Assembly (NCBI GenBank): GCA_947460255.1
Contig: CANHIS010000017.1
Location: 1-50,235 of the forward strand
Direction of reading: 5' to 3'
From: Bacteroidota bacterium
GTDB taxonomy: Bacteria; Bacteroidota; Bacteroidia; M30B66
DNA: 50,235 bases
Numbering within the stretch: the stretch's first letter is position 1; each line of letters opens with the position of its first letter. A program made the position numbers and the translations under genes. The notes beneath the pieces are model-generated. The model saw nothing but the letters and a program-made list of their open reading frames with translations, was not told where the DNA came from and searched no databases. Shown piece after piece: positions 1-50,235 of the stretch.

Positions 1-38
1 ATCTGCAGGAGATCCTAACCTATCTCTTGCAGATTTTA
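1..38 (+). terminator. Probable terminator of a gene to the left of the window
   Basis: Bases 1-12 and 23-34 form a hairpin with 11 of 12 pairs (outer arms ATCTGCA/TGCAGAT), followed by TTTTAAAA. The shape fits an intrinsic terminator for a plus-strand gene that ends before the window. The T run is short, so this is likely but not certain. Confidence 0.5.
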
Positions 39-57
39 AAACCAAATAATTTATAAA

Positions 58-675
58 ATGAAAAATTCAAATAAAATAAAATCGATTCTTTTTAATTCAC
101 TTTTCATTTCTGGGTTTTTATTTCTTGTTTCTTCTTGTGCAGACAGCAATGCAGTTGACTCGAAAGAAATTGCCCAGCAAGAAAACATGGATAAAATGAG
201 CGACGACGACCAAGTTGCGGTTGTAATTGAAAATGACGACGATGTAAAATTCTTATTGAATGCGGCAGAAATGCAATTGCAGCAAATTGCATTAGGTAAG
301 TCTTCACAAAAAAGAGGAAACTCAGCACACGTAATTGAATTGGGTAAATTACTAGACGAAGAATATTCTCGGTCATTTGCTGAATTAAAAACCTTAGCGG
401 ATAAAAAGTCGGTTTCTATTCCTGCAACAATTACCCAAGACTCGAAAGAGGAAAATTCCAAATTAGAAGAAAAGAAGAGCGGAGAATACGGTAAAATATT
501 CAGCGAAATGGTTGTTGAAGAACATGAAAAGGCAATTAAAATGTATGAAAAAGCATCTACAGATTCAAAAGACTTAGAAGTTGGGGCTTGGGCTGCCAAA
601 AAACTTCCAGTGCTTAGAACCTTATTGATGAAAGCCGAAGCTTGTAAAATACAATGCGACAAGGTGAAATCTTAA
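58..675 (+). CDS. DUF4142-family lipoprotein
   Basis: The 205-residue product has a basic N-terminus, a hydrophobic stretch and a lipobox ending at Cys27 (FLVSSC), so it should be a lipid-anchored periplasmic or outer membrane protein. Two alpha-helical segments follow: a stretch around residues 62-110 that reads like the first DUF4142 half (DVKFLLNAAEMQLQQIALGK, then regularly spaced Glu/Lys/Leu) and a second around 155-200 with the family-like pattern 'MVVEEHEKAIKMYE' and a late 'KLPVLRTLLMKAE'. DUF4142 proteins are predicted ferritin-like helical bundles of unknown function, often stress-related. A long acidic linker (residues about 36-60) is notable. It is flanked by an apparent terminator on the left and a gene-poor region on the right, so it is probably monocistronic. 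Confidence 0.75.
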   Translation: MKNSNKIKSILFNSLFISGFLFLVSSCADSNAVDSKEIAQQENMDKMSDDDQVAVVIENDDDVKFLLNAAEMQLQQIALGKSSQKRGNSAHVIELGKLLDEEYSRSFAELKTLADKKSVSIPATITQDSKEENSKLEEKKSGEYGKIFSEMVVEEHEKAIKMYEKASTDSKDLEVGAWAAKKLPVLRTLLMKAEACKIQCDKVKS

Positions 676-802
676 TCCCGGTTAGATCTATTAATATAAA
701 CTCAAACTTATTGAGTAAATAATTAATTTAAGAAACTGTAAAATTTTCAATTTGAGGATTTTGCAGATATATAAAATCAAGATTATTATGAATTTGTTTC
801 AT

Positions 803-845
803 AAAGTGCAGTACAACGAAAGTTTGCTGCACTTTACTTTTTCTA
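803..845 (+). terminator. Possible terminator hairpin
   Basis: AAAGTGCAG (803-811) and CTGCACTTT (827-835) are perfectly complementary across a 15-nt loop and are followed by a T-rich tail (ACTTTTTCT). It could end the DUF4142 transcript, although it is 130 bp beyond that stop codon, or be an unrelated hairpin. Confidence 0.4.
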
Positions 846-1090
846 TCCGGCAAACAGCAGATGCTTTTCAAGAGAACTGCCACTTTGATACAATTGAAGC
901 AATTGGCAATTCATTCCCAGAGAAATATTGGGTTCGATGTTTAAATCATATACGTCACAGAGCGCCTGTTCATAATTTACAATCTATCCAAATGGAGTGT
1001 AGAGGCCAGTTTCACCGCTCTTCACACCCAAAATTTTAAATGTGCGATAAAACGCTCTAAATGTTCCTGCGTGATAGAAGTAAAACGGTA

Positions 1091-1098
1091 TATCTTTG
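1091..1098 (+). promoter_or_regulatory. Bacteroidota-type -7 box (TATCTTTG)
   Basis: TATCTTTG matches the Bacteroidota housekeeping promoter element TAnnTTTG exactly and lies 18 bp before the ATG at 1117. An upstream in-frame TTG at 1096 overlaps this box, so transcripts from it could not use that TTG. No clear -33 TTG element was seen. Confidence 0.55.
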
Positions 1099-1116
1099 GC
1101 GCCTTTAAAAGACAGG

Positions 1117-3417
1117 ATGCGCAACAGAATTTTACTCACCATTTGTTTACTCGCCGGCTTCATAACTGCCTCAGCACAAACAGGAACCGTACGTGGTTTT
1201 GTATTTAACAAGAAGAACGGGGAACCTGTAATCTTCACCAATGTTTTCCTAAAAGGCACCACCATAGGCGCGCAAACAGATGTGAATGGCTTCTATTCAC
1301 TCACAAAAGTTCCTGCAGGCGACTATTTCTTGTCGGTATCTGCCATCGGCTTCGATTCTGTATCCCAGAAAATTACGGTGAAAGCCAATCAGATCGTGCA
1401 ACAGAACCTTTACGCCAAAGAAAAAGAGTTGATTCTCAAGGAATTCGAGATCTCAGGCGACAAAGACAACGAGCAAACCCGCGTCGGCGCATCAGTTACT
1501 ACGATCACTACCAAAGAAATGAACAAGCTGCCAACCATCGGTGCAGAACCCGATTTGGCACAATACCTTCAAGTGCTTCCTGGGGTAACCTTTACGGGCG
1601 ACCAAGGTGGGCAGCTTTACATCAGAGGCGGTTCGCCGATTCAAAACAAAGTACTCCTCGACGGGATGATCATTTACAACCCCTTCCACTCTATCGGTTT
1701 ATTTTCGGTATTCGATACTGATGTAATTCGTAACGTAGATGTATACACCGGTGGTTTTGGCGCCGAATACGGCGGAAGGATCTCCTCGATCATGAAAATC
1801 ACCACGAAAGATGGCGACAAGAAAGGTCTGCATGGAAAACTGTCGGCCTCGCCATTCGTTTCCAAAGTGCAGCTAGAAGGCCCACTGAAGAAGCAAAAAG
1901 AAAATTCGGCAGCTGGATCATCCTTCCTCCTCAGTGGAAGAACTTCGTACCTCAAGGAAAGTGCAGAGCTGTTTTATCCTTATGTTGATACGGCTGGCCT
2001 TCCATTCAACTTCACCGACTTGTACGGTAAACTATCCTTCACGGGCGAAAACGGAAGTAAACTTGGATTGTCGGCCTTTAACTTCCGCGACAAAGTGCGT
2101 TACCGTAGCTTGCAAGACCTCAACTGGAATACTTACGGTGTGGGCACAAGTTTCGTGTTAATTCCAAACACCAGCGGCTTTGTGTTCGATGGCTCTATGA
2201 GTTATTCCGACTACCAAATTAGCCTCGAAGAAGCAAGTAGACCATCTAGAAATAGCCGCATCAGCGGGTTTAACTTGGGCTTGAACTTTAAGTACTTCTT
2301 TGGGAAAAACGACTTCCAATGGGGTGTAGAAACCATCGGATTCTCAACCGATTACACCTTCTTCAACGAAGTAAATCGTGAGATCACCCAACAAGAAAAC
2401 AATTCCGAGCTCGGACTATACATGCGCTACAAAGCCATTCTAGGCAAATTGGTGCTTGAGCCAAGTTTCAGGTTGCAATACTATGCATCGCTTGCGGAGG
2501 CTTCGCCTGAGCCAAGAATTGGAGCGAAACTCAATGTTACCAAAAACTTCCGCCTTAAAGGTGCGGCTGGTATGTATTCGCAAAATCTTATTGCAGGTGT
2601 TTCGGACCGTGATGTGGTGAACCTTTTCTATGGTTTCCTTTCTGCACCAGATAACTCTCCTTCCTCATTTAAAGATGAACAAGTAGATTCGAAACTTCAA
2701 AAAGCGCGTCACTTTATTGTTGGTTTCGAGAGCAACCTCACCAAGTACCTCACCTTGAATGCTGAGGCTTACTACTTTAATTTCAATCAATTAACCAACA
2801 TCAACCGTAACAAGTTGTACGACGACATCCCGGCAAATGCCGATAAACCAGAGGTGTTAAAGTCTGATTATATTTTGGAGCGTGGTGCTTCGCAAGGTGT
2901 AGATGTGGTACTTAAATATGAATACAAGCGCTTGTATGTTTGGGCCGTTTACTCTTTGATGAAAGTAACACGCGAGGATGAGTTGATCGAATATAGTCCA
3001 GTTTGGGACCGCCGCCACAACGTAAATTTCTTGGTGTCTTATACCTTCGGGAAGAACCTCGATTGGGATTTTAACGTGCGTTGGAACTATGGATCTGGAT
3101 TCCCTTTTACCCAAACACAAGGTTTTTACGAAAACATCAATTTGAGCGGTGATTTAGGTTCTAACTTCACCAACAGCAATGGCACTTTAGGAACAGCCTT
3201 TGGGCCGCTAAACAATGGTCGTTTGCCCGATTACCATCGCTTAGACATGAACCTCAAGAAAACCATTGTAACAGGCGAACGTTCGATGCTTGAGTTCACC
3301 GCTGGCGCAACGAACGTTTACAATCGCGACAACATCTTCTATTTCGACCGTATCAAGTTTGAACGCATCAACCAGTTGCCAATTTTATGGAACTTGGGCG
3401 CAAACTTCAAGTTTTAA
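1117..3417 (+). CDS. TonB-dependent outer membrane receptor with carboxypeptidase-like N-domain
   Basis: The 766-residue protein is an outer membrane active transporter powered by TonB. It begins with a signal peptide (residues 1-21, ending ASAQ). A CarboxypepD_reg-like beta-sandwich spans about 24-105 (pattern 'VRGFVFNKKNGEPVIFTNV', then 'TDVNGFYSL'). A plug domain spans about 140-235, with 'LYIRGGSPIQNKVLLDGM' and 'GGFGAEYGGRISSIMKI'. The rest is a beta-barrel rich in aromatic strands ending in Phe (LGANFKF). At this length, and with no SusD partner beside it, it is not a typical SusC; the substrate cannot be read from sequence. I chose the ATG at 1117 because the upstream TTG falls in the promoter box. 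A strong terminator follows, so the gene is probably transcribed alone. Confidence 0.93.
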   Translation: MRNRILLTICLLAGFITASAQTGTVRGFVFNKKNGEPVIFTNVFLKGTTIGAQTDVNGFYSLTKVPAGDYFLSVSAIGFDSVSQKITVKANQIVQQNLYAKEKELILKEFEISGDKDNEQTRVGASVTTITTKEMNKLPTIGAEPDLAQYLQVLPGVTFTGDQGGQLYIRGGSPIQNKVLLDGMIIYNPFHSIGLFSVFDTDVIRNVDVYTGGFGAEYGGRISSIMKITTKDGDKKGLHGKLSASPFVSKVQLEGPLKKQKENSAAGSSFLLSGRTSYLKESAELFYPYVDTAGLPFNFTDLYGKLSFTGENGSKLGLSAFNFRDKVRYRSLQDLNWNTYGVGTSFVLIPNTSGFVFDGSMSYSDYQISLEEASRPSRNSRISGFNLGLNFKYFFGKNDFQWGVETIGFSTDYTFFNEVNREITQQENNSELGLYMRYKAILGKLVLEPSFRLQYYASLAEASPEPRIGAKLNVTKNFRLKGAAGMYSQNLIAGVSDRDVVNLFYGFLSAPDNSPSSFKDEQVDSKLQKARHFIVGFESNLTKYLTLNAEAYYFNFNQLTNINRNKLYDDIPANADKPEVLKSDYILERGASQGVDVVLKYEYKRLYVWAVYSLMKVTREDELIEYSPVWDRRHNVNFLVSYTFGKNLDWDFNVRWNYGSGFPFTQTQGFYENINLSGDLGSNFTNSNGTLGTAFGPLNNGRLPDYHRLDMNLKKTIVTGERSMLEFTAGATNVYNRDNIFYFDRIKFERINQLPILWNLGANFKF

Positions 3418-3467
3418 ATAAGACATACCAAGCATTTAAGAATCAGATTTAACCCTAATCAGATTGC

Positions 3468-3509
3468 AGCCCCAAACTCCTTTAAAAACTAAGGAGTTTG
3501 GGGCTTTTT
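3468..3509 (+). terminator. Intrinsic terminator of the TonB-dependent receptor gene
   Basis: A perfect 15-bp stem (3468-3482 with 3491-3505, AGCCCCAAACTCCTT and its complement) has an 8-nt loop and is followed by TTTTC. It lies 50 bp after the receptor stop codon. Confidence 0.9.
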
Positions 3510-3639
3510 CAATCATAAATCCCCGGACTGAAGTCCGAGGCTGCGGCGTTCACCCTTTCAACTTTTCACTTTAAACTCTTCACTTTAAACTTTTCCGCAG
3601 TGCTCTTTCAATCATAAATCCCCTGATTGAAGTCCAAGG
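3507..3639. repeat. 34-bp direct repeat pair with palindromic GGACT-AAGTCC cores
   Basis: Bases 3507-3540 and 3606-3639 match at 31 of 34 positions (both begin TTTCAATCATAAATCCCC). The first copy carries the short palindrome GGACTGAAGTCC; the second has a degenerate form. Between them is a tandem duplication of TCACTTTAAACT. A related core (GGACTTAAGTCC) recurs near 8061, so this looks like a REP-like family dispersed in the genome. Confidence 0.7.
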
Positions 3640-3649
3640 TTACAAATAA

Positions 3650-3880
3650 CCTGCTCCTTACTGTTTTAAAACCGAAGGCCATGAAACCAAACCCATAACC
3701 TGTATAACATATAAGGTATTACAATCAGAAACAGCCGGAATAGTCGTTGAAAGAAGAATAATTGATAGAGAAACATTTATACCAACCGAAGAGAGTATAT
3801 ATTTGACCGAAGAAGAATTTTTAGGTAGTAGTTTAGGTTTTGAATTGGTAGAGGAGAGAAATAAAGTAGCAACTATCTGA
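3650..3880 (+). pseudogene. Coding-like fragment without a start, unknown family
   Basis: The frame 3650-3880 is open for 76 codons and its second half reads like real protein, with acidic and branched residues in a natural pattern (IVVERRIIDRETFIPTEES, then LTEEEFLGSSLGFELVEE). There is no ATG, GTG or TTG giving a sensible N-terminus and no ribosome binding site. It sits directly after the REP-like repeats. I read it as the 3' remnant of a decayed gene. No family is recognised. Confidence 0.4.
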
Positions 3881-3963
3881 AAGTTATATGCAACCACAGA
3901 GAACTGCCACAAACAACATTCAGCAAGAACCAATTAGAAATATCATAATTTAAAACCTGAGAA

Positions 3964-5106
3964 ATGAATAAATATCTTCTAAATATTAATCACCTATTAC
4001 TGGCATTATTGTTCGTTGTTACATCCTGTAATGGACAGGTTAAAACAGACTTGCCCAACGACAATGTAAATCAACAAACACCAATCGAAGGCGTTCAACA
4101 AAAAATAGTTCGGACACAAGGTGCTACTTCTGGAAATTTAACTTGTGAGTTGCAGGACAAGGATGGCAATCTTTGGTTCAGTACAACTGGGGAAGGTGTT
4201 TACCGCTTTGATGGAAAATCATTTACCAATTATACAACGAAAAATGGGCTCTTTGATAATACTGCGAGTTCCATTATTCAAGATAAATTGGGGAACATCC
4301 TTATTGGCACAAATGCAGGAATATGCAAATATGATGGGAATATTTTTAGCAAATATTTCGAAACGGATACTTTGAACAATCTAAGGATTATTGCCCTTTT
4401 GGAAGATCGGGAAGGAAATATTTGGTTTAGTGCGATGAATAAAGGAATTTACAGGTATGATGGAAACAACCTTTCTAATTTTCTTTACAAATATGAGCAC
4501 CGATTCTTTGGTGATAAGCAAGAAAAAATGATCAGTGATATTATTCAAGATAAAAAGGGCAATATTTGGTTCAGCTCTTTTAATAGAGGTGGTGTTTGGC
4601 GATACGATGGGAAAACCCTTACACATTTTCTTCCATCTACCGATTATTATTTATTCCTCGAAGATGAAAGAAGTAATGCTTATTCTGCTTCCGATAAAAA
4701 ATATGTCCATTCGCCAGACTACATTACTGATGATATGATTTCGTCGATGACAGAAGATAAAGCGGGCAATATTTGGTTTGCCACCAGAAGACACGGAATT
4801 TGCAGATATGATGGGAAAACATTTACAAGTTTTAGAGAAAATGAAGTATTTGTTCGCTATAGTATAATTGCAATTTTAGAAGATAAAAAGGGAATTTTTT
4901 GGCTAGGAACAGATGAAGGCGGTGTCTTCTCCTATGATGGAAAAACTCTTAAAAATTATACCACAACTGATGGACTAATCAACAATTCAGTTCGTAGTAT
5001 TTTAGAAGATAAAGACGGGAATCTTTGGTTTGGAACAAGATCGTTTGGATTGAGTCGTTTTGATGGAAAAACCTTTACCACTTTTTCCGAATACAAAGAA
5101 GAATAA
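3964..5106 (+). CDS. Secreted lipoprotein forming a seven-bladed two-component-regulator propeller
   Basis: The 380-residue protein has a lipoprotein signal with Cys22 (VVTSC). Seven repeats of about 40 residues follow, each of the form 'D.xGNIWFxxxxxGIxRYDGKxF' (first around residue 66, last around 350). This is the Reg_prop (two-component regulator propeller) repeat that forms the sensor part of hybrid histidine kinases in Bacteroidota. Seven repeats make one complete blade set. There is no membrane helix, Y_Y_Y domain, kinase or response-regulator part, so the protein is a free-standing propeller on the cell surface or in the periplasm. A paralogue with the same architecture lies at 21883-22959. 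The ligand or partner is unknown. Confidence 0.85.
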   Translation: MNKYLLNINHLLLALLFVVTSCNGQVKTDLPNDNVNQQTPIEGVQQKIVRTQGATSGNLTCELQDKDGNLWFSTTGEGVYRFDGKSFTNYTTKNGLFDNTASSIIQDKLGNILIGTNAGICKYDGNIFSKYFETDTLNNLRIIALLEDREGNIWFSAMNKGIYRYDGNNLSNFLYKYEHRFFGDKQEKMISDIIQDKKGNIWFSSFNRGGVWRYDGKTLTHFLPSTDYYLFLEDERSNAYSASDKKYVHSPDYITDDMISSMTEDKAGNIWFATRRHGICRYDGKTFTSFRENEVFVRYSIIAILEDKKGIFWLGTDEGGVFSYDGKTLKNYTTTDGLINNSVRSILEDKDGNLWFGTRSFGLSRFDGKTFTTFSEYKEE

Positions 5107-5173
5107 CATAAGATCAAATGAACAATTACGGAAAACATTTTAACGACAGACCTAATGTGAATAGAATGGCAGC

Positions 5174-5310
5174 AGCTAACAACACTTACCCAAAAGTGGC
5201 GGTTTAGTGGTTAAATCAAGCTTTGTGCTTCTATCAAAGTTTCTGCTTGGTTAACAGTGAAGTGCTTCGAAATCGCCACTTTCGGGCAGCCGCAAAACGT
5301 TATTTGGCAT
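5174..5310. repeat. Inverted-repeat element resembling a cassette recombination site
   Basis: This non-coding element begins with GCTAACAAC and ends with AACGTTATTTGGC. Its inner arms, 5192-5205 and 5270-5283, are complementary at 12 of 14 positions (AAAAGTGGCGGTTT against AAATCGCCACTTTC). The outer TAAC...GTTA pairing and the long imperfect hairpin resemble integron attC sites in general layout. From memory, sequences of this type recur between small genes in many Bacteroidota. No integrase is visible in the window, so a recombination role is inference. Confidence 0.5.
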
Positions 5311-5331
5311 AATAAAGAGACAACAAACAAT

Positions 5332-5850
5332 ATGAGACACTTTTTTCCAATCCTCATTTTATTACTTGGATCGACTTCGGTTGCAGAAGCTCAGATCAGT
5401 TATTCTGGACGACTAGAAGCTGGATACCAACATTATTTATTCAGGACTCTAACAGTTGACCCAGGACCTAGTTGGAATGGTTATAATCTCAACGAAGAGC
5501 AAAACGGATTTAACTTTACAACTTCTAACGGACTCGCTTTTGCTAAAAGAAAGTTGTATACCGGCATTGGTTTAGGATACTTGAACTATGAAGGTATTGA
5601 GGGAATTTCAATTTTCGGAGATTTCGAATATTTACCCTCAAATAAAAGATTATCACCTTTATTAAATTTGAGACTAGGCTATAACCATATTTGGAATCAA
5701 TATGAAAATGGAATTGGGTCGATGCATACAGAATTTGGTCTTGGAGTAAATTATAAAATGAAGGAAAAATTAGGCGTTTATATAAAGTCTGGACTACTAA
5801 TTACGCAACAGTCTATTTTGGTACCAATAACTTTAGGTTTTAGATTTTAA
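5332..5850 (+). CDS. Small outer membrane beta-barrel-like protein
   Basis: The 172-residue product starts with a clear signal peptide (residues 1-21, ending AEAQ). The remainder alternates hydrophobic and polar residues in short strands with glycine turns and ends in '...LVPITLGFRF', the terminal aromatic typical of outer membrane barrels. An in-frame upstream start at 5257 would run through the inverted-repeat element and spoil the signal peptide, so the ATG at 5332 is preferred. The gene stands alone between two repeat elements (5174-5310 and 5873-6008), like a gene in a cassette. No family is recognised. Confidence 0.7.
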   Translation: MRHFFPILILLLGSTSVAEAQISYSGRLEAGYQHYLFRTLTVDPGPSWNGYNLNEEQNGFNFTTSNGLAFAKRKLYTGIGLGYLNYEGIEGISIFGDFEYLPSNKRLSPLLNLRLGYNHIWNQYENGIGSMHTEFGLGVNYKMKEKLGVYIKSGLLITQQSILVPITLGFRF

Positions 5851-6092
5851 CGAAAATGGCAGAAAGAATTACGCTGCATAACAACTGGTTAGCGCAATTC
5901 GGGTTTCTGAAGTTCTCATAACCATCAAGTTATTTGGGTTTTTCAGATCAATATGAGACATTTGAGACAACTTATCCCGAACGCCGCCAAGCGCCAAACC
6001 ATTAGTGGAAAACAATGTTTAGAGCATATAAATCGAGTGCACAATCAAAACAGAAAAGTGCAGCACGTTGAGAAATTGGTTAAATTGTAGGC
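5851..6092. other. Intergenic region dominated by a repeat element
   Basis: Apart from the imperfect inverted-repeat element at about 5873-6008 I see no gene in this stretch. The last 80 bases carry no recognisable promoter box. Confidence 0.5.
5873..6008. repeat. Second inverted-repeat element, possible cassette boundary
   Basis: It starts with GCATAACAAC and ends with GCGCCAAACCATTAG. The ends are imperfectly complementary (AACTGGTTAGCGC near 5883 against GCGCCAAACCATTAG near 5991), and an inner TTCGGG (5898-5903) pairs with CCCGAA (5976-5981). The layout matches the element at 5174-5310, with the small outer membrane protein gene between them, but the central sequence differs. The assignment to the same class is tentative. 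Confidence 0.35.
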
Positions 6093-7613
6093 ATGAATAA
6101 AATCTTGCTTATTACATTCACATTGTGCATGAATACGCTTTTCGCCCAACGAGAAGCCTACAACTGGATTTGGGGAACTTGTTTCCCCGAATTCGGTTGC
6201 GATGGTATAGATGATGGATTGAATGGTACAGGAATTATGAAGTTTAACGATGATTCGTTAGAAAGCATTACTACGAAATATTTTCCTGCACCATTTACTT
6301 TAGGTTCTGCTGCAATTTCAGATTCTTCAGGGAATTTTCTAATGGCTTTTAATGGTAAAACTTTGTTTGACTCAAGTGGTAGTATCTTGACTGAAATGAA
6401 TGATTTACCTTTTAACGAGTTGATTATCGCTTACAGAGGTTTCTTGTTTTTAAAACCTAGAGTAAATGATGGATATTATTATTTACTAAATAGTTATAGC
6501 GGAAATTTTGCTAATTCTCCCAATCCTTATAATGTGGGCATAGATACGCTATTCTCTGTCAGTAAAATAAAAGTAGTAGAGGTTGGCTTTAGCATAGAAG
6601 AAACAATTAGATATGAATTGCCTATATTAACAGTTCCTGGTGGTATTGATGCTTGTCGTCATGCAAATGGACGGGATTGGTGGTTTTTAAAATTAGGTCA
6701 AAGAAAAAATCATTATGTTAGAGGACTATTGACACCATATTCTATGCAATTAGAGCCTTATTACACAAATCAAGACTCTGCATACACAAATTTTGCTTGG
6801 GCCTCATTTAGCGCCGATGGCAGCAAATACGTGCATTGGTTTGGTGGGCATATTCGCGAATTGCAAGTATTCGATTTTGACCGCTGCACAGGAGAGTTGA
6901 GCAATTTGCAGACGTTTGATTTTGGTGGTGTAATTTCTAATGATGGTTTCATTGATTTTACTCCCTTTAGTCTGAGTCCAGATGGAAGTAAAATCTATAT
7001 GGTTCGCTCTAATGTGCAATTGGTTGTAAGTCAAAATTTTCAGTTCGACTTAGGAACTGAAACATTGACTGTTATTTCGGATAGTCTTGGAGTATTTAGT
7101 TTAACACCGAATTTAAAACAAATGATAGCGGGCTCTTGCTGCGTTGACTATACGCCGACACCCGATGTGCCTTATGCAAATATTTTAAAGCAACCCAATG
7201 CGGAAGGTGTAAATGCAGAGTTTATTCCATTCTATTATGAATTGCCATTGTATGGATTTAATTACACCCCGCCCAACCAAGCCAACCATCTGTTAGGCCC
7301 TGTCGATGGCACGGTTTGCGATACTTTGGGCTTGAATGATGAAACATCCATTAAAAAGCTTGAGCAGTTTAGTTTTAATGTGTTCCCTAATCCGGGAAAT
7401 GAGGTCATTCATTTTACCACCGATTTACCACTGCCCTTAAAATTGACTGTTCGAGATAATCAAGGCAGAACGGTGATTGAAAAAACGATGAATCAGAAAT
7501 CATTTTCAATTCAAGATGGAATTGCTGAATTAAATACAGGAATTTATTTTATCGAATTGAAAAGCTTAAAGAAACCCAATAGGTTGGTGAAGAAGTGGAT
7601 GAAAATGGAGTAA
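6093..7613 (+). CDS. T9SS-secreted protein, propeller-like, function unknown
   Basis: The 506-residue protein has a signal peptide (residues 1-19, ending LFAQ) and a C-terminal type A sorting domain of about 85 residues. The domain begins 'FNVFPNPGNEVIHF', has the middle motif 'RDNQGRTVIEK', and ends 'GIYFIELKSLKKPNRLVKKW'. It should cross the outer membrane through the T9SS and be attached or released. The central part has repeated 'SxDGSKxYxxxS' strands (for example near residues 245 and 292), suggesting a beta-propeller. It also contains several cysteines in a 'GSCCVDYTPTPDVPYANIL' segment. No enzymatic motif is seen. Confidence 0.8.
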   Translation: MNKILLITFTLCMNTLFAQREAYNWIWGTCFPEFGCDGIDDGLNGTGIMKFNDDSLESITTKYFPAPFTLGSAAISDSSGNFLMAFNGKTLFDSSGSILTEMNDLPFNELIIAYRGFLFLKPRVNDGYYYLLNSYSGNFANSPNPYNVGIDTLFSVSKIKVVEVGFSIEETIRYELPILTVPGGIDACRHANGRDWWFLKLGQRKNHYVRGLLTPYSMQLEPYYTNQDSAYTNFAWASFSADGSKYVHWFGGHIRELQVFDFDRCTGELSNLQTFDFGGVISNDGFIDFTPFSLSPDGSKIYMVRSNVQLVVSQNFQFDLGTETLTVISDSLGVFSLTPNLKQMIAGSCCVDYTPTPDVPYANILKQPNAEGVNAEFIPFYYELPLYGFNYTPPNQANHLLGPVDGTVCDTLGLNDETSIKKLEQFSFNVFPNPGNEVIHFTTDLPLPLKLTVRDNQGRTVIEKTMNQKSFSIQDGIAELNTGIYFIELKSLKKPNRLVKKWMKME

Positions 7614-7886
7614 ACGGGGGCTGAAGAAATGGAACTATTACGGCCTCTAACAGCGCTTTTGCGAAATGTGGCATTTGTGGTTCTAAAAGTCACCAAGTTG
7701 GTTGGACGATTCTGTTGCTTTTGATGCATTAAAGCTCAGGAACCCGCGCAGTAAATTAAACCTTCAACTCTACTTACCTATTCAGTGGCAATCGAATATG
7801 GAATATGTTTGACTTACAATTTGCGTATGGAAAATACTTTTGTCGTTTCTATACGCAAAAAGATGCTTGAGAAGAAATCGATCACG

Positions 7887-8048
7887 TAACACCTCTCTCC
7901 CTAGCCCTCTCTCCACAGGAGAGAGGGGACTGATCACGGGTATTGTGAGCTTTTGATTTTTGTGTGGACTTTCCAATTTTAACGAAATATCCTGTTTTGT
8001 CGAAATGCAGTTCCCTCTCCTGTGGAGAGGGTTAGGGAGAGGTGTTTT
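7887..8048. repeat. Long imperfect inverted repeat around an 80-bp spacer
   Basis: The left arm (about 7887-7929, containing ACACCTCTCTCCCTAGCCCT) and the right arm (about 8011-8048, containing GGTTAGGGAGAGGTGT) are complementary apart from a few changes and short indels. Each arm is itself partly self-complementary around CTCC-ACAGGAGAG. This resembles the mobile hairpin sequences dispersed in many bacterial genomes, and it could mark a small non-autonomous element. No target duplication was identified. Confidence 0.6.
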
Positions 8049-8068
8049 CCCCGCAGCCCCGGACTTAA

Positions 8069-8196
8069 GTCCGGGGTTACGTGTTCCCAGGTTACGAGTC
8101 CGGGGTTACGAGTTCCCAAGTTACATATCCAGGCCTACATATCCCGGGGTTACGAGTTCCCAGGTTACATGTCTGGGGTTACGTGTCTAGGGTTAT
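8069..8196. repeat. Tandem array of nine 14-15 bp degenerate units
   Basis: Nine units, each ending in (G)GTTAC or a close variant, run end to end: 8069-8080, 8081-8095, 8096-8109, 8110-8124, 8125-8138, 8139-8153, 8154-8168, 8169-8182 and 8183-8196. Two unit types mix, GAGTCCGGGGTTAC and GAGTTCCCAGGTTAC. The first unit overlaps a palindrome GGACTTAAGTCC (8061-8072) like that at 3525. Lengths not divisible by three argue against coding. Confidence 0.8.
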
Positions 8197-8206
8197 AAAA
8201 CCAAGC

Positions 8207-8644
8207 TTATTTATTCAGCACCAATGTGCCAGCCATTTTATCGTGCAGGGCTTGCTTCTTAGCATCGAATGCAGCCATGATGTAACCGATGAGTAAAATG
8301 ATAGCTGAAATGATTTTGGCAAAGTGGCGACCAGTGGCTTGTCCGAAGCTAATTCTATTGCCTTGCATGTCGGTTACCTTAATACCAACCGCTATTTTAC
8401 CTAAAGTGGCTTGACGCTCCGACGATTCCATGAATGCCGCATACAACCAGCCCAAAACGATATTCAAGAAATTGGCCATTAAGCCCTGCTGCTCGTAAGT
8501 GCCGCCTGTAGCATATACAATGGCTAAGCCTGCAATTGTTGTAATGAGTCCGTCGATAAAGGCGGCACCGAAGCGAATCCAAAAACCAGCGTAATCGGTT
8601 GGTTCTGTTTGAACGTAGTTTTGATCGAGTAAAAGGTCTTCCAT
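8207..8644 (-). CDS. RDD-family membrane protein
   Basis: The 145-residue protein has the RDD signature near its N-terminus (AGFWIRFGAAFIDGLI, with Arg24 and Asp31). Hydrophobic segments lie at about 27-50, 58-75 and 110-130. A characteristic 'SSERQATLGKIAVGIKV' loop precedes the last of these, and 'ALHDKMAGTLVL' closes the protein, as is usual for the family. RDD proteins are integral inner membrane proteins; some are linked to Na+/H+ transport, but the role here is unknown. I prefer the ATG at 8644 over an upstream TTG at 8680 because the family normally starts shortly before the RDD helix. The gene is transcribed away from the ccm cluster. Confidence 0.85.
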   Translation of the reverse strand: MEDLLLDQNYVQTEPTDYAGFWIRFGAAFIDGLITTIAGLAIVYATGGTYEQQGLMANFLNIVLGWLYAAFMESSERQATLGKIAVGIKVTDMQGNRISFGQATGRHFAKIISAIILLIGYIMAAFDAKKQALHDKMAGTLVLNK

Positions 8645-8780
8645 AATGATTGTAGTTTTAGGTTGAGTTTTAGAAATCAATAATAAGGTTAAAAATCAAA
8701 TTTCAATTTGAATCAGTTTTTTTTCCTGAGCATCGTGTAATTACACCCGAAATATTCCATGAGAATCACTTGTTTTCACC

Positions 8781-8788
8781 TAAATTTG
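8781..8788 (+). promoter_or_regulatory. -7 box (TAAATTTG) for the ccm cluster
   Basis: TAAATTTG fits TAnnTTTG and lies 17 bp before the ccmC ATG at 8806. It also makes the upstream in-frame TTG at 8770 an unlikely start. Confidence 0.5.
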
Positions 8789-8805
8789 TGCGCTCAAAAT
8801 CACAC

Positions 8806-9552
8806 ATGTCAACAAGCACCTCCGAAACATCTGCTATCGTTCGCCACTGGTGGAAAATAGCAGGCGTTGTTCTTGTTCTGTACTCCCTCATCTGGGGCAT
8901 GCTCGGTGCTGTGCCGCGCCTGTTTGTACTTAACGAAACCATACGCAACCTCTACTACCACGTTACCATGTGGTTTGGCATGATGGCCATGATGGGCGTT
9001 TCGCTCTTCTACAGTATTCGTTACCTCAACAAAAGCAATATCTACGACGATTTCAAGGCCGAACAATTTGCCTTTGCGGGCATCCTTCTAGGCTTGCTCG
9101 GCATCACCACTGGTAGTGTTTGGGCTCGCTTCACTTGGGGCGGTTGGTGGGTGAACGACCCGAAACTGAACGGTGCCGCAATCTCGCTGCTCATTTATTT
9201 CGCTTACCTCATCCTTAGAAACTCGATGGATGAAGAACAAAAACGTGGCCGTGTGGCTGCTGTTTACAACATCTTTGCTTTTGCATTGCTCATGGTTTTC
9301 CTCATGGTTTATCCACGCCTCAACAAAGTGGATAGTTTACACCCAGGCAATGGTGGAAATCCAGCTTTTTCTGCATACGACCTCAACAGTTCGATGCGTT
9401 TGGTGTTTTATCCAGCAGTAATTGGTTGGATCATGATCGGCACCTGGATTTCTACACTCGGCTTCAGAATTAAAAAACTTGAATACCAAAAAATGATGGA
9501 TTCCTTTTCTAACAATGGCAAAGGCATCGAATCAAACAACAATATCTTATGA
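8806..9552 (+). CDS. ccmC: Cytochrome c maturation protein CcmC (heme-handling WWD protein)
   Basis: The 248-residue inner membrane protein belongs to the heme-handling family. It has about six hydrophobic segments, a periplasmic tryptophan-rich WWD-type motif at 112-122 (WGGWWVNDPKL, with Asn where many homologues have Trp), and two conserved histidines on the same face, His52 (NLYYHVTMW) and His180 (SLHPG). In known systems CcmC loads heme onto CcmE with the help of CcmD. Here ccmD and ccmE follow directly, the former overlapping by 4 bp (ATGA). CcmA and CcmB, which normally release holo-CcmE, are not nearby. In some annotations the gene is called ccsA. Confidence 0.9.
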   Translation: MSTSTSETSAIVRHWWKIAGVVLVLYSLIWGMLGAVPRLFVLNETIRNLYYHVTMWFGMMAMMGVSLFYSIRYLNKSNIYDDFKAEQFAFAGILLGLLGITTGSVWARFTWGGWWVNDPKLNGAAISLLIYFAYLILRNSMDEEQKRGRVAAVYNIFAFALLMVFLMVYPRLNKVDSLHPGNGGNPAFSAYDLNSSMRLVFYPAVIGWIMIGTWISTLGFRIKKLEYQKMMDSFSNNGKGIESNNNIL

Positions 9553-9773
9553 AAGCGTTCAAAATCCTCTTCATTTTCTTATTGATGCTCTTCGTTACCC
9601 CATTAATGGCCACCGAAATTCCATTGGGGGCGGAAATGGCTGATGCTTTTCGCGCCGATGGTAAAATATATGTGGTAGTGGCTGTAATCGCCATCGTTTT
9701 TATTGGCTTAGCCGTTTGGCTTTTCCGCCTCGACCGAAAGATTAGCCGCCTCGAAAAGAACCATAAATCCTAA
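9549..9773 (+). CDS. ccmD: CcmD-like small membrane protein
   Basis: The 74-residue protein has an N-terminal hydrophobic segment that may be a signal peptide (ending PLMA), then a short extramembrane stretch, a single membrane helix around 40-60 (VVVAVIAIVFIGLAVWLF) and a basic cytoplasmic tail. Size, topology and position between ccmC and ccmE match CcmD, which stabilises the CcmC-CcmE heme complex. It overlaps the ccmC stop by 4 bp, suggesting translational coupling. Sequence conservation in CcmD is low, so the assignment rests mainly on context. Confidence 0.75.
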   Translation: MKAFKILFIFLLMLFVTPLMATEIPLGAEMADAFRADGKIYVVVAVIAIVFIGLAVWLFRLDRKISRLEKNHKS

Positions 9774-9780
9774 TCAGGCC

Positions 9781-10197
9781 ATGAAAAAAACACACATCAT
9801 TGCCATTCTGCTCATTGCGGTTGCTATCGGCACCATCTTAAGCACCTTCCTCGATTCCTCTACCTACGCTTCCTTTACCGAAGCCATGGAAACTCCAGGG
9901 AAAGAATTTCACGTAGCTGGCAAACTCAACACTGCCAAGGAAATGAGTTACAATCCCGAAAAAAATGCTAACCTGTTTACCTTCTATCTAGTCGACAATG
10001 AAGGACTAGAAAAAAAGGTACTCTTTAACGGCTCAAAACCACAAGACTTCGAACGGTCAGAATCGGTTGTGATTACCGGAAAGGTGAAAGGCAACGATTT
10101 CATCGCCGACAAAATTCTCATGAAGTGCCCAAGTAAATACAACGACGGAAAAGAAGAACTGAAGGAGTTCAAATCGGCTCCATCTGCCTCTCTTTAA
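9781..10197 (+). CDS. ccmE: CcmE heme chaperone, CxxxY variant
   Basis: The 138-residue protein has an N-terminal membrane anchor (about 5-22) and an OB-fold domain (about 42-118) with the usual ending 'VVITGKVKGNDFIADKIL'. Family members carry heme covalently on the His of an HxxxY motif; at that position this protein has Cys116-Pro-Ser-Lys-Tyr120, so the residue is Cys. A CxxxY form is known from archaea and some sulfate reducers, where the pathway also lacks CcmH. The gene lies 8 bp after ccmD and 21 bp before ccmF in an apparent operon. The reading frame around the motif is clean, so the change is not a frameshift effect. Confidence 0.9.
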   Translation: MKKTHIIAILLIAVAIGTILSTFLDSSTYASFTEAMETPGKEFHVAGKLNTAKEMSYNPEKNANLFTFYLVDNEGLEKKVLFNGSKPQDFERSESVVITGKVKGNDFIADKILMKCPSKYNDGKEELKEFKSAPSASL

Positions 10198-10218
10198 GCA
10201 AAATACTGAACCCAAAAA

Positions 10219-12852
10219 ATGATCGATTACCAAGGCGAACACTTGATCTGGGGGCAATTAGGCCACCTCTTTACTATACTTTCTTTTGTAGGTGCATTGC
10301 TCTCCACCATTGCCTACACCTTCGCACACAAAGACCGTCTTTTGCCCGAAGCCAAACAGTGGAAAACCATCGCCAGAACAGGATTTCTCGTTCACTCGGT
10401 TGCCGTTATCGGAATCATCGTAGTGTTGTTCTGGATGCTCTTTAACCACTACTTCGAATTCCACTACGTTTGGCAACACTCCAACAAGGAAATGCCGATG
10501 CAATACATCCTTTCCTGTTTTTGGGAAGGACAAGAAGGGAGCTTCCTCCTTTGGACTTTCTGGAACATGGTGCTGGCAAACCTCCTGATGCGCATTGCTG
10601 GCGCTTGGGAATTTACCACAATGGCCATCATTTCGATGGTACAAATGTTCCTCGCATCGATGCTTCTGGGCGTTTACATTGGCGATGCACACATCGGAAG
10701 CAGTCCGTTCTTGTTACTGCGCAATCATGCCGATTTCATGCACCTGCCTTTTGTGCAGTCGGCGAATTACTTGCAATCTTTAGATGGCCGCGGACTCAAT
10801 CCGTTGCTTCAAAATTGGTGGATGACCATTCACCCGCCAACCCTTTTCTTGGGCTTCTCCTCTACCCTGTTTCCTTTTGCATTTGCACTCGCAGGCTTGT
10901 GGAAAGGTGAATTCCGCGAATGGATTAAGCCTGCACTGCCGTGGACGTTCTTCGGAATTTCCATCCTCGGCACTGGAATCCTCATGGGAGGCGCTTGGGC
11001 ATACGAAGCCTTGAGTTTTGGCGGCTTCTGGGCGTGGGATCCTGTAGAAAATGCTTCCCTCGTGCCTTGGTTAACCTTCGTGGCTGGCGGTCACATTATG
11101 CTGGTAAACAAAAACAAAGGTCAATCACTGCTCACCGCGATATTCCTCATTTTCATCACCTTCATCCTCATCCTTTACTCAACCTTCCTCACACGAAGTG
11201 GAATATTGGGCGACTCTTCGGTACATGCCTTTACAGACTTGGGCATGACGGGGCAGTTGTTGATTTACTTGCTGTTCTTCATTTGGCTGCCATCCGCATT
11301 TATGCTCAAAGGCAATCAGCTCACCATTTGGTTAGCCATTAGTGGTTCGTTGCTGGTGATTAGCTTGGCCACTGGATTCATGAAGTTGGTTACGGCGGCA
11401 TTCCTCATCGCTTCACTCATTATCCTCTTTAGAGGCGTGAACAAAGCTTTGCCGAAACAAACGGATGAAGAAAGTGCCACATCTCGAGAGTTTTGGATGT
11501 TTGTGGGCGCTTTGGTATTGCTCATTTCTGCCTTTCAGATTACCTTCAGCACCTCCACGCCGGTGATCAATAAATTTCTGTCTGGAAATCTCGCCAACCT
11601 ATTCGCCTCGCTCAACGAGATGATGCCCAACGAGATGTTCAAAAAACTTTCGGAAGCGAAACTGGCCCCTCAAAAGGATGTAATTGCACACTACAACGCT
11701 TGGCAAGTACCTTTTGCCTTGGTAATTGCAGTGCTGATGGCCTTTACACAATTCTTGAAGTACAAGAAAACCAACATGGGCGACTTTTGGAAAAAAATCC
11801 TCATTCCAATCGGTGTTTCATTGGTACTTACTGGCTTGCTGGCGGTTTTGGTTGAACTGTCGGATAAAATGCTGCTTCTGCTCATGTTTGCTTCTTTGTT
11901 CACCGTTGTGGCCAACATGGATTACTTGTTTAGAGTGCTCAAAGGAAAAATGCCAAAAGCAGGTCCGTCGATTGCCCATATTGGTTTCGGCTTGGTGCTT
12001 CTCGGTGCTTTAATTTCGACGGGTAAACAGGAGTTTATTTCGAAGAACGCCAGCGCTTTCGATTTGGGAAAAGACTTCCCGAACAACGAAAACATCTTGC
12101 TGGCACGCAACGACACTGTGAAGATGGGCGACTACCATGTGGCTTACCGCGGCGATTCAACTGCGGGTATCAACATTTATTACAACGTCGATTATTTCAA
12201 GAAGAACGAGCAAGGCAAGTACAGCAAAGAATTTACGCTACATCCATTTATCCAAACCAACCCACGGATGGGCAATGTGGCTGAACCTGCAACAAAACAC
12301 TTCCTCCACAAAGACATTTTCACCCACGTTACATACGCCAAAGTTGAAACGCCAGAGGAGAAAACCAAGAAAAAGGACGGCTGGCAAGATCCACAAGACT
12401 ACCAATTGCGCCAAGGCGACACTGTGTTTACCAGCAATGCCATGGTGATTTTGGAAGGCTTAGAAAAAAGTGTTGATCCAGTCAAGTACAAACTGCAGGC
12501 ATCGGATATTGCAGTAGGTGCAAAACTCAAGGTGATGGGCCTCAACGGCGATGTTGGAATGGTTATGCCCGTTTACATCATCAGAGGGTTTTCGACCGCC
12601 TCGATTGATACCACCTTGGATGCAAAAGGCTTGCAGTTTAGCCTCTGGAAGATAGATCCTGAAAAGGAAAGCTTCCACATTCGAATTGCAGAAAAAACAA
12701 CCAATGCAGGCGACTTCATCATCTTGAAAGCCATTGTATTTCCCGGCATCAATATTTTGTGGCTAGGCTGTATTTTGATGGCCATCGGAACCACGCTCGC
12801 TGTTTGGAACCGCATCAAAAAGCCAGCTAAAACCCTTGCAACCGACCAATAA
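10219..12852 (+). CDS. ccmF: Cytochrome c heme lyase subunit CcmF
   Basis: The 877-residue multi-spanning inner membrane protein transfers heme from CcmE to apocytochrome c. Diagnostic features are 'GLNPLLQNWWMTIHPP' (192-207, with His205), the WWD-type motif 'GGFWAWDPVENAS' (268-280) and a conserved His292 (GGHIMLVNK). Many more hydrophobic segments follow, then a periplasmic domain (about 600-840) and a last helix near 850. The length is greater than the E. coli protein because of the large C-terminal periplasmic domain. It follows ccmE by 21 bp. No ccmH or ccmG gene is seen in the cluster. Confidence 0.92.
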   Translation: MIDYQGEHLIWGQLGHLFTILSFVGALLSTIAYTFAHKDRLLPEAKQWKTIARTGFLVHSVAVIGIIVVLFWMLFNHYFEFHYVWQHSNKEMPMQYILSCFWEGQEGSFLLWTFWNMVLANLLMRIAGAWEFTTMAIISMVQMFLASMLLGVYIGDAHIGSSPFLLLRNHADFMHLPFVQSANYLQSLDGRGLNPLLQNWWMTIHPPTLFLGFSSTLFPFAFALAGLWKGEFREWIKPALPWTFFGISILGTGILMGGAWAYEALSFGGFWAWDPVENASLVPWLTFVAGGHIMLVNKNKGQSLLTAIFLIFITFILILYSTFLTRSGILGDSSVHAFTDLGMTGQLLIYLLFFIWLPSAFMLKGNQLTIWLAISGSLLVISLATGFMKLVTAAFLIASLIILFRGVNKALPKQTDEESATSREFWMFVGALVLLISAFQITFSTSTPVINKFLSGNLANLFASLNEMMPNEMFKKLSEAKLAPQKDVIAHYNAWQVPFALVIAVLMAFTQFLKYKKTNMGDFWKKILIPIGVSLVLTGLLAVLVELSDKMLLLLMFASLFTVVANMDYLFRVLKGKMPKAGPSIAHIGFGLVLLGALISTGKQEFISKNASAFDLGKDFPNNENILLARNDTVKMGDYHVAYRGDSTAGINIYYNVDYFKKNEQGKYSKEFTLHPFIQTNPRMGNVAEPATKHFLHKDIFTHVTYAKVETPEEKTKKKDGWQDPQDYQLRQGDTVFTSNAMVILEGLEKSVDPVKYKLQASDIAVGAKLKVMGLNGDVGMVMPVYIIRGFSTASIDTTLDAKGLQFSLWKIDPEKESFHIRIAEKTTNAGDFIILKAIVFPGINILWLGCILMAIGTTLAVWNRIKKPAKTLATDQ

Positions 12853-13600
12853 AATACGCATAGTTGGTACGGGTAAACTAGCCGAATCGCTGCTGATGTT
12901 GTTCGATCAGCATTCGGAATACGAGGTTATTTTGGTAGGCAGAAATGCTGAAAGGATGAACCACCTGCAATCGAAGTTTGGATTAAAGACCAACAACGAT
13001 CCTTCGATTAGAACCCCCATTTTACTCTGCGTTCCCGATGCGCATATTGGAAACGTTGCGCAAACATGGATCCATCAAGCTTCCCTGTTCGTGCACTTTT
13101 CGGGCGCCACTTCGATCGATATTTTGCCCAAAACGTCTAACGGAAACGCGGTCTGCTGGCCGGCACAATCGTTCGGAGATCCAGCATCAGTAGTTTGGAA
13201 AGATGTGCCCATGTTTACCGAATCGGATGGTGAAAAAGGCGCACAGTTCCTAGAAAGCTTCTTGAAAATCACTGAAGCTCAGTCGTTCGCACTCACTTCC
13301 GCCGACAGGCAAAAAATGCACATGACAGCCGTTTTCATGAACAACTTCGTGAATCATCTTGCATTTACAGCCCGCCAATACTGCCTAAAAAACGATTTGC
13401 CTTTCGAAGCCTTGCTACCACTGATGGAGAAAACCGTTTCGATGGTGCGTTACCCCGGTCCTGATATTGCGCAAACGGGTCCTGCACGCCGAAACGACCA
13501 ACGTACCATGCAGATTCACAAAGATTTAATGGGCGACAATCCAGAAATGATTGAAATCTATGAAATGTTGAGTAAACAAATTATTCAGCGCTATATTTGA
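12836..13600 (+). CDS. Rossmann-fold DUF2520 protein (putative NAD(P)-dependent oxidoreductase)
   Basis: The 254-residue protein has an N-terminal dinucleotide-binding fold (IRIVGTGKLAESLL, glycines at 11 and 13) and the helical C-terminal domain of the DUF2520 family (about 125-250, with 'HMTAVFMNNFVNHL' and 'TGPARRNDQRTMQIH'). The family resembles F420/NADP and ketopantoate reductases, but its substrate is unknown. There is no ATG before the glycine motif. The TTG at 12836 gives the expected N-terminus and overlaps the end of ccmF by 17 bp, so coupled translation is likely. Conserved company with the prenyltransferase and maf is common in this phylum. Confidence 0.82.
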   Translation: MQPTNKIRIVGTGKLAESLLMLFDQHSEYEVILVGRNAERMNHLQSKFGLKTNNDPSIRTPILLCVPDAHIGNVAQTWIHQASLFVHFSGATSIDILPKTSNGNAVCWPAQSFGDPASVVWKDVPMFTESDGEKGAQFLESFLKITEAQSFALTSADRQKMHMTAVFMNNFVNHLAFTARQYCLKNDLPFEALLPLMEKTVSMVRYPGPDIAQTGPARRNDQRTMQIHKDLMGDNPEMIEIYEMLSKQIIQRYI

Positions 13601-13603
13601 GGC

Positions 13604-14599
13604 ATGACAGGCTATCTGAGAATTATCCGACTTCCGAATCTGCTCATCATAGCAGCCACGATGTTAGCTGTACGCTATGGATTGCTCGAAACCCTTTGGC
13701 ACCATGGCATTACGCTATTGCTCAACGAAGGTTTTCTGCCTCAAGGTATTGGTTTGCACATGAAAACCTTCGATTTTGGCTTGCTTGTAATCTCCACCCT
13801 TTTTATTGCAGCTGCAGGCTACATTATTAACGATTATTTCGATACCAAAACCGACCGAATCAACAAGCCCGACCGTGTGGTGGTAGGCAAAACAATTTCG
13901 CGGCGTTGGGCCATCACTTGGCACCTAGTATTAAGTTTCCTCGGACTTTTAATTGCTGCTTATTTAGCTTGGAAATGCGGAAACAAAAAGATTGCAGTGC
14001 TTCAGTTTATAAGCATTGTAGCGCTCTGGTTTTACTCATCACACCTCAAAAAACAGATGCTTTCGGGCAACATCCTTATTGCACTTTTGGCGGCAATGGT
14101 GCCCATTACTACAGGCATTTTCGAATTTTCTAACGGCGCACTTTTATCGCTCGAAATTATAAATGTTAATGCCAGCAACGTCGGCACAACCTTGCTCAAA
14201 GAAGGTATGGTGATGGTGATTGGCTACTCGATTTTCGCGTTTTTATCGAACCTCGTTCGCGAAATTGTAAAAGACATCGAAGATATGGATGGCGATCTTG
14301 AACAAGGTTGCCGCACATTGCCCATCGTTGCTGGCGAACACCAAGCAAGATTCATTGCGATGAGTGTGGCCATGTTTACCCTCATTACGCTGGGCTTGAT
14401 CATGAAATACCTTTGGAGTTACGGACTTTACGAAATGTTTTGGTACCTCGCTGTGGCAGTTCAATTGCCTTTGGTTTGGCTGCTATTCACATTGTGGAAT
14501 GCGATCGAAAAAGCAGATTACACCCGCGCATCCTTGATTTGCAAAATCTTGATTGTAACAGGCGTCTTGTCGATGGTGGTTTTTAGATTTACCTTTTAA
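13604..14599 (+). CDS. UbiA-family prenyltransferase (geranylgeranylglycerol-phosphate synthase-like)
   Basis: The 331-residue integral membrane protein carries both Asp-rich motifs of the UbiA superfamily: Asn76-Asp77-x-x-Asp80-x-x-x-Asp84 (NDYFDTKTD) and Asp224-x-x-Asp-x-x-x-Asp231 (DIEDMDGD). These bind the Mg2+-prenyl diphosphate. About eight membrane helices surround them. In Bacteroidota this subfamily is often annotated as geranylgeranylglycerol-phosphate geranylgeranyltransferase, but menaquinone or heme O pathways cannot be excluded from sequence alone. It starts 3 bp after the DUF2520 gene and ends 1 bp before maf, so the three are probably one transcript. Confidence 0.85.
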   Translation: MTGYLRIIRLPNLLIIAATMLAVRYGLLETLWHHGITLLLNEGFLPQGIGLHMKTFDFGLLVISTLFIAAAGYIINDYFDTKTDRINKPDRVVVGKTISRRWAITWHLVLSFLGLLIAAYLAWKCGNKKIAVLQFISIVALWFYSSHLKKQMLSGNILIALLAAMVPITTGIFEFSNGALLSLEIINVNASNVGTTLLKEGMVMVIGYSIFAFLSNLVREIVKDIEDMDGDLEQGCRTLPIVAGEHQARFIAMSVAMFTLITLGLIMKYLWSYGLYEMFWYLAVAVQLPLVWLLFTLWNAIEKADYTRASLICKILIVTGVLSMVVFRFTF

Positions 14600-14600
14600 C

Positions 14601-15185
14601 ATGATGATTTCCAATACACTAGCTGGCCGTCAAATCGTGCTGGCATCTGGATCGCCCCGCCGAAAAGAACTCCTTGCAGCTATTGTTCCCGATTTCATCG
14701 TTCGTGTTCCTCAGGTAGATGAGGCGTTCCCAGTTTCCCTCCGGGGAAAGGAAATCGCGGAATACCTAGCAGAAATAAAGGCAAATGCAGCATTGCAGTC
14801 GCTTGCAGCCAACGAGATTGCCCTCACATCCGACACGATCGTTTGGCTAGGCGATGAAGTGCTCAACAAACCTGAAAATGCCTCAGAAGCAGCAGAAATG
14901 CTACGAAAACTTTCAGGTCGTGAACACCAAGTAATTACCGCCATCGCCTTGGTAGATCACACGAAAAAAGTCTTGCTGAGCGACACCACTCAAGTACATT
15001 TTAAAACACTCTCCGAAGAGGAGATTGAGTTTTATGTGAGCCAGTTCAAACCATTCGACAAAGCCGGAGCTTATGGTATTCAAGAATGGATTGGCTTTGT
15101 GGGCGTTACAAAAATCGAAGGTTCATTTTATACTGTGATGGGCTTGCCCGTTCATTTGGTATATGATGCTTTAAAGGCTTTCTGA
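14601..15185 (+). CDS. maf: Maf-family nucleoside triphosphate pyrophosphatase
   Basis: The 194-residue protein has the Maf hallmark 'LASGSPRRKELL' (residues 14-25), the acidic 'ALTSDTIVW' segment that holds the catalytic Asp, and 'FDKAGAYGIQEW' toward the end. Maf proteins hydrolyse non-canonical or modified NTPs (dTTP/UTP/pseudo-UTP types) in the cytoplasm and were originally linked to septum inhibition. The stop codon of the upstream prenyltransferase is 1 bp away. Two ATG codons stand in tandem at 14601 and 14604, either of which may be used. Confidence 0.92.
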   Translation: MMISNTLAGRQIVLASGSPRRKELLAAIVPDFIVRVPQVDEAFPVSLRGKEIAEYLAEIKANAALQSLAANEIALTSDTIVWLGDEVLNKPENASEAAEMLRKLSGREHQVITAIALVDHTKKVLLSDTTQVHFKTLSEEEIEFYVSQFKPFDKAGAYGIQEWIGFVGVTKIEGSFYTVMGLPVHLVYDALKAF

Positions 15186-15224
15186 GTCATAAAACTTTAG
15201 TACTTTGCGGACTTTCACGCTACA

Positions 15225-17030
15225 ATGAAGAAAACCGCTACCCTATTACTTTTGCTTTTCACGAGCATCTCACTTTTTTCACAAATTGGCAATTCTACTT
15301 GTGAAAATGCACTTCAAATTTGTTTTGAGTCGCCTATTACTTATCCCGCCACTGTAGGTGCTGGTGCTGCTGAAGTAGGTCCAGATTATGGATGCTTGAA
15401 CACACGCCCCAATCCAGGTTGGTTCTATTTTAAGGTCGATACACCTGGCGATCATCAGCTTTTTATCACCAATTCAAACAACCGCGATTTAGACTTTATC
15501 GTATATGGTCCGTTTGCCGAAGAAAACAACTGGTGCGACTCACTCACAGCCTTAAAAACTGTTGATTGCAGCTATGTAGGCGGAGCAACAGAAACGGCCA
15601 ATTTCAATTCAATAAACAGCGGCGATTATTACGTTTTGATGATTACCAATTTTGCCAACCTAGCAACCAATGTCAGCGTTGTGCAAAATGGTGGAATCGG
15701 CACATTTAGCTGCAATTTCGTAGCGCCATGTTTAATCTCCGGTTTAACTGTAACACCTTCTTCCTGCGATACATTAACCAATTTATACAGCCTAACGGGC
15801 CAAGTTTGGACATTCAACCCGCCTTCAGCTAATGTGCTCAACATTTCAGTTGGTGAACAATCAGTCGAGATAAACGGACCATTCACCGGTCAAACAAACT
15901 TTACCCTCAACGGATTGTCTTCAAACGGAGCCACAGAAAACCTCATTGCTACATTTTTGGCCAATACCAGCTGTACAGCTTCGATATTGTTCGTAGCACC
16001 AGAAGGATGCTTGCCTTGCACAACTACGGTTACTAGCAACAGCCCGGTTTGCTTGGGCGACACCGTTCGCATTACCACCAGTTTAGAAGGTAGTGGAACA
16101 TTTCAATGGACAGGCCCGTCGTTCTTCACATCTTTCTCGCAAAACCCTGAATTTGTAGCAGATTCAATAAGCTCAGCCGGTAATTATTCGGTTATCATCA
16201 CAGGCGAAAACTGCGCAGCAACACGTGATATCGACATCGAAATTCTCAACACGCCAGCTGCACAAATCACCACAGTTGAAAACGAAGTTTGTGAAGGCGA
16301 AATCCTCTTCCTTTCGGCTGCCGATGTACCATTTGGCAATTTTGAGTGGGTAGGTCCGAACGGATTCACTGCCAATTCTCGCAACACCATTGTAAGCAAT
16401 GCTACACCAGCAGCCACTGGCGATTACATTATCACCTTGAGCTTAGACGGATGCATTGGCAAACCCGACACCATTTCTGCCACTATTTTTCCTTCGCCAG
16501 TAATTACACTCTCTGGGCCGTCGCAAGTTGATCCAAGCCAGAACACCAGCGTTTTCGAAGTATCTGGTGCAGATGGCTTAGTTTATTTTTGGAATTTCCT
16601 TGGCAATTCAAGTCTCATTTCAAATGTGCTCTATTCTGTTGACAAAGACACCGCAATCGTGTTTTGGGACGGTGGCGAAGGAAACCTAAGTGCGCAGGTT
16701 ATTGGCATAGACCAAAACGGCTGCTATTCTGAAAGTGTAACCCTCGAAATCCAAGTCGAAATCCCTACAGGAATCAACAATCTACAAAGCACAGCTAACA
16801 TTAAGTTGTTTCCCAATCCGGCACAGGATCGTGTAAAATTTTATGTTCCTTCGGAGGATATGGAATTCCGTTGCTTGGATCTTTCGGGCCGCACCGTGTT
16901 GCACAAGATGGCATTGCCTGCAGGCTATCATGAAGAAGATTTCAGCACCATGGAAGCTGGATGCTACTTCATAGAGCTTAGCAACCAACAACGGAAGTAT
17001 TCGGCCAAACTGATCATCAACAAGCCTTAA
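15225..17030 (+). CDS. T9SS-secreted protein with PKD/Ig-like repeats
   Basis: The 601-residue protein has a signal peptide (residues 1-20, ending LFSQ), an N-terminal domain of about 150 residues rich in Cys pairs with 'GWFYFKVDTPGDHQLFI', which looks like a carbohydrate-binding-type beta-sandwich, then Ig/PKD-like repeats with 'VCLGDTVRITT' and 'VCEGEILFLSA' patterns. It ends in a type A sorting domain ('IKLFPNPAQDRVKFYV', 'AGCYFIELSNQQRKYSAKLII'). Such proteins are typically adhesins or gliding-surface proteins. It lies 39 bp after maf but is functionally unrelated to it. Confidence 0.8.
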   Translation: MKKTATLLLLLFTSISLFSQIGNSTCENALQICFESPITYPATVGAGAAEVGPDYGCLNTRPNPGWFYFKVDTPGDHQLFITNSNNRDLDFIVYGPFAEENNWCDSLTALKTVDCSYVGGATETANFNSINSGDYYVLMITNFANLATNVSVVQNGGIGTFSCNFVAPCLISGLTVTPSSCDTLTNLYSLTGQVWTFNPPSANVLNISVGEQSVEINGPFTGQTNFTLNGLSSNGATENLIATFLANTSCTASILFVAPEGCLPCTTTVTSNSPVCLGDTVRITTSLEGSGTFQWTGPSFFTSFSQNPEFVADSISSAGNYSVIITGENCAATRDIDIEILNTPAAQITTVENEVCEGEILFLSAADVPFGNFEWVGPNGFTANSRNTIVSNATPAATGDYIITLSLDGCIGKPDTISATIFPSPVITLSGPSQVDPSQNTSVFEVSGADGLVYFWNFLGNSSLISNVLYSVDKDTAIVFWDGGEGNLSAQVIGIDQNGCYSESVTLEIQVEIPTGINNLQSTANIKLFPNPAQDRVKFYVPSEDMEFRCLDLSGRTVLHKMALPAGYHEEDFSTMEAGCYFIELSNQQRKYSAKLIINKP

Positions 17031-17158
17031 CAGCACGATTACAAAGGAATATTCACGTAATTTCTGCATAGAAACATTCGATTGGAAAGGCTGACTAAAC
17101 AGTCCAATTAAATTCCGATGAAAGGCGCTATTCATCATGATTGGTAAAGCTATTTGAT

Positions 17159-17166
17159 TAATTTTG
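17159..17166 (+). promoter_or_regulatory. -7 box (TAATTTTG) for the DUF1573-yajC unit
   Basis: TAATTTTG fits TAnnTTTG and lies 21 bp before the ATG at 17188. A TTG at 17141-17143, 15 bp upstream of the box, could be a short-spaced -33 element. Confidence 0.5.
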
Positions 17167-17187
17167 CAGCCTCATTTGAGCACACAC

Positions 17188-17643
17188 ATGAAAGCAATCT
17201 ATAAAATGGCAATTCCTGCATTGGCACTTATGCTAGCAGCGTCTTGCGATACGAAAAAAGATGGCGTTACTGCCGATATGGTAACCAATTCTGCCTCAGC
17301 AGATGGTAAAGAAAACGTACCCGTTTCTAGTATTAAATTCGAACTCGACACTTTCCAATTTGGCGAAGTGATGGAAGGCGAAAAAGTTTCTCACGCATTT
17401 AAATTCACCAATACAGGTTCTAACGACCTAATCATCAGCAATGCCAATGGCTCATGCGGATGTACAGTACCTGAATGGCCTAAGCAACCAATTCCTCCAG
17501 GTGGATCAGGATCTATCGATGTTGTTTTTGATTCAAAAGGCAAACCGGGTAGCGCGAAGAAATCAGTTACCGTTTTCGCAAACACAGAGCCTGCAACACA
17601 CAAACTTTTCGTGGTTGGTAATGTAAAACCAGCCGAAAAATAA
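17188..17643 (+). CDS. DUF1573 lipoprotein
   Basis: The 151-residue protein has a lipoprotein signal with Cys20 (LMLAASC) and one DUF1573 immunoglobulin-like domain. That domain shows the typical opening '[20 protein letters not shown]', then '[20 protein letters not shown]' and '[15 protein letters not shown]'. The family is abundant in Bacteroidota and thought to be a periplasmic or surface beta-sandwich (ASH-like); its function is unknown. The start at 17188 is supported by the promoter box upstream and by the signal peptide. The next gene, yajC, follows after 23 bp, the usual order in this phylum. Confidence 0.88.
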
Positions 17644-17666
17644 TTACTCAATACCACAACACATAC

Positions 17667-17990
17667 ATGACAACTATTTTCCCTTTTTTGATGATGGGCG
17701 GTAACGGACAAAGTAGCCTTGCTTCTCTTTTACCAATGGTGCTTATCATCGTGGTTTTTTACTTCTTCATGATTCGTCCGCAGATGAAAAAAGCCAAAGA
17801 AGCCAAACAATTTCGCGAAGGCCTTAAGAAAGGCGATAAGGTTGTTACCATTGGCGGTGTGCACGGTAAAATTGTAGAGGTTTCTGAAACAACTTTCGTG
17901 ATTGAAACCGAAGGTGGTGGAAAACTACGCATCGAGAAATCAGCTGTATCTTCAGGCGCTCCAGGAGAACAGCTTCAGGCAGCTAAATAA
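17667..17990 (+). CDS. yajC: Preprotein translocase accessory subunit YajC
   Basis: The 107-residue protein has a single membrane helix near the N-terminus ('[24 protein letters not shown]', about 24-47) followed by the cytoplasmic domain '[21 protein letters not shown]'. These are the classic YajC signatures. It associates with SecDF and the SecYEG translocon. The stop codon is 8 bp before the ybbR ATG. A strong hairpin lies in the start of that next gene and could end the yajC transcript. Confidence 0.95.
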
Positions 17991-17998
17991 ATTTCAAA

Positions 17999-18982
17999 AT
18001 GGGCCGAACGAAATCCACACAGATTTGGCGTTCGGCCCTTTTTAATAGGCGGAAAATCATTGTTTTTCTGCTTTGCCTTGCTGTATCGGCTTTGTTGTGG
18101 TTGTTGTTGGCCTTTAATGGCTTCTACTCCACTCGCTTTGCTGTACCTGTAAAATACATCAATATGCCCATCGATCATGTGTTGATGGAAAGTTTACCCA
18201 AGCAAGCCGATATAGAGGTTTCGGGTAGCGGTTTTCATTTGCTCACTTACCGGATGCGGCCGCAGCTGGCAGAAATCATTATTGACGGCAGAAATATTGG
18301 CACTATGCCGGCTGGTGAAAAGAACGGGTCTTTTCTCACTACCTTGCATGCTATCGATTATTTCAATCGTTTACACGGCGATATCAAGGCGCTCAATATT
18401 TTTCCTGATACAATCTTCTTCAACTTCTTTAATCGGGGCTACAACAAAGTCCCAGTTCAAGTGAGTAGCTTCTTAGAATTTGTAGAACAACATGGCTTAG
18501 TCGACAGCCTAACTATTAAACCCGACTCAATCACCATTACTGGTCCTATCGAGCTCACCGGAAAAATCGAAAAAGTAGAAACCGATCCATTAATTCTAAC
18601 CAACCTCAATAAATCAGGTTCATACAATTTAAAAGTAAAACCACCGCACCCAGAAATTTCTTTCGAGCCAGCAGAAGTGGCAGTGCATCTAGAAATAGAC
18701 CGATTTACGGAAGCCAATGTTGAAGTACCTGTATTTATCGAACACCTCATTCAGCGTGATAGTGTGAATGTTTTACCTCAAACGGTGCAAGTGGTGTTTC
18801 AGGTTGCATTAAGAAACTACAAGAAAATTAAATCAGAAGACTTCCTAATTGTAGCTGATGTAAATGACCTAAAAGTGCAGAAAGGTGGTCGCTTGATTTT
18901 AAAGGTGAAGAAGGCTCCGAATTACGCAAAGCAAATCCGGTTAAAACCCGAAAGTGTCGAAACTATCATCCGGAAACGCTGA
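17999..18982 (+). CDS. YbbR-domain protein (CdaR-like)
   Basis: The 327-residue protein has one N-terminal membrane helix (about 19-39, 'IIVFLLCLAVSALLWLLLAF') and an extracytoplasmic region with YbbR-type repeats (patterns 'PVKYINMP', 'IEVSGSGFHLL', 'PDSITITGPIELTGKIEKVE', 'VEVPVFIEHL'). In Firmicutes the YbbR protein CdaR regulates the diadenylate cyclase; in Bacteroidota the gene sits between yajC and coaE as here, and its role is not defined. The ATG at 17999 is the only usable start. Its first 15 codons form a perfect terminator hairpin, which is unusual. Confidence 0.85.
   Translation: MGRTKSTQIWRSALFNRRKIIVFLLCLAVSALLWLLLAFNGFYSTRFAVPVKYINMPIDHVLMESLPKQADIEVSGSGFHLLTYRMRPQLAEIIIDGRNIGTMPAGEKNGSFLTTLHAIDYFNRLHGDIKALNIFPDTIFFNFFNRGYNKVPVQVSSFLEFVEQHGLVDSLTIKPDSITITGPIELTGKIEKVETDPLILTNLNKSGSYNLKVKPPHPEISFEPAEVAVHLEIDRFTEANVEVPVFIEHLIQRDSVNVLPQTVQVVFQVALRNYKKIKSEDFLIVADVNDLKVQKGGRLILKVKKAPNYAKQIRLKPESVETIIRKR
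18001..18043 (+). terminator. Intrinsic terminator inside the start of ybbR
   Basis: GGGCCGAACG (18001-18010) pairs perfectly with CGTTCGGCCC (18029-18038). The loop contains a second pairing (AAATC with GATTT), and TTTTT follows at 18039-18043. It is placed 10 bp after the yajC stop but within codons 1-15 of ybbR. Ribosomes starting on ybbR would unfold it. Confidence 0.85.
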
Positions 18983-19018
18983 TTTCACAGTGCTTTTCGT
19001 TCATCAAATTGAACAAAC

Positions 19019-19603
19019 ATGAAAAAAATCGGACTCACTGGAGGCATTGGATCAGGAAAATCGACCATCGCAGAAATATTCAAGATTTTAAATGTGCCGG
19101 TGTACAATTCAGACGAACGCGCTAAAGTCTTGATGAATAAAAATCATCAATTAATAAAGGAAATTACCCAGATTTTTGGTACCAGTATTTACCAAGATGG
19201 GGCACTCAACAGAGCAGAATTGGGAGCAATTGTTTTTAAAAACCCAGAACTTTTAAAACGATTAAACGCTGTTGTGCATCCTGCTGTGGGCAATGATTTT
19301 AATGAATGGTGCGCTTTACAAAACACGCATTATGTAATTAAAGAAGCTGCGATTATTTTTGAAACAGGAATTGAAAAATCGTTGGATGGTGTAATTGCTG
19401 TAACAGCACCTGAAACACTTCGAATGCAAAGAGTAATGCAGCGCCCCGGCATGACTGAAGCATTGATTAAAGACCGCATGAAAAATCAGTTCTCTTCTGT
19501 AGAGCTTGAAAAAAGGGCAAATTGGGTTATCAAAAACGATGAAACCGAGTTGGTGATTCAACAGGTATTGCGCATTCATGAGGAATTGATGAAGACTTCA
19601 TAA
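19019..19603 (+). CDS. coaE: Dephospho-CoA kinase
   Basis: The 194-residue cytoplasmic kinase catalyses the last step of coenzyme A synthesis. It has the P-loop 'GLTGGIGSGKST' (5-16), the CoA-binding 'VYNSDERAK' segment (31-39) and 'HPAV' (near 86), and the lid-type 'RMKNQFSSVELEKRANWVI' (158-176). Length and motifs are normal for the family. It follows ybbR by 36 bp, completing the DUF1573-yajC-ybbR-coaE order that is typical of Bacteroidota. Confidence 0.95.
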   Translation: MKKIGLTGGIGSGKSTIAEIFKILNVPVYNSDERAKVLMNKNHQLIKEITQIFGTSIYQDGALNRAELGAIVFKNPELLKRLNAVVHPAVGNDFNEWCALQNTHYVIKEAAIIFETGIEKSLDGVIAVTAPETLRMQRVMQRPGMTEALIKDRMKNQFSSVELEKRANWVIKNDETELVIQQVLRIHEELMKTS

Positions 19604-19646
19604 ACCTGAAAAATCCTACTTACCTTGAGCAAATAAAATCTTTCCC

Positions 19647-21140
19647 ATGAAATTGCTCGACATCCAACAAATCAGGCAAGCAGATCAATTCACGATTTCA
19701 ACAGAAGGCATTCAATCTATCGATTTGATGGAACGCGCTGCTGAACAATGCTGCAATTGGATTTTGAACAATGTTGGGTATAAATCGCCTTTCGTGGTGC
19801 TGTGTGGACCGGGAAACAATGGTGGCGATGGATTAGCAATTGCAAGAATTTTGGCACTCGCTTCAATTGAAGTACGTGTACTGATTTTAGATGCCGAAAA
19901 ACACAGTGATGATTATTTAATTAATCTAGAACGATTATCAAAAACTAAAGTAAAATCTAGTGTTTTAACTGTTCATGAAATTCAACATGTATCGCCTGAA
20001 GAAATTGTTGTGGATGCATTGTTTGGGTCTGGATTTAGCAATAAAAACAGTGAAACACTAAACGAAATCATCAAGCAAATCAACCTAAAAGCCAATTTCA
20101 AAATAGCAATTGATTTGCCCAGCGTATTGCAAGGAGAATCCATTCCTTCGCCCGATGATGTTGTTTTGAAAGCCTCAATTACCTTGTGCTTTCACAAACC
20201 AAGATTGGCATTTTTCTTCCCTGAAGCAGCCCGTTTCGTTGGACAATGGGAAATCATCGACATAGGTTTGAAAGAAGAAAGATCATCGGGTTTCGATCGG
20301 TATTTGATCACGGCAAACGAAGTAAAATCTTGGTTGCCTGGAAGACCTAAGTTTTCTCACAAGGGCATCTATGGCCACACGTTGATCGTTGGAGCCTCCC
20401 ACGGGATGGCAGGCGCTATGATACTAGCCACAAAAGCAGCAATTAGATCCGGCACAGGAAAAGTAAGCGCTTATGTTCCTAAATCGGCAGTATTGCCGCT
20501 GCAAATTGGCGTCCCAGAAGCTATGTGTATTGCATCTGATGGAGAATTTTATATCGAAGGAAGTTTCAATCCTGAAGCTTTTCAAGCCATCGGATTTGGT
20601 GTTGGTGCTGGCACAAAAGAAGAAACAGCGAAAGTCCTCAAAGCGTTGATTCAAAATGCCAAATGTCCATTGGTGATAGACGCTGATGGCTTGAACATCT
20701 TGGCAGAGAATCCCACTTGGCTAGCATTTCTTCCACCATTTACGATCCTCACTCCACATCCCGGTGAATTAGATCGAATAGTGGGAAAATCGGTTAATAC
20801 CTTCGAACGTTGGCAAAAAGCCATGGAATTGAGCATGAAAACAAATGCCATCGTGGTGCTCAAAGGCGCACACACTGCTATTTGTTTACCGAACGGAAAA
20901 TGTTGGTTTAATTCATCTGGAAATCCTGGTATGGCTACTGCTGGAAGTGGCGATGTTTTAACCGGAGTTATTTCAGCATTGTGTGCCCAAGGCTTTCCTC
21001 CTGAACAGTCAGCTATAATTGGCGTCTTCGTTCATGGAAAAGCTGGAGATTATGCTGCACAAGAAAACGGAATGGCCGGATTAATTGCCTCCGATATTGT
21101 GAATTGTTTGGGTAAAGTTTGGAAGGAATTTGATCGTTGA
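19647..21140 (+). CDS. nnrD: Bifunctional NAD(P)H-hydrate epimerase / ADP-dependent dehydratase
   Basis: The 497-residue protein fuses both NAD(P)HX repair activities. The N-terminal YjeF_N epimerase domain (about 1-210) contains 'CGPGNNGGDGLAIARIL' (53-69). The C-terminal ribokinase-like dehydratase domain (about 225-495) contains 'GIYGHTLIVGAS' and the catalytic 'ATAGSGDVLTG' with Asp436. The enzyme repairs hydrated NADH and NADPH using ADP or ATP in the cytoplasm. The length matches the usual fused form. It starts 43 bp after coaE and may share its transcript. Confidence 0.95.
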   Translation: MKLLDIQQIRQADQFTISTEGIQSIDLMERAAEQCCNWILNNVGYKSPFVVLCGPGNNGGDGLAIARILALASIEVRVLILDAEKHSDDYLINLERLSKTKVKSSVLTVHEIQHVSPEEIVVDALFGSGFSNKNSETLNEIIKQINLKANFKIAIDLPSVLQGESIPSPDDVVLKASITLCFHKPRLAFFFPEAARFVGQWEIIDIGLKEERSSGFDRYLITANEVKSWLPGRPKFSHKGIYGHTLIVGASHGMAGAMILATKAAIRSGTGKVSAYVPKSAVLPLQIGVPEAMCIASDGEFYIEGSFNPEAFQAIGFGVGAGTKEETAKVLKALIQNAKCPLVIDADGLNILAENPTWLAFLPPFTILTPHPGELDRIVGKSVNTFERWQKAMELSMKTNAIVVLKGAHTAICLPNGKCWFNSSGNPGMATAGSGDVLTGVISALCAQGFPPEQSAIIGVFVHGKAGDYAAQENGMAGLIASDIVNCLGKVWKEFDR

Positions 21141-21182
21141 AACAATAATTAAATTATTGGACTAATTTAAAAAAATGAAACA

Positions 21183-21725
21183 ATGAAGTTGCTAGTTCTA
21201 TTGCTTACTTTCTTTACAATAAGCTGTAATCATTCTGATGATTCAATAACTGCGAATAAGCCACAAGCCATTGTTTATAGTAAAAAAGACTCAGTCATAC
21301 ACCCCAAAAATAATATTGAAAAAAAAGCAGAAAATACAATACCACAAAAAATTGAAAAGAAAAAATATTTGGGAATGAATGAAGAAAAGCCTGAATCAAT
21401 GGCCTTAACTGGAGAATCCTATAGTGATAAAAACTGGAATGGTAAACCAATTAATCAACAAGTAATTCTAACTCAAAAAGCTTTAAATGAATTTCCAGAT
21501 ACGCTCAAGAAAATTGCCATTAGTCTTTATGAATCCTATGAAAGTAGATTCCCAAGAGCAATTGCCGATAATTTTGAAAAAGGCATTTCCAAAGAAATCA
21601 TTTATTACCCTGAAAAATTGATCTTTGATTTTGAATTGTTTGAGAACACAAATTCAAAAAAGTTTTATAGCAAAAAAGCCATCACAGTTAAACGTGACTT
21701 CAATGGAAAGTTAACAACTGAATAA
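21183..21725 (+). CDS. Hypothetical lipoprotein
   Basis: The 180-residue protein has a short lipoprotein signal with Cys15 (FFTISC), a Lys- and Asn-rich linker (about 20-70), and a C-terminal domain (about 95-178) with 'ALNEFPDTLKKIAISLYESYESR', whose first part is helical, and beta-rich 'IYYPEKLIFDFELF' after it. I recognise no family. The base composition is more AT-rich than in the core genes to its left, as for the whole block up to 26 kb. Confidence 0.65.
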   Translation: MKLLVLLLTFFTISCNHSDDSITANKPQAIVYSKKDSVIHPKNNIEKKAENTIPQKIEKKKYLGMNEEKPESMALTGESYSDKNWNGKPINQQVILTQKALNEFPDTLKKIAISLYESYESRFPRAIADNFEKGISKEIIYYPEKLIFDFELFENTNSKKFYSKKAITVKRDFNGKLTTE

Positions 21726-21882
21726 TTGCTATAATACATTGTTGAACGACTTTTAAATCATGTCTATTCTTAGCATGAGCATGTTTTTAGAAATTACTCA
21801 CTTACAAATGTAAATTTGAAATAGGAACCCAGAAAAGTATCAAACAACAATTCAATTTTACGACAAGAAATCTGGATGAATA

Positions 21883-22959
21883 ATGAAAATGCAACCATTA
21901 AAAATGAAACTCTTTACATTTCTAATCATCATTCTTTTTAGCGTTGCATGCACAGCCCCGATTAGCAAAGAATTGCCCAATGAAAATGATCATCCTAAAA
22001 TGATTAAAACCATTGGAAATCCCAATTACGGCAATGTAAATTGTATTCTTCAAGACAAAGCTGGCATTCTTTGGTTTGGTACTACAGAAAACGGCCTTTA
22101 TTCCTATGATGGAAAATCGTTCAAGCGTTTCCTCATAGCTGACGGACTGAACAGCAACGAAGTGTATTGTTTATTTGAAGACAATTCCGGCATAATGTGG
22201 ATAGGGACCGGCACAGGACTTTGTATTTATGATGGTAAAACTTTTTCAGAAATCAAGATTCCACTGCCAAAAAATCTACCTCCAAATGAAAATCCTGTTT
22301 ACTTAAACAAACATTGGGTGTACTGTATCATTCAAGCTAAAAACGGCCATCTGTGGTTTGCTACAATTGATGGCGTCTACATTTACGATGGAAAATCTTT
22401 TACTCATTTTGAAATCAATGAGGCAGAAAATGGCTTTTTGACCAAGTCGGATAAAGCAGAGCGAATATTAGAAGACAATGCCGGAAATATTTGGTTTGGA
22501 AATAGAACAAACAAAGGTGTATTTCGCTACGATAGAAAATCTATGACCAATCTTTCACTAGGTATTTTATATCAAAATGGCCCTAAGCCTAAACCAACTG
22601 AATGGGGATGGCCTCAATTACAGGATAAAAAAGGAAATATTTGGTTTAGCAATTGGGGTGGTGCATACAAATATGATGGTAAATCAATTACCACTTTCAC
22701 AAAAGAAGATGGGCTTCCGGGGATGGTAGCAAAAATCATGGAAGACAAAAATGGAAATCTTTGGTTCGGTGGCGATGGCATTTGCCGCTATGATGGAAAT
22801 TCCTTCACGTGCTTTACAGAAAAGAACGGACTAAACACAAGTGGAGTTTGGTCGATTCTTGAAGACAATAGAGGAAATATTTGGGTTGGAACAAGAGAAA
22901 CTGGGCTTTTTCTTTTCGACGGAAATAAATTTATTTCTTATTCGGAATTCAATAAATAG
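21883..22959 (+). CDS. Secreted lipoprotein forming a seven-bladed propeller (paralogue)
   Basis: The 358-residue protein has a lipoprotein signal (Cys23 from this start, FSVAC) and seven Reg_prop repeats with the signature 'DxxGNIWFGxxxxGxxxYDGKSF'. Positions of the seven signature blocks run from about residue 60 to 340. As with the gene at 3964-5106, no kinase or membrane domain follows. A second ATG at 21904 would also give a good signal peptide. The two genes share the phrase structure of each blade, so they are paralogues, although separated by 17 kb. Function unknown. Confidence 0.85.
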   Translation: MKMQPLKMKLFTFLIIILFSVACTAPISKELPNENDHPKMIKTIGNPNYGNVNCILQDKAGILWFGTTENGLYSYDGKSFKRFLIADGLNSNEVYCLFEDNSGIMWIGTGTGLCIYDGKTFSEIKIPLPKNLPPNENPVYLNKHWVYCIIQAKNGHLWFATIDGVYIYDGKSFTHFEINEAENGFLTKSDKAERILEDNAGNIWFGNRTNKGVFRYDRKSMTNLSLGILYQNGPKPKPTEWGWPQLQDKKGNIWFSNWGGAYKYDGKSITTFTKEDGLPGMVAKIMEDKNGNLWFGGDGICRYDGNSFTCFTEKNGLNTSGVWSILEDNRGNIWVGTRETGLFLFDGNKFISYSEFNK

Positions 22960-23125
22960 ATCAACAAGAAATAACCTTATTGCATGCATACATACATTTT
23001 ATAAATGAATTTCTCAAAGCCAATTTATATAAATAATCATCAGCTTTATTTTGAGCATTTTATTTCTAAAGAATAACTTGAAATCATTGACACTAGTTTA
23101 ACCCTGAAAAAACAATTTAGAATTT

Positions 23126-24367
23126 ATGAAGTCCTCAATAACTGTTGTTTTACTATTTCTACTTTCGAGTATTTACGGACAAAACAACGACTATAGAGTA
23201 TTTTTAGATAGTGCTAAGACTTTGTTTTACAGCGAAGATAACATTGATCAAGAAAAACTCAAGCAGTCTAAATACTACCATGTTGTTTCTTTGCTTGAAA
23301 AGGCAATTGAGTTAAATCCTGAAAGTTCTGAGGTAAGGTATTTCTTAGGCTACGCCTACAGCAGATTAAACGCAAGCGACGGACATGGAATGATCGCCAT
23401 GAATTTAGACTTGGTTTATAAGTCTAGTGAACAGTTTCAAAAAACAATTGAACTTACGCCAAAATATTCTGATGAAATAGTAATCCTCGACCCATATTCA
23501 AAATTATCAGCCGAATGGGGATCAATGGCAATGAGCTACTGGCATAACAACAAAATAGATTCCGCAATTTGGGCATTTGGAGAAGGAAAAAGACGAGGCG
23601 GTTTCAGCGATTTTATTCTTGAGATGAACAGAGGTGTACTTGATGCTTGCGCCCCAAACTCAATTCTTATTTCATCGGGCGATAACTTCAGCATACCGCT
23701 CTGGTATTTGCAGATAAAAGAAAATTACAGAACAGATGTTAGTGTTGTTGATGTAAGCTTATTAAATACCAATTGGTACCCTGCTTTTTTATCTAAAACA
23801 AAATCAATTTCCTTTGATCTGCCAGATGAAACATTAGACACAATTGAATATATAAAATGGGTAGACTCTACAATTACAATTGAGAATTTTTCATGGACTG
23901 TAAAACCAAGTTATTCCGACCAATATTTATTGCGCGGTGATAGAGTGTTTCTAAGTTTACTCAAACAAAATAAATTTCAACGAGAATTGTATTTCACCAT
24001 TGCGTTCATGGAAGCCAGCCGACTAAGTTTGAAGGATTACCTAACTCCTCTACTGAATGTTGATAAACTTACCATATCCAACGATAAAACTCAGTCAAAT
24101 GAAGACTATAAATCATCCATAAAAAACACTCTACAAAAGTCCCAATATTTAAATTTAAATAGTCAGGATGAACTCAAGTTATTCGATAATTTTCGTTACA
24201 ATATTTTAGGTCAAATCAATGATTACTGGGATATAAACGAAAAGAAAAAAGCCAAAGAACTCATTATATTATTAGATGAATTTGCTCATGAAGACAAAAT
24301 CCCATTTCATAATATCGAAGGGAAAGAGTATGCCAATTACATTAGAAAAAAAATAAAGAAAAATTAA
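23126..24367 (+). CDS. Secreted TPR protein with a domain resembling the tail of DUF2723 proteins
   Basis: The 413-residue protein has a signal peptide (residues 1-19, ending IYGQ). TPR-like helices lie at about 50-115 ('HVVSLLEKAIELNPESSEVRY' start, 'QFQKTIELTPKYSDE'). The stretch around 180-215 ('LISSGDNFSIPLWYLQ', 'RTDVSVVDVSLLNTNWYP') closely resembles the 'GDND-FPLWY...RTDVRVVNLSLLNTDWY' region of the large DUF2723 membrane glycosyltransferase-like proteins of Bacteroidota. The membrane part of that family is absent here. Role unknown. Confidence 0.7.
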   Translation: MKSSITVVLLFLLSSIYGQNNDYRVFLDSAKTLFYSEDNIDQEKLKQSKYYHVVSLLEKAIELNPESSEVRYFLGYAYSRLNASDGHGMIAMNLDLVYKSSEQFQKTIELTPKYSDEIVILDPYSKLSAEWGSMAMSYWHNNKIDSAIWAFGEGKRRGGFSDFILEMNRGVLDACAPNSILISSGDNFSIPLWYLQIKENYRTDVSVVDVSLLNTNWYPAFLSKTKSISFDLPDETLDTIEYIKWVDSTITIENFSWTVKPSYSDQYLLRGDRVFLSLLKQNKFQRELYFTIAFMEASRLSLKDYLTPLLNVDKLTISNDKTQSNEDYKSSIKNTLQKSQYLNLNSQDELKLFDNFRYNILGQINDYWDINEKKKAKELIILLDEFAHEDKIPFHNIEGKEYANYIRKKIKKN

Positions 24368-24421
24368 TTCAAGAAAATATATTGATATCGGAGTCTCCGA
24401 AGTAATAATTCCTTTCGTTAA

Positions 24422-24484
24422 AAGGGTTTCAGAACTCGAATGTATTAAGCAGAATAAAATTTTTCAAGCCTCTTGAGATTTTTA
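24422..24484. repeat. Left 63-bp direct repeat flanking the toxin-antitoxin unit
   Basis: It matches 25370-25432 at 59 of 63 positions in the same orientation (shared start AAGGGTTTCAGAACTCGA, shared middle GTATTAAGCAGAATAAAATT). The copies are 948 bp apart and the toxin-antitoxin pair is the only coding content between them. Confidence 0.9.
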
Positions 24485-24533
24485 GTACCGCAAATGCACT
24501 CGTTTAGAAATATAGCTACTAGGGTTTGACCAT

Positions 24534-24989
24534 TTAAAAAAGACATTTCTTTATATAATTATATCCTTGTAATAAACTATAATTAAAGCACATTTCATCT
24601 GGCGTTAAAACTGCAATTTCACTGGTTTTAAAATCCTTTATATTTCTTGTTACAATATAGTTTATTCCAGCAACAGAAGAGGCACAAAGAATTTGGACAG
24701 CATCCTCAAAGTCTTTATGATTTGAGCGTAATCCTTTTCTTAAAATATCAAGATCGACTGGAATTACATGAAGAAATTCAAGAAGATTGAAAAGAATATT
24801 TCTGAGTTCTTTTTCATCCACATATTTCTTCAATAGGTAATGCGTAGTAGCGATTGAATGAGAAGATGTGAAAAGTTGGGTTTTGTTTTTCCCTGAACTT
24901 CTGAAAATTTCAATTGCGTGTTTACTGAAAGGTTTTCTGTCTGCAATTAAATCGACTAAAATATTAGTATCAAGAAATATTTTTATCAT
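24534..24989 (-). CDS. PIN-domain ribonuclease toxin (VapC-like)
   Basis: The 151-residue protein is a PIN-fold nuclease. The first acidic residue is in 'IFLDTNILVDLI' (Asp7), a second pair is in 'HKDFEDAVQIL' (Glu95, Asp96) and the last are in 'VTRNIKDF' (Asn116, Asp119). This arrangement is typical of PIN toxins that cut RNA. The ATG overlaps the antitoxin stop by one base (TAATG), which fits coupled translation of a toxin-antitoxin operon. The protein continues about 20 residues beyond the PIN core with a tail of unknown use. Confidence 0.88.
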   Translation of the reverse strand: MIKIFLDTNILVDLIADRKPFSKHAIEIFRSSGKNKTQLFTSSHSIATTHYLLKKYVDEKELRNILFNLLEFLHVIPVDLDILRKGLRSNHKDFEDAVQILCASSVAGINYIVTRNIKDFKTSEIAVLTPDEMCFNYSLLQGYNYIKKCLF

Positions 24990-25231
24990 TACAAATGTTT
25001 CTTTTCAATTGCTGACCGTAATTCTTTCTCGTCGTCAAATTCTGCAGGTAGTTTGACTGATCCTACCAAATTCTTGAGTTTTGGAGATAAATCCGAATTG
25101 TTGCTTTCTTCTGTAATGTTTGCAAGGTAGCTCTCAATCAATTCAGATAGACTTCTCCCAGTTTTTTTTGCATAAGATTTAGCTCTTTCAATAACAGTCT
25201 TTTCGACAGTCAATGTCAGTTTAGTTGTCAT
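24989..25231 (-). CDS. DUF6364-type antitoxin partner
   Basis: The 80-residue protein starts with 'TTKLTLTVEKTVIERAKSYAKKTGRSLSELIESYL', the beta-helix-helix pattern of ribbon-helix-helix DNA-binding antitoxins (DUF6364 group). A variable, acidic C-terminal half would bind the toxin. It precedes the PIN toxin gene and overlaps it by one base. Antitoxins of this kind usually repress their own promoter; a candidate -7 box (TATCATTG, one mismatch) lies upstream on the minus strand near 25250. Confidence 0.85.
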   Translation of the reverse strand: MTTKLTLTVEKTVIERAKSYAKKTGRSLSELIESYLANITEESNNSDLSPKLKNLVGSVKLPAEFDDEKELRSAIEKKHL

Positions 25232-25369
25232 GATACGTGCTTTAGAAACAATGATACTTATTTTGTATTTTGTTCGTAGTAAAAAAATGAAAAACTATAA
25301 TTGTAGTGTTTCAAGTATACACATTTGCCTATTGTACCGTATTCCAAAATTTACCTAGGGTTGCGCTGT

Positions 25370-25432
25370 AAGGGTTTCAGAACTCGATTGTATTAAGCAG
25401 AATAAAATTTTTCAAGCATCTTGAGACTTCTA
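25370..25432. repeat. Right 63-bp direct repeat flanking the toxin-antitoxin unit
   Basis: This is the second copy of the repeat at 24422-24484. Within it a short stem (GTTTCA with TGAGAC) can form around an AT-rich centre, so the transcript could fold. It ends 38 bp before the stop of the DUF2233 gene. Confidence 0.9.
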
Positions 25433-25470
25433 AGTCCACAAAAAGCCCACATTGCGAAAAGCAGCTGTTA

Positions 25471-26214
25471 CTAGTTGATATTCTTTTGTTTTGCAGTCAC
25501 ACCAATGATAACTCCAAAGTTTCCATCTGTTTGTATCCACTTTTTTTCGGGTAAGTACATCCGAGAAACAAAACCGTCAAGATATAAGGCATTTTTACAT
25601 CCCAATTGTTGGAAATATTTTGCGAAATCGTAAAAATTGATTTCTGTTTTTGAAATTGCAAATACAACTTTATTGTTAGGTAAAATGCCAACACCATTTC
25701 TTATATTCAGATTTGTTGAACCTTTTTTAAATGCAGAATGAATTTGACCGTTGATGACTAGCATAGGTCCCGATTGCGTAGCGTATTTAATGTTATTACT
25801 TTCAAAATCAGACGTTTTGCAAACAAATGGCACATTCTCATTTGTGATATAAAAAATGCCATTGGGCTTTAAATAAAAATTTCCACTTCCTTCTGCTTTA
25901 TTTATGTTCTTTAGCTTTTTTCCGTCCTGAATATAAAGTCCTAAAGGTTTTAAATCTTCCATATACATTCCACCATTCATTGCGAAATTTAGCGTCAAGT
26001 TTTTGCTCTCAACGTAATTTTTCAAATTCTGGATGCTTCCTAAAATTTCTCCGTTGTCGTTTTTCCAATAAAATTGCAAGTTTTGCTTTTTAGTGTCAAC
26101 CGAAAACGCCAAAATCCTATCATCAAGTGAGTTATTGTTTACCTTAAAGGCAAAGAATCCTGATACCAACAGAATTAATAAGCTTCCTAAGAAGATTTTT
26201 CTTTTACGTGTCAA
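25471..26214 (-). CDS. DUF2233 / phosphodiester glycosidase family protein
   Basis: The 247-residue protein has a basic N-terminus and one membrane or signal helix (residues 7-23), then a NAGPA-like domain. Recognisable pieces are 'NFAMNGGMYMEDLKPLGLYI' (76-95), 'ATQSGPMLVINGQIH', 'RNGVGILPNNKVVFAIS', 'LGCKNALYLDGFVSRMY' and 'NFGVIIGV'. The family includes the enzyme that uncovers mannose-6-phosphate in animals and bacterial periplasmic phosphodiesterases of unknown substrate. The conserved Asn-Gly-Gly, Gly-Pro and Asp-Gly positions are present. It lies next to the right direct repeat. Confidence 0.85.
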   Translation of the reverse strand: MTRKRKIFLGSLLILLVSGFFAFKVNNNSLDDRILAFSVDTKKQNLQFYWKNDNGEILGSIQNLKNYVESKNLTLNFAMNGGMYMEDLKPLGLYIQDGKKLKNINKAEGSGNFYLKPNGIFYITNENVPFVCKTSDFESNNIKYATQSGPMLVINGQIHSAFKKGSTNLNIRNGVGILPNNKVVFAISKTEINFYDFAKYFQQLGCKNALYLDGFVSRMYLPEKKWIQTDGNFGVIIGVTAKQKNIN

Positions 26215-26329
26215 TTCAGTCTCGCTTTTTGTTCTGTGGTTGCTTCTGTGGTTGATAGGTCATTTGCTAATCGCGATATTCTTCAACGTAAAGTCAAACT
26301 CCAAAATAACCACCCAAACCTCAACGCAA

Positions 26330-26839
26330 TTAAAACTCCACTTGATTCACCAATAAACGTTTCACTTTTACAACACCACCAGCTTCTACCACAATAAAAA
26401 ACAAGCCATTTCCAAACCCACGAACGTCTGGATAAAGTTCTACATCCTGAAACTGTCGGGAAACTTGGTAATATCGCTCCCTGAAAAATGCATCAAAAAT
26501 CCAGACATTTATATCGGTTATATCTTTACAAATAACCCGTAATTTTAATTCGCTCGCAGTACTTACTGGATTTGGAAGAAAGTCGAAATCCATAAATTCG
26601 CAAGGCCCTTCCACATAACCAAAATTTACAATTCCAGCAGCAATAGCCAAACATTCGTTTCGGTAAGTTACATTGTCGCAACCACAAACTGGTTGGTAAA
26701 TTGTGCCGAAACAAGGGTTAAAAGACACCATGTTTGAATCTATGCACGTTGGCTGATTAAATTGCGCCTTGCTACTTGTTGCGAAAAGTAGAAGAATTGC
26801 AAACAATCCGAATATATTTCTTGCGGAGACGTTCATCAT
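26330..26839 (-). CDS. Secreted Kazal-type domain protein with a T9SS-like tail
   Basis: The 169-residue protein has a signal peptide (residues 1-25, ending SSKA). It has a Kazal-like domain with cysteines 32, 43, 52, 54, 63 and 80 and the core 'YQPVCGCDNVTYRNECLAIA'; bacterial versions of this disulfide fold are possible serine protease inhibitors. A C-terminal region of about 85 residues ('DFLPNPVSTASELKLRV', 'GNGLFFIVVEAGGVVKVKRLLV') resembles a type A sorting domain. Its ATG overlaps the selD stop (ATGA), so it may be translated after selD, although the functions look unrelated. Confidence 0.75.
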   Translation of the reverse strand: MMNVSARNIFGLFAILLLFATSSKAQFNQPTCIDSNMVSFNPCFGTIYQPVCGCDNVTYRNECLAIAAGIVNFGYVEGPCEFMDFDFLPNPVSTASELKLRVICKDITDINVWIFDAFFRERYYQVSRQFQDVELYPDVRGFGNGLFFIVVEAGGVVKVKRLLVNQVEF

Positions 26840-27879
26840 TTTACAAAAATAGCTTTATCTGCATTAGGAATCAAACGTCCAATCGACTGATTATATTCTC
26901 CTGCGTCTTGTAGAATTTTCTCAACTTCTGCACGGCCCGATTCTGCTACAGAAATAAGTAAACCGCCGCTTGTTTGGGGATCGCAAAGCACAAGCAAAGC
27001 CTGCCCATCCAATTCGGTGCACTTTTCCTTCACATTGTTGTAATTGCGCATCGTCATGTCTGGATAAACAAACGCATCCAAGTAAGGTTTCAGCGTTTTA
27101 AAAACAGGCACATCAGCCATTGAAATTTCCGCCGAACAACCTGAATTTTCTAGCATTTCGAGTAAGTGTCCTGCCAAACCAAAGCCAGTTACATCGGTCA
27201 TAGCATGCACTTCGGTCAATTCGCCCAATAAATGCCCACTTGTATTGAGTTTTTTCATCGATGCGATAGCAGGTTCCGCGTCCGCGGGATGGAGGAGCGT
27301 GCCGCGTTTGGCTGCAGTACTCAAAATGCCTGTCCCTAGCGGCTTGGAGAGATACAGATAATCGCCCGGTTGTACCGTATTGTTGCGTTTGAGATTCTCG
27401 ATTTCACAGAAACCATTTACCGACAACCCAAAGATGGGCTCCGGCGAATCGATGGTATGTCCACCAGCGATGGTCACTCCAGCCAATTCACAAACTTTAG
27501 TCGCTCCAGCGAGCACTTCAGACGCTAAAGCAGCTGGCAATTTGCCAATCGGCCAACCAAGAATTGCCAAGGCCATAAATGGCTTTCCGCCCATGGCATA
27601 CACATCAGAAATCGCATTTGTTGCTGCAATTTCACCAAAGCTAAAAGCATCATCCACAATCGGCATGAAGAAATCGGTAGTCGCAATTAAAGCTCGTCCA
27701 TCACCCAGATCCCATGCTGCAGCATCATCATTTTGTGCGTTTCCTACGAGCAAGTTTCCAGTGTTCGACTTTCTGATACCTTGCAGCATCGCGCTTAGAT
27801 CAGAAGGGGAGATTTTACAACCACAGCCAGCACCATGAGCAAATTGGGTAAGTTTTACTTTTTCTGGTTCTGTACTCAT
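26836..27879 (-). CDS. selD: Selenide, water dikinase
   Basis: The 347-residue enzyme makes selenophosphate from selenide and ATP. The N-terminal 'HGAGCGCKISP' holds Cys19 and Lys22, equivalent to Cys17 and Lys20 of the E. coli enzyme, so this is the Cys form and needs no selenocysteine for its own translation. Further signatures are 'DDAAAWDLGDGRALIATTDFF', 'GGHTIDSPEPIFGLSV', 'TDVTGFGLAGHL' and 'DPQTSGGLLISV'. It overlaps mnmH by 4 bp, and the pair forms the selenouridine branch; no selA or selB is in the window. Confidence 0.96.
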   Translation of the reverse strand: MSTEPEKVKLTQFAHGAGCGCKISPSDLSAMLQGIRKSNTGNLLVGNAQNDDAAAWDLGDGRALIATTDFFMPIVDDAFSFGEIAATNAISDVYAMGGKPFMALAILGWPIGKLPAALASEVLAGATKVCELAGVTIAGGHTIDSPEPIFGLSVNGFCEIENLKRNNTVQPGDYLYLSKPLGTGILSTAAKRGTLLHPADAEPAIASMKKLNTSGHLLGELTEVHAMTDVTGFGLAGHLLEMLENSGCSAEISMADVPVFKTLKPYLDAFVYPDMTMRNYNNVKEKCTELDGQALLVLCDPQTSGGLLISVAESGRAEVEKILQDAGEYNQSIGRLIPNADKAIFVK

Positions 27880-28880
27880 AGCTGATTTAATTGAATGATT
27901 TTTTCTGCAATCTGTTGGTGCGACAATCCATCGATCACCAATTGTTGTTCAATTTGCGCGTGACGTGTTTCAAGTGCAAACAGATAAGCCTTGTCGTAGT
28001 AGTGAAGACTTATAGCGGCTACCGCGCCCAAATCGCCGGATTCTAGTGCTTCCAATGCGGCATTCAAATTTTGTCCGCCCAAGCGCTTTGCGATTTTCAA
28101 AATACTGCCACGTAACTCTTCTTTCGAAAAAGCACCATATTCTTCCACCAAAAACTTCACACGCTCTTCCACTGAAAGCTTCACCAAAACAACCGGAACG
28201 CTTTTTACTTGCCTCCAAAAGGCTTCCAGTAAAACGATAGTTCCAATTTTTCGGCTTTCATCTTCAATCCAGATGGTTCGGTTGAAATCCATCTCCAACA
28301 ATTGCTGGTGAAGTAGATTCTCGAAATGTTCGATTGAAGGTTGACTTTCCATTCCTAATGAACCAAAGGCTGAACCCTTGTGGTTGGCTAATCCTTCCAA
28401 ATCAATCACTTGTTCTCCAGCATCCCGCAAGGCATGCAGGATTTTGGTTTTTCGGCTTCCCGTTGGCCCTGTGATCACCTTGAATGGAAAAGGCTTACAC
28501 AAAAACCGCTGAACGTCTGTCCGATAAGCTTTGTATCCACCTTTGATCACTTGTGTTTCGAATCCTGCTTGCTGCAGCAACCAAGCCACACTCGATGAAC
28601 GCATTCCTCCACGCCAGCAGTGTAGATTTACCTTACGATTAGGCGACAATCTAGCTGCATCTTCAACAAAACCCGCCATCTTAGGTCCAACAATCCTTAA
28701 TCCTTCAAGCACTGCGGCATCTTTGCCAGTTTGCTTATACAATGTCCCAACTTTTGCACGCTCTTCATCGGTAAACAATGGAAAAGAAATTGCCCCAGGA
28801 ATGTGACCTCGAAAATATTCGCCAGGCGATCGAACATCCAAAAGGATAAAATCTGTTTGCGCTTTCAACAAAGGATGCAT
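27876..28880 (-). CDS. mnmH: tRNA 2-selenouridine synthase
   Basis: The 334-residue enzyme replaces sulfur by selenium in the wobble 2-thiouridine of tRNAs. The rhodanese domain (about 8-125) has the catalytic 'HCWRGGMRSSS' (Cys88). A P-loop domain follows with 'GPTGSRKT' (138-145), where the family often has Gly in place of the Arg. Selenophosphate comes from SelD, whose gene follows with a 4-bp overlap. The ATG at 28880 gives the usual N-terminus ('HPLLKAQTDFILLDVRSPGE'); an upstream TTG is less likely. Confidence 0.94.
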   Translation of the reverse strand: MHPLLKAQTDFILLDVRSPGEYFRGHIPGAISFPLFTDEERAKVGTLYKQTGKDAAVLEGLRIVGPKMAGFVEDAARLSPNRKVNLHCWRGGMRSSSVAWLLQQAGFETQVIKGGYKAYRTDVQRFLCKPFPFKVITGPTGSRKTKILHALRDAGEQVIDLEGLANHKGSAFGSLGMESQPSIEHFENLLHQQLLEMDFNRTIWIEDESRKIGTIVLLEAFWRQVKSVPVVLVKLSVEERVKFLVEEYGAFSKEELRGSILKIAKRLGGQNLNAALEALESGDLGAVAAISLHYYDKAYLFALETRHAQIEQQLVIDGLSHQQIAEKIIQLNQL

Positions 28881-28931
28881 GAGGGTTGGTAATAGCAACA
28901 AAGAACAAGATTTTTATTCACATTTACTTTA

Positions 28932-28939
28932 TAGCTTTG
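28932..28939 (+). promoter_or_regulatory. -7 box (TAGCTTTG) for the porin gene
   Basis: TAGCTTTG fits TAnnTTTG and lies 17 bp before the ATG at 28957. The divergent mnmH gene begins 52 bp upstream, so the two promoters share a short region. Confidence 0.5.
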
Positions 28940-28956
28940 CCAGATAAGCGCTACAA

Positions 28957-30075
28957 ATGCTCAAAAAAATTGCCCTCGTTTTTTTGGTGGTTTTCATGCA
29001 TAAACCTCAATGCACATTTGCCCAAATTGCCAATACAGGTATGGTGGAGCAAATGGATTCTACCGAACTTGGAAAAATCACTTTCAGCGGAATGGTAGAT
29101 GTTTATTACGGTTATGATTTCAATGAACCCAAAGGATCCGACCGTCCATATTTTGTTTCTTCAGCCCGACACAATGAAGTCAATGTAAACCTTGCCTACC
29201 TTGGCATTCACTACCGCAACGAAAAAGTTCGCGCACGGTTTGTTCCTGGATTTGGCACTTACATGAACGCCAATTACGCCTCCGAATCTGGCACGCTGCG
29301 AAACTTGGTTGAAGCGAATGCTGGTGTGCGCATTTCCAAATCGCGCGATATCTGGATCGATGCGGGTGTTTTCGGATCTCCTTACACCAACGAATCGGCG
29401 ATCTCGAAAGACCATTTGATTTACAGCCGCTCATTTGCGCCCGAATATGTGCCCTATTATCTCACAGGTGTGAAACTTACCGCACCTTTGAGTAAGTCCC
29501 TCACGGGATATGTTTACATCCTCAATGGCTGGCAAAACATTACCGACACCAACACCCCACTATCATTCGGCACCCAGTTAGAATACCGCCCGGGGAAGCG
29601 CACCTTAATTAACTTCAACACCTACGTGGGCGATGAATCTTCCCCTTTGAATCCCGATTTTGGGATGCGCTATTTTGGTGATTTATACCTCATTTTCAAT
29701 CCGGAAGGAAAATTCAGTATGACTTCCTGCATCTACGGTGGACTCCAACAAAGATTCACCAGCTTAACGTCAGAAATGCAATCTTGGTGGCAAGTGAACT
29801 GGATTGGACGGTATAACTTAAATGCAAGAACTTCAATTTCGGGAAGGGTAGAATATTTTAATGATCCTCAAGAGATCATGTTGCGCTCTATTACATCTGA
29901 AAAAATTTCAAATGTCGCATCATGCGGTTTGGGACTAAATCACAAAGTAAATTCGAATGCTATGTTTCGATTAGAATATCGGAATTTCTTGGCAGATAAA
30001 AATATCTTCACATTTAAAAATCAAGAATCTAATTTCAGTAATTTAATCATCTCAAGCCTCTGCGTTTGGTTCTAA
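28957..30075 (+). CDS. Putative beta-barrel porin-2 (OmpL-like) outer membrane protein
   Basis: The 372-residue protein has a signal peptide (residues 1-23, ending TFAQ). Regularly alternating strands follow, beginning 'ITFSGMVDVYYGYDFNEP' and including 'NLAYLGIHYRNEKVRARFVPG' and 'YYLTGVKLTAPLSKSLTGYV'. The last residue is Phe (SSLCVWF). The pattern matches the 'putative beta-barrel porin-2' family common in Bacteroidota, with a single barrel and no plug. Substrate unknown. It is divergent from mnmH, and a T9SS gene follows 13 bp downstream. Confidence 0.82.
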   Translation: MLKKIALVFLVVFMHKPQCTFAQIANTGMVEQMDSTELGKITFSGMVDVYYGYDFNEPKGSDRPYFVSSARHNEVNVNLAYLGIHYRNEKVRARFVPGFGTYMNANYASESGTLRNLVEANAGVRISKSRDIWIDAGVFGSPYTNESAISKDHLIYSRSFAPEYVPYYLTGVKLTAPLSKSLTGYVYILNGWQNITDTNTPLSFGTQLEYRPGKRTLINFNTYVGDESSPLNPDFGMRYFGDLYLIFNPEGKFSMTSCIYGGLQQRFTSLTSEMQSWWQVNWIGRYNLNARTSISGRVEYFNDPQEIMLRSITSEKISNVASCGLGLNHKVNSNAMFRLEYRNFLADKNIFTFKNQESNFSNLIISSLCVWF

Positions 30076-30088
30076 TTCTATCTCGATT

Positions 30089-31849
30089 ATGAAAAATCTA
30101 ATTCTATTAATTTCACTCCTAATTTCTGTGCTTTCGAAAGCACAAACCATCTGCGGAGAAAATGGGAATTTAATTATTTATTCCAATTATGATGGAGGAA
30201 TTGTCACCATCAATGTGGATGCGAATATTCCCAATTTAAAAATCGGCATTTGTACATACGAACCTGTTCAAGTTACGATTACCGGGCCTTTTGCATCCAA
30301 TGTTACCCAAGTCATATATGCAGGATTTGCATCCACACAAGGCAACGACAATTGCGGATTGGGTGATTTTCCGACGACGATTACAGGTGTAAATCCCGGA
30401 ATTATTGATATTCAAGTGGCGCCAGATGCAGGTTACGACAATCCCAATGGACATCCACAAATCATTGGTGTTGCTGGAGAATGTAGCTCATCAATCAATG
30501 CAGGCGGCGGAAACACACCCGACCAAGTGGTGTATTATTTTCTTCAAGCTACAGGAGGCGTCTTTTACGCCCATTACACGCAATATCAATGTTGGATCAA
30601 CCAAGTGTACAATGTTTCTGCCGGTGGAAACTGCTGTGTGGTGCCAAATTCAACCTGTGTGCCTCCGCAAGTGGATGCAGGAACAGATTTGAGTGTTTGT
30701 ACAGGCCAATCCGTTACCTTGGGAGGAACACCCACTGCAACAGGTGGTTCAGCCTCGAATTACACTTATTCTTGGTTTCCAACTACAGGATTAGATGATC
30801 CAAATTCTGCCAATCCTCAAGCGTCTCCATCAAGTTTCACTTCTTATACAGTAACGGTTTCAACAGGCGATGAAAACTGCACAGCCACAGCTACGGTAGA
30901 TGTTTCAGTTGGTAATACGCAAACACTTCCTGTTACAGCCAATGATGATTTGGTGCTTTGTGCCAATGAAACAGTTCAACTCACCGCAGAATCAGGATTT
31001 TCAAATTATCAATGGTCGAACAATCAAAATGGAAATTCCATCAATGTGAGCACGGCGGGAACATTCACAGTTACAGCAGAAAGCAGCAATGGTTGTGAAG
31101 CGATTTCTGACCCAATTGTTGTGACTACCAGCGCACCGTTTCAAGTAGATATCACGCCAGCTGGACCAATAGATGTTTGCGGCTCCGATCCTGTTGTACT
31201 AACAGCAGAATCAGGCTTTACGAATTATGAATGGTCGAATAACCAAGTTGGTCCGACGCTCTCTGTTACTTCATCAGGAGGTTATTCGGTGAGCGCGGTA
31301 AACGCGGATGGTTGTCCCGGTGCATCTAACATTGTGGAAGTAAATCTTGTGGATTTTCCTGTTGCAGATTTTACGTATTTTCAAGATCCAAATGAATTTT
31401 ACGAAATTGAATTTACGAACACCAGTCAAAATGCGACCAATTATCTGTGGAACTTTGGCAGTGGAAATACGAGCACTGAAATAAATCCTCAGTATGATTT
31501 CCCTTTCGACAATGATTGGCCAGTATCTCTAATTGTTACGAATTCCTGTGGAAGCGATACCTTATCTCAATTGGTAACAGTGATAAAAACTTCAATTGAT
31601 GAATTACTTCTTAAACCAATTTCTATCGTTTATTCTGGAAATGGTCCAATCATTTTCGGAGGATTTAAATCGCCAGAAAATGTAGAATTGCTTGTTATTA
31701 ATTTGTCGGGACAAACAATTAGTCAAGAAGCATTTCTATTATCCTCCAATTTTCAAATTCAGCCACAATTAAATAATTTATCGAAAGGAATTTACTTGAT
31801 TAGTTTGAGAACTTCTGCAGGAAGCATGAATTTCAAGTGGATCAATTAA
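30089..31849 (+). CDS. T9SS-secreted protein with Ig/PKD-like domains
   Basis: The 586-residue protein has a signal peptide (residues 1-19, ending SKAQ) and an N-terminal region with several cysteines. Ig-like repeats follow ('DLSVCTGQSVTLGG', 'DLVLCANETVQLTAESGFSN', 'DVCGSDPVVLTAESGFTN'). A PKD domain begins around 440 ('VADFTYFQDPN', 'NYLWNFGSGNTSTEINPQY') and a C-terminal region of sorting-domain type closes it ('LSKGIYLISLRTSAGSMNFKW'). The two repeats that share 'TAESGF-NY-WSNNQ' look like an internal duplication. Probably a surface adhesin or matrix protein; no enzyme motif is seen. Confidence 0.8.
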   Translation: MKNLILLISLLISVLSKAQTICGENGNLIIYSNYDGGIVTINVDANIPNLKIGICTYEPVQVTITGPFASNVTQVIYAGFASTQGNDNCGLGDFPTTITGVNPGIIDIQVAPDAGYDNPNGHPQIIGVAGECSSSINAGGGNTPDQVVYYFLQATGGVFYAHYTQYQCWINQVYNVSAGGNCCVVPNSTCVPPQVDAGTDLSVCTGQSVTLGGTPTATGGSASNYTYSWFPTTGLDDPNSANPQASPSSFTSYTVTVSTGDENCTATATVDVSVGNTQTLPVTANDDLVLCANETVQLTAESGFSNYQWSNNQNGNSINVSTAGTFTVTAESSNGCEAISDPIVVTTSAPFQVDITPAGPIDVCGSDPVVLTAESGFTNYEWSNNQVGPTLSVTSSGGYSVSAVNADGCPGASNIVEVNLVDFPVADFTYFQDPNEFYEIEFTNTSQNATNYLWNFGSGNTSTEINPQYDFPFDNDWPVSLIVTNSCGSDTLSQLVTVIKTSIDELLLKPISIVYSGNGPIIFGGFKSPENVELLVINLSGQTISQEAFLLSSNFQIQPQLNNLSKGIYLISLRTSAGSMNFKWIN

Positions 31850-31992
31850 ATATTGAAATTTTGAATCCTCCTGAAAATCCTAATAAATTAAAATCTTGGC
31901 TCAAGAAAATTGGGATTGCGGGATTTTTGTTTTTCCTGATTAAAGGAATTATTTGGATTGCGGTTTTTGTTGCGTTAGGAAAGTGTAATTAA
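31837..31992 (+). CDS. Small single-helix membrane protein
   Basis: A 51-residue frame starts at a GTG (31837) that overlaps the previous gene's end by 13 bp, or alternatively at a TTG (31861). It reads 'PNKLKSWLKKIGIAGFLFF' then 'LIKGIIWIAVFVALGKCN', so it has a Lys-rich N-terminus and one hydrophobic helix with a basic break. From memory, similar short proteins are widespread in Bacteroidota, where they are often mislabelled 'alanyl-tRNA synthetase'. The codons are used consistently and the frame is uninterrupted. It is too short for routine ORF calling. Confidence 0.6.
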   Translation: MDQLNIEILNPPENPNKLKSWLKKIGIAGFLFFLIKGIIWIAVFVALGKCN

Positions 31993-32009
31993 TCGATTAT
32001 TGTTTAGAA

Positions 32010-32570
32010 ATGGAAAAGAAAGCAAAGAATAGGTTAATTTCTTTATTAATAGCAGTAAGCTTATCATCATTAAGTTTGAATTTTTATTTGATGAACAACT
32101 TTAACAATTCTAATTCGGAAAATATTGAGATTTCTGATAACGATCGTTGGATCTTAAAAACCGCTAAAAAGTACTCAATTCATAATTTTTTAGTTTTTCA
32201 AAGAAGGAATAAACTAGATTCAATCGCAGTAAGATCTATAGTCAATAATGACTTAGGCCAATTTCAGGATTTGTATAGAAGATATAGTGAGGTCGGAAGA
32301 CTCCCTGATTTTTTGATCTTCTCAATCTTGATGGCTTTAGAAAATGAAAGTCCGACAGCATATTTAAACACATATAATATTCTTAATCACCGCCGTATAA
32401 GGAGTTTGAATTCAAAAACTTTAAACTCCTTCGCAATGTATTTTCTTTCAAAATATTCTGAGTTTGACGAAAGTTACCGAAAAGATAGCTTGATGATATT
32501 TGCAGATGATACAGCATTTAGCCGAAATGATATTCTTGATGCCAAATTTTATTTGAAATCATTAGAATAA
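32010..32570 (+). CDS. Hypothetical membrane-anchored protein
   Basis: The 186-residue protein has a basic N-terminus and one hydrophobic helix (about 9-27, 'LISLLIAVSLSSLSLNFYL'), then a mainly helical soluble part with 'DSIAVRSIVNNDLGQFQDLY' and 'SKTLNSFAMYFLSKYSEFDE'. No family or catalytic motif is recognised. It starts 17 bp after the small membrane protein and could share its transcript. Confidence 0.6.
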   Translation: MEKKAKNRLISLLIAVSLSSLSLNFYLMNNFNNSNSENIEISDNDRWILKTAKKYSIHNFLVFQRRNKLDSIAVRSIVNNDLGQFQDLYRRYSEVGRLPDFLIFSILMALENESPTAYLNTYNILNHRRIRSLNSKTLNSFAMYFLSKYSEFDESYRKDSLMIFADDTAFSRNDILDAKFYLKSLE

Positions 32571-32896
32571 ATAATTGGCATTATCTATATAAATGCAGAT
32601 TTCCACTGCCCTATTCTATTTTACCAACCATGAAATTAATTTGATTAGTGAAGCGACTGCATAATAATTTTGCGTCTTTGTTTAATTTCAGAATGTCTGC
32701 ACAGGTCAACTTTATTAGCACTACAAAGTCGATTATTTAATTCTATCCAATTGACGTTGTTTATATGATGATTAATTGGGATAATTCTCTTTCGTAAAAT
32801 TTTCTGGAGATTAAAACTTGCCCAAATGGAAGCCGATGAAGTAAAACATGGCATTAAAATTCTTTGGACTAACGTGATATCTTATTGAACTACAAT

Positions 32897-32992
32897 GATT
32901 GCGTTAGCGATTGAAGCGGAAAGCCCGCAGGACAAGAAGCGAAGCGGAGTGGACGAGGACATGTAGCGAAAAGCGCGACGGCCGTTCGGGAT
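32897..32992. repeat. GC-rich dispersed repeat-like element
   Basis: The segment starts GATTGCGTTAGCGATTGAAG and contains GCGGAAAGCCCGC and, later, GTAGCGAAAAGCGCGACGG. It is far more GC-rich than its AT-rich surroundings and is purine-heavy. From memory, near-identical segments are scattered between genes in Bacteroidota genomes. Only one copy lies in this window, so repetition cannot be shown here. Confidence 0.5.
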
Positions 32993-33120
32993 GTTTAAAA
33001 AGTAAAAAATGACGATAGGCCGGAACGCCCAAATATAAATGCAACTAAGTCAATCCTTAAATGAAATTAAAGCATTTGATCGCAATTCATTAAATGCTAA
33101 TTAATGCCGCATAAACAACA

Positions 33121-33152
33121 AAGCCTCCCCGAATTTCGAGGAGGCTTCTTTT
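33121..33152. terminator. Bidirectional terminator beside the isocitrate dehydrogenase gene
   Basis: AAGCCTCC (33121-33128) pairs with GGAGGCTT (33140-33147), extended inside by CGAA/TTCG, with CTTTTTC on the plus side and a weaker T-rich tail on the minus side. It lies 32 bp after the minus-strand stop codon of the dehydrogenase gene. Confidence 0.75.
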
Positions 33153-33183
33153 TCAATCACGCAACGAATGAAAAACCAATTAC

Positions 33184-34674
33184 TTACTGGCCTTGACCGA
33201 GCGAGTAAGCGTCTTTACCGTCGAAACGGTACAGATTCTCGAGCTTCACGAAATCGATGCCTAGATCGGCTAAACGACTGGTGAGTTCGGTAATCATTTT
33301 ATTGTTTAGGGTTGCGCCTTCAGCTGTTGCCTTGTAACGCATTCTCCAGTGATCAGTGCAGAAAGTTTCTGGGAAACCAGAAGGCCAAACCATGATACCG
33401 CGGTTTGAAATCATTTTCAAAGTAAAATCACCATTGTTCGACTTTGAAGCCAATTCGCCCAATTCGTGTGGATTAGAACCTGCCCAATGAACGAAAACAT
33501 CAACGCCAACCAATTCTTTTTTGGCAGCTGGTTTACGCACATAAGTAAATTTCGGCATGCCACCGTTAGCTTTATACTCAACAGGTGCTAGAGTTATTGG
33601 CTCTTGACCTAGATTAGCAACGATTGCATCAGCAAATTCTTTGGTACCTACTTTTTGAGTGCTGATGCCTTCTTTGAAGATATCGTAAGTATGGATTCCT
33701 TGTTCCAAAGTACGCAACCAAGCATTGTGGATTTTGGTAGCAATATCTGGCTGTCCGATGTGCACCAACATTTGGATTGCTCCGTGAAGCAAACCGCTTG
33801 GATTGGCAACATTCTGACCAGCTCTTCTTGGTGCTGAACCATGGATAGCTTCAAACATGGCACATTCACTTCCGATGTTTGCACTTCCTGCAAGTCCTAC
33901 TGATCCAGCAATTTGTGCTGCAACATCCGACAATACGTCGCCATAAAGATTCAAGGTAACGATCAAATCAAAAGACTCAGGCGTATCGGCCAATTTCGCT
34001 GCTCCGATATCGATAATCCAATGTTCTTGCTCGATATCTGGATATTCAGCACCAATTTCATCAAACACTTTATGGAACAAACCATCAGTCTGCTTCATGA
34101 TGTTGTCTTTGGTAAAACAAGTTACTTTTTTGCGGTTGTATTGACGAGCGTATTCGAAAGCATAACGAACGATGCGCTCACATCCTGGACGGCTGATCAA
34201 TTTCAAACACTGAACAACTTCATCTGTTTGTTGGTGCTCGATTCCTGCGTAAAGGTCCTCTTCGTTTTCGCGAATAATTACAACATCCATTTTAGGATGT
34301 TTGGTGGCCACAAATGGATGGTATGAAATGGAAGGACGCACATTTGCGTACAATCCTAACATTTTACGTGTTGTAACATTGAGGCTTTTGTATCCACCGC
34401 CTTGTGGTGTTGTTATAGGGGCTTTAAGGAACACCTTGGTTCTACGAATAGATTCCCAAGATTCTGCGGCAATACCTGAAGTATTTCCACTCAAATAAAC
34501 TTTTTCACCTACTTCAATTTCTTCAATCTGGATGCGCGCTCCAGCAGCTTTTAGCACTGCCAATGTTGCATTCATGATTTCAGGTCCAATGCCGTCACCA
34601 TGCGCAACTGTAATTGGAACGAGAGTTTCAGCGCCTGTCGTATTTCCGGTTTGTTTTTCTTGGAGTGTTTCCAT
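33184..34674 (-). CDS. icd: Isocitrate dehydrogenase, long form with C-terminal extra domain
   Basis: The 496-residue enzyme converts isocitrate to 2-oxoglutarate and CO2 in the TCA cycle. It has the isopropylmalate/isocitrate dehydrogenase core ('VAHGDGIGPEIMNA' at the N-terminus, 'NVRPSISYHPF', 'IRENEEDLYAGIEH', and 'LNLYGDVLSDVAAQIAGSVG' with the metal-binding Asp). A further 150-residue C-terminal domain follows ('VGVDVFVHWAGSNPHELG' onward), as in the Thermus-like type. Cofactor choice (NAD or NADP) is not assigned. I prefer the ATG at 34674; the GTG seven codons upstream lies close to a promoter-like TTTCTTTG. Confidence 0.92.
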   Translation of the reverse strand: METLQEKQTGNTTGAETLVPITVAHGDGIGPEIMNATLAVLKAAGARIQIEEIEVGEKVYLSGNTSGIAAESWESIRRTKVFLKAPITTPQGGGYKSLNVTTRKMLGLYANVRPSISYHPFVATKHPKMDVVIIRENEEDLYAGIEHQQTDEVVQCLKLISRPGCERIVRYAFEYARQYNRKKVTCFTKDNIMKQTDGLFHKVFDEIGAEYPDIEQEHWIIDIGAAKLADTPESFDLIVTLNLYGDVLSDVAAQIAGSVGLAGSANIGSECAMFEAIHGSAPRRAGQNVANPSGLLHGAIQMLVHIGQPDIATKIHNAWLRTLEQGIHTYDIFKEGISTQKVGTKEFADAIVANLGQEPITLAPVEYKANGGMPKFTYVRKPAAKKELVGVDVFVHWAGSNPHELGELASKSNNGDFTLKMISNRGIMVWPSGFPETFCTDHWRMRYKATAEGATLNNKMITELTSRLADLGIDFVKLENLYRFDGKDAYSLGQGQ

Positions 34675-34947
34675 GGATTTCTTTGATTTTGACACAAAGA
34701 AAGAACGCTATCATGTTCATAGAAAACTTCAGGGTTTCTTCCCCTGACTAATCTCTTTCTTACTTGATAAAGGACTGATAAACAATGTCATAACAATTAT
34801 ATTGATAAAAACCCTAACTGTTTAACGCTGTCGAAAAGAAGATTTTGCAGGACTAATTTTAACAGAAGATAAATCTCGTTTATTGCCAGCAAGCATTTAA
34901 CAGATCGCTGCTATCTTAGTTCGTGATTTCATGCAATCATTTCGAAA

Positions 34948-35250
34948 TTACAGCACCATCGATTTCGCTTGAATTCTTGATTTTAATGTGTTTAAAGTAT
35001 TCACTACACCTTCTAACATATGGTTGTGATCTTGAATTTTATCAATATTGTTTAAGCCCAAGGTGATATGCTTCTTTACGATTCTATAATAAGCATTTTT
35101 TTTTGTCGTGGCAAAAACAGTAAAACCCCATTTTATTTCTTCAGATACACCAGTAACAGTTTCATGAATTAGCATTCTTAGTGTTTCAAGAATTACTATT
35201 TGCTCTTCTGGTGCACCTTCAATGTAATTGGTAATTCTTGATTTAACTTC
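34948..35250 (-). pseudogene. DUF1801-family gene with a frameshifted start
   Basis: The frame ending at 34948 encodes a DUF1801 (YdhG-like) domain: 'GVSEEIKWGFTVFATTKK', 'KKHITLGLNNIDKIQDHNHMLEGV' parts and an upstream 'EVKSRITNYIEGAPEEQ'. The good homologous reading goes back to 35250, but the ATG at 35252-35250 is out of frame by one base. The sequence reads ATGAAG where ATG-GAAG would fit. The nearest in-frame ATG is at 35175 and would lose a quarter of the domain. It is probably a one-base deletion or a sequencing error. It follows the ABM gene by 6 bp. Confidence 0.65.
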
Positions 35251-35256
35251 ATCGAA

Positions 35257-35553
35257 TTAATTGATGATTTGCAGCGCCTGTCCTTTTTGAGGCTGACCGT
35301 CAAGAATGGGCATTGCTTTCATAATGAGTTCTCGCACACCTTCAACATTTAGCGAATTATCGTGATCTTCTTTGCTGTCCCAAATTTCGGTGATGTAAAC
35401 AGAATGCAAATCTTCTTCATCCAAAGCGACTGCATACAAATGGCAACCTTTTGTAGTTGCCATTAGTTTTGATGCGTCGATTAAGATGTTAGCAAGCTCT
35501 TCACGATAACCTTGCTTTGCAGTTAGATTTCCGTGTAATAAATACTTGCTCAT
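35257..35553 (-). CDS. ABM-domain protein (putative quinol monooxygenase)
   Basis: The 98-residue protein fits the antibiotic biosynthesis monooxygenase (ABM) fold: 'HGNLTAKQGYREELANILIDAS', 'TKGCHLYAVALDEEDLHSVYITEIWDS' parts, and 'DHDNSLNVEGVRELIMKAMP'. ABM proteins are small dimers; some oxidise quinols or degrade heme, many have unknown substrates. It lies 5 bp after a VOC gene and before the damaged DUF1801 gene, forming a short operon of small enzymes. Confidence 0.85.
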   Translation of the reverse strand: MSKYLLHGNLTAKQGYREELANILIDASKLMATTKGCHLYAVALDEEDLHSVYITEIWDSKEDHDNSLNVEGVRELIMKAMPILDGQPQKGQALQIIN

Positions 35554-35558
35554 GGAGC

Positions 35559-35951
35559 TTATTTATTTGAATGGAAACCAATTGAATTTCCTTCGGTATC
35601 CATTACGATCGAGCAAAATCCATGTTCGCTAATGGGAAACTTTTCTTGCAATACTTTGCCTCCAGCGCTCTCTACTCTTGCAGTTTCAATTGAACAATCT
35701 TCACAAGTGAAATAAACCAAAGTTCCACCAATTCCCGGTTTCATTTCGCTTGTTTTGCATAGTGCACCGCTAATGTTCTCCTCTCCTTGAGCCCAAGGGA
35801 AACTTAACATTTCCAAGTCACCAAATTCTCCTGGTGCTTGCATCGGTATCATTTCAATTTGAAATACGGTTTCATAGAATTTCTGAGCACGGCTCATGTC
35901 TTCCACATAAATTTCGACCCAAGTGAACGGATTTTTTGACTTTGTTGACAT
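35559..35951 (-). CDS. VOC-family protein (glyoxalase/bleomycin resistance fold)
   Basis: The 130-residue protein has two beta-alpha-beta-beta-beta units of the vicinal oxygen chelate fold: 'FTWVEIYVEDMSRAQKFYE' at the N-terminus and 'GTLVYFTCEDCSIETARVE' plus 'GFCSIVMDTEGNSIGFH' later. Such proteins coordinate a metal and act on varied substrates; the specific activity cannot be assigned. It is the first gene of the VOC-ABM-DUF1801 group. Confidence 0.88.
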   Translation of the reverse strand: MSTKSKNPFTWVEIYVEDMSRAQKFYETVFQIEMIPMQAPGEFGDLEMLSFPWAQGEENISGALCKTSEMKPGIGGTLVYFTCEDCSIETARVESAGGKVLQEKFPISEHGFCSIVMDTEGNSIGFHSNK

Positions 35952-36095
35952 ATGTATTTTATTAAGGATGGTTTTCTAATTAGTCAATTTAAAAATGCTC
36001 GATAGCTAAAGTAAATTAAATAACGACGCATTGAAATTAATCGAAATTAAATAATTACGTCTAAAAAACTGTGCTTTTGAACTGAAAACCTTGAA

Positions 36096-38759
36096 TTACT
36101 TCACATAAAATTTCTGCACTGCTGATGTTCCTTTACCGAATAAGTGAGCAAAATAAACACCTGAAGAAACATTGTTTAATTGAAAAGAAATTTCATTTGC
36201 TTCTATGGCAGACGTTTGAACAACTCGGCCCATTACATCAATAACTTGAAGGGTTTGAAAGGAATTTCCACAGTTTTGATTATTCAATTTAATTTGCCAA
36301 TTGTTGTTTGAAATTTGTGCGAATTCAATTTGATCCTTGCATGGCAATTCAGATTTTGAGTTTAACAACAAACTTAAATCCGACACCCAAACTCCTCTTC
36401 CGAAGGTAGAAACGTAAATTTTATTGGCTGTTTCATTGATCTCTATATCAGAAACGATCACGTTTGGTAAACCGTTGCCTTCATCAATCCAATTGTTTGT
36501 TCCTGAACGAAGTAGAAAAACTCCAGCATCAGAACCGATAAGAATATCATTGGTTTGACCAATAAATTTTACAGCATTCACTGGGAAGTTACCCAAATCA
36601 AAACTGATATTTTCCCAAGTTTGACCAGCATTTAAGCTTTGATATACTTTCTCAGATGCCGAAAAGCCTGCCATTACAGCTACCACATGGTTTGCATTGA
36701 TTTCATTTACTGCCAATGCAGTTAAATATAAATCCGAAGGCAAACCGTTGCTAATATTGGTCCATGAAGCGCATGCATTGGTTGATCGGAAAACCCTGGT
36801 TGGCTGGTTGGCAATGTAATTTATTCTCTTAGCTGCATAAACGATGTCGCAATTAGAAGGCGCTACCGCGAGTGCAGAAATTGGTTCGGAACTATTGTTC
36901 AAGTTTCCAGGAACTTCCCAAAACATTCCAGCATCGCTAGAAACACTCACATTTTCATAACCAATATACATTCGTGAAGGGTCAGAAATGCAACCTTCAA
37001 TTGGTGTAGTCCATTCACCAGATTCGTTGTTAGGATTGGAGAAAAGTTCGAAAACTGCTGCATTTGCACCGTCGTCGGAATAATAGAAATTCCCAAACTG
37101 ACTCGAACCGATTACTAATTGATCGTTTGTTGGAATGAGCAGATTATCCATCCCATCACCACCAAAAATTGCCCTCCAAGAAACTCCATCGAAATATGCT
37201 GTTGCATTGTCCTGCGCTCCAGCAATGATGCGACCATCAGTATTTTTTGAAGACGATAATCTGTAGAATGATGTGATTTGCATTCCGTTCGTCAAATTAT
37301 CCCAAGTACTTGGCCATAATTCTCCATTAAAGGCTTGCTCCCAAGTTTGACTTAAGATTAAATCGGTTTTATAAATGCCACCATCATTGCAAACAAAGTA
37401 TTCGTTTGTAAGTGGGTGCTGAGTCATAAAATGCTGATCAGCGTGAATAGTTGGTCCGTAATAGGTGGTCCAATGGCAAATTGGGTTAAATGTTTGTGCA
37501 CCATCATCAGACATATACATGTTAACACCTCCCAAATAAACTTTATTAGGATTAAATTGATCCACATGAAAAGTAAGATCGTAGGTGCCTTGTCCACCTA
37601 TCCCATCGCCTTCGAATGCATCCAATGGGTTTGATGGCGATGGCACGTTGGATGTCCATGAATTGCCGGCATCTAAACTTTTATAAATTCCATGCAAACC
37701 ACCAACAACGTCAACTGCTGCGGCATAAATGACATTGGTATTTCCTGGTGCAATGGCTATTTTAATTCTCTGAACCGCATTTTGTTCAGGGATTTCAGTA
37801 GGAAGCACCGACCAAGAAACTCCAAAATCAGTTGATTTCATGATACTTGCAGATCCAACATTTGCTGCATTTAACCATCCAGTTGCAGCGTAAAGAATTT
37901 GGTTATCGGCTGGATCCTGCACCAAATCCCAAAAAAGGCTGTCTAATATTTGTTCCCAAGTATCGCCTGCATCCATAGATTTATACATTCCAGAAACTCC
38001 ACAGGCAAGGAGATTGTTAGAATTTTCTGGATTAATTAACACTTTACGAATCAATGAAGCGTCAAAATCTTCCTGCGAAAAAGACAATCCAGTAGGAGCC
38101 CATGTTTGTCCACCATCTGTTGTTTTAAAAACACCTAAACCATAATGTGTGTGGCGTTTTCTATCGTCTAAATCCAAACCAACACCGATATATGCATAGT
38201 CGCACAAAGAAATGTACATGGTGTTTGGATCGCTTGCATCAATGGCAATGTCACTGACGCGCAAAATTGGAAGTTCATCAGTAAGTGGAGTCCATGAAAT
38301 TCCTGCATTTGTGGTTTTCCAAACTCCGCCTTGTGCAACACCTACAAAAAATGTTTGAGGATCAGTGGGATGAAAAGCCATGCAATTGATTCGACCAAGT
38401 CCGTTTTCGAGATAACCAGTATTGTTTTCTGGAATATTATTGGGACCAACTGGCAACCAAGCTGCGTTAAATGCTGATGAATTTCTCGAAGCATTTTTTT
38501 GCATTTGGTATTCGATTAATTCTGATGCATCGCCCAATTCACCGTCCTTATCGGTATGTAAACTCAATTCATATTCCCATCGTTTAAGATACTTCCAATA
38601 TTTTGCGTACTGTACATCGGCAGTATCGGCCCAATCGGCCATGCTTTTCTGAAGATTTTTTAATGAAGCAGGCTGAGCATTATTGATGTACTGATAATTT
38701 TGAGCTTTAGAAATGGTGCATCCAATAATCAGCAACGAAAAGATGAGTTTGGCTTTCAT
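36096..38759 (-). CDS. T9SS-secreted sortilin/BNR-like propeller protein
   Basis: The 887-residue protein has a signal peptide (residues 1-19, ending SKA). Repeats of the type 'GVFKTTDGGQTWAP', 'GMYKSMDAGDTWEQ', 'GIYKSLDAGNSWTS' and 'KVYQSLNAGQTWEN' are the Asp-box/BNR motifs of sortilin (VPS10)-like propellers; at least eight are seen between residues 145 and 735. A C-terminal sorting domain ends 'VSSGVYFAHLFGKGTSAVQKFYV'. It starts 7 bp after a short LysR-type gene on the same strand. Similar proteins in the phylum are surface-exposed; the substrate is unknown. Confidence 0.85.
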   Translation of the reverse strand: MKAKLIFSLLIIGCTISKAQNYQYINNAQPASLKNLQKSMADWADTADVQYAKYWKYLKRWEYELSLHTDKDGELGDASELIEYQMQKNASRNSSAFNAAWLPVGPNNIPENNTGYLENGLGRINCMAFHPTDPQTFFVGVAQGGVWKTTNAGISWTPLTDELPILRVSDIAIDASDPNTMYISLCDYAYIGVGLDLDDRKRHTHYGLGVFKTTDGGQTWAPTGLSFSQEDFDASLIRKVLINPENSNNLLACGVSGMYKSMDAGDTWEQILDSLFWDLVQDPADNQILYAATGWLNAANVGSASIMKSTDFGVSWSVLPTEIPEQNAVQRIKIAIAPGNTNVIYAAAVDVVGGLHGIYKSLDAGNSWTSNVPSPSNPLDAFEGDGIGGQGTYDLTFHVDQFNPNKVYLGGVNMYMSDDGAQTFNPICHWTTYYGPTIHADQHFMTQHPLTNEYFVCNDGGIYKTDLILSQTWEQAFNGELWPSTWDNLTNGMQITSFYRLSSSKNTDGRIIAGAQDNATAYFDGVSWRAIFGGDGMDNLLIPTNDQLVIGSSQFGNFYYSDDGANAAVFELFSNPNNESGEWTTPIEGCISDPSRMYIGYENVSVSSDAGMFWEVPGNLNNSSEPISALAVAPSNCDIVYAAKRINYIANQPTRVFRSTNACASWTNISNGLPSDLYLTALAVNEINANHVVAVMAGFSASEKVYQSLNAGQTWENISFDLGNFPVNAVKFIGQTNDILIGSDAGVFLLRSGTNNWIDEGNGLPNVIVSDIEINETANKIYVSTFGRGVWVSDLSLLLNSKSELPCKDQIEFAQISNNNWQIKLNNQNCGNSFQTLQVIDVMGRVVQTSAIEANEISFQLNNVSSGVYFAHLFGKGTSAVQKFYVK

Positions 38760-38766
38760 AGTTTAA

Positions 38767-39042
38767 TCAGGCAGTTTTGGATCGGTCTTTAAAAGGCTTG
38801 ATGAGGTCTTCTACCTTGTCGATGATTTCTCTTGCCTGATTTACAATTTGCTCACCGTCGGGTGTTACTTTGAGTGGATAATTTGAGCGATTAAAAATTA
38901 CAGTGCCTAGTCTATCTTCAAGAACTTTAACCTGTTGGCTGATTGTACTTTGTTCTGCATAACAAAGATCGGCGGCTTTCGAGAAACTACCAGAATCTGC
39001 AACAGCAATCACATATTGAAGCTGACGAAGAGTGACTAACAT
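38767..39042 (-). CDS. LysR-type DNA-binding protein lacking the effector domain
   Basis: The 91-residue protein is a complete LysR winged helix-turn-helix ('LRQLQYVIAVADSGSFSKAA', 'STISQQVKVLEDRLGTVIFNR') plus the start of the linker helix ('QIVNQAREIIDKVEDLIKPF'). It then stops; the roughly 200-residue substrate-binding domain is missing. The next gene starts 7 bp after the stop and is unrelated in sequence, so this is not a recent frameshift with the effector domain still downstream. It may be a genuine small regulator. Confidence 0.85.
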   Translation of the reverse strand: MLVTLRQLQYVIAVADSGSFSKAADLCYAEQSTISQQVKVLEDRLGTVIFNRSNYPLKVTPDGEQIVNQAREIIDKVEDLIKPFKDRSKTA

Positions 39043-39214
39043 AAGAATATTTAAATGTAAATGTGGAAATCCAGCACTTGAAGTAGGCCACGAATTTCGT
39101 TCTTTTTAAGACAATTACCTAATGAGTTGGGTGACAAAAGCTGTTAGAAAGTAAAGCGATTTAGAATTTGGTCTTGTTACAATTTATTTAACTTGCATGC
39201 GTTTCCCTACCGAA

Positions 39215-39622
39215 ATGAGAATTTTAGCACTCGGTATTTTTATCACATCTGTTCTACTGTTTGGTTGCTCTAAAACACCTGAAACAGGGTTCGAAGGTGC
39301 TATATTTTACGGTGAGGGTGAATGCTTGCCTGTTAACGGTCCTGGATTCGACCGTGATTATGAAGATTACAGAGGTAACGTTTATTTCGTGCCTTATTCA
39401 GCAACACAAAAAACACCTTTTCCAAGCTTCGAAGCTTTGAAAGCAGAAGGAATTGTAGGAGAAAGTAAAAAAGGAAGAGTTCGAATTGAATTAGAGCCAG
39501 GCATTTATTTAATCATGCTGGAAGATTTTTATCAATTCAGAAATGATAAAGTGATCAAAATAAAAGAAGGAGAAGTGTTCGAAAACAACATCTCCTTCTG
39601 GAAGTGCTCTAATTTCCAATAA
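39215..39622 (+). CDS. Hypothetical lipoprotein
   Basis: The 135-residue protein has a signal with lipobox Cys18 (VLLFGC). A compact beta-rich domain follows, with 'GAIFYGEGECLPVNGPGFDR', 'GNVYFVPYSA', 'RIELEPGIYLIMLEDFY' and a late Cys (FWKCSN) that could pair with the earlier one. This looks like a small prealbumin-like or carboxypeptidase-regulatory-like sandwich, but no family is assigned. The start at 39215 gives a standard signal; an upstream ATG at 39197 adds only six residues. Its stop codon abuts that of the convergent msrB gene. Confidence 0.65.
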   Translation: MRILALGIFITSVLLFGCSKTPETGFEGAIFYGEGECLPVNGPGFDRDYEDYRGNVYFVPYSATQKTPFPSFEALKAEGIVGESKKGRVRIELEPGIYLIMLEDFYQFRNDKVIKIKEGEVFENNISFWKCSNFQ

Positions 39623-40156
39623 TTATTTATCTGGCTCGAAATCGAGTACAATCGAATTCATGCAGAAACGTTTGTAAGTTGGCGGCGGACCATCATCGAA
39701 AATGTGGCCCAAATGTCCATCACATCTTCCACACAATACTTCTGTTCTAATCATGCCATGCGACTTATCGGTTTCATAGCGCACCGAATTACTTCTTAGT
39801 GCTTCGTAAAAACTTGGCCATCCGCACGAACTTGCGAATTTCGAATCCGATTTAAAAAGAGCGTTTCCGCAAGCCGCGCAATAATAGGTTCCAAGTCCAT
39901 CAAATGCATTATACTTTCCCGAGAATGCGTATTCAGTGCCTTTTTCTCTGGATATGTAATACACGTCGCTCGAAAGCACCTTTTTCCATTCTGCATCTGA
40001 AATATTCAAATGCGTGGTATCGGTTCTTGAGTAATAAGGATTACCTGGTTTTTCGGTGTGCATATCTACTGATGTTTGTTTTGGTATTTCTGATTTATTG
40101 CTGCAACTGCCTATGCAAACAACTGCAGTTAAAATAAGTGAAATCAATCTGAGCAT
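39623..40156 (-). CDS. msrB: Peptide methionine (R)-S-oxide reductase, probably secreted
   Basis: The 177-residue protein has a hydrophobic N-terminus with a possible lipobox (GSC, Cys18), then the MsrB domain: the zinc pairs Cys93/Cys96 (YYCAACGNALF) and Cys142/Cys145 (CGRCDGHLGH), and the catalytic Cys165 in 'KRFCMNSIVL'. It reduces the R-sulfoxide of methionine in oxidised proteins, here most likely in the periplasm. The stop codon lies directly against that of the convergent lipoprotein gene. Length and motifs are normal. Confidence 0.92.
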   Translation of the reverse strand: MLRLISLILTAVVCIGSCSNKSEIPKQTSVDMHTEKPGNPYYSRTDTTHLNISDAEWKKVLSSDVYYISREKGTEYAFSGKYNAFDGLGTYYCAACGNALFKSDSKFASSCGWPSFYEALRSNSVRYETDKSHGMIRTEVLCGRCDGHLGHIFDDGPPPTYKRFCMNSIVLDFEPDK

Positions 40157-40308
40157 AGTTTCAAATTTTGGAATGTTAAAATAAACGACCCTTCATTGAA
40201 ATTGTTGTAAGAATTGAGCAAAGGGTTCATTGCAGAATTTTCCGCCTCCTTGCGACACGATAGGCAAATCTAATTTGTAGTGGCATTTTTGCACAAATTT
40301 CATTTCCA

Positions 40309-41628
40309 ATGAAGGTCCAAATTATTCTTGCTGCAGCTGCTTTTTCCATTCAAGTTAATGCCCAAAATGTAGTGCTAAACTCACTACAAGATGCCCAAAA
40401 TCGGGCGTTGTCTTCCAATATTCAACTGCAACAGTCAGAGATCAATCAGAAGTTGGCAAGAACTGATCTGCACCTAACAACAGCTGGATATTTACCATCC
40501 ATCAATTTCACTGCTAATTCAGAATACAACCTCAATTTACCGGTGCAATTGATTCCATCCGAGTTTTTCGGTGGACAACCAGGCACATTTCAAGAAGCGC
40601 GCTTTGGTCGTGACTGGAATTCTACCGCTACGTTCGATTTTAGTCAGCCGATTTTGCATGCCGACAAATTCGCTCAAATCAAGGCTTCGAAATACGCAAA
40701 AGAAGAGGTTAAATTCAACCAAGAAAATCAGAAGCAACAGATCCTTCAGCGCGTATCCTTGCAATATTTAAGTGTATTGGTGCTTCAAGAAAGCCTGCAA
40801 TTAAATCGTGAACTCGATTCTACTGCCATGGCATTGTATGCGAGTACCAAAGCCCGTTTCGATAGACAATTGGTGAGTCAAGTAGATATCAATCGGGCTG
40901 AAAATTTAATGCATCAAACCAAACAACAAACACTACAAATCGAAAGCAACCTAAAACTTGCTATGGTGAATCTATCGGTTTTATTGGGCATCTCAAATTC
41001 TCAAGCGCTAGAATTAAAGGACAAAATTGCGAATTACCAGAATGATAAAAACGTTGTTCAATTAACAGAGAACAACCTTATTCAAGCAGCGAACCGACCA
41101 GCGGTAAAGGCTGCTGATCAAAACATTTTGGCAGCGCAATGGAAATACAGGCAGCAAACCTACAGCATGTTTCCCAAACTCAGCTTGAATTCTAGATATT
41201 CATTTGCTAGTCAAGGTGATACTTGGCTCGGAAATGGCTCCAACAATTTCGATTATGGTGCAGTCGGAATTAATTTATCCATGCCAATTTTTAAAGGTAG
41301 AAGTACTGCAATGAACAGCAAAAAAGCCTTGTATCAATTGGAAAATGCACGCCTTCAAAAGGACCAAACACTGTTAAATTCTTCACAAGAATTACAGGAA
41401 TGGCAAATTCGTTTGTCTGAAAAATCTGCTGCTCAGAAATTGGCAGCTAGAAGAGATGAAATGGCTCGCCAAACCTTAGATTTAAGCTTACAAAACTATG
41501 ATCAAGGCGTAATTTCGTTAGATGCCTTGTTCAACATTTACAACGAATATGTTGCTGCGAGAAACAGTTTCATGCAAACTTCTGCTGATGCCGCAGTGTA
41601 CTCAATTTATTTGAGTCTATCGAAATAA
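40309..41628 (+). CDS. TolC-family outer membrane channel protein
   Basis: The 439-residue protein has a signal peptide (residues 1-18, ending NAQ) and two long coiled-coil halves typical of TolC/OMF proteins ('DAQNRALSSNIQLQQSEINQ', 'VSQVDINRAENLMHQTKQQ', and 'YDQGVISLDALFNIYNEY' in the second half). It should form a trimeric outer membrane channel. Usual partners, a membrane fusion protein and an inner membrane pump, are not adjacent, so it is either an orphan or works with partners encoded elsewhere. The redoxin gene follows after 88 bp. Confidence 0.87.
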   Translation: MKVQIILAAAAFSIQVNAQNVVLNSLQDAQNRALSSNIQLQQSEINQKLARTDLHLTTAGYLPSINFTANSEYNLNLPVQLIPSEFFGGQPGTFQEARFGRDWNSTATFDFSQPILHADKFAQIKASKYAKEEVKFNQENQKQQILQRVSLQYLSVLVLQESLQLNRELDSTAMALYASTKARFDRQLVSQVDINRAENLMHQTKQQTLQIESNLKLAMVNLSVLLGISNSQALELKDKIANYQNDKNVVQLTENNLIQAANRPAVKAADQNILAAQWKYRQQTYSMFPKLSLNSRYSFASQGDTWLGNGSNNFDYGAVGINLSMPIFKGRSTAMNSKKALYQLENARLQKDQTLLNSSQELQEWQIRLSEKSAAQKLAARRDEMARQTLDLSLQNYDQGVISLDALFNIYNEYVAARNSFMQTSADAAVYSIYLSLSK

Positions 41629-41716
41629 CAATTTTCAATTCGAGAGGAACTAAATTATTATCTTCGGGATTAAACCTAGGGGCGCATCATGCGTCTTGAG
41701 CTCCGGTTGCCTGAAA

Positions 41717-42223
41717 ATGAAATACATCCTTTCAATTCTTCTACTCACTCTCGGTTCTACACTGAACTTTGCCCAAACAGACAGTTTGAAGGTCATCGTA
41801 TTTCTTTCAGAAACTTGCCCGATCTGTAAAAGCACCACACCTGAATTGAGGAAATTGCATGATGAATTTGCCTCAAAAGGTGTTGAATTCATGGGCGTTT
41901 TTCCTAGTCAAACTGCTACAAACACAAGCATCAGAAAAGCTTTTGCAGAAAAGTACAAACTTCCGTTTTTGCTTACCGATGATCCTCTGCAAACCCTAAC
42001 AAATCAACTAAGTGCACAGATTACGCCCGAAGTGTTTGTGATTAATAAGAAAAACAATCAACTGATATACAGAGGATTGATCGACAATTCATACATTCGT
42101 GTGGGCAAAAGGAGATCAATAACTACCGAGTTTCATCTTCGAAACGCCCTCGAACAATTCTTTGCAGGGAACCTTGAGCAAATAAAATCAACTGAAGCCG
42201 TAGGTTGTATCATTCAAAAATAA
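41717..42223 (+). CDS. Secreted redoxin (thioredoxin-fold protein, AhpC/TlpA-like)
   Basis: The 168-residue protein has a signal peptide (residues 1-20, ending NFAQ) and a thioredoxin-fold domain with the active-site pair Cys34-Pro-Ile-Cys37 ('FLSETCPICKSTTPELRKL'), then 'GVEFMGVFPSQ' and the cis-Pro region 'AQITPEVFVINKKNNQLIYRG'. It is likely a periplasmic disulfide reductase or peroxiredoxin-like partner. The stop is 2 bp before the ATG of the cytochrome/copper monooxygenase gene. From memory, fused proteins with redoxin, cytochrome c and copper monooxygenase domains in this order exist in other phyla. Confidence 0.85.
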   Translation: MKYILSILLLTLGSTLNFAQTDSLKVIVFLSETCPICKSTTPELRKLHDEFASKGVEFMGVFPSQTATNTSIRKAFAEKYKLPFLLTDDPLQTLTNQLSAQITPEVFVINKKNNQLIYRGLIDNSYIRVGKRRSITTEFHLRNALEQFFAGNLEQIKSTEAVGCIIQK

Positions 42224-42225
42224 CA

Positions 42226-43806
42226 ATGCAATTTATGAAATACCGTATCTTATTTTCAATCTTGCTTTTTAGCGCCACTCTTAGCCTTCGGGCGCAAAGC
42301 GTGACCTTTTCGGAGCATATTGCACCGATCATCTATAACCATTGCACGAATTGCCACAGACCAGGTGAAATTGGTCCGTTTTCACTCACCAATTACAACG
42401 AAGTGGTGTCATATGGCTCTATGATTCAATATGTTACCGACATTAACTACATGCCGCCGTGGAAGCCTGATCCGAACTATCGCCAATACCAAAAGGAAAA
42501 CTATTTATCTGCGGAGCAAAAACAACAAATTTCCACTTGGGTAAATGATGGCATGCCGCAAGGAAATCCGGCACTTGAACCACCATTGCCAGTATTTCCA
42601 ACTGGTTCGCAAGTGGGCGTGCCCGATTTAGTGCTCTCCTTCGCAGAAGCCCATACCGTTCCGGGAAACAACATCGATGAATACATCTACTTTGTCATCC
42701 CAACGGGACTTACAGAAGACAAATTGATTCGCTCATTAGAATTCCGTCCGGGAAATACGCAGGTTGTTCACCACACGCTCATTTGGGAAGATACCACTGG
42801 TGCCGCGGCCGCGGAAGATGCACTCACGCCAGAATATGGCTATTTCGGCGGACAAGCAACAGCTGAAGTGCTAGAACAACAGCAACTTCCTGGGTATCTG
42901 CCCGGATCAGCGCCAGTTATCTACACCAATGGAATCACCCAAAAACTGCATGCTGGCGCAGATTTGAAGCTCCAGATGCACTATGCGCCCACTCCGATCG
43001 AACAAACAGATTCTTCAACCATCAATGTCTTTTTCGAAAATTCAAATGCTAACCGATTGCTGCAAACCTATATCATGGTTCCACTTCCCGGAGTGCTCGT
43101 AAATGGTCCGTTTATCATGCCGCCCAATCAAGTAAAGGAATTTCATGGCACTTTCACTGTTCCATTTGATGTGAGTTTGTTTTCCATCTCGCCACATTGC
43201 CATAAACTTGGAACACATTGGAAGGTTTATGCAGTGCCTCCAACTGGAGATACAATCCCACTAATTTCTATCGAAGATTGGGATTTCAATTGGCAAGGCT
43301 CATATCAGTTCCGTTCACTTTTAAAAGTTCCAGCAGGTTCTGTCATTCATGCGTTTGCTGGTTACGACAACACGGTGAATAATCCGTTCAATCCGAATAG
43401 TCCACCCGAATTCGTAACCTGGGGCGAAGGCACAGCGGATGAAATGTTTTATTTACCTATTTCATTCTTGCCTTACCAAGCTGGAGATGAGAATATTGTG
43501 TTTGAAGATGGCTCCGTTGGAGACCTCAACATCAAAACGATATCCGACAAGCTGTACCCAATTTATCCAGTGCCTGCGTCCGATTTAATTAAGTTTGGTT
43601 ATACGCTCGAAACCAGCGGACAAGTAAGCTTAAGCATTTTCAATATCGAAGGGAAACTCGTTCAGCAAGTGCATCAAAACAGTTTCCATTTGCCAGGTTA
43701 TCACACCAAAGAATTAAATGTTTCCGAATTAACTCCTGGAATTTATTTCCTTGAATTTGTAAAAGGAAACCTACGCCAAACGGAGAAATTCGTTATTGGC
43801 GAATAA
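42226..43806 (+). CDS. Secreted cytochrome c / PHM-like copper monooxygenase fusion with T9SS tail
   Basis: The 526-residue protein has a signal peptide (ending LRAQ). A heme c motif Cys40-x-x-Cys-His44 ('YNHCTNCHRPGE') sits in a short cytochrome domain. A copper type II ascorbate-dependent monooxygenase-like module spans about 135-425. It has the His pair 182-183 ('QVVHHTL') and His252 ('LQMHYAP'), matching the CuA ligands of PHM, and His324-x-His326 ('SPHCHKLG') and Met407 ('ADEMFYL'), matching the CuB ligands. A T9SS sorting domain follows ('YPIYPVPASDLIKFGY' to 'KFVIGE'). Substrate unknown. Either ATG at 42226 or 42235 is possible. Confidence 0.85.
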   Translation: MQFMKYRILFSILLFSATLSLRAQSVTFSEHIAPIIYNHCTNCHRPGEIGPFSLTNYNEVVSYGSMIQYVTDINYMPPWKPDPNYRQYQKENYLSAEQKQQISTWVNDGMPQGNPALEPPLPVFPTGSQVGVPDLVLSFAEAHTVPGNNIDEYIYFVIPTGLTEDKLIRSLEFRPGNTQVVHHTLIWEDTTGAAAAEDALTPEYGYFGGQATAEVLEQQQLPGYLPGSAPVIYTNGITQKLHAGADLKLQMHYAPTPIEQTDSSTINVFFENSNANRLLQTYIMVPLPGVLVNGPFIMPPNQVKEFHGTFTVPFDVSLFSISPHCHKLGTHWKVYAVPPTGDTIPLISIEDWDFNWQGSYQFRSLLKVPAGSVIHAFAGYDNTVNNPFNPNSPPEFVTWGEGTADEMFYLPISFLPYQAGDENIVFEDGSVGDLNIKTISDKLYPIYPVPASDLIKFGYTLETSGQVSLSIFNIEGKLVQQVHQNSFHLPGYHTKELNVSELTPGIYFLEFVKGNLRQTEKFVIGE

Positions 43807-43820
43807 ATTAATTGATATAC

Positions 43821-43857
43821 AAAAAGCGCATGGTGAATGATCATCATGCGCTTTTTT
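43821..43857. terminator. Bidirectional intrinsic terminator between convergent genes
   Basis: A perfect 12-bp stem (43821-43832, AAAAAGCGCATG, with 43845-43856) has a 12-nt loop and runs of A on the left and T on the right, so it can terminate the plus-strand monooxygenase transcript and the minus-strand carrier transcript. Confidence 0.92.
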
Positions 43858-43865
43858 ATTGGTGT

Positions 43866-45107
43866 TTATCCGAAGAACAAATAAGCCAATAAAACCGAAG
43901 TGATGATTCCTACAAGATCTGCCAGCAACATCGAACCGATGGCATAACGCGTATTCTTCACTCCAACAGCGCCAAAATACACGGCAATTACGTAAAAAGT
44001 GGTATCAGAAGAACCTTGCAGGATGCAAGCTAAACGTCCTGCAAAAGAATCAGGACCGAAATTGGTCATTGTGTCGATCATCATGCCTCTTGCACCTGAT
44101 CCGCTCATCGGTTTAATTAAAGCTGTGGGCAATCCATCCACGAAGCGTGTATCAGCACCCAGAAAGGCGAAAAACTGCTTCATTCCATTGATCACCACAT
44201 CGAAAGTACCGCTGGTTCTGAGTAAACTAATTGCTACCAAAATGCCCACTAAATAAGGAATGATGCGAATCGCTGTATCAAATCCACCTTTTGCACCATC
44301 GATAAATGCGTCGAAAACTGCAATGCCTCTAAACCACGCAACACCAACAATAATGAGGAAAATCATTAAAATAATTCCATTGCTCAACATGCCCGAAAAT
44401 GTGGACAATTCGGTATGACTCATTCTAGTTAAAAAAACCACCAATAGGGCAATTAAGCTGGATATACCAAGAATCCAAGCCAGAATTACAGGTTGAAATA
44501 AATTGATTTTTTGTTTGATCGAAACAATCGTCATTGCCGCTACTGTAGCTACAAACGTGGCAATCATGCAGGGAATAAAAATATCGGTCGGACTTGTTGA
44601 TAGTAAAGCCGCACGTGCAGCAATAATGGATACAGGAATTAAGGTTAATCCGGATGCATGCAAACACAAAAACATGATTTGAGCATTGCTCGCGCGATCT
44701 TTTTCGGGATTTAATTCCTGCAAACTTTCCATGGCTTTAATCCCAAATGGTGTGGCGGCATTGTCGAGTCCGAGCAAATTGGCAGAAAAATTCATCATCA
44801 TGTGCCCAGTAGCAGGATGTCCTTTCGGAACTTCAGGAAACAATTTCGAGAAGAATGGCCCGATGATTCTTGACAAAAAACGAATTCCTCCAGCTTTCTC
44901 GGCAATAGACATCAATCCCATGAAAAGTGCCATGATACCAATGAGTTTTATCGAAATGTTTACAGCAGTGGAACAGGTTTCAATCATGCCATTAGGCTCA
45001 GTAATCATGCGGTTAAAAATCTCATGATCGCCCAATCCAAAGGCCTTCCAAGCTGCAACTAAAATTGCAATCACGATAAATGCCGACCAAATTCTACTAA
45101 GTGCCAT
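43866..45107 (-). CDS. Fused SpmA/SpmB-type membrane protein (nucleoside recognition domains)
   Basis: The 413-residue integral membrane protein contains two Gate/nucleoside-recognition modules: the SpmA-like half ('MNFSANLLGLDNAATPFGIKA' region, about 105-125) and the SpmB-like half ('GSGARGMMIDTMTNFGPDSF', 'LACILQGSSDTTFYVIAVYFG', C-terminal). In sporulating Firmicutes the halves are separate spore maturation proteins; in Bacteroidota they are often fused and the cargo is unknown. The ATG at 45107 is preferred over an upstream TTG at 45128. No sporulation genes are nearby. Confidence 0.88.
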   Translation of the reverse strand: MALSRIWSAFIVIAILVAAWKAFGLGDHEIFNRMITEPNGMIETCSTAVNISIKLIGIMALFMGLMSIAEKAGGIRFLSRIIGPFFSKLFPEVPKGHPATGHMMMNFSANLLGLDNAATPFGIKAMESLQELNPEKDRASNAQIMFLCLHASGLTLIPVSIIAARAALLSTSPTDIFIPCMIATFVATVAAMTIVSIKQKINLFQPVILAWILGISSLIALLVVFLTRMSHTELSTFSGMLSNGIILMIFLIIVGVAWFRGIAVFDAFIDGAKGGFDTAIRIIPYLVGILVAISLLRTSGTFDVVINGMKQFFAFLGADTRFVDGLPTALIKPMSGSGARGMMIDTMTNFGPDSFAGRLACILQGSSDTTFYVIAVYFGAVGVKNTRYAIGSMLLADLVGIITSVLLAYLFFG

Positions 45108-45250
45108 AACTTGATTTTGATGGATCAAATTACGCTTCCAACAATCGTATCAAACCACCTTTACTAGGATCTTCTCAACGACCAAAGGCTGATAACCTTA
45201 AATGCTTAGAAATAAAAATTAACAAAGCGAGCAAATCGTTGCGCTTATGC

Positions 45251-45258
45251 TATTTTTG
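45251..45258 (+). promoter_or_regulatory. -7 box (TATTTTTG) for the TPR gene
   Basis: TATTTTTG fits TAnnTTTG and lies 21 bp before the ATG at 45280. Confidence 0.5.
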
Positions 45259-45279
45259 CAGCCGCTTTAAAATGCACAC

Positions 45280-45933
45280 ATGAAATTTCTAAAGATTTAT
45301 ATCATCTATCGCCTTCAAATCATCATTGCATTGGTGGTTTTCGGTGTGGCTTCTCATATTTGGCTCGATAACGTATTGGCTTGGATTTGCTACATCTTAG
45401 CTGCGATTTCTCTCACTTTGTACTTCATGCTTGGCACGATGCGCGTGGTGCAGGAAGCTGTTATGGAAGGCGACGTTGAGGCGGCTCAGAAATACATGAA
45501 GATGATCAAGTTCCCGAAACTGCTCTTCAAGCCGATTCGTCAAGCTTATTTCATGTTACAGAGCAATTTGGCGATGGCAACCGACAACCTCGATCAAGCA
45601 GAATTGAATATCCGTGAGAGTTTGAAAACAAATTCTTCGATGGCTGGCGATGTACGCGGAACCAATTTGATGCAGTTGGCGATGGTTCAACTTCGCAAAG
45701 GAAATACAAAGGATGCACGTTTACATCTCATTGAAGCTGTGAAGGTTGGAATTCCAGACAAAGACAATTTAGCAGGAGCATATTTGCAACTGTGTTCAAT
45801 AGAAGTGCAACGCCAGCAATACAAAATTGCGAAGGAATATTTCAAACGTGCAAAGGCTTGTAAGCCAAAGAATGAAGAGATTGTGAAGCAAATTCAGCAG
45901 TTGGAAAAACAGATTCCACGTCTTCCAGGCTAG
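45280..45933 (+). CDS. Membrane-anchored TPR protein
   Basis: The 217-residue protein has two N-terminal membrane helices (about 8-28 and 33-53) and four or more TPR-type helix pairs ('AYFMLQSNLAMATDNLDQAE', 'TNLMQLAMVQLRKGNTKDAR', 'AYLQLCSIEVQRQQYKIAKE', 'KPKNEEIVKQIQQLEKQ'). It is probably an inner membrane scaffold with a cytoplasmic repeat domain; no partner is indicated. Its stop codon overlaps that of the convergent pseudouridine synthase (bases 45930-45933, CTAG). Confidence 0.75.
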   Translation: MKFLKIYIIYRLQIIIALVVFGVASHIWLDNVLAWICYILAAISLTLYFMLGTMRVVQEAVMEGDVEAAQKYMKMIKFPKLLFKPIRQAYFMLQSNLAMATDNLDQAELNIRESLKTNSSMAGDVRGTNLMQLAMVQLRKGNTKDARLHLIEAVKVGIPDKDNLAGAYLQLCSIEVQRQQYKIAKEYFKRAKACKPKNEEIVKQIQQLEKQIPRLPG

Positions 45934-47600
45934 AATTCGGCTGGTTCTTCAAATTCCATTTTTTGCCCTGTCCGGGGATGTAAAAACGCAATTCGTTCAG
46001 CATGTAAATGCAGTCGATTCGAAGACTTCCCGTACAAATCATCTCCCAAAATAGCGCATCCCAAACCTTGATGATGGGCGGCATGTACACGCAGTTGGTG
46101 GGTTCGCCCCGTTCGGGGGAAGAAGAACACTCTCGATCGCCCGTTCTCCAAGGCAACCAATTGCCATTCCGTTAGTGCCGGCTTGCCATGATCGAAGCAT
46201 ACCATTTGCCTTGGACGATCATCGATATCGACACGCAATGGAAGATCAATCGAACCGAATTGTTCTGAAAGCATGCCATCTAACACAGCCACATAACGCT
46301 TTTCGATGTCGTGAGTGATGAATTGCTTTTGCAGCACGATGTAGGATTGCAAATTCCTCGGAATGAGCATGATACCAGAAGTAGATTGATCTAGTCGGTG
46401 CACGATGATAGGTCCAGTGATGTCTTTACGAAGTTCCTTGACTTGCACGAACACCGAATCTTGTTTCGTCTTCCCAGGAACGGAGAGCAGTTCAGGTGGT
46501 TTTACGATCACCAAAAGATCATCGTCTTCATAAATGATTTTTATCCAACGGCGAGCATCTGGTTCAACAAGCAAAGGGTTTTCATCCATTTCAACGCCTT
46601 GCAACATATGGCCTAAAATGGGGCGGCATTTTCCACGACAGGCAGGATAAAATTGTTTGTGAATTCGAATTTCGTTGGATGGAGATTTTCCCCACCAGAA
46701 TTCTGCCATACAAACGATCGAATATCCTTGCAGAAAGGCGTATTGAAGTAATTTCGGTGCTGCACAATCGCCCGCTCCTGCAGGTGGAATATCGACACCA
46801 AAAATCGTTCTTAAACTTTTAGAATTTAATTCAGGATCAAGAAAACTATAATGTTCAAACAATCGATTCTGTAGGCGATTCGATTTTTGTTTTCGTTCTT
46901 CCTTCAGTTTTTCGATGGCATTTAATCTTTCTTGAAGATCAGCTTCTGCAGCTTGAATCTTGAATTTCCAACTTCTTGCTAAATCCTTGTATGCGAACTG
47001 GTGGTTCCTGCTTTCTTGGTTCAACTGTTCCACCAATTGCTGGTAGGCTTCCATGGATAACTTGGCGCCTTCATGTTCCCTTAGTTTTCCTCGAGCGATT
47101 TTGGCTTGCTTGAAATCTTCCTTGGCACGAAGAAGCTCCTCTTCCGCCGCTAGGCGCAAATGAACGAGCAAATTTTGCAATTCTATAAACTTTGGATCAG
47201 CTTGCAAACGCTCAATTTCGCGGTTTAATTGATTAAGTTCCTCTTCGCCTTTGCGATAAAAACCATCTTCATCGAGCATATCGAAAACTGGCGGTACAAA
47301 GCCTGAGTGATGCACAGAACCTGCTAGCTTGCCAGAAAATGCTTGTAAATAACCTAATTCTCCGTCTGCATTTTTCACTACCAAAACGCCGAACATTTTC
47401 CCGCAAGTGTAAGAGTCTTCGAATTCAGTAAATCCAAAATCGTGGCGCCAATCCTGCTGTTCAACTAGGTAATTTTGAAGCAAATCGGCGGCTTGCAATG
47501 CCAATGGATGCGGCACATAATAAAACGGAAACGTGAATTTCTCAGGAAGAATCGCTTCATCCCAATCGGCCGTTAAGAGATGAAAACAAGGATCTTTCAA
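45930..47600 (-). CDS. RluA-family pseudouridine synthase, long form
   Basis: The 556-residue protein ends in an RluA-type catalytic domain (about 345-550) with 'HRLDQSTSGIMLIPRN' (catalytic Asp near residue 404) and 'TGRTHQLRVHAAH'. The first 330 residues include 'CGKMFGVLVV' and 'LQAFSGKLAGSVHHSGFVPP', a coiled coil around 115-235, and a conserved Cys-containing segment ('GDCAAPKLLQYAF'). This long architecture occurs in a subgroup of the family in several phyla. The substrate RNA is not assigned. No ATG precedes the domain; the TTG at 47600, 24 bp after the E1 stop, is the likely start. Confidence 0.87.
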   Translation of the reverse strand: MKDPCFHLLTADWDEAILPEKFTFPFYYVPHPLALQAADLLQNYLVEQQDWRHDFGFTEFEDSYTCGKMFGVLVVKNADGELGYLQAFSGKLAGSVHHSGFVPPVFDMLDEDGFYRKGEEELNQLNREIERLQADPKFIELQNLLVHLRLAAEEELLRAKEDFKQAKIARGKLREHEGAKLSMEAYQQLVEQLNQESRNHQFAYKDLARSWKFKIQAAEADLQERLNAIEKLKEERKQKSNRLQNRLFEHYSFLDPELNSKSLRTIFGVDIPPAGAGDCAAPKLLQYAFLQGYSIVCMAEFWWGKSPSNEIRIHKQFYPACRGKCRPILGHMLQGVEMDENPLLVEPDARRWIKIIYEDDDLLVIVKPPELLSVPGKTKQDSVFVQVKELRKDITGPIIVHRLDQSTSGIMLIPRNLQSYIVLQKQFITHDIEKRYVAVLDGMLSEQFGSIDLPLRVDIDDRPRQMVCFDHGKPALTEWQLVALENGRSRVFFFPRTGRTHQLRVHAAHHQGLGCAILGDDLYGKSSNRLHLHAERIAFLHPRTGQKMEFEEPAEF

Positions 47601-47624
47601 GTGTGAGGAAAAGATGGGTGCGAT

Positions 47625-49679
47625 TTAGTATTTCAGCAATTCTTCAATGGCCGTCTTTACCTTGTCGATATTGGGAATCATGGTTTGTTCGAGCGTGCTG
47701 TTGAGCGGAATGGCTGGCATATTCTCGGATCCAATAACGCGAACGGGACCATCGAGCGATTCGAAACACTGCTCTTGGATAAGTCCAGCAAGGCTTCTAG
47801 CGAAGGAATTGTTCACTGGTTCTTCAGTAACAACGAGGCATTTCTTGGATTTTCGGACCGATCTAAAAATAGCCTCTTCGTCGAGTGGAAACAAGGTGCG
47901 TAAATCTACAATTTCGACTTTGTCTTTGAGGTGTTTTGTGGCATTCAGCGCCCAATGCACGCCCATTCCATAGGTAATCACCGACAAAGTTTCGCGTTGA
48001 TTTTGTTGTTCAATTTCTTGCACCACAATGGCTTTCCCGAGTGGAAGCAAATAATCATCGGCAGGTTCGAAAGTTCGTGCTTCGTCGGTGCCTTTCACCT
48101 TCGACCAATAAAGGCCTTTGTGCTCGAGAATCACCACAGGATTTGGATCGTAGTATGCGGCTTTCATGAGGCCCTTCAAATCGGCTCCGTTGCTTGGATA
48201 CACGATTTTGATTCCACGAATATTGGTGAGCACACTTTCAACCGAAGAAGAATGGTAAGGACCGCCGCTTCCATACGCGCCGATTGGAACGCGGAGAATC
48301 ATGCTTACAGGCCATTTCCCATTGGTGAGATAGCATGATCTTGCCACCTCGGTGAACAACTGGTTGAGGCCGGGCCAAATGTAATCGGCAAATTGCACCT
48401 CTACGATGGGTTTTAGTCCAACGGCCGACATCCCAACGGTTGATCCAACGATAAACGCTTCCTGTATAGGCGTATTAAATACACGGCTATCACCAAACTT
48501 CTGGGCTAAAGTCGCAGCTTCTCTAAACACACCACCCAAGCGAGCGCCGACATCTTGTCCGTAGAGTAAACATTCTGGATGCTTGCGCATGAGTTCTTCA
48601 ACGGCAAACAGGGCACAATCTACCATCACCACTTTGTCTTCGCGAGGCGGAACCCGAACGCCAGTTTCTTCAGTGATCGGTGTTGGGGCAAAATCGTGAG
48701 TAAATAAATCTTCCGGACGAGGATCTTCGGCCAATTGGGCTTGTTCGAAATCTGCTGCAACGAGGCTTCGGACCTCTACTTCGATCGATTCGATGCTTTC
48801 GGTGGTGAAACCAGCAGCTAACATCTGATTGATCAAGACAGGATACGGATCACGTGAGCGCGCTTCTTCAAGGTCGTCGCGGTACCATTCCATGCGCACA
48901 CCTGAAGTGTGGTGATTTAACAAGGGCACTTTGGCGTGCACCAAAAACGGTCGTCTTTCGGTTCTGATCTTTTCGATCACCGCTTGAAGCGCCGAATAGC
49001 TGGTAGAAAAATCGGCTCCATCGATTGAGATTGCCTCAATTCCGTGAAATCCTTTTACATATTCGAATGCGTTTTGGGCGCGGGTTTCCTTGGCATTGGC
49101 AGAGATGTCCCAACCATTGTCTTGCACCAAATACAGAATGGGCAACTGTTTGAGTGCTGCCATTTGGAAGGCTTCAGCGATTTCTCCTTCTGTAACGGAG
49201 GCATCACCGAGCGAGCAAACCACAATCGGTTTTTCTTGCTGAGGATCTTGGTCTAAATCTGTTGCTTCTTTGTACCCAAAACCCATGGCTGCACCAGTTG
49301 CAGGAATGGCTTGCATGCCTGTAGCCGACGATTGGTGAGGAATTTTCGGCTTATCCGCATCGCGCAAACTTGGATGCGAATAATACGTTCTACCGCCCGA
49401 AAATGGGTCGTCGCGTTTTGCCATGAGTTGAAGCATCAAGTCGTAAGGCCTCATGCCAATGCTGAGCAACATGGAATCGTCGCGGTAATAAGGAAAAATA
49501 TAATCCTGTGGCAATAACTGCATGGCTGTGGCAATCTGAATGGCTTCATGGCCGCGGGAAGTAGCGTGCACATATTTCGAAACGACTTTGAAATTCGCTT
49601 CATACAATTCTGTCATCGCTTTCGCGGTGGCCATCAGGCGAAAAGCCTTTTCCAGTGTGGTCGTGGGAATGCCTTGCAT
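47625..49679 (-). CDS. Fused E1 alpha/beta component of a 2-oxoacid dehydrogenase
   Basis: The 684-residue protein joins the two thiamine-diphosphate enzyme subunits. The alpha part (about 1-335) has the ThDP motif 'GDASVTEGEIAEAFQMAAL' (about 157) and 'YLVQDNGWDIS'. The beta part (about 350-684) has 'LYGQDVGARLGGVFREA', 'FNTPIQEAFIVGSTVGMSAV' and 'GPYHSSSVESVL'. It decarboxylates a branched-chain 2-oxo acid or pyruvate for an E2/E3 complex; the phylum's fused form is usually annotated as 2-oxoisovalerate dehydrogenase. The ATG at 49679 gives the conserved N-terminus; an upstream TTG frame to 49796 lacks homologous character and would contain the palindrome. Confidence 0.88.
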   Translation of the reverse strand: MQGIPTTTLEKAFRLMATAKAMTELYEANFKVVSKYVHATSRGHEAIQIATAMQLLPQDYIFPYYRDDSMLLSIGMRPYDLMLQLMAKRDDPFSGGRTYYSHPSLRDADKPKIPHQSSATGMQAIPATGAAMGFGYKEATDLDQDPQQEKPIVVCSLGDASVTEGEIAEAFQMAALKQLPILYLVQDNGWDISANAKETRAQNAFEYVKGFHGIEAISIDGADFSTSYSALQAVIEKIRTERRPFLVHAKVPLLNHHTSGVRMEWYRDDLEEARSRDPYPVLINQMLAAGFTTESIESIEVEVRSLVAADFEQAQLAEDPRPEDLFTHDFAPTPITEETGVRVPPREDKVVMVDCALFAVEELMRKHPECLLYGQDVGARLGGVFREAATLAQKFGDSRVFNTPIQEAFIVGSTVGMSAVGLKPIVEVQFADYIWPGLNQLFTEVARSCYLTNGKWPVSMILRVPIGAYGSGGPYHSSSVESVLTNIRGIKIVYPSNGADLKGLMKAAYYDPNPVVILEHKGLYWSKVKGTDEARTFEPADDYLLPLGKAIVVQEIEQQNQRETLSVITYGMGVHWALNATKHLKDKVEIVDLRTLFPLDEEAIFRSVRKSKKCLVVTEEPVNNSFARSLAGLIQEQCFESLDGPVRVIGSENMPAIPLNSTLEQTMIPNIDKVKTAIEELLKY

Positions 49680-49687
49680 AGTTGCGG

Positions 49688-49695
49688 CGAAGATA
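49688..49695 (-). promoter_or_regulatory. Possible -7 box (TATCTTCG) of the E1 gene
   Basis: On the minus strand TATCTTCG differs from TAnnTTTG at one base and lies 8 bp before the ATG at 49679, which would give a very short leader. Confidence 0.35.
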
Positions 49696-49776
49696 GGAAA
49701 ATGATCTATGACCACACGCTGAATTGATGGAGCACTTGGGAGAGAATGATTTTCAAACAAGCAAGATTTAGAAGAT

Positions 49777-49796
49777 TTGCTTATTCTGTTAAGCAA
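49777..49796. promoter_or_regulatory. Palindrome copy 1 (TTGCTTA-N6-TAAGCAA)
   Basis: Both 7-bp arms are perfectly complementary around a 6-bp spacer (TTCTGT). The same arms and spacing recur at 49986-50005. A 20-bp two-fold-symmetric site of this form is typical of a binding site for a dimeric regulator. Confidence 0.6.
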
Positions 49797-49985
49797 TATT
49801 GATTTTTACTGTTTAATGCATTGTTTAACAGATTATTAAAAAGGTGCATTTTGATAGATGGAATGAAGAAAAAGTACGTTTTACGACTTGATTGACATCA
49901 AATAGAGCTCACTTTTACAGAAGTGTGTAAAATAGCTAACTCATATTGATTTGACAATCTGATATTTAAGTGATTAAAATTAAAT

Positions 49986-50005
49986 TTGCTTAGTTTATTA
50001 AGCAA
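49986..50005. promoter_or_regulatory. Palindrome copy 2 (TTGCTTA-N6-TAAGCAA)
   Basis: The arms are identical to copy 1, with a different 6-bp spacer (GTTTAT). It ends 16 bp before the ATPase -7 box, so it would overlap that promoter's -33 region. Confidence 0.6.
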
Positions 50006-50021
50006 TTTAGACATGAAGTGC

Positions 50022-50029
50022 TATCTTTG
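50022..50029 (+). promoter_or_regulatory. -7 box (TATCTTTG) of the ATPase gene
   Basis: TATCTTTG matches TAnnTTTG exactly and lies 18 bp before the ATG at 50048. Confidence 0.55.
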
Positions 50030-50047
50030 TGCGAAGGAAGGAAGAAA

Positions 50048-50235
50048 ATGGAACTTGAATCGCTTTTTGAGAGGAGCAACAGAAAAATCGACAGGGTTGA
50101 GGATCAGCTCGTGCGCATCCTGATGTCGAAGATCGATTGGAAGCAGCGTCTTGTTGGGCTAAAAGGCTCTCGTGGCGTTGGGAAAACCACTTTGTTGCTA
50201 CAACGACTAAAATCACTAAATCAACCAGCAAATAA
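50048..50235 (+). CDS. AAA-family ATP-binding protein, N-terminal part
   Basis: The gene runs off the right edge after 62 codons. It has a purine-rich leader (AGGAAGGAAGAAA) just before the ATG, which is consistent with translation start. The sequence contains 'LFERSNRKIDRVEDQLV' and the Walker A P-loop 'GLKGSRGVGKTTLLLQRL' (about 39-56). This start resembles the AAA_14 (DUF4143-type) ATPases frequent in Bacteroidota, which have an archaeal-style ATPase core and a PD-(D/E)xK-like or winged-helix tail, but the rest is outside the window. Family assignment is by the P-loop context only. Confidence 0.7.
   Translation, partial: MELESLFERSNRKIDRVEDQLVRILMSKIDWKQRLVGLKGSRGVGKTTLLLQRLKSLNQPAN

Follow-up and report, generated by a model that had tools for sequence, protein, structure and literature searches.

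The window, i.e. the whole 50,235-nucleotide stretch analysed here, comes from a freshwater-type Bacteroidota bacterium and encodes a 526-residue protein that almost certainly combines a c-type heme domain with a PHM-type copper module (Table 1). The best explanation, and probably the right one, is that the protein is secreted, belongs to the type 2 copper monooxygenases of the PHM/DBH superfamily, carries a heme c domain of its own for electron transfer and has a redoxin as partner. PHM and DBH are the textbook uncoupled dicopper enzymes of animals and some other eukaryotes, in which the coordination of electrons and O2 between the two distant coppers is debated; in animals their fold serves peptide hormone and noradrenaline synthesis. 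The copper superfamily is already known. No paper on a bacterial cytochrome c-PHM fusion or on its pairing with a redoxin was found in the open-licence literature, and because the search was limited to such papers this absence is weak evidence. On our best reading, the family forms a bacterial branch, so far uncharacterised, within the type 2 copper monooxygenases.

Domain architecture and metal ligands

The open reading frame, its frame and all residue numbers given by an earlier sequence-only reading were correct, counting from an ATG that lies two bases past the stop codon of the upstream redoxin gene. Cleavage of the signal peptide is predicted after residue 24. The C-terminal sorting domain scored above the cut-off of both PF18962 (Por_Secre_tail, E=1e-12) and TIGR04183 (E=1e-9), and a profile search of the genome recovered SprA (2563 bits) together with at least 150 T9SS tails, in agreement with the export route that had been proposed. 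Judged by its tail, the protein is a predicted T9SS cargo of the cell surface. It contains the cysteines C40, C43 and C325 and no others.

Table 1. Features of the heme-copper gene, the adjacent redoxin gene and the Ccm cluster (positions are those of the window)
Feature	Residues	Position	Strand	Basis or correspondence
CcmC-like		8770-9552	+	PF01578 over cut-off
CcmE		9781-10197	+	PF03100 over cut-off
CcmF		10219-12852	+	PF16327 over cut-off
Redoxin, thioredoxin fold, Sec signal peptide, no T9SS tail		41717-42223	+	Redoxin E=4e-13, AhpC-TSA 1e-12
Redoxin CPIC	C41 (from TTG)	41816-41827	+	
Redoxin C-terminal GCxI Cys	C171 (from TTG)	42206-42208	+	
Cytochrome c / PHM-type copper protein	526 aa	42226-43806	+	ORF and translation, homologues, AlphaFold2 model
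Signal peptide (predicted), MQFMKYRILFSILLFSATLSLRAQ	1-24	42226-42297	+	sequence reading; hydrophobic helix 6-19 predicted
Class I-like cytochrome c domain	28-113	42307-42564	+	conserved heme ligands
Heme motif C-T-N-C-H	C40, C43, H44	42343-42357	+	CxxCH; conservation
Putative distal heme ligand (MPPW)	Met76	42451-42453	+	invariant in family
PHM N-like domain	about 134-299	42625-43122	+	HMM and MAFFT alignment to PHM
CuH ligands (predicted)	H182, H183	42769-42774	+	PHM H107, H108
CuH ligand (predicted), in MHYAP	H252	42979-42981	+	PHM H172
PHM C-like domain	about 300-420	43123-43485	+	HMM and MAFFT alignment to PHM
CuM ligand (predicted)	H324	43195-43197	+	PHM H242
CuM ligand (predicted)	H326	43201-43203	+	PHM H244
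Family signature W-D-F-N-W-Q	W352-Q357	43279-43296	+	alignment, 88 rows
CuM ligand (predicted), in DEMF	M407	43444-43446	+	PHM M314
T9SS type A C-terminal sorting domain	446-524	43561-43797	+	PF18962, TIGR04183

The cytochrome c domain, previously recognised from its CxxCH motif, was supported, with C40, C43, H44 and M76 conserved at 99-100% among 86-87 homologues and the heme domain kept in all relatives with a complete N-terminus. M76, which was absent from the sequence-only reading, is the probable distal heme ligand. The Cytochrome_CBB3 profile gave the window protein alone 15.7 bits against a cut-off of 27, and of the 38 relatives searched with it 27 matched at E<=0.01. A Ccm cluster (8770-12852, forward strand) is found on the same contig, about 30 kb from the heme-copper gene and outside its operon; its CcmC-like, CcmE and CcmF products could load the heme.

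The six copper-ligand positions were compared with rat PHM by two routes, an HMM alignment and a MAFFT placement of the PHM sequence. The earlier claim of a PHM/DBH-like module carrying every ligand position was upheld, each of the six residues aligning with its PHM counterpart. The same HMM alignment and independent MAFFT placement put Q250 and Q357 at PHM Q170 and Q272. The CuM ligands of PHM, its Q170 and the substrate roles of R240, N316 and Y318 are here taken to be as generally understood. The identities of the CuH ligands in PHM follow published work (PMC6123673).

Across 89 sequences, 10 of the 28 His, Met or Cys positions were at least 95% conserved, and these were exactly the expected heme and copper ligands (C40, C43, H44, M76, H182, H183, H252, H324, H326 and M407; 98-100%). 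None of the other 18 reached that level, M4 standing at 84% and the remainder at 51% or below. This pattern is far beyond chance. Considered by site, the CuH ligands were 98-99% conserved (88 rows) and the CuM ligands 99-100%, while the equivalents of Q170 and Q272 were kept in 75 and 88 of 88 rows, respectively.

Similarity to the copper monooxygenase families, which the sequence-only reading had implied, failed to reach the cut-offs for the single sequence and was recovered with a family profile. In the single-sequence search, Cu2_monoox_C (PF03712) scored 14.3 bits, below its cut-off of 23, and PF01082 gave no match. Because these scores were sub-threshold, relatives were collected. Of 60 relatives' genomes, 27 passed the Pfam cut-off for PF03712; among 38 relatives, 11 matched Cu2_monooxygen at E<=0.01; and a profile built from those 38 (A1) and searched against the PDB gave E=3e-11 for rat PHM and E=1e-8 for human DBH. 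Since relatives pass PF03712 and A1 matches PHM so strongly, the weak score of the single sequence reflects distance rather than absence. The protein is assigned to the PHM/DBH family on its family profile and modelled structure rather than on the single sequence.

An AlphaFold2 model produced from A1 had a mean pLDDT of 85.8, with low confidence only in the signal peptide, a loop near residue 211 and the linker at 429-438. In a Foldseek search with this model, every one of the 31 best PDB matches was a PHM or DBH structure (E 9e-14 to 9e-10, probability 1.00, spanning about 300 columns), and the next class of match was more than three orders of magnitude weaker in E than the last of these, with a TM score near 0.13. 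Normalised by target, TM scores were 0.56-0.66 for PHM and 0.36-0.39 for the longer DBH chains, at an rmsd of 5-9 Å; the moderate TM (0.6 by PHM length) and this rmsd suggest that the two domains may be placed differently with respect to each other. The convergence of the ligands proposed as a check in the sequence-only reading was assessed indirectly, at the level of fold match and residue equivalence.

Family distribution and the redoxin neighbour

The system had been thought an unusual one, and this did not hold: whole-genome search found the heme-copper fusion in 34 of 60 near relatives and in 21 of 296 genomes from across the phylum, and one GTDB genome scan yielded 45 loci which, going by their record titles, represent at least eight phyla (Bacteroidota, Latescibacterota, Gemmatimonadota, Planctomycetota, Acidobacteriota, Armatimonadota, Myxococcota and Pseudomonadota). 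The window protein groups with the Bacteroidota in a maximum-likelihood tree. Five Latescibacterota copies (L021-L025; 47-49% identical to the window protein) fall inside the Bacteroidota clade, apart from the other Latescibacterota copies, a placement that suggests either transfer or an old duplication. These five have no recognised T9SS tail, and other Latescibacterota and Gemmatimonadota copies (e.g. L036) carry C-terminal TPR repeats in its place. Two signatures mark the family, D381-N382 and WDFNWQ; in the latter, F354 and Q357 were present in 88 of 88 rows, W352 and W356 in 87 and N355 in 61.

The redoxin gene directly upstream was not included in the sequence-only reading. Its reading frame opens at TTG 41696, from which its residues are numbered, and ATG 41717 is the likely start. 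Searched against the PDB, the redoxin family profile found 2ywi best (E=3e-26), then 2cvb and later DsbE and ResA, and the redoxin model likewise matched 2ywi and 2cvb best. The protein shares its fold and the GCxI motif with uncharacterised PRX-like thioredoxin-fold proteins (2ywi, 2cvb/2ywo, 3u5r), and then with DsbE/ResA, but differs from the PRX-like group in being exported, in being tied to the oxygenase gene and in its CPIC motif, which is CPxS in most relatives. Residues common to the relatives in the redoxin alignment (A2) were F36, C41, T110-P111, Y125, G127, I129-D130, R140 and G170-C171, with C41, G170 and C171 invariant. Because most relatives have CPxS, C41 and C171 are the likely working pair.

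A redoxin was adjacent to or fused with the oxygenase in 28 of 40 assessable relatives, i.e. loci with enough flank (26 adjacent, two fused). Of 35 genomes that encode the oxygenase, 20 had a strong redoxin match (E<1e-39, a threshold set at a gap in the list), compared with 0 of 26 genomes that lack it (Fisher p=7e-7). This co-occurrence is biased since the profile was built from neighbours, and it comes from genomes which are not independent; 19 of the 20 matches adjoin the oxygenase gene.

It is very unlikely, in our judgement, that the redoxin has no functional link with the oxygenase and has stayed beside it by chance or through a general conservation of operon order. The 12 assessable relatives without an adjacent redoxin are consistent with such an origin, and the entire MsrB-TolC-redoxin-oxygenase-Gate block keeps its gene order within the window's lineage, so that adjacency within this lineage alone is weak evidence. 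Against this, adjacency recurs in five phyla (Bacteroidota, Latescibacterota, Gemmatimonadota, Planctomycetota and Acidobacteriota) and in both gene orders, the order being reversed in L026 and in further pairs at L074, L082 and L090, and there are three independent-looking fusions (L028, L044 and L092). The L028 fusion (4054-6039, forward strand), in a planctomycete record, has the order redoxin-cytochrome-oxygenase, and its redoxin part is without both conserved cysteines.

With a signal peptide and no T9SS tail, the redoxin, as the likely partner, should in Bacteroidota stay periplasmic while the oxygenase leaves. This arrangement favours a role in maturation over one in turnover, and we lean slightly towards the view that it serves maturation, through reduction of the apocytochrome as in ResA/CcmG or through copper loading.

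The redoxin gene is preceded by a TolC-type gene (40309-41628, forward strand) and, before that, by a gene for an MsrB-domain protein whose N-terminus resembles that of a lipoprotein (39623-40156, reverse strand); the closest relatives, L009 and L011, share this gene order. TolC, MsrB and the Gate protein were rejected as functional partners, their synteny being limited to this close lineage (L009, L011) and TolC not being found beside the redoxin in L010. Downstream neighbours outside the Bacteroidota formed lineage-specific clusters only.

Relation to known enzymes and proposed function

With PHM (PDB 1PHM, 1OPM, 3MLJ) the window protein shares a two-domain fold of about 300 residues, the HH...H and HxH...M ligand patterns, the equivalents of Q170 and Q272, and secretion. 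It differs in its low identity (about 15%), in the N-terminal heme c, in the WDFNWQ signature (NPQLPQ in PHM) and the DN signature, in the T9SS tail and in the redoxin partner. DBH (PDB 4ZEL) likewise has the copper module and its ligands and carries an extra domain N-terminal to the module; that domain is a DOMON domain in DBH, whereas in the window protein it is a CxxCH c-type cytochrome, and the latter is bacterial, exported to the surface and about 15% identical. The relatives that pass PF03712 fall among bacterial PF01082/PF03712 proteins of uncharacterised function, and automatic annotation would name them copper type II ascorbate-dependent monooxygenases. A secreted heme domain that feeds an extracellular copper monooxygenase is known from the cytochrome domain of fungal cellobiose dehydrogenase and LPMO. 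This is a functional analogy only, as it involves heme b, another copper enzyme and separate proteins, and no homology is claimed.

By its modelled fold and its ligands, the protein would be placed in the PHM/DBH superfamily, and by its substrate residues it would not be an amidating enzyme. A true peptidylglycine hydroxylase acting on secreted peptides would account for the fold and the copper ligands, PHM being the nearest solved structure, but R240, N316 and Y318 of PHM correspond to Ser322, Tyr409 and Pro411, positions that vary within the family (89 rows), and peptidylglycine is therefore an unlikely substrate. Furthermore, the copper-module disulfides of PHM are lacking, the only conserved Cys columns are those of the heme motif, and a PAL lyase domain was found neither in the protein nor in the scanned neighbouring genes. 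Peptide amidation was rejected as the function on the substrate residues, the disulfides and the lyase domain, and we regard it as exceedingly improbable.

For the favoured copper monooxygenase, we infer metal occupancy, catalysis, a direction of electron flow and a redoxin role along the following lines. Sec would export the protein, and Ccm would attach heme c to C40 and C43 in the periplasm, where the redoxin may keep the CxxCH motif or the copper-site region reduced, or may aid metal loading; T9SS would then carry the folded protein to the cell surface. There, the Met/His heme would give electrons singly to CuH (H182, H183, H252), and CuM (H324, H326, M407) would bind O2 and hydroxylate a C-H bond of a substrate other than peptidyl-glycine. 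Hydroxylase function is plausible, and oxygenase activity is likely.

That the heme is the electron donor to the copper sites is reasonably probable, if less so than the oxygenase activity itself. Electrons might instead come from ascorbate-like or phenolic small molecules, with the cytochrome c serving to dock, to sense redox state or to protect (e.g. by peroxide removal). Neither PHM nor DBH requires a heme partner, the protein is extracellular with no obvious electron carrier encoded nearby, and the heme domain sits on a linker and could act separately. Nevertheless, CxxCH and Met76 are conserved as strictly as the copper ligands, the fusion holds across phyla, and a Met/His-ligated heme typically transfers electrons and does not act as a peroxidase, so that we hold the small-molecule source to be unlikely.

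Less likely still is a protein that is no oxygenase, i.e. a surface copper/heme electron-transfer or metal-sensing protein built on the PHM fold. The replacement of R240, N316 and Y318 would fit such a role, as would one natural copper-defective form: L046 (5959-8121, forward strand; record titled Woeseia sp. MAG) has lost its CuH ligands (R, R, T) and has Tyr for H324 of CuM, yet keeps the heme motif, H326 and Met407, which suggests that some family members do another job. Apart from L046 and L029, in which H183 is Tyr, both copper sites are kept in all relatives complete there, and this argues for an oxygenase, as do the retained Q170 and Q272 equivalents and the CuM Met. That Met is needed for catalysis in PHM.

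More broadly, and tentatively, since we put it at somewhat less than an even chance, the family may represent widespread bacterial self-reducing copper monooxygenases, in which electrons come from a heme c wired to CuH instead of from ascorbate, maturation or recharging of the enzyme falls to a dedicated redoxin, and a substrate unlike those of PHM and DBH is attacked at the surface or in the periplasm. If true, this class could be a bacterial sister lineage of the animal enzymes that make hormones and neurotransmitters, and the family would raise the question of the origin of eukaryotic PHM and DBH. If active, these proteins would add extracellular C-H hydroxylation to the abundant Bacteroidota, Latescibacterota, Acidobacteriota and Planctomycetota. 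The bacterial family, which keeps all six ligands, lacks disulfides and carries a heme that could serve as a spectroscopic reporter of electron delivery, could also provide an easily expressed model.

A distant second Bacteroidota family, with no member in the window's genome, combines a T9SS tail and Cu2_monoox_C with an N-terminal CX3CH motif (L101:1437-3119, reverse strand; L102:1499-3274, forward strand; L103:1108-2793 and 3022-4725, forward strand). The placement of CX3CH before the copper module in this second branch suggests that the pairing of heme c with a copper enzyme is a recurring bacterial design. The motifs themselves (CTVGCH, CTVSCH, CTFGCH and CTGSCH) are unusual heme-type motifs with three intervening residues.
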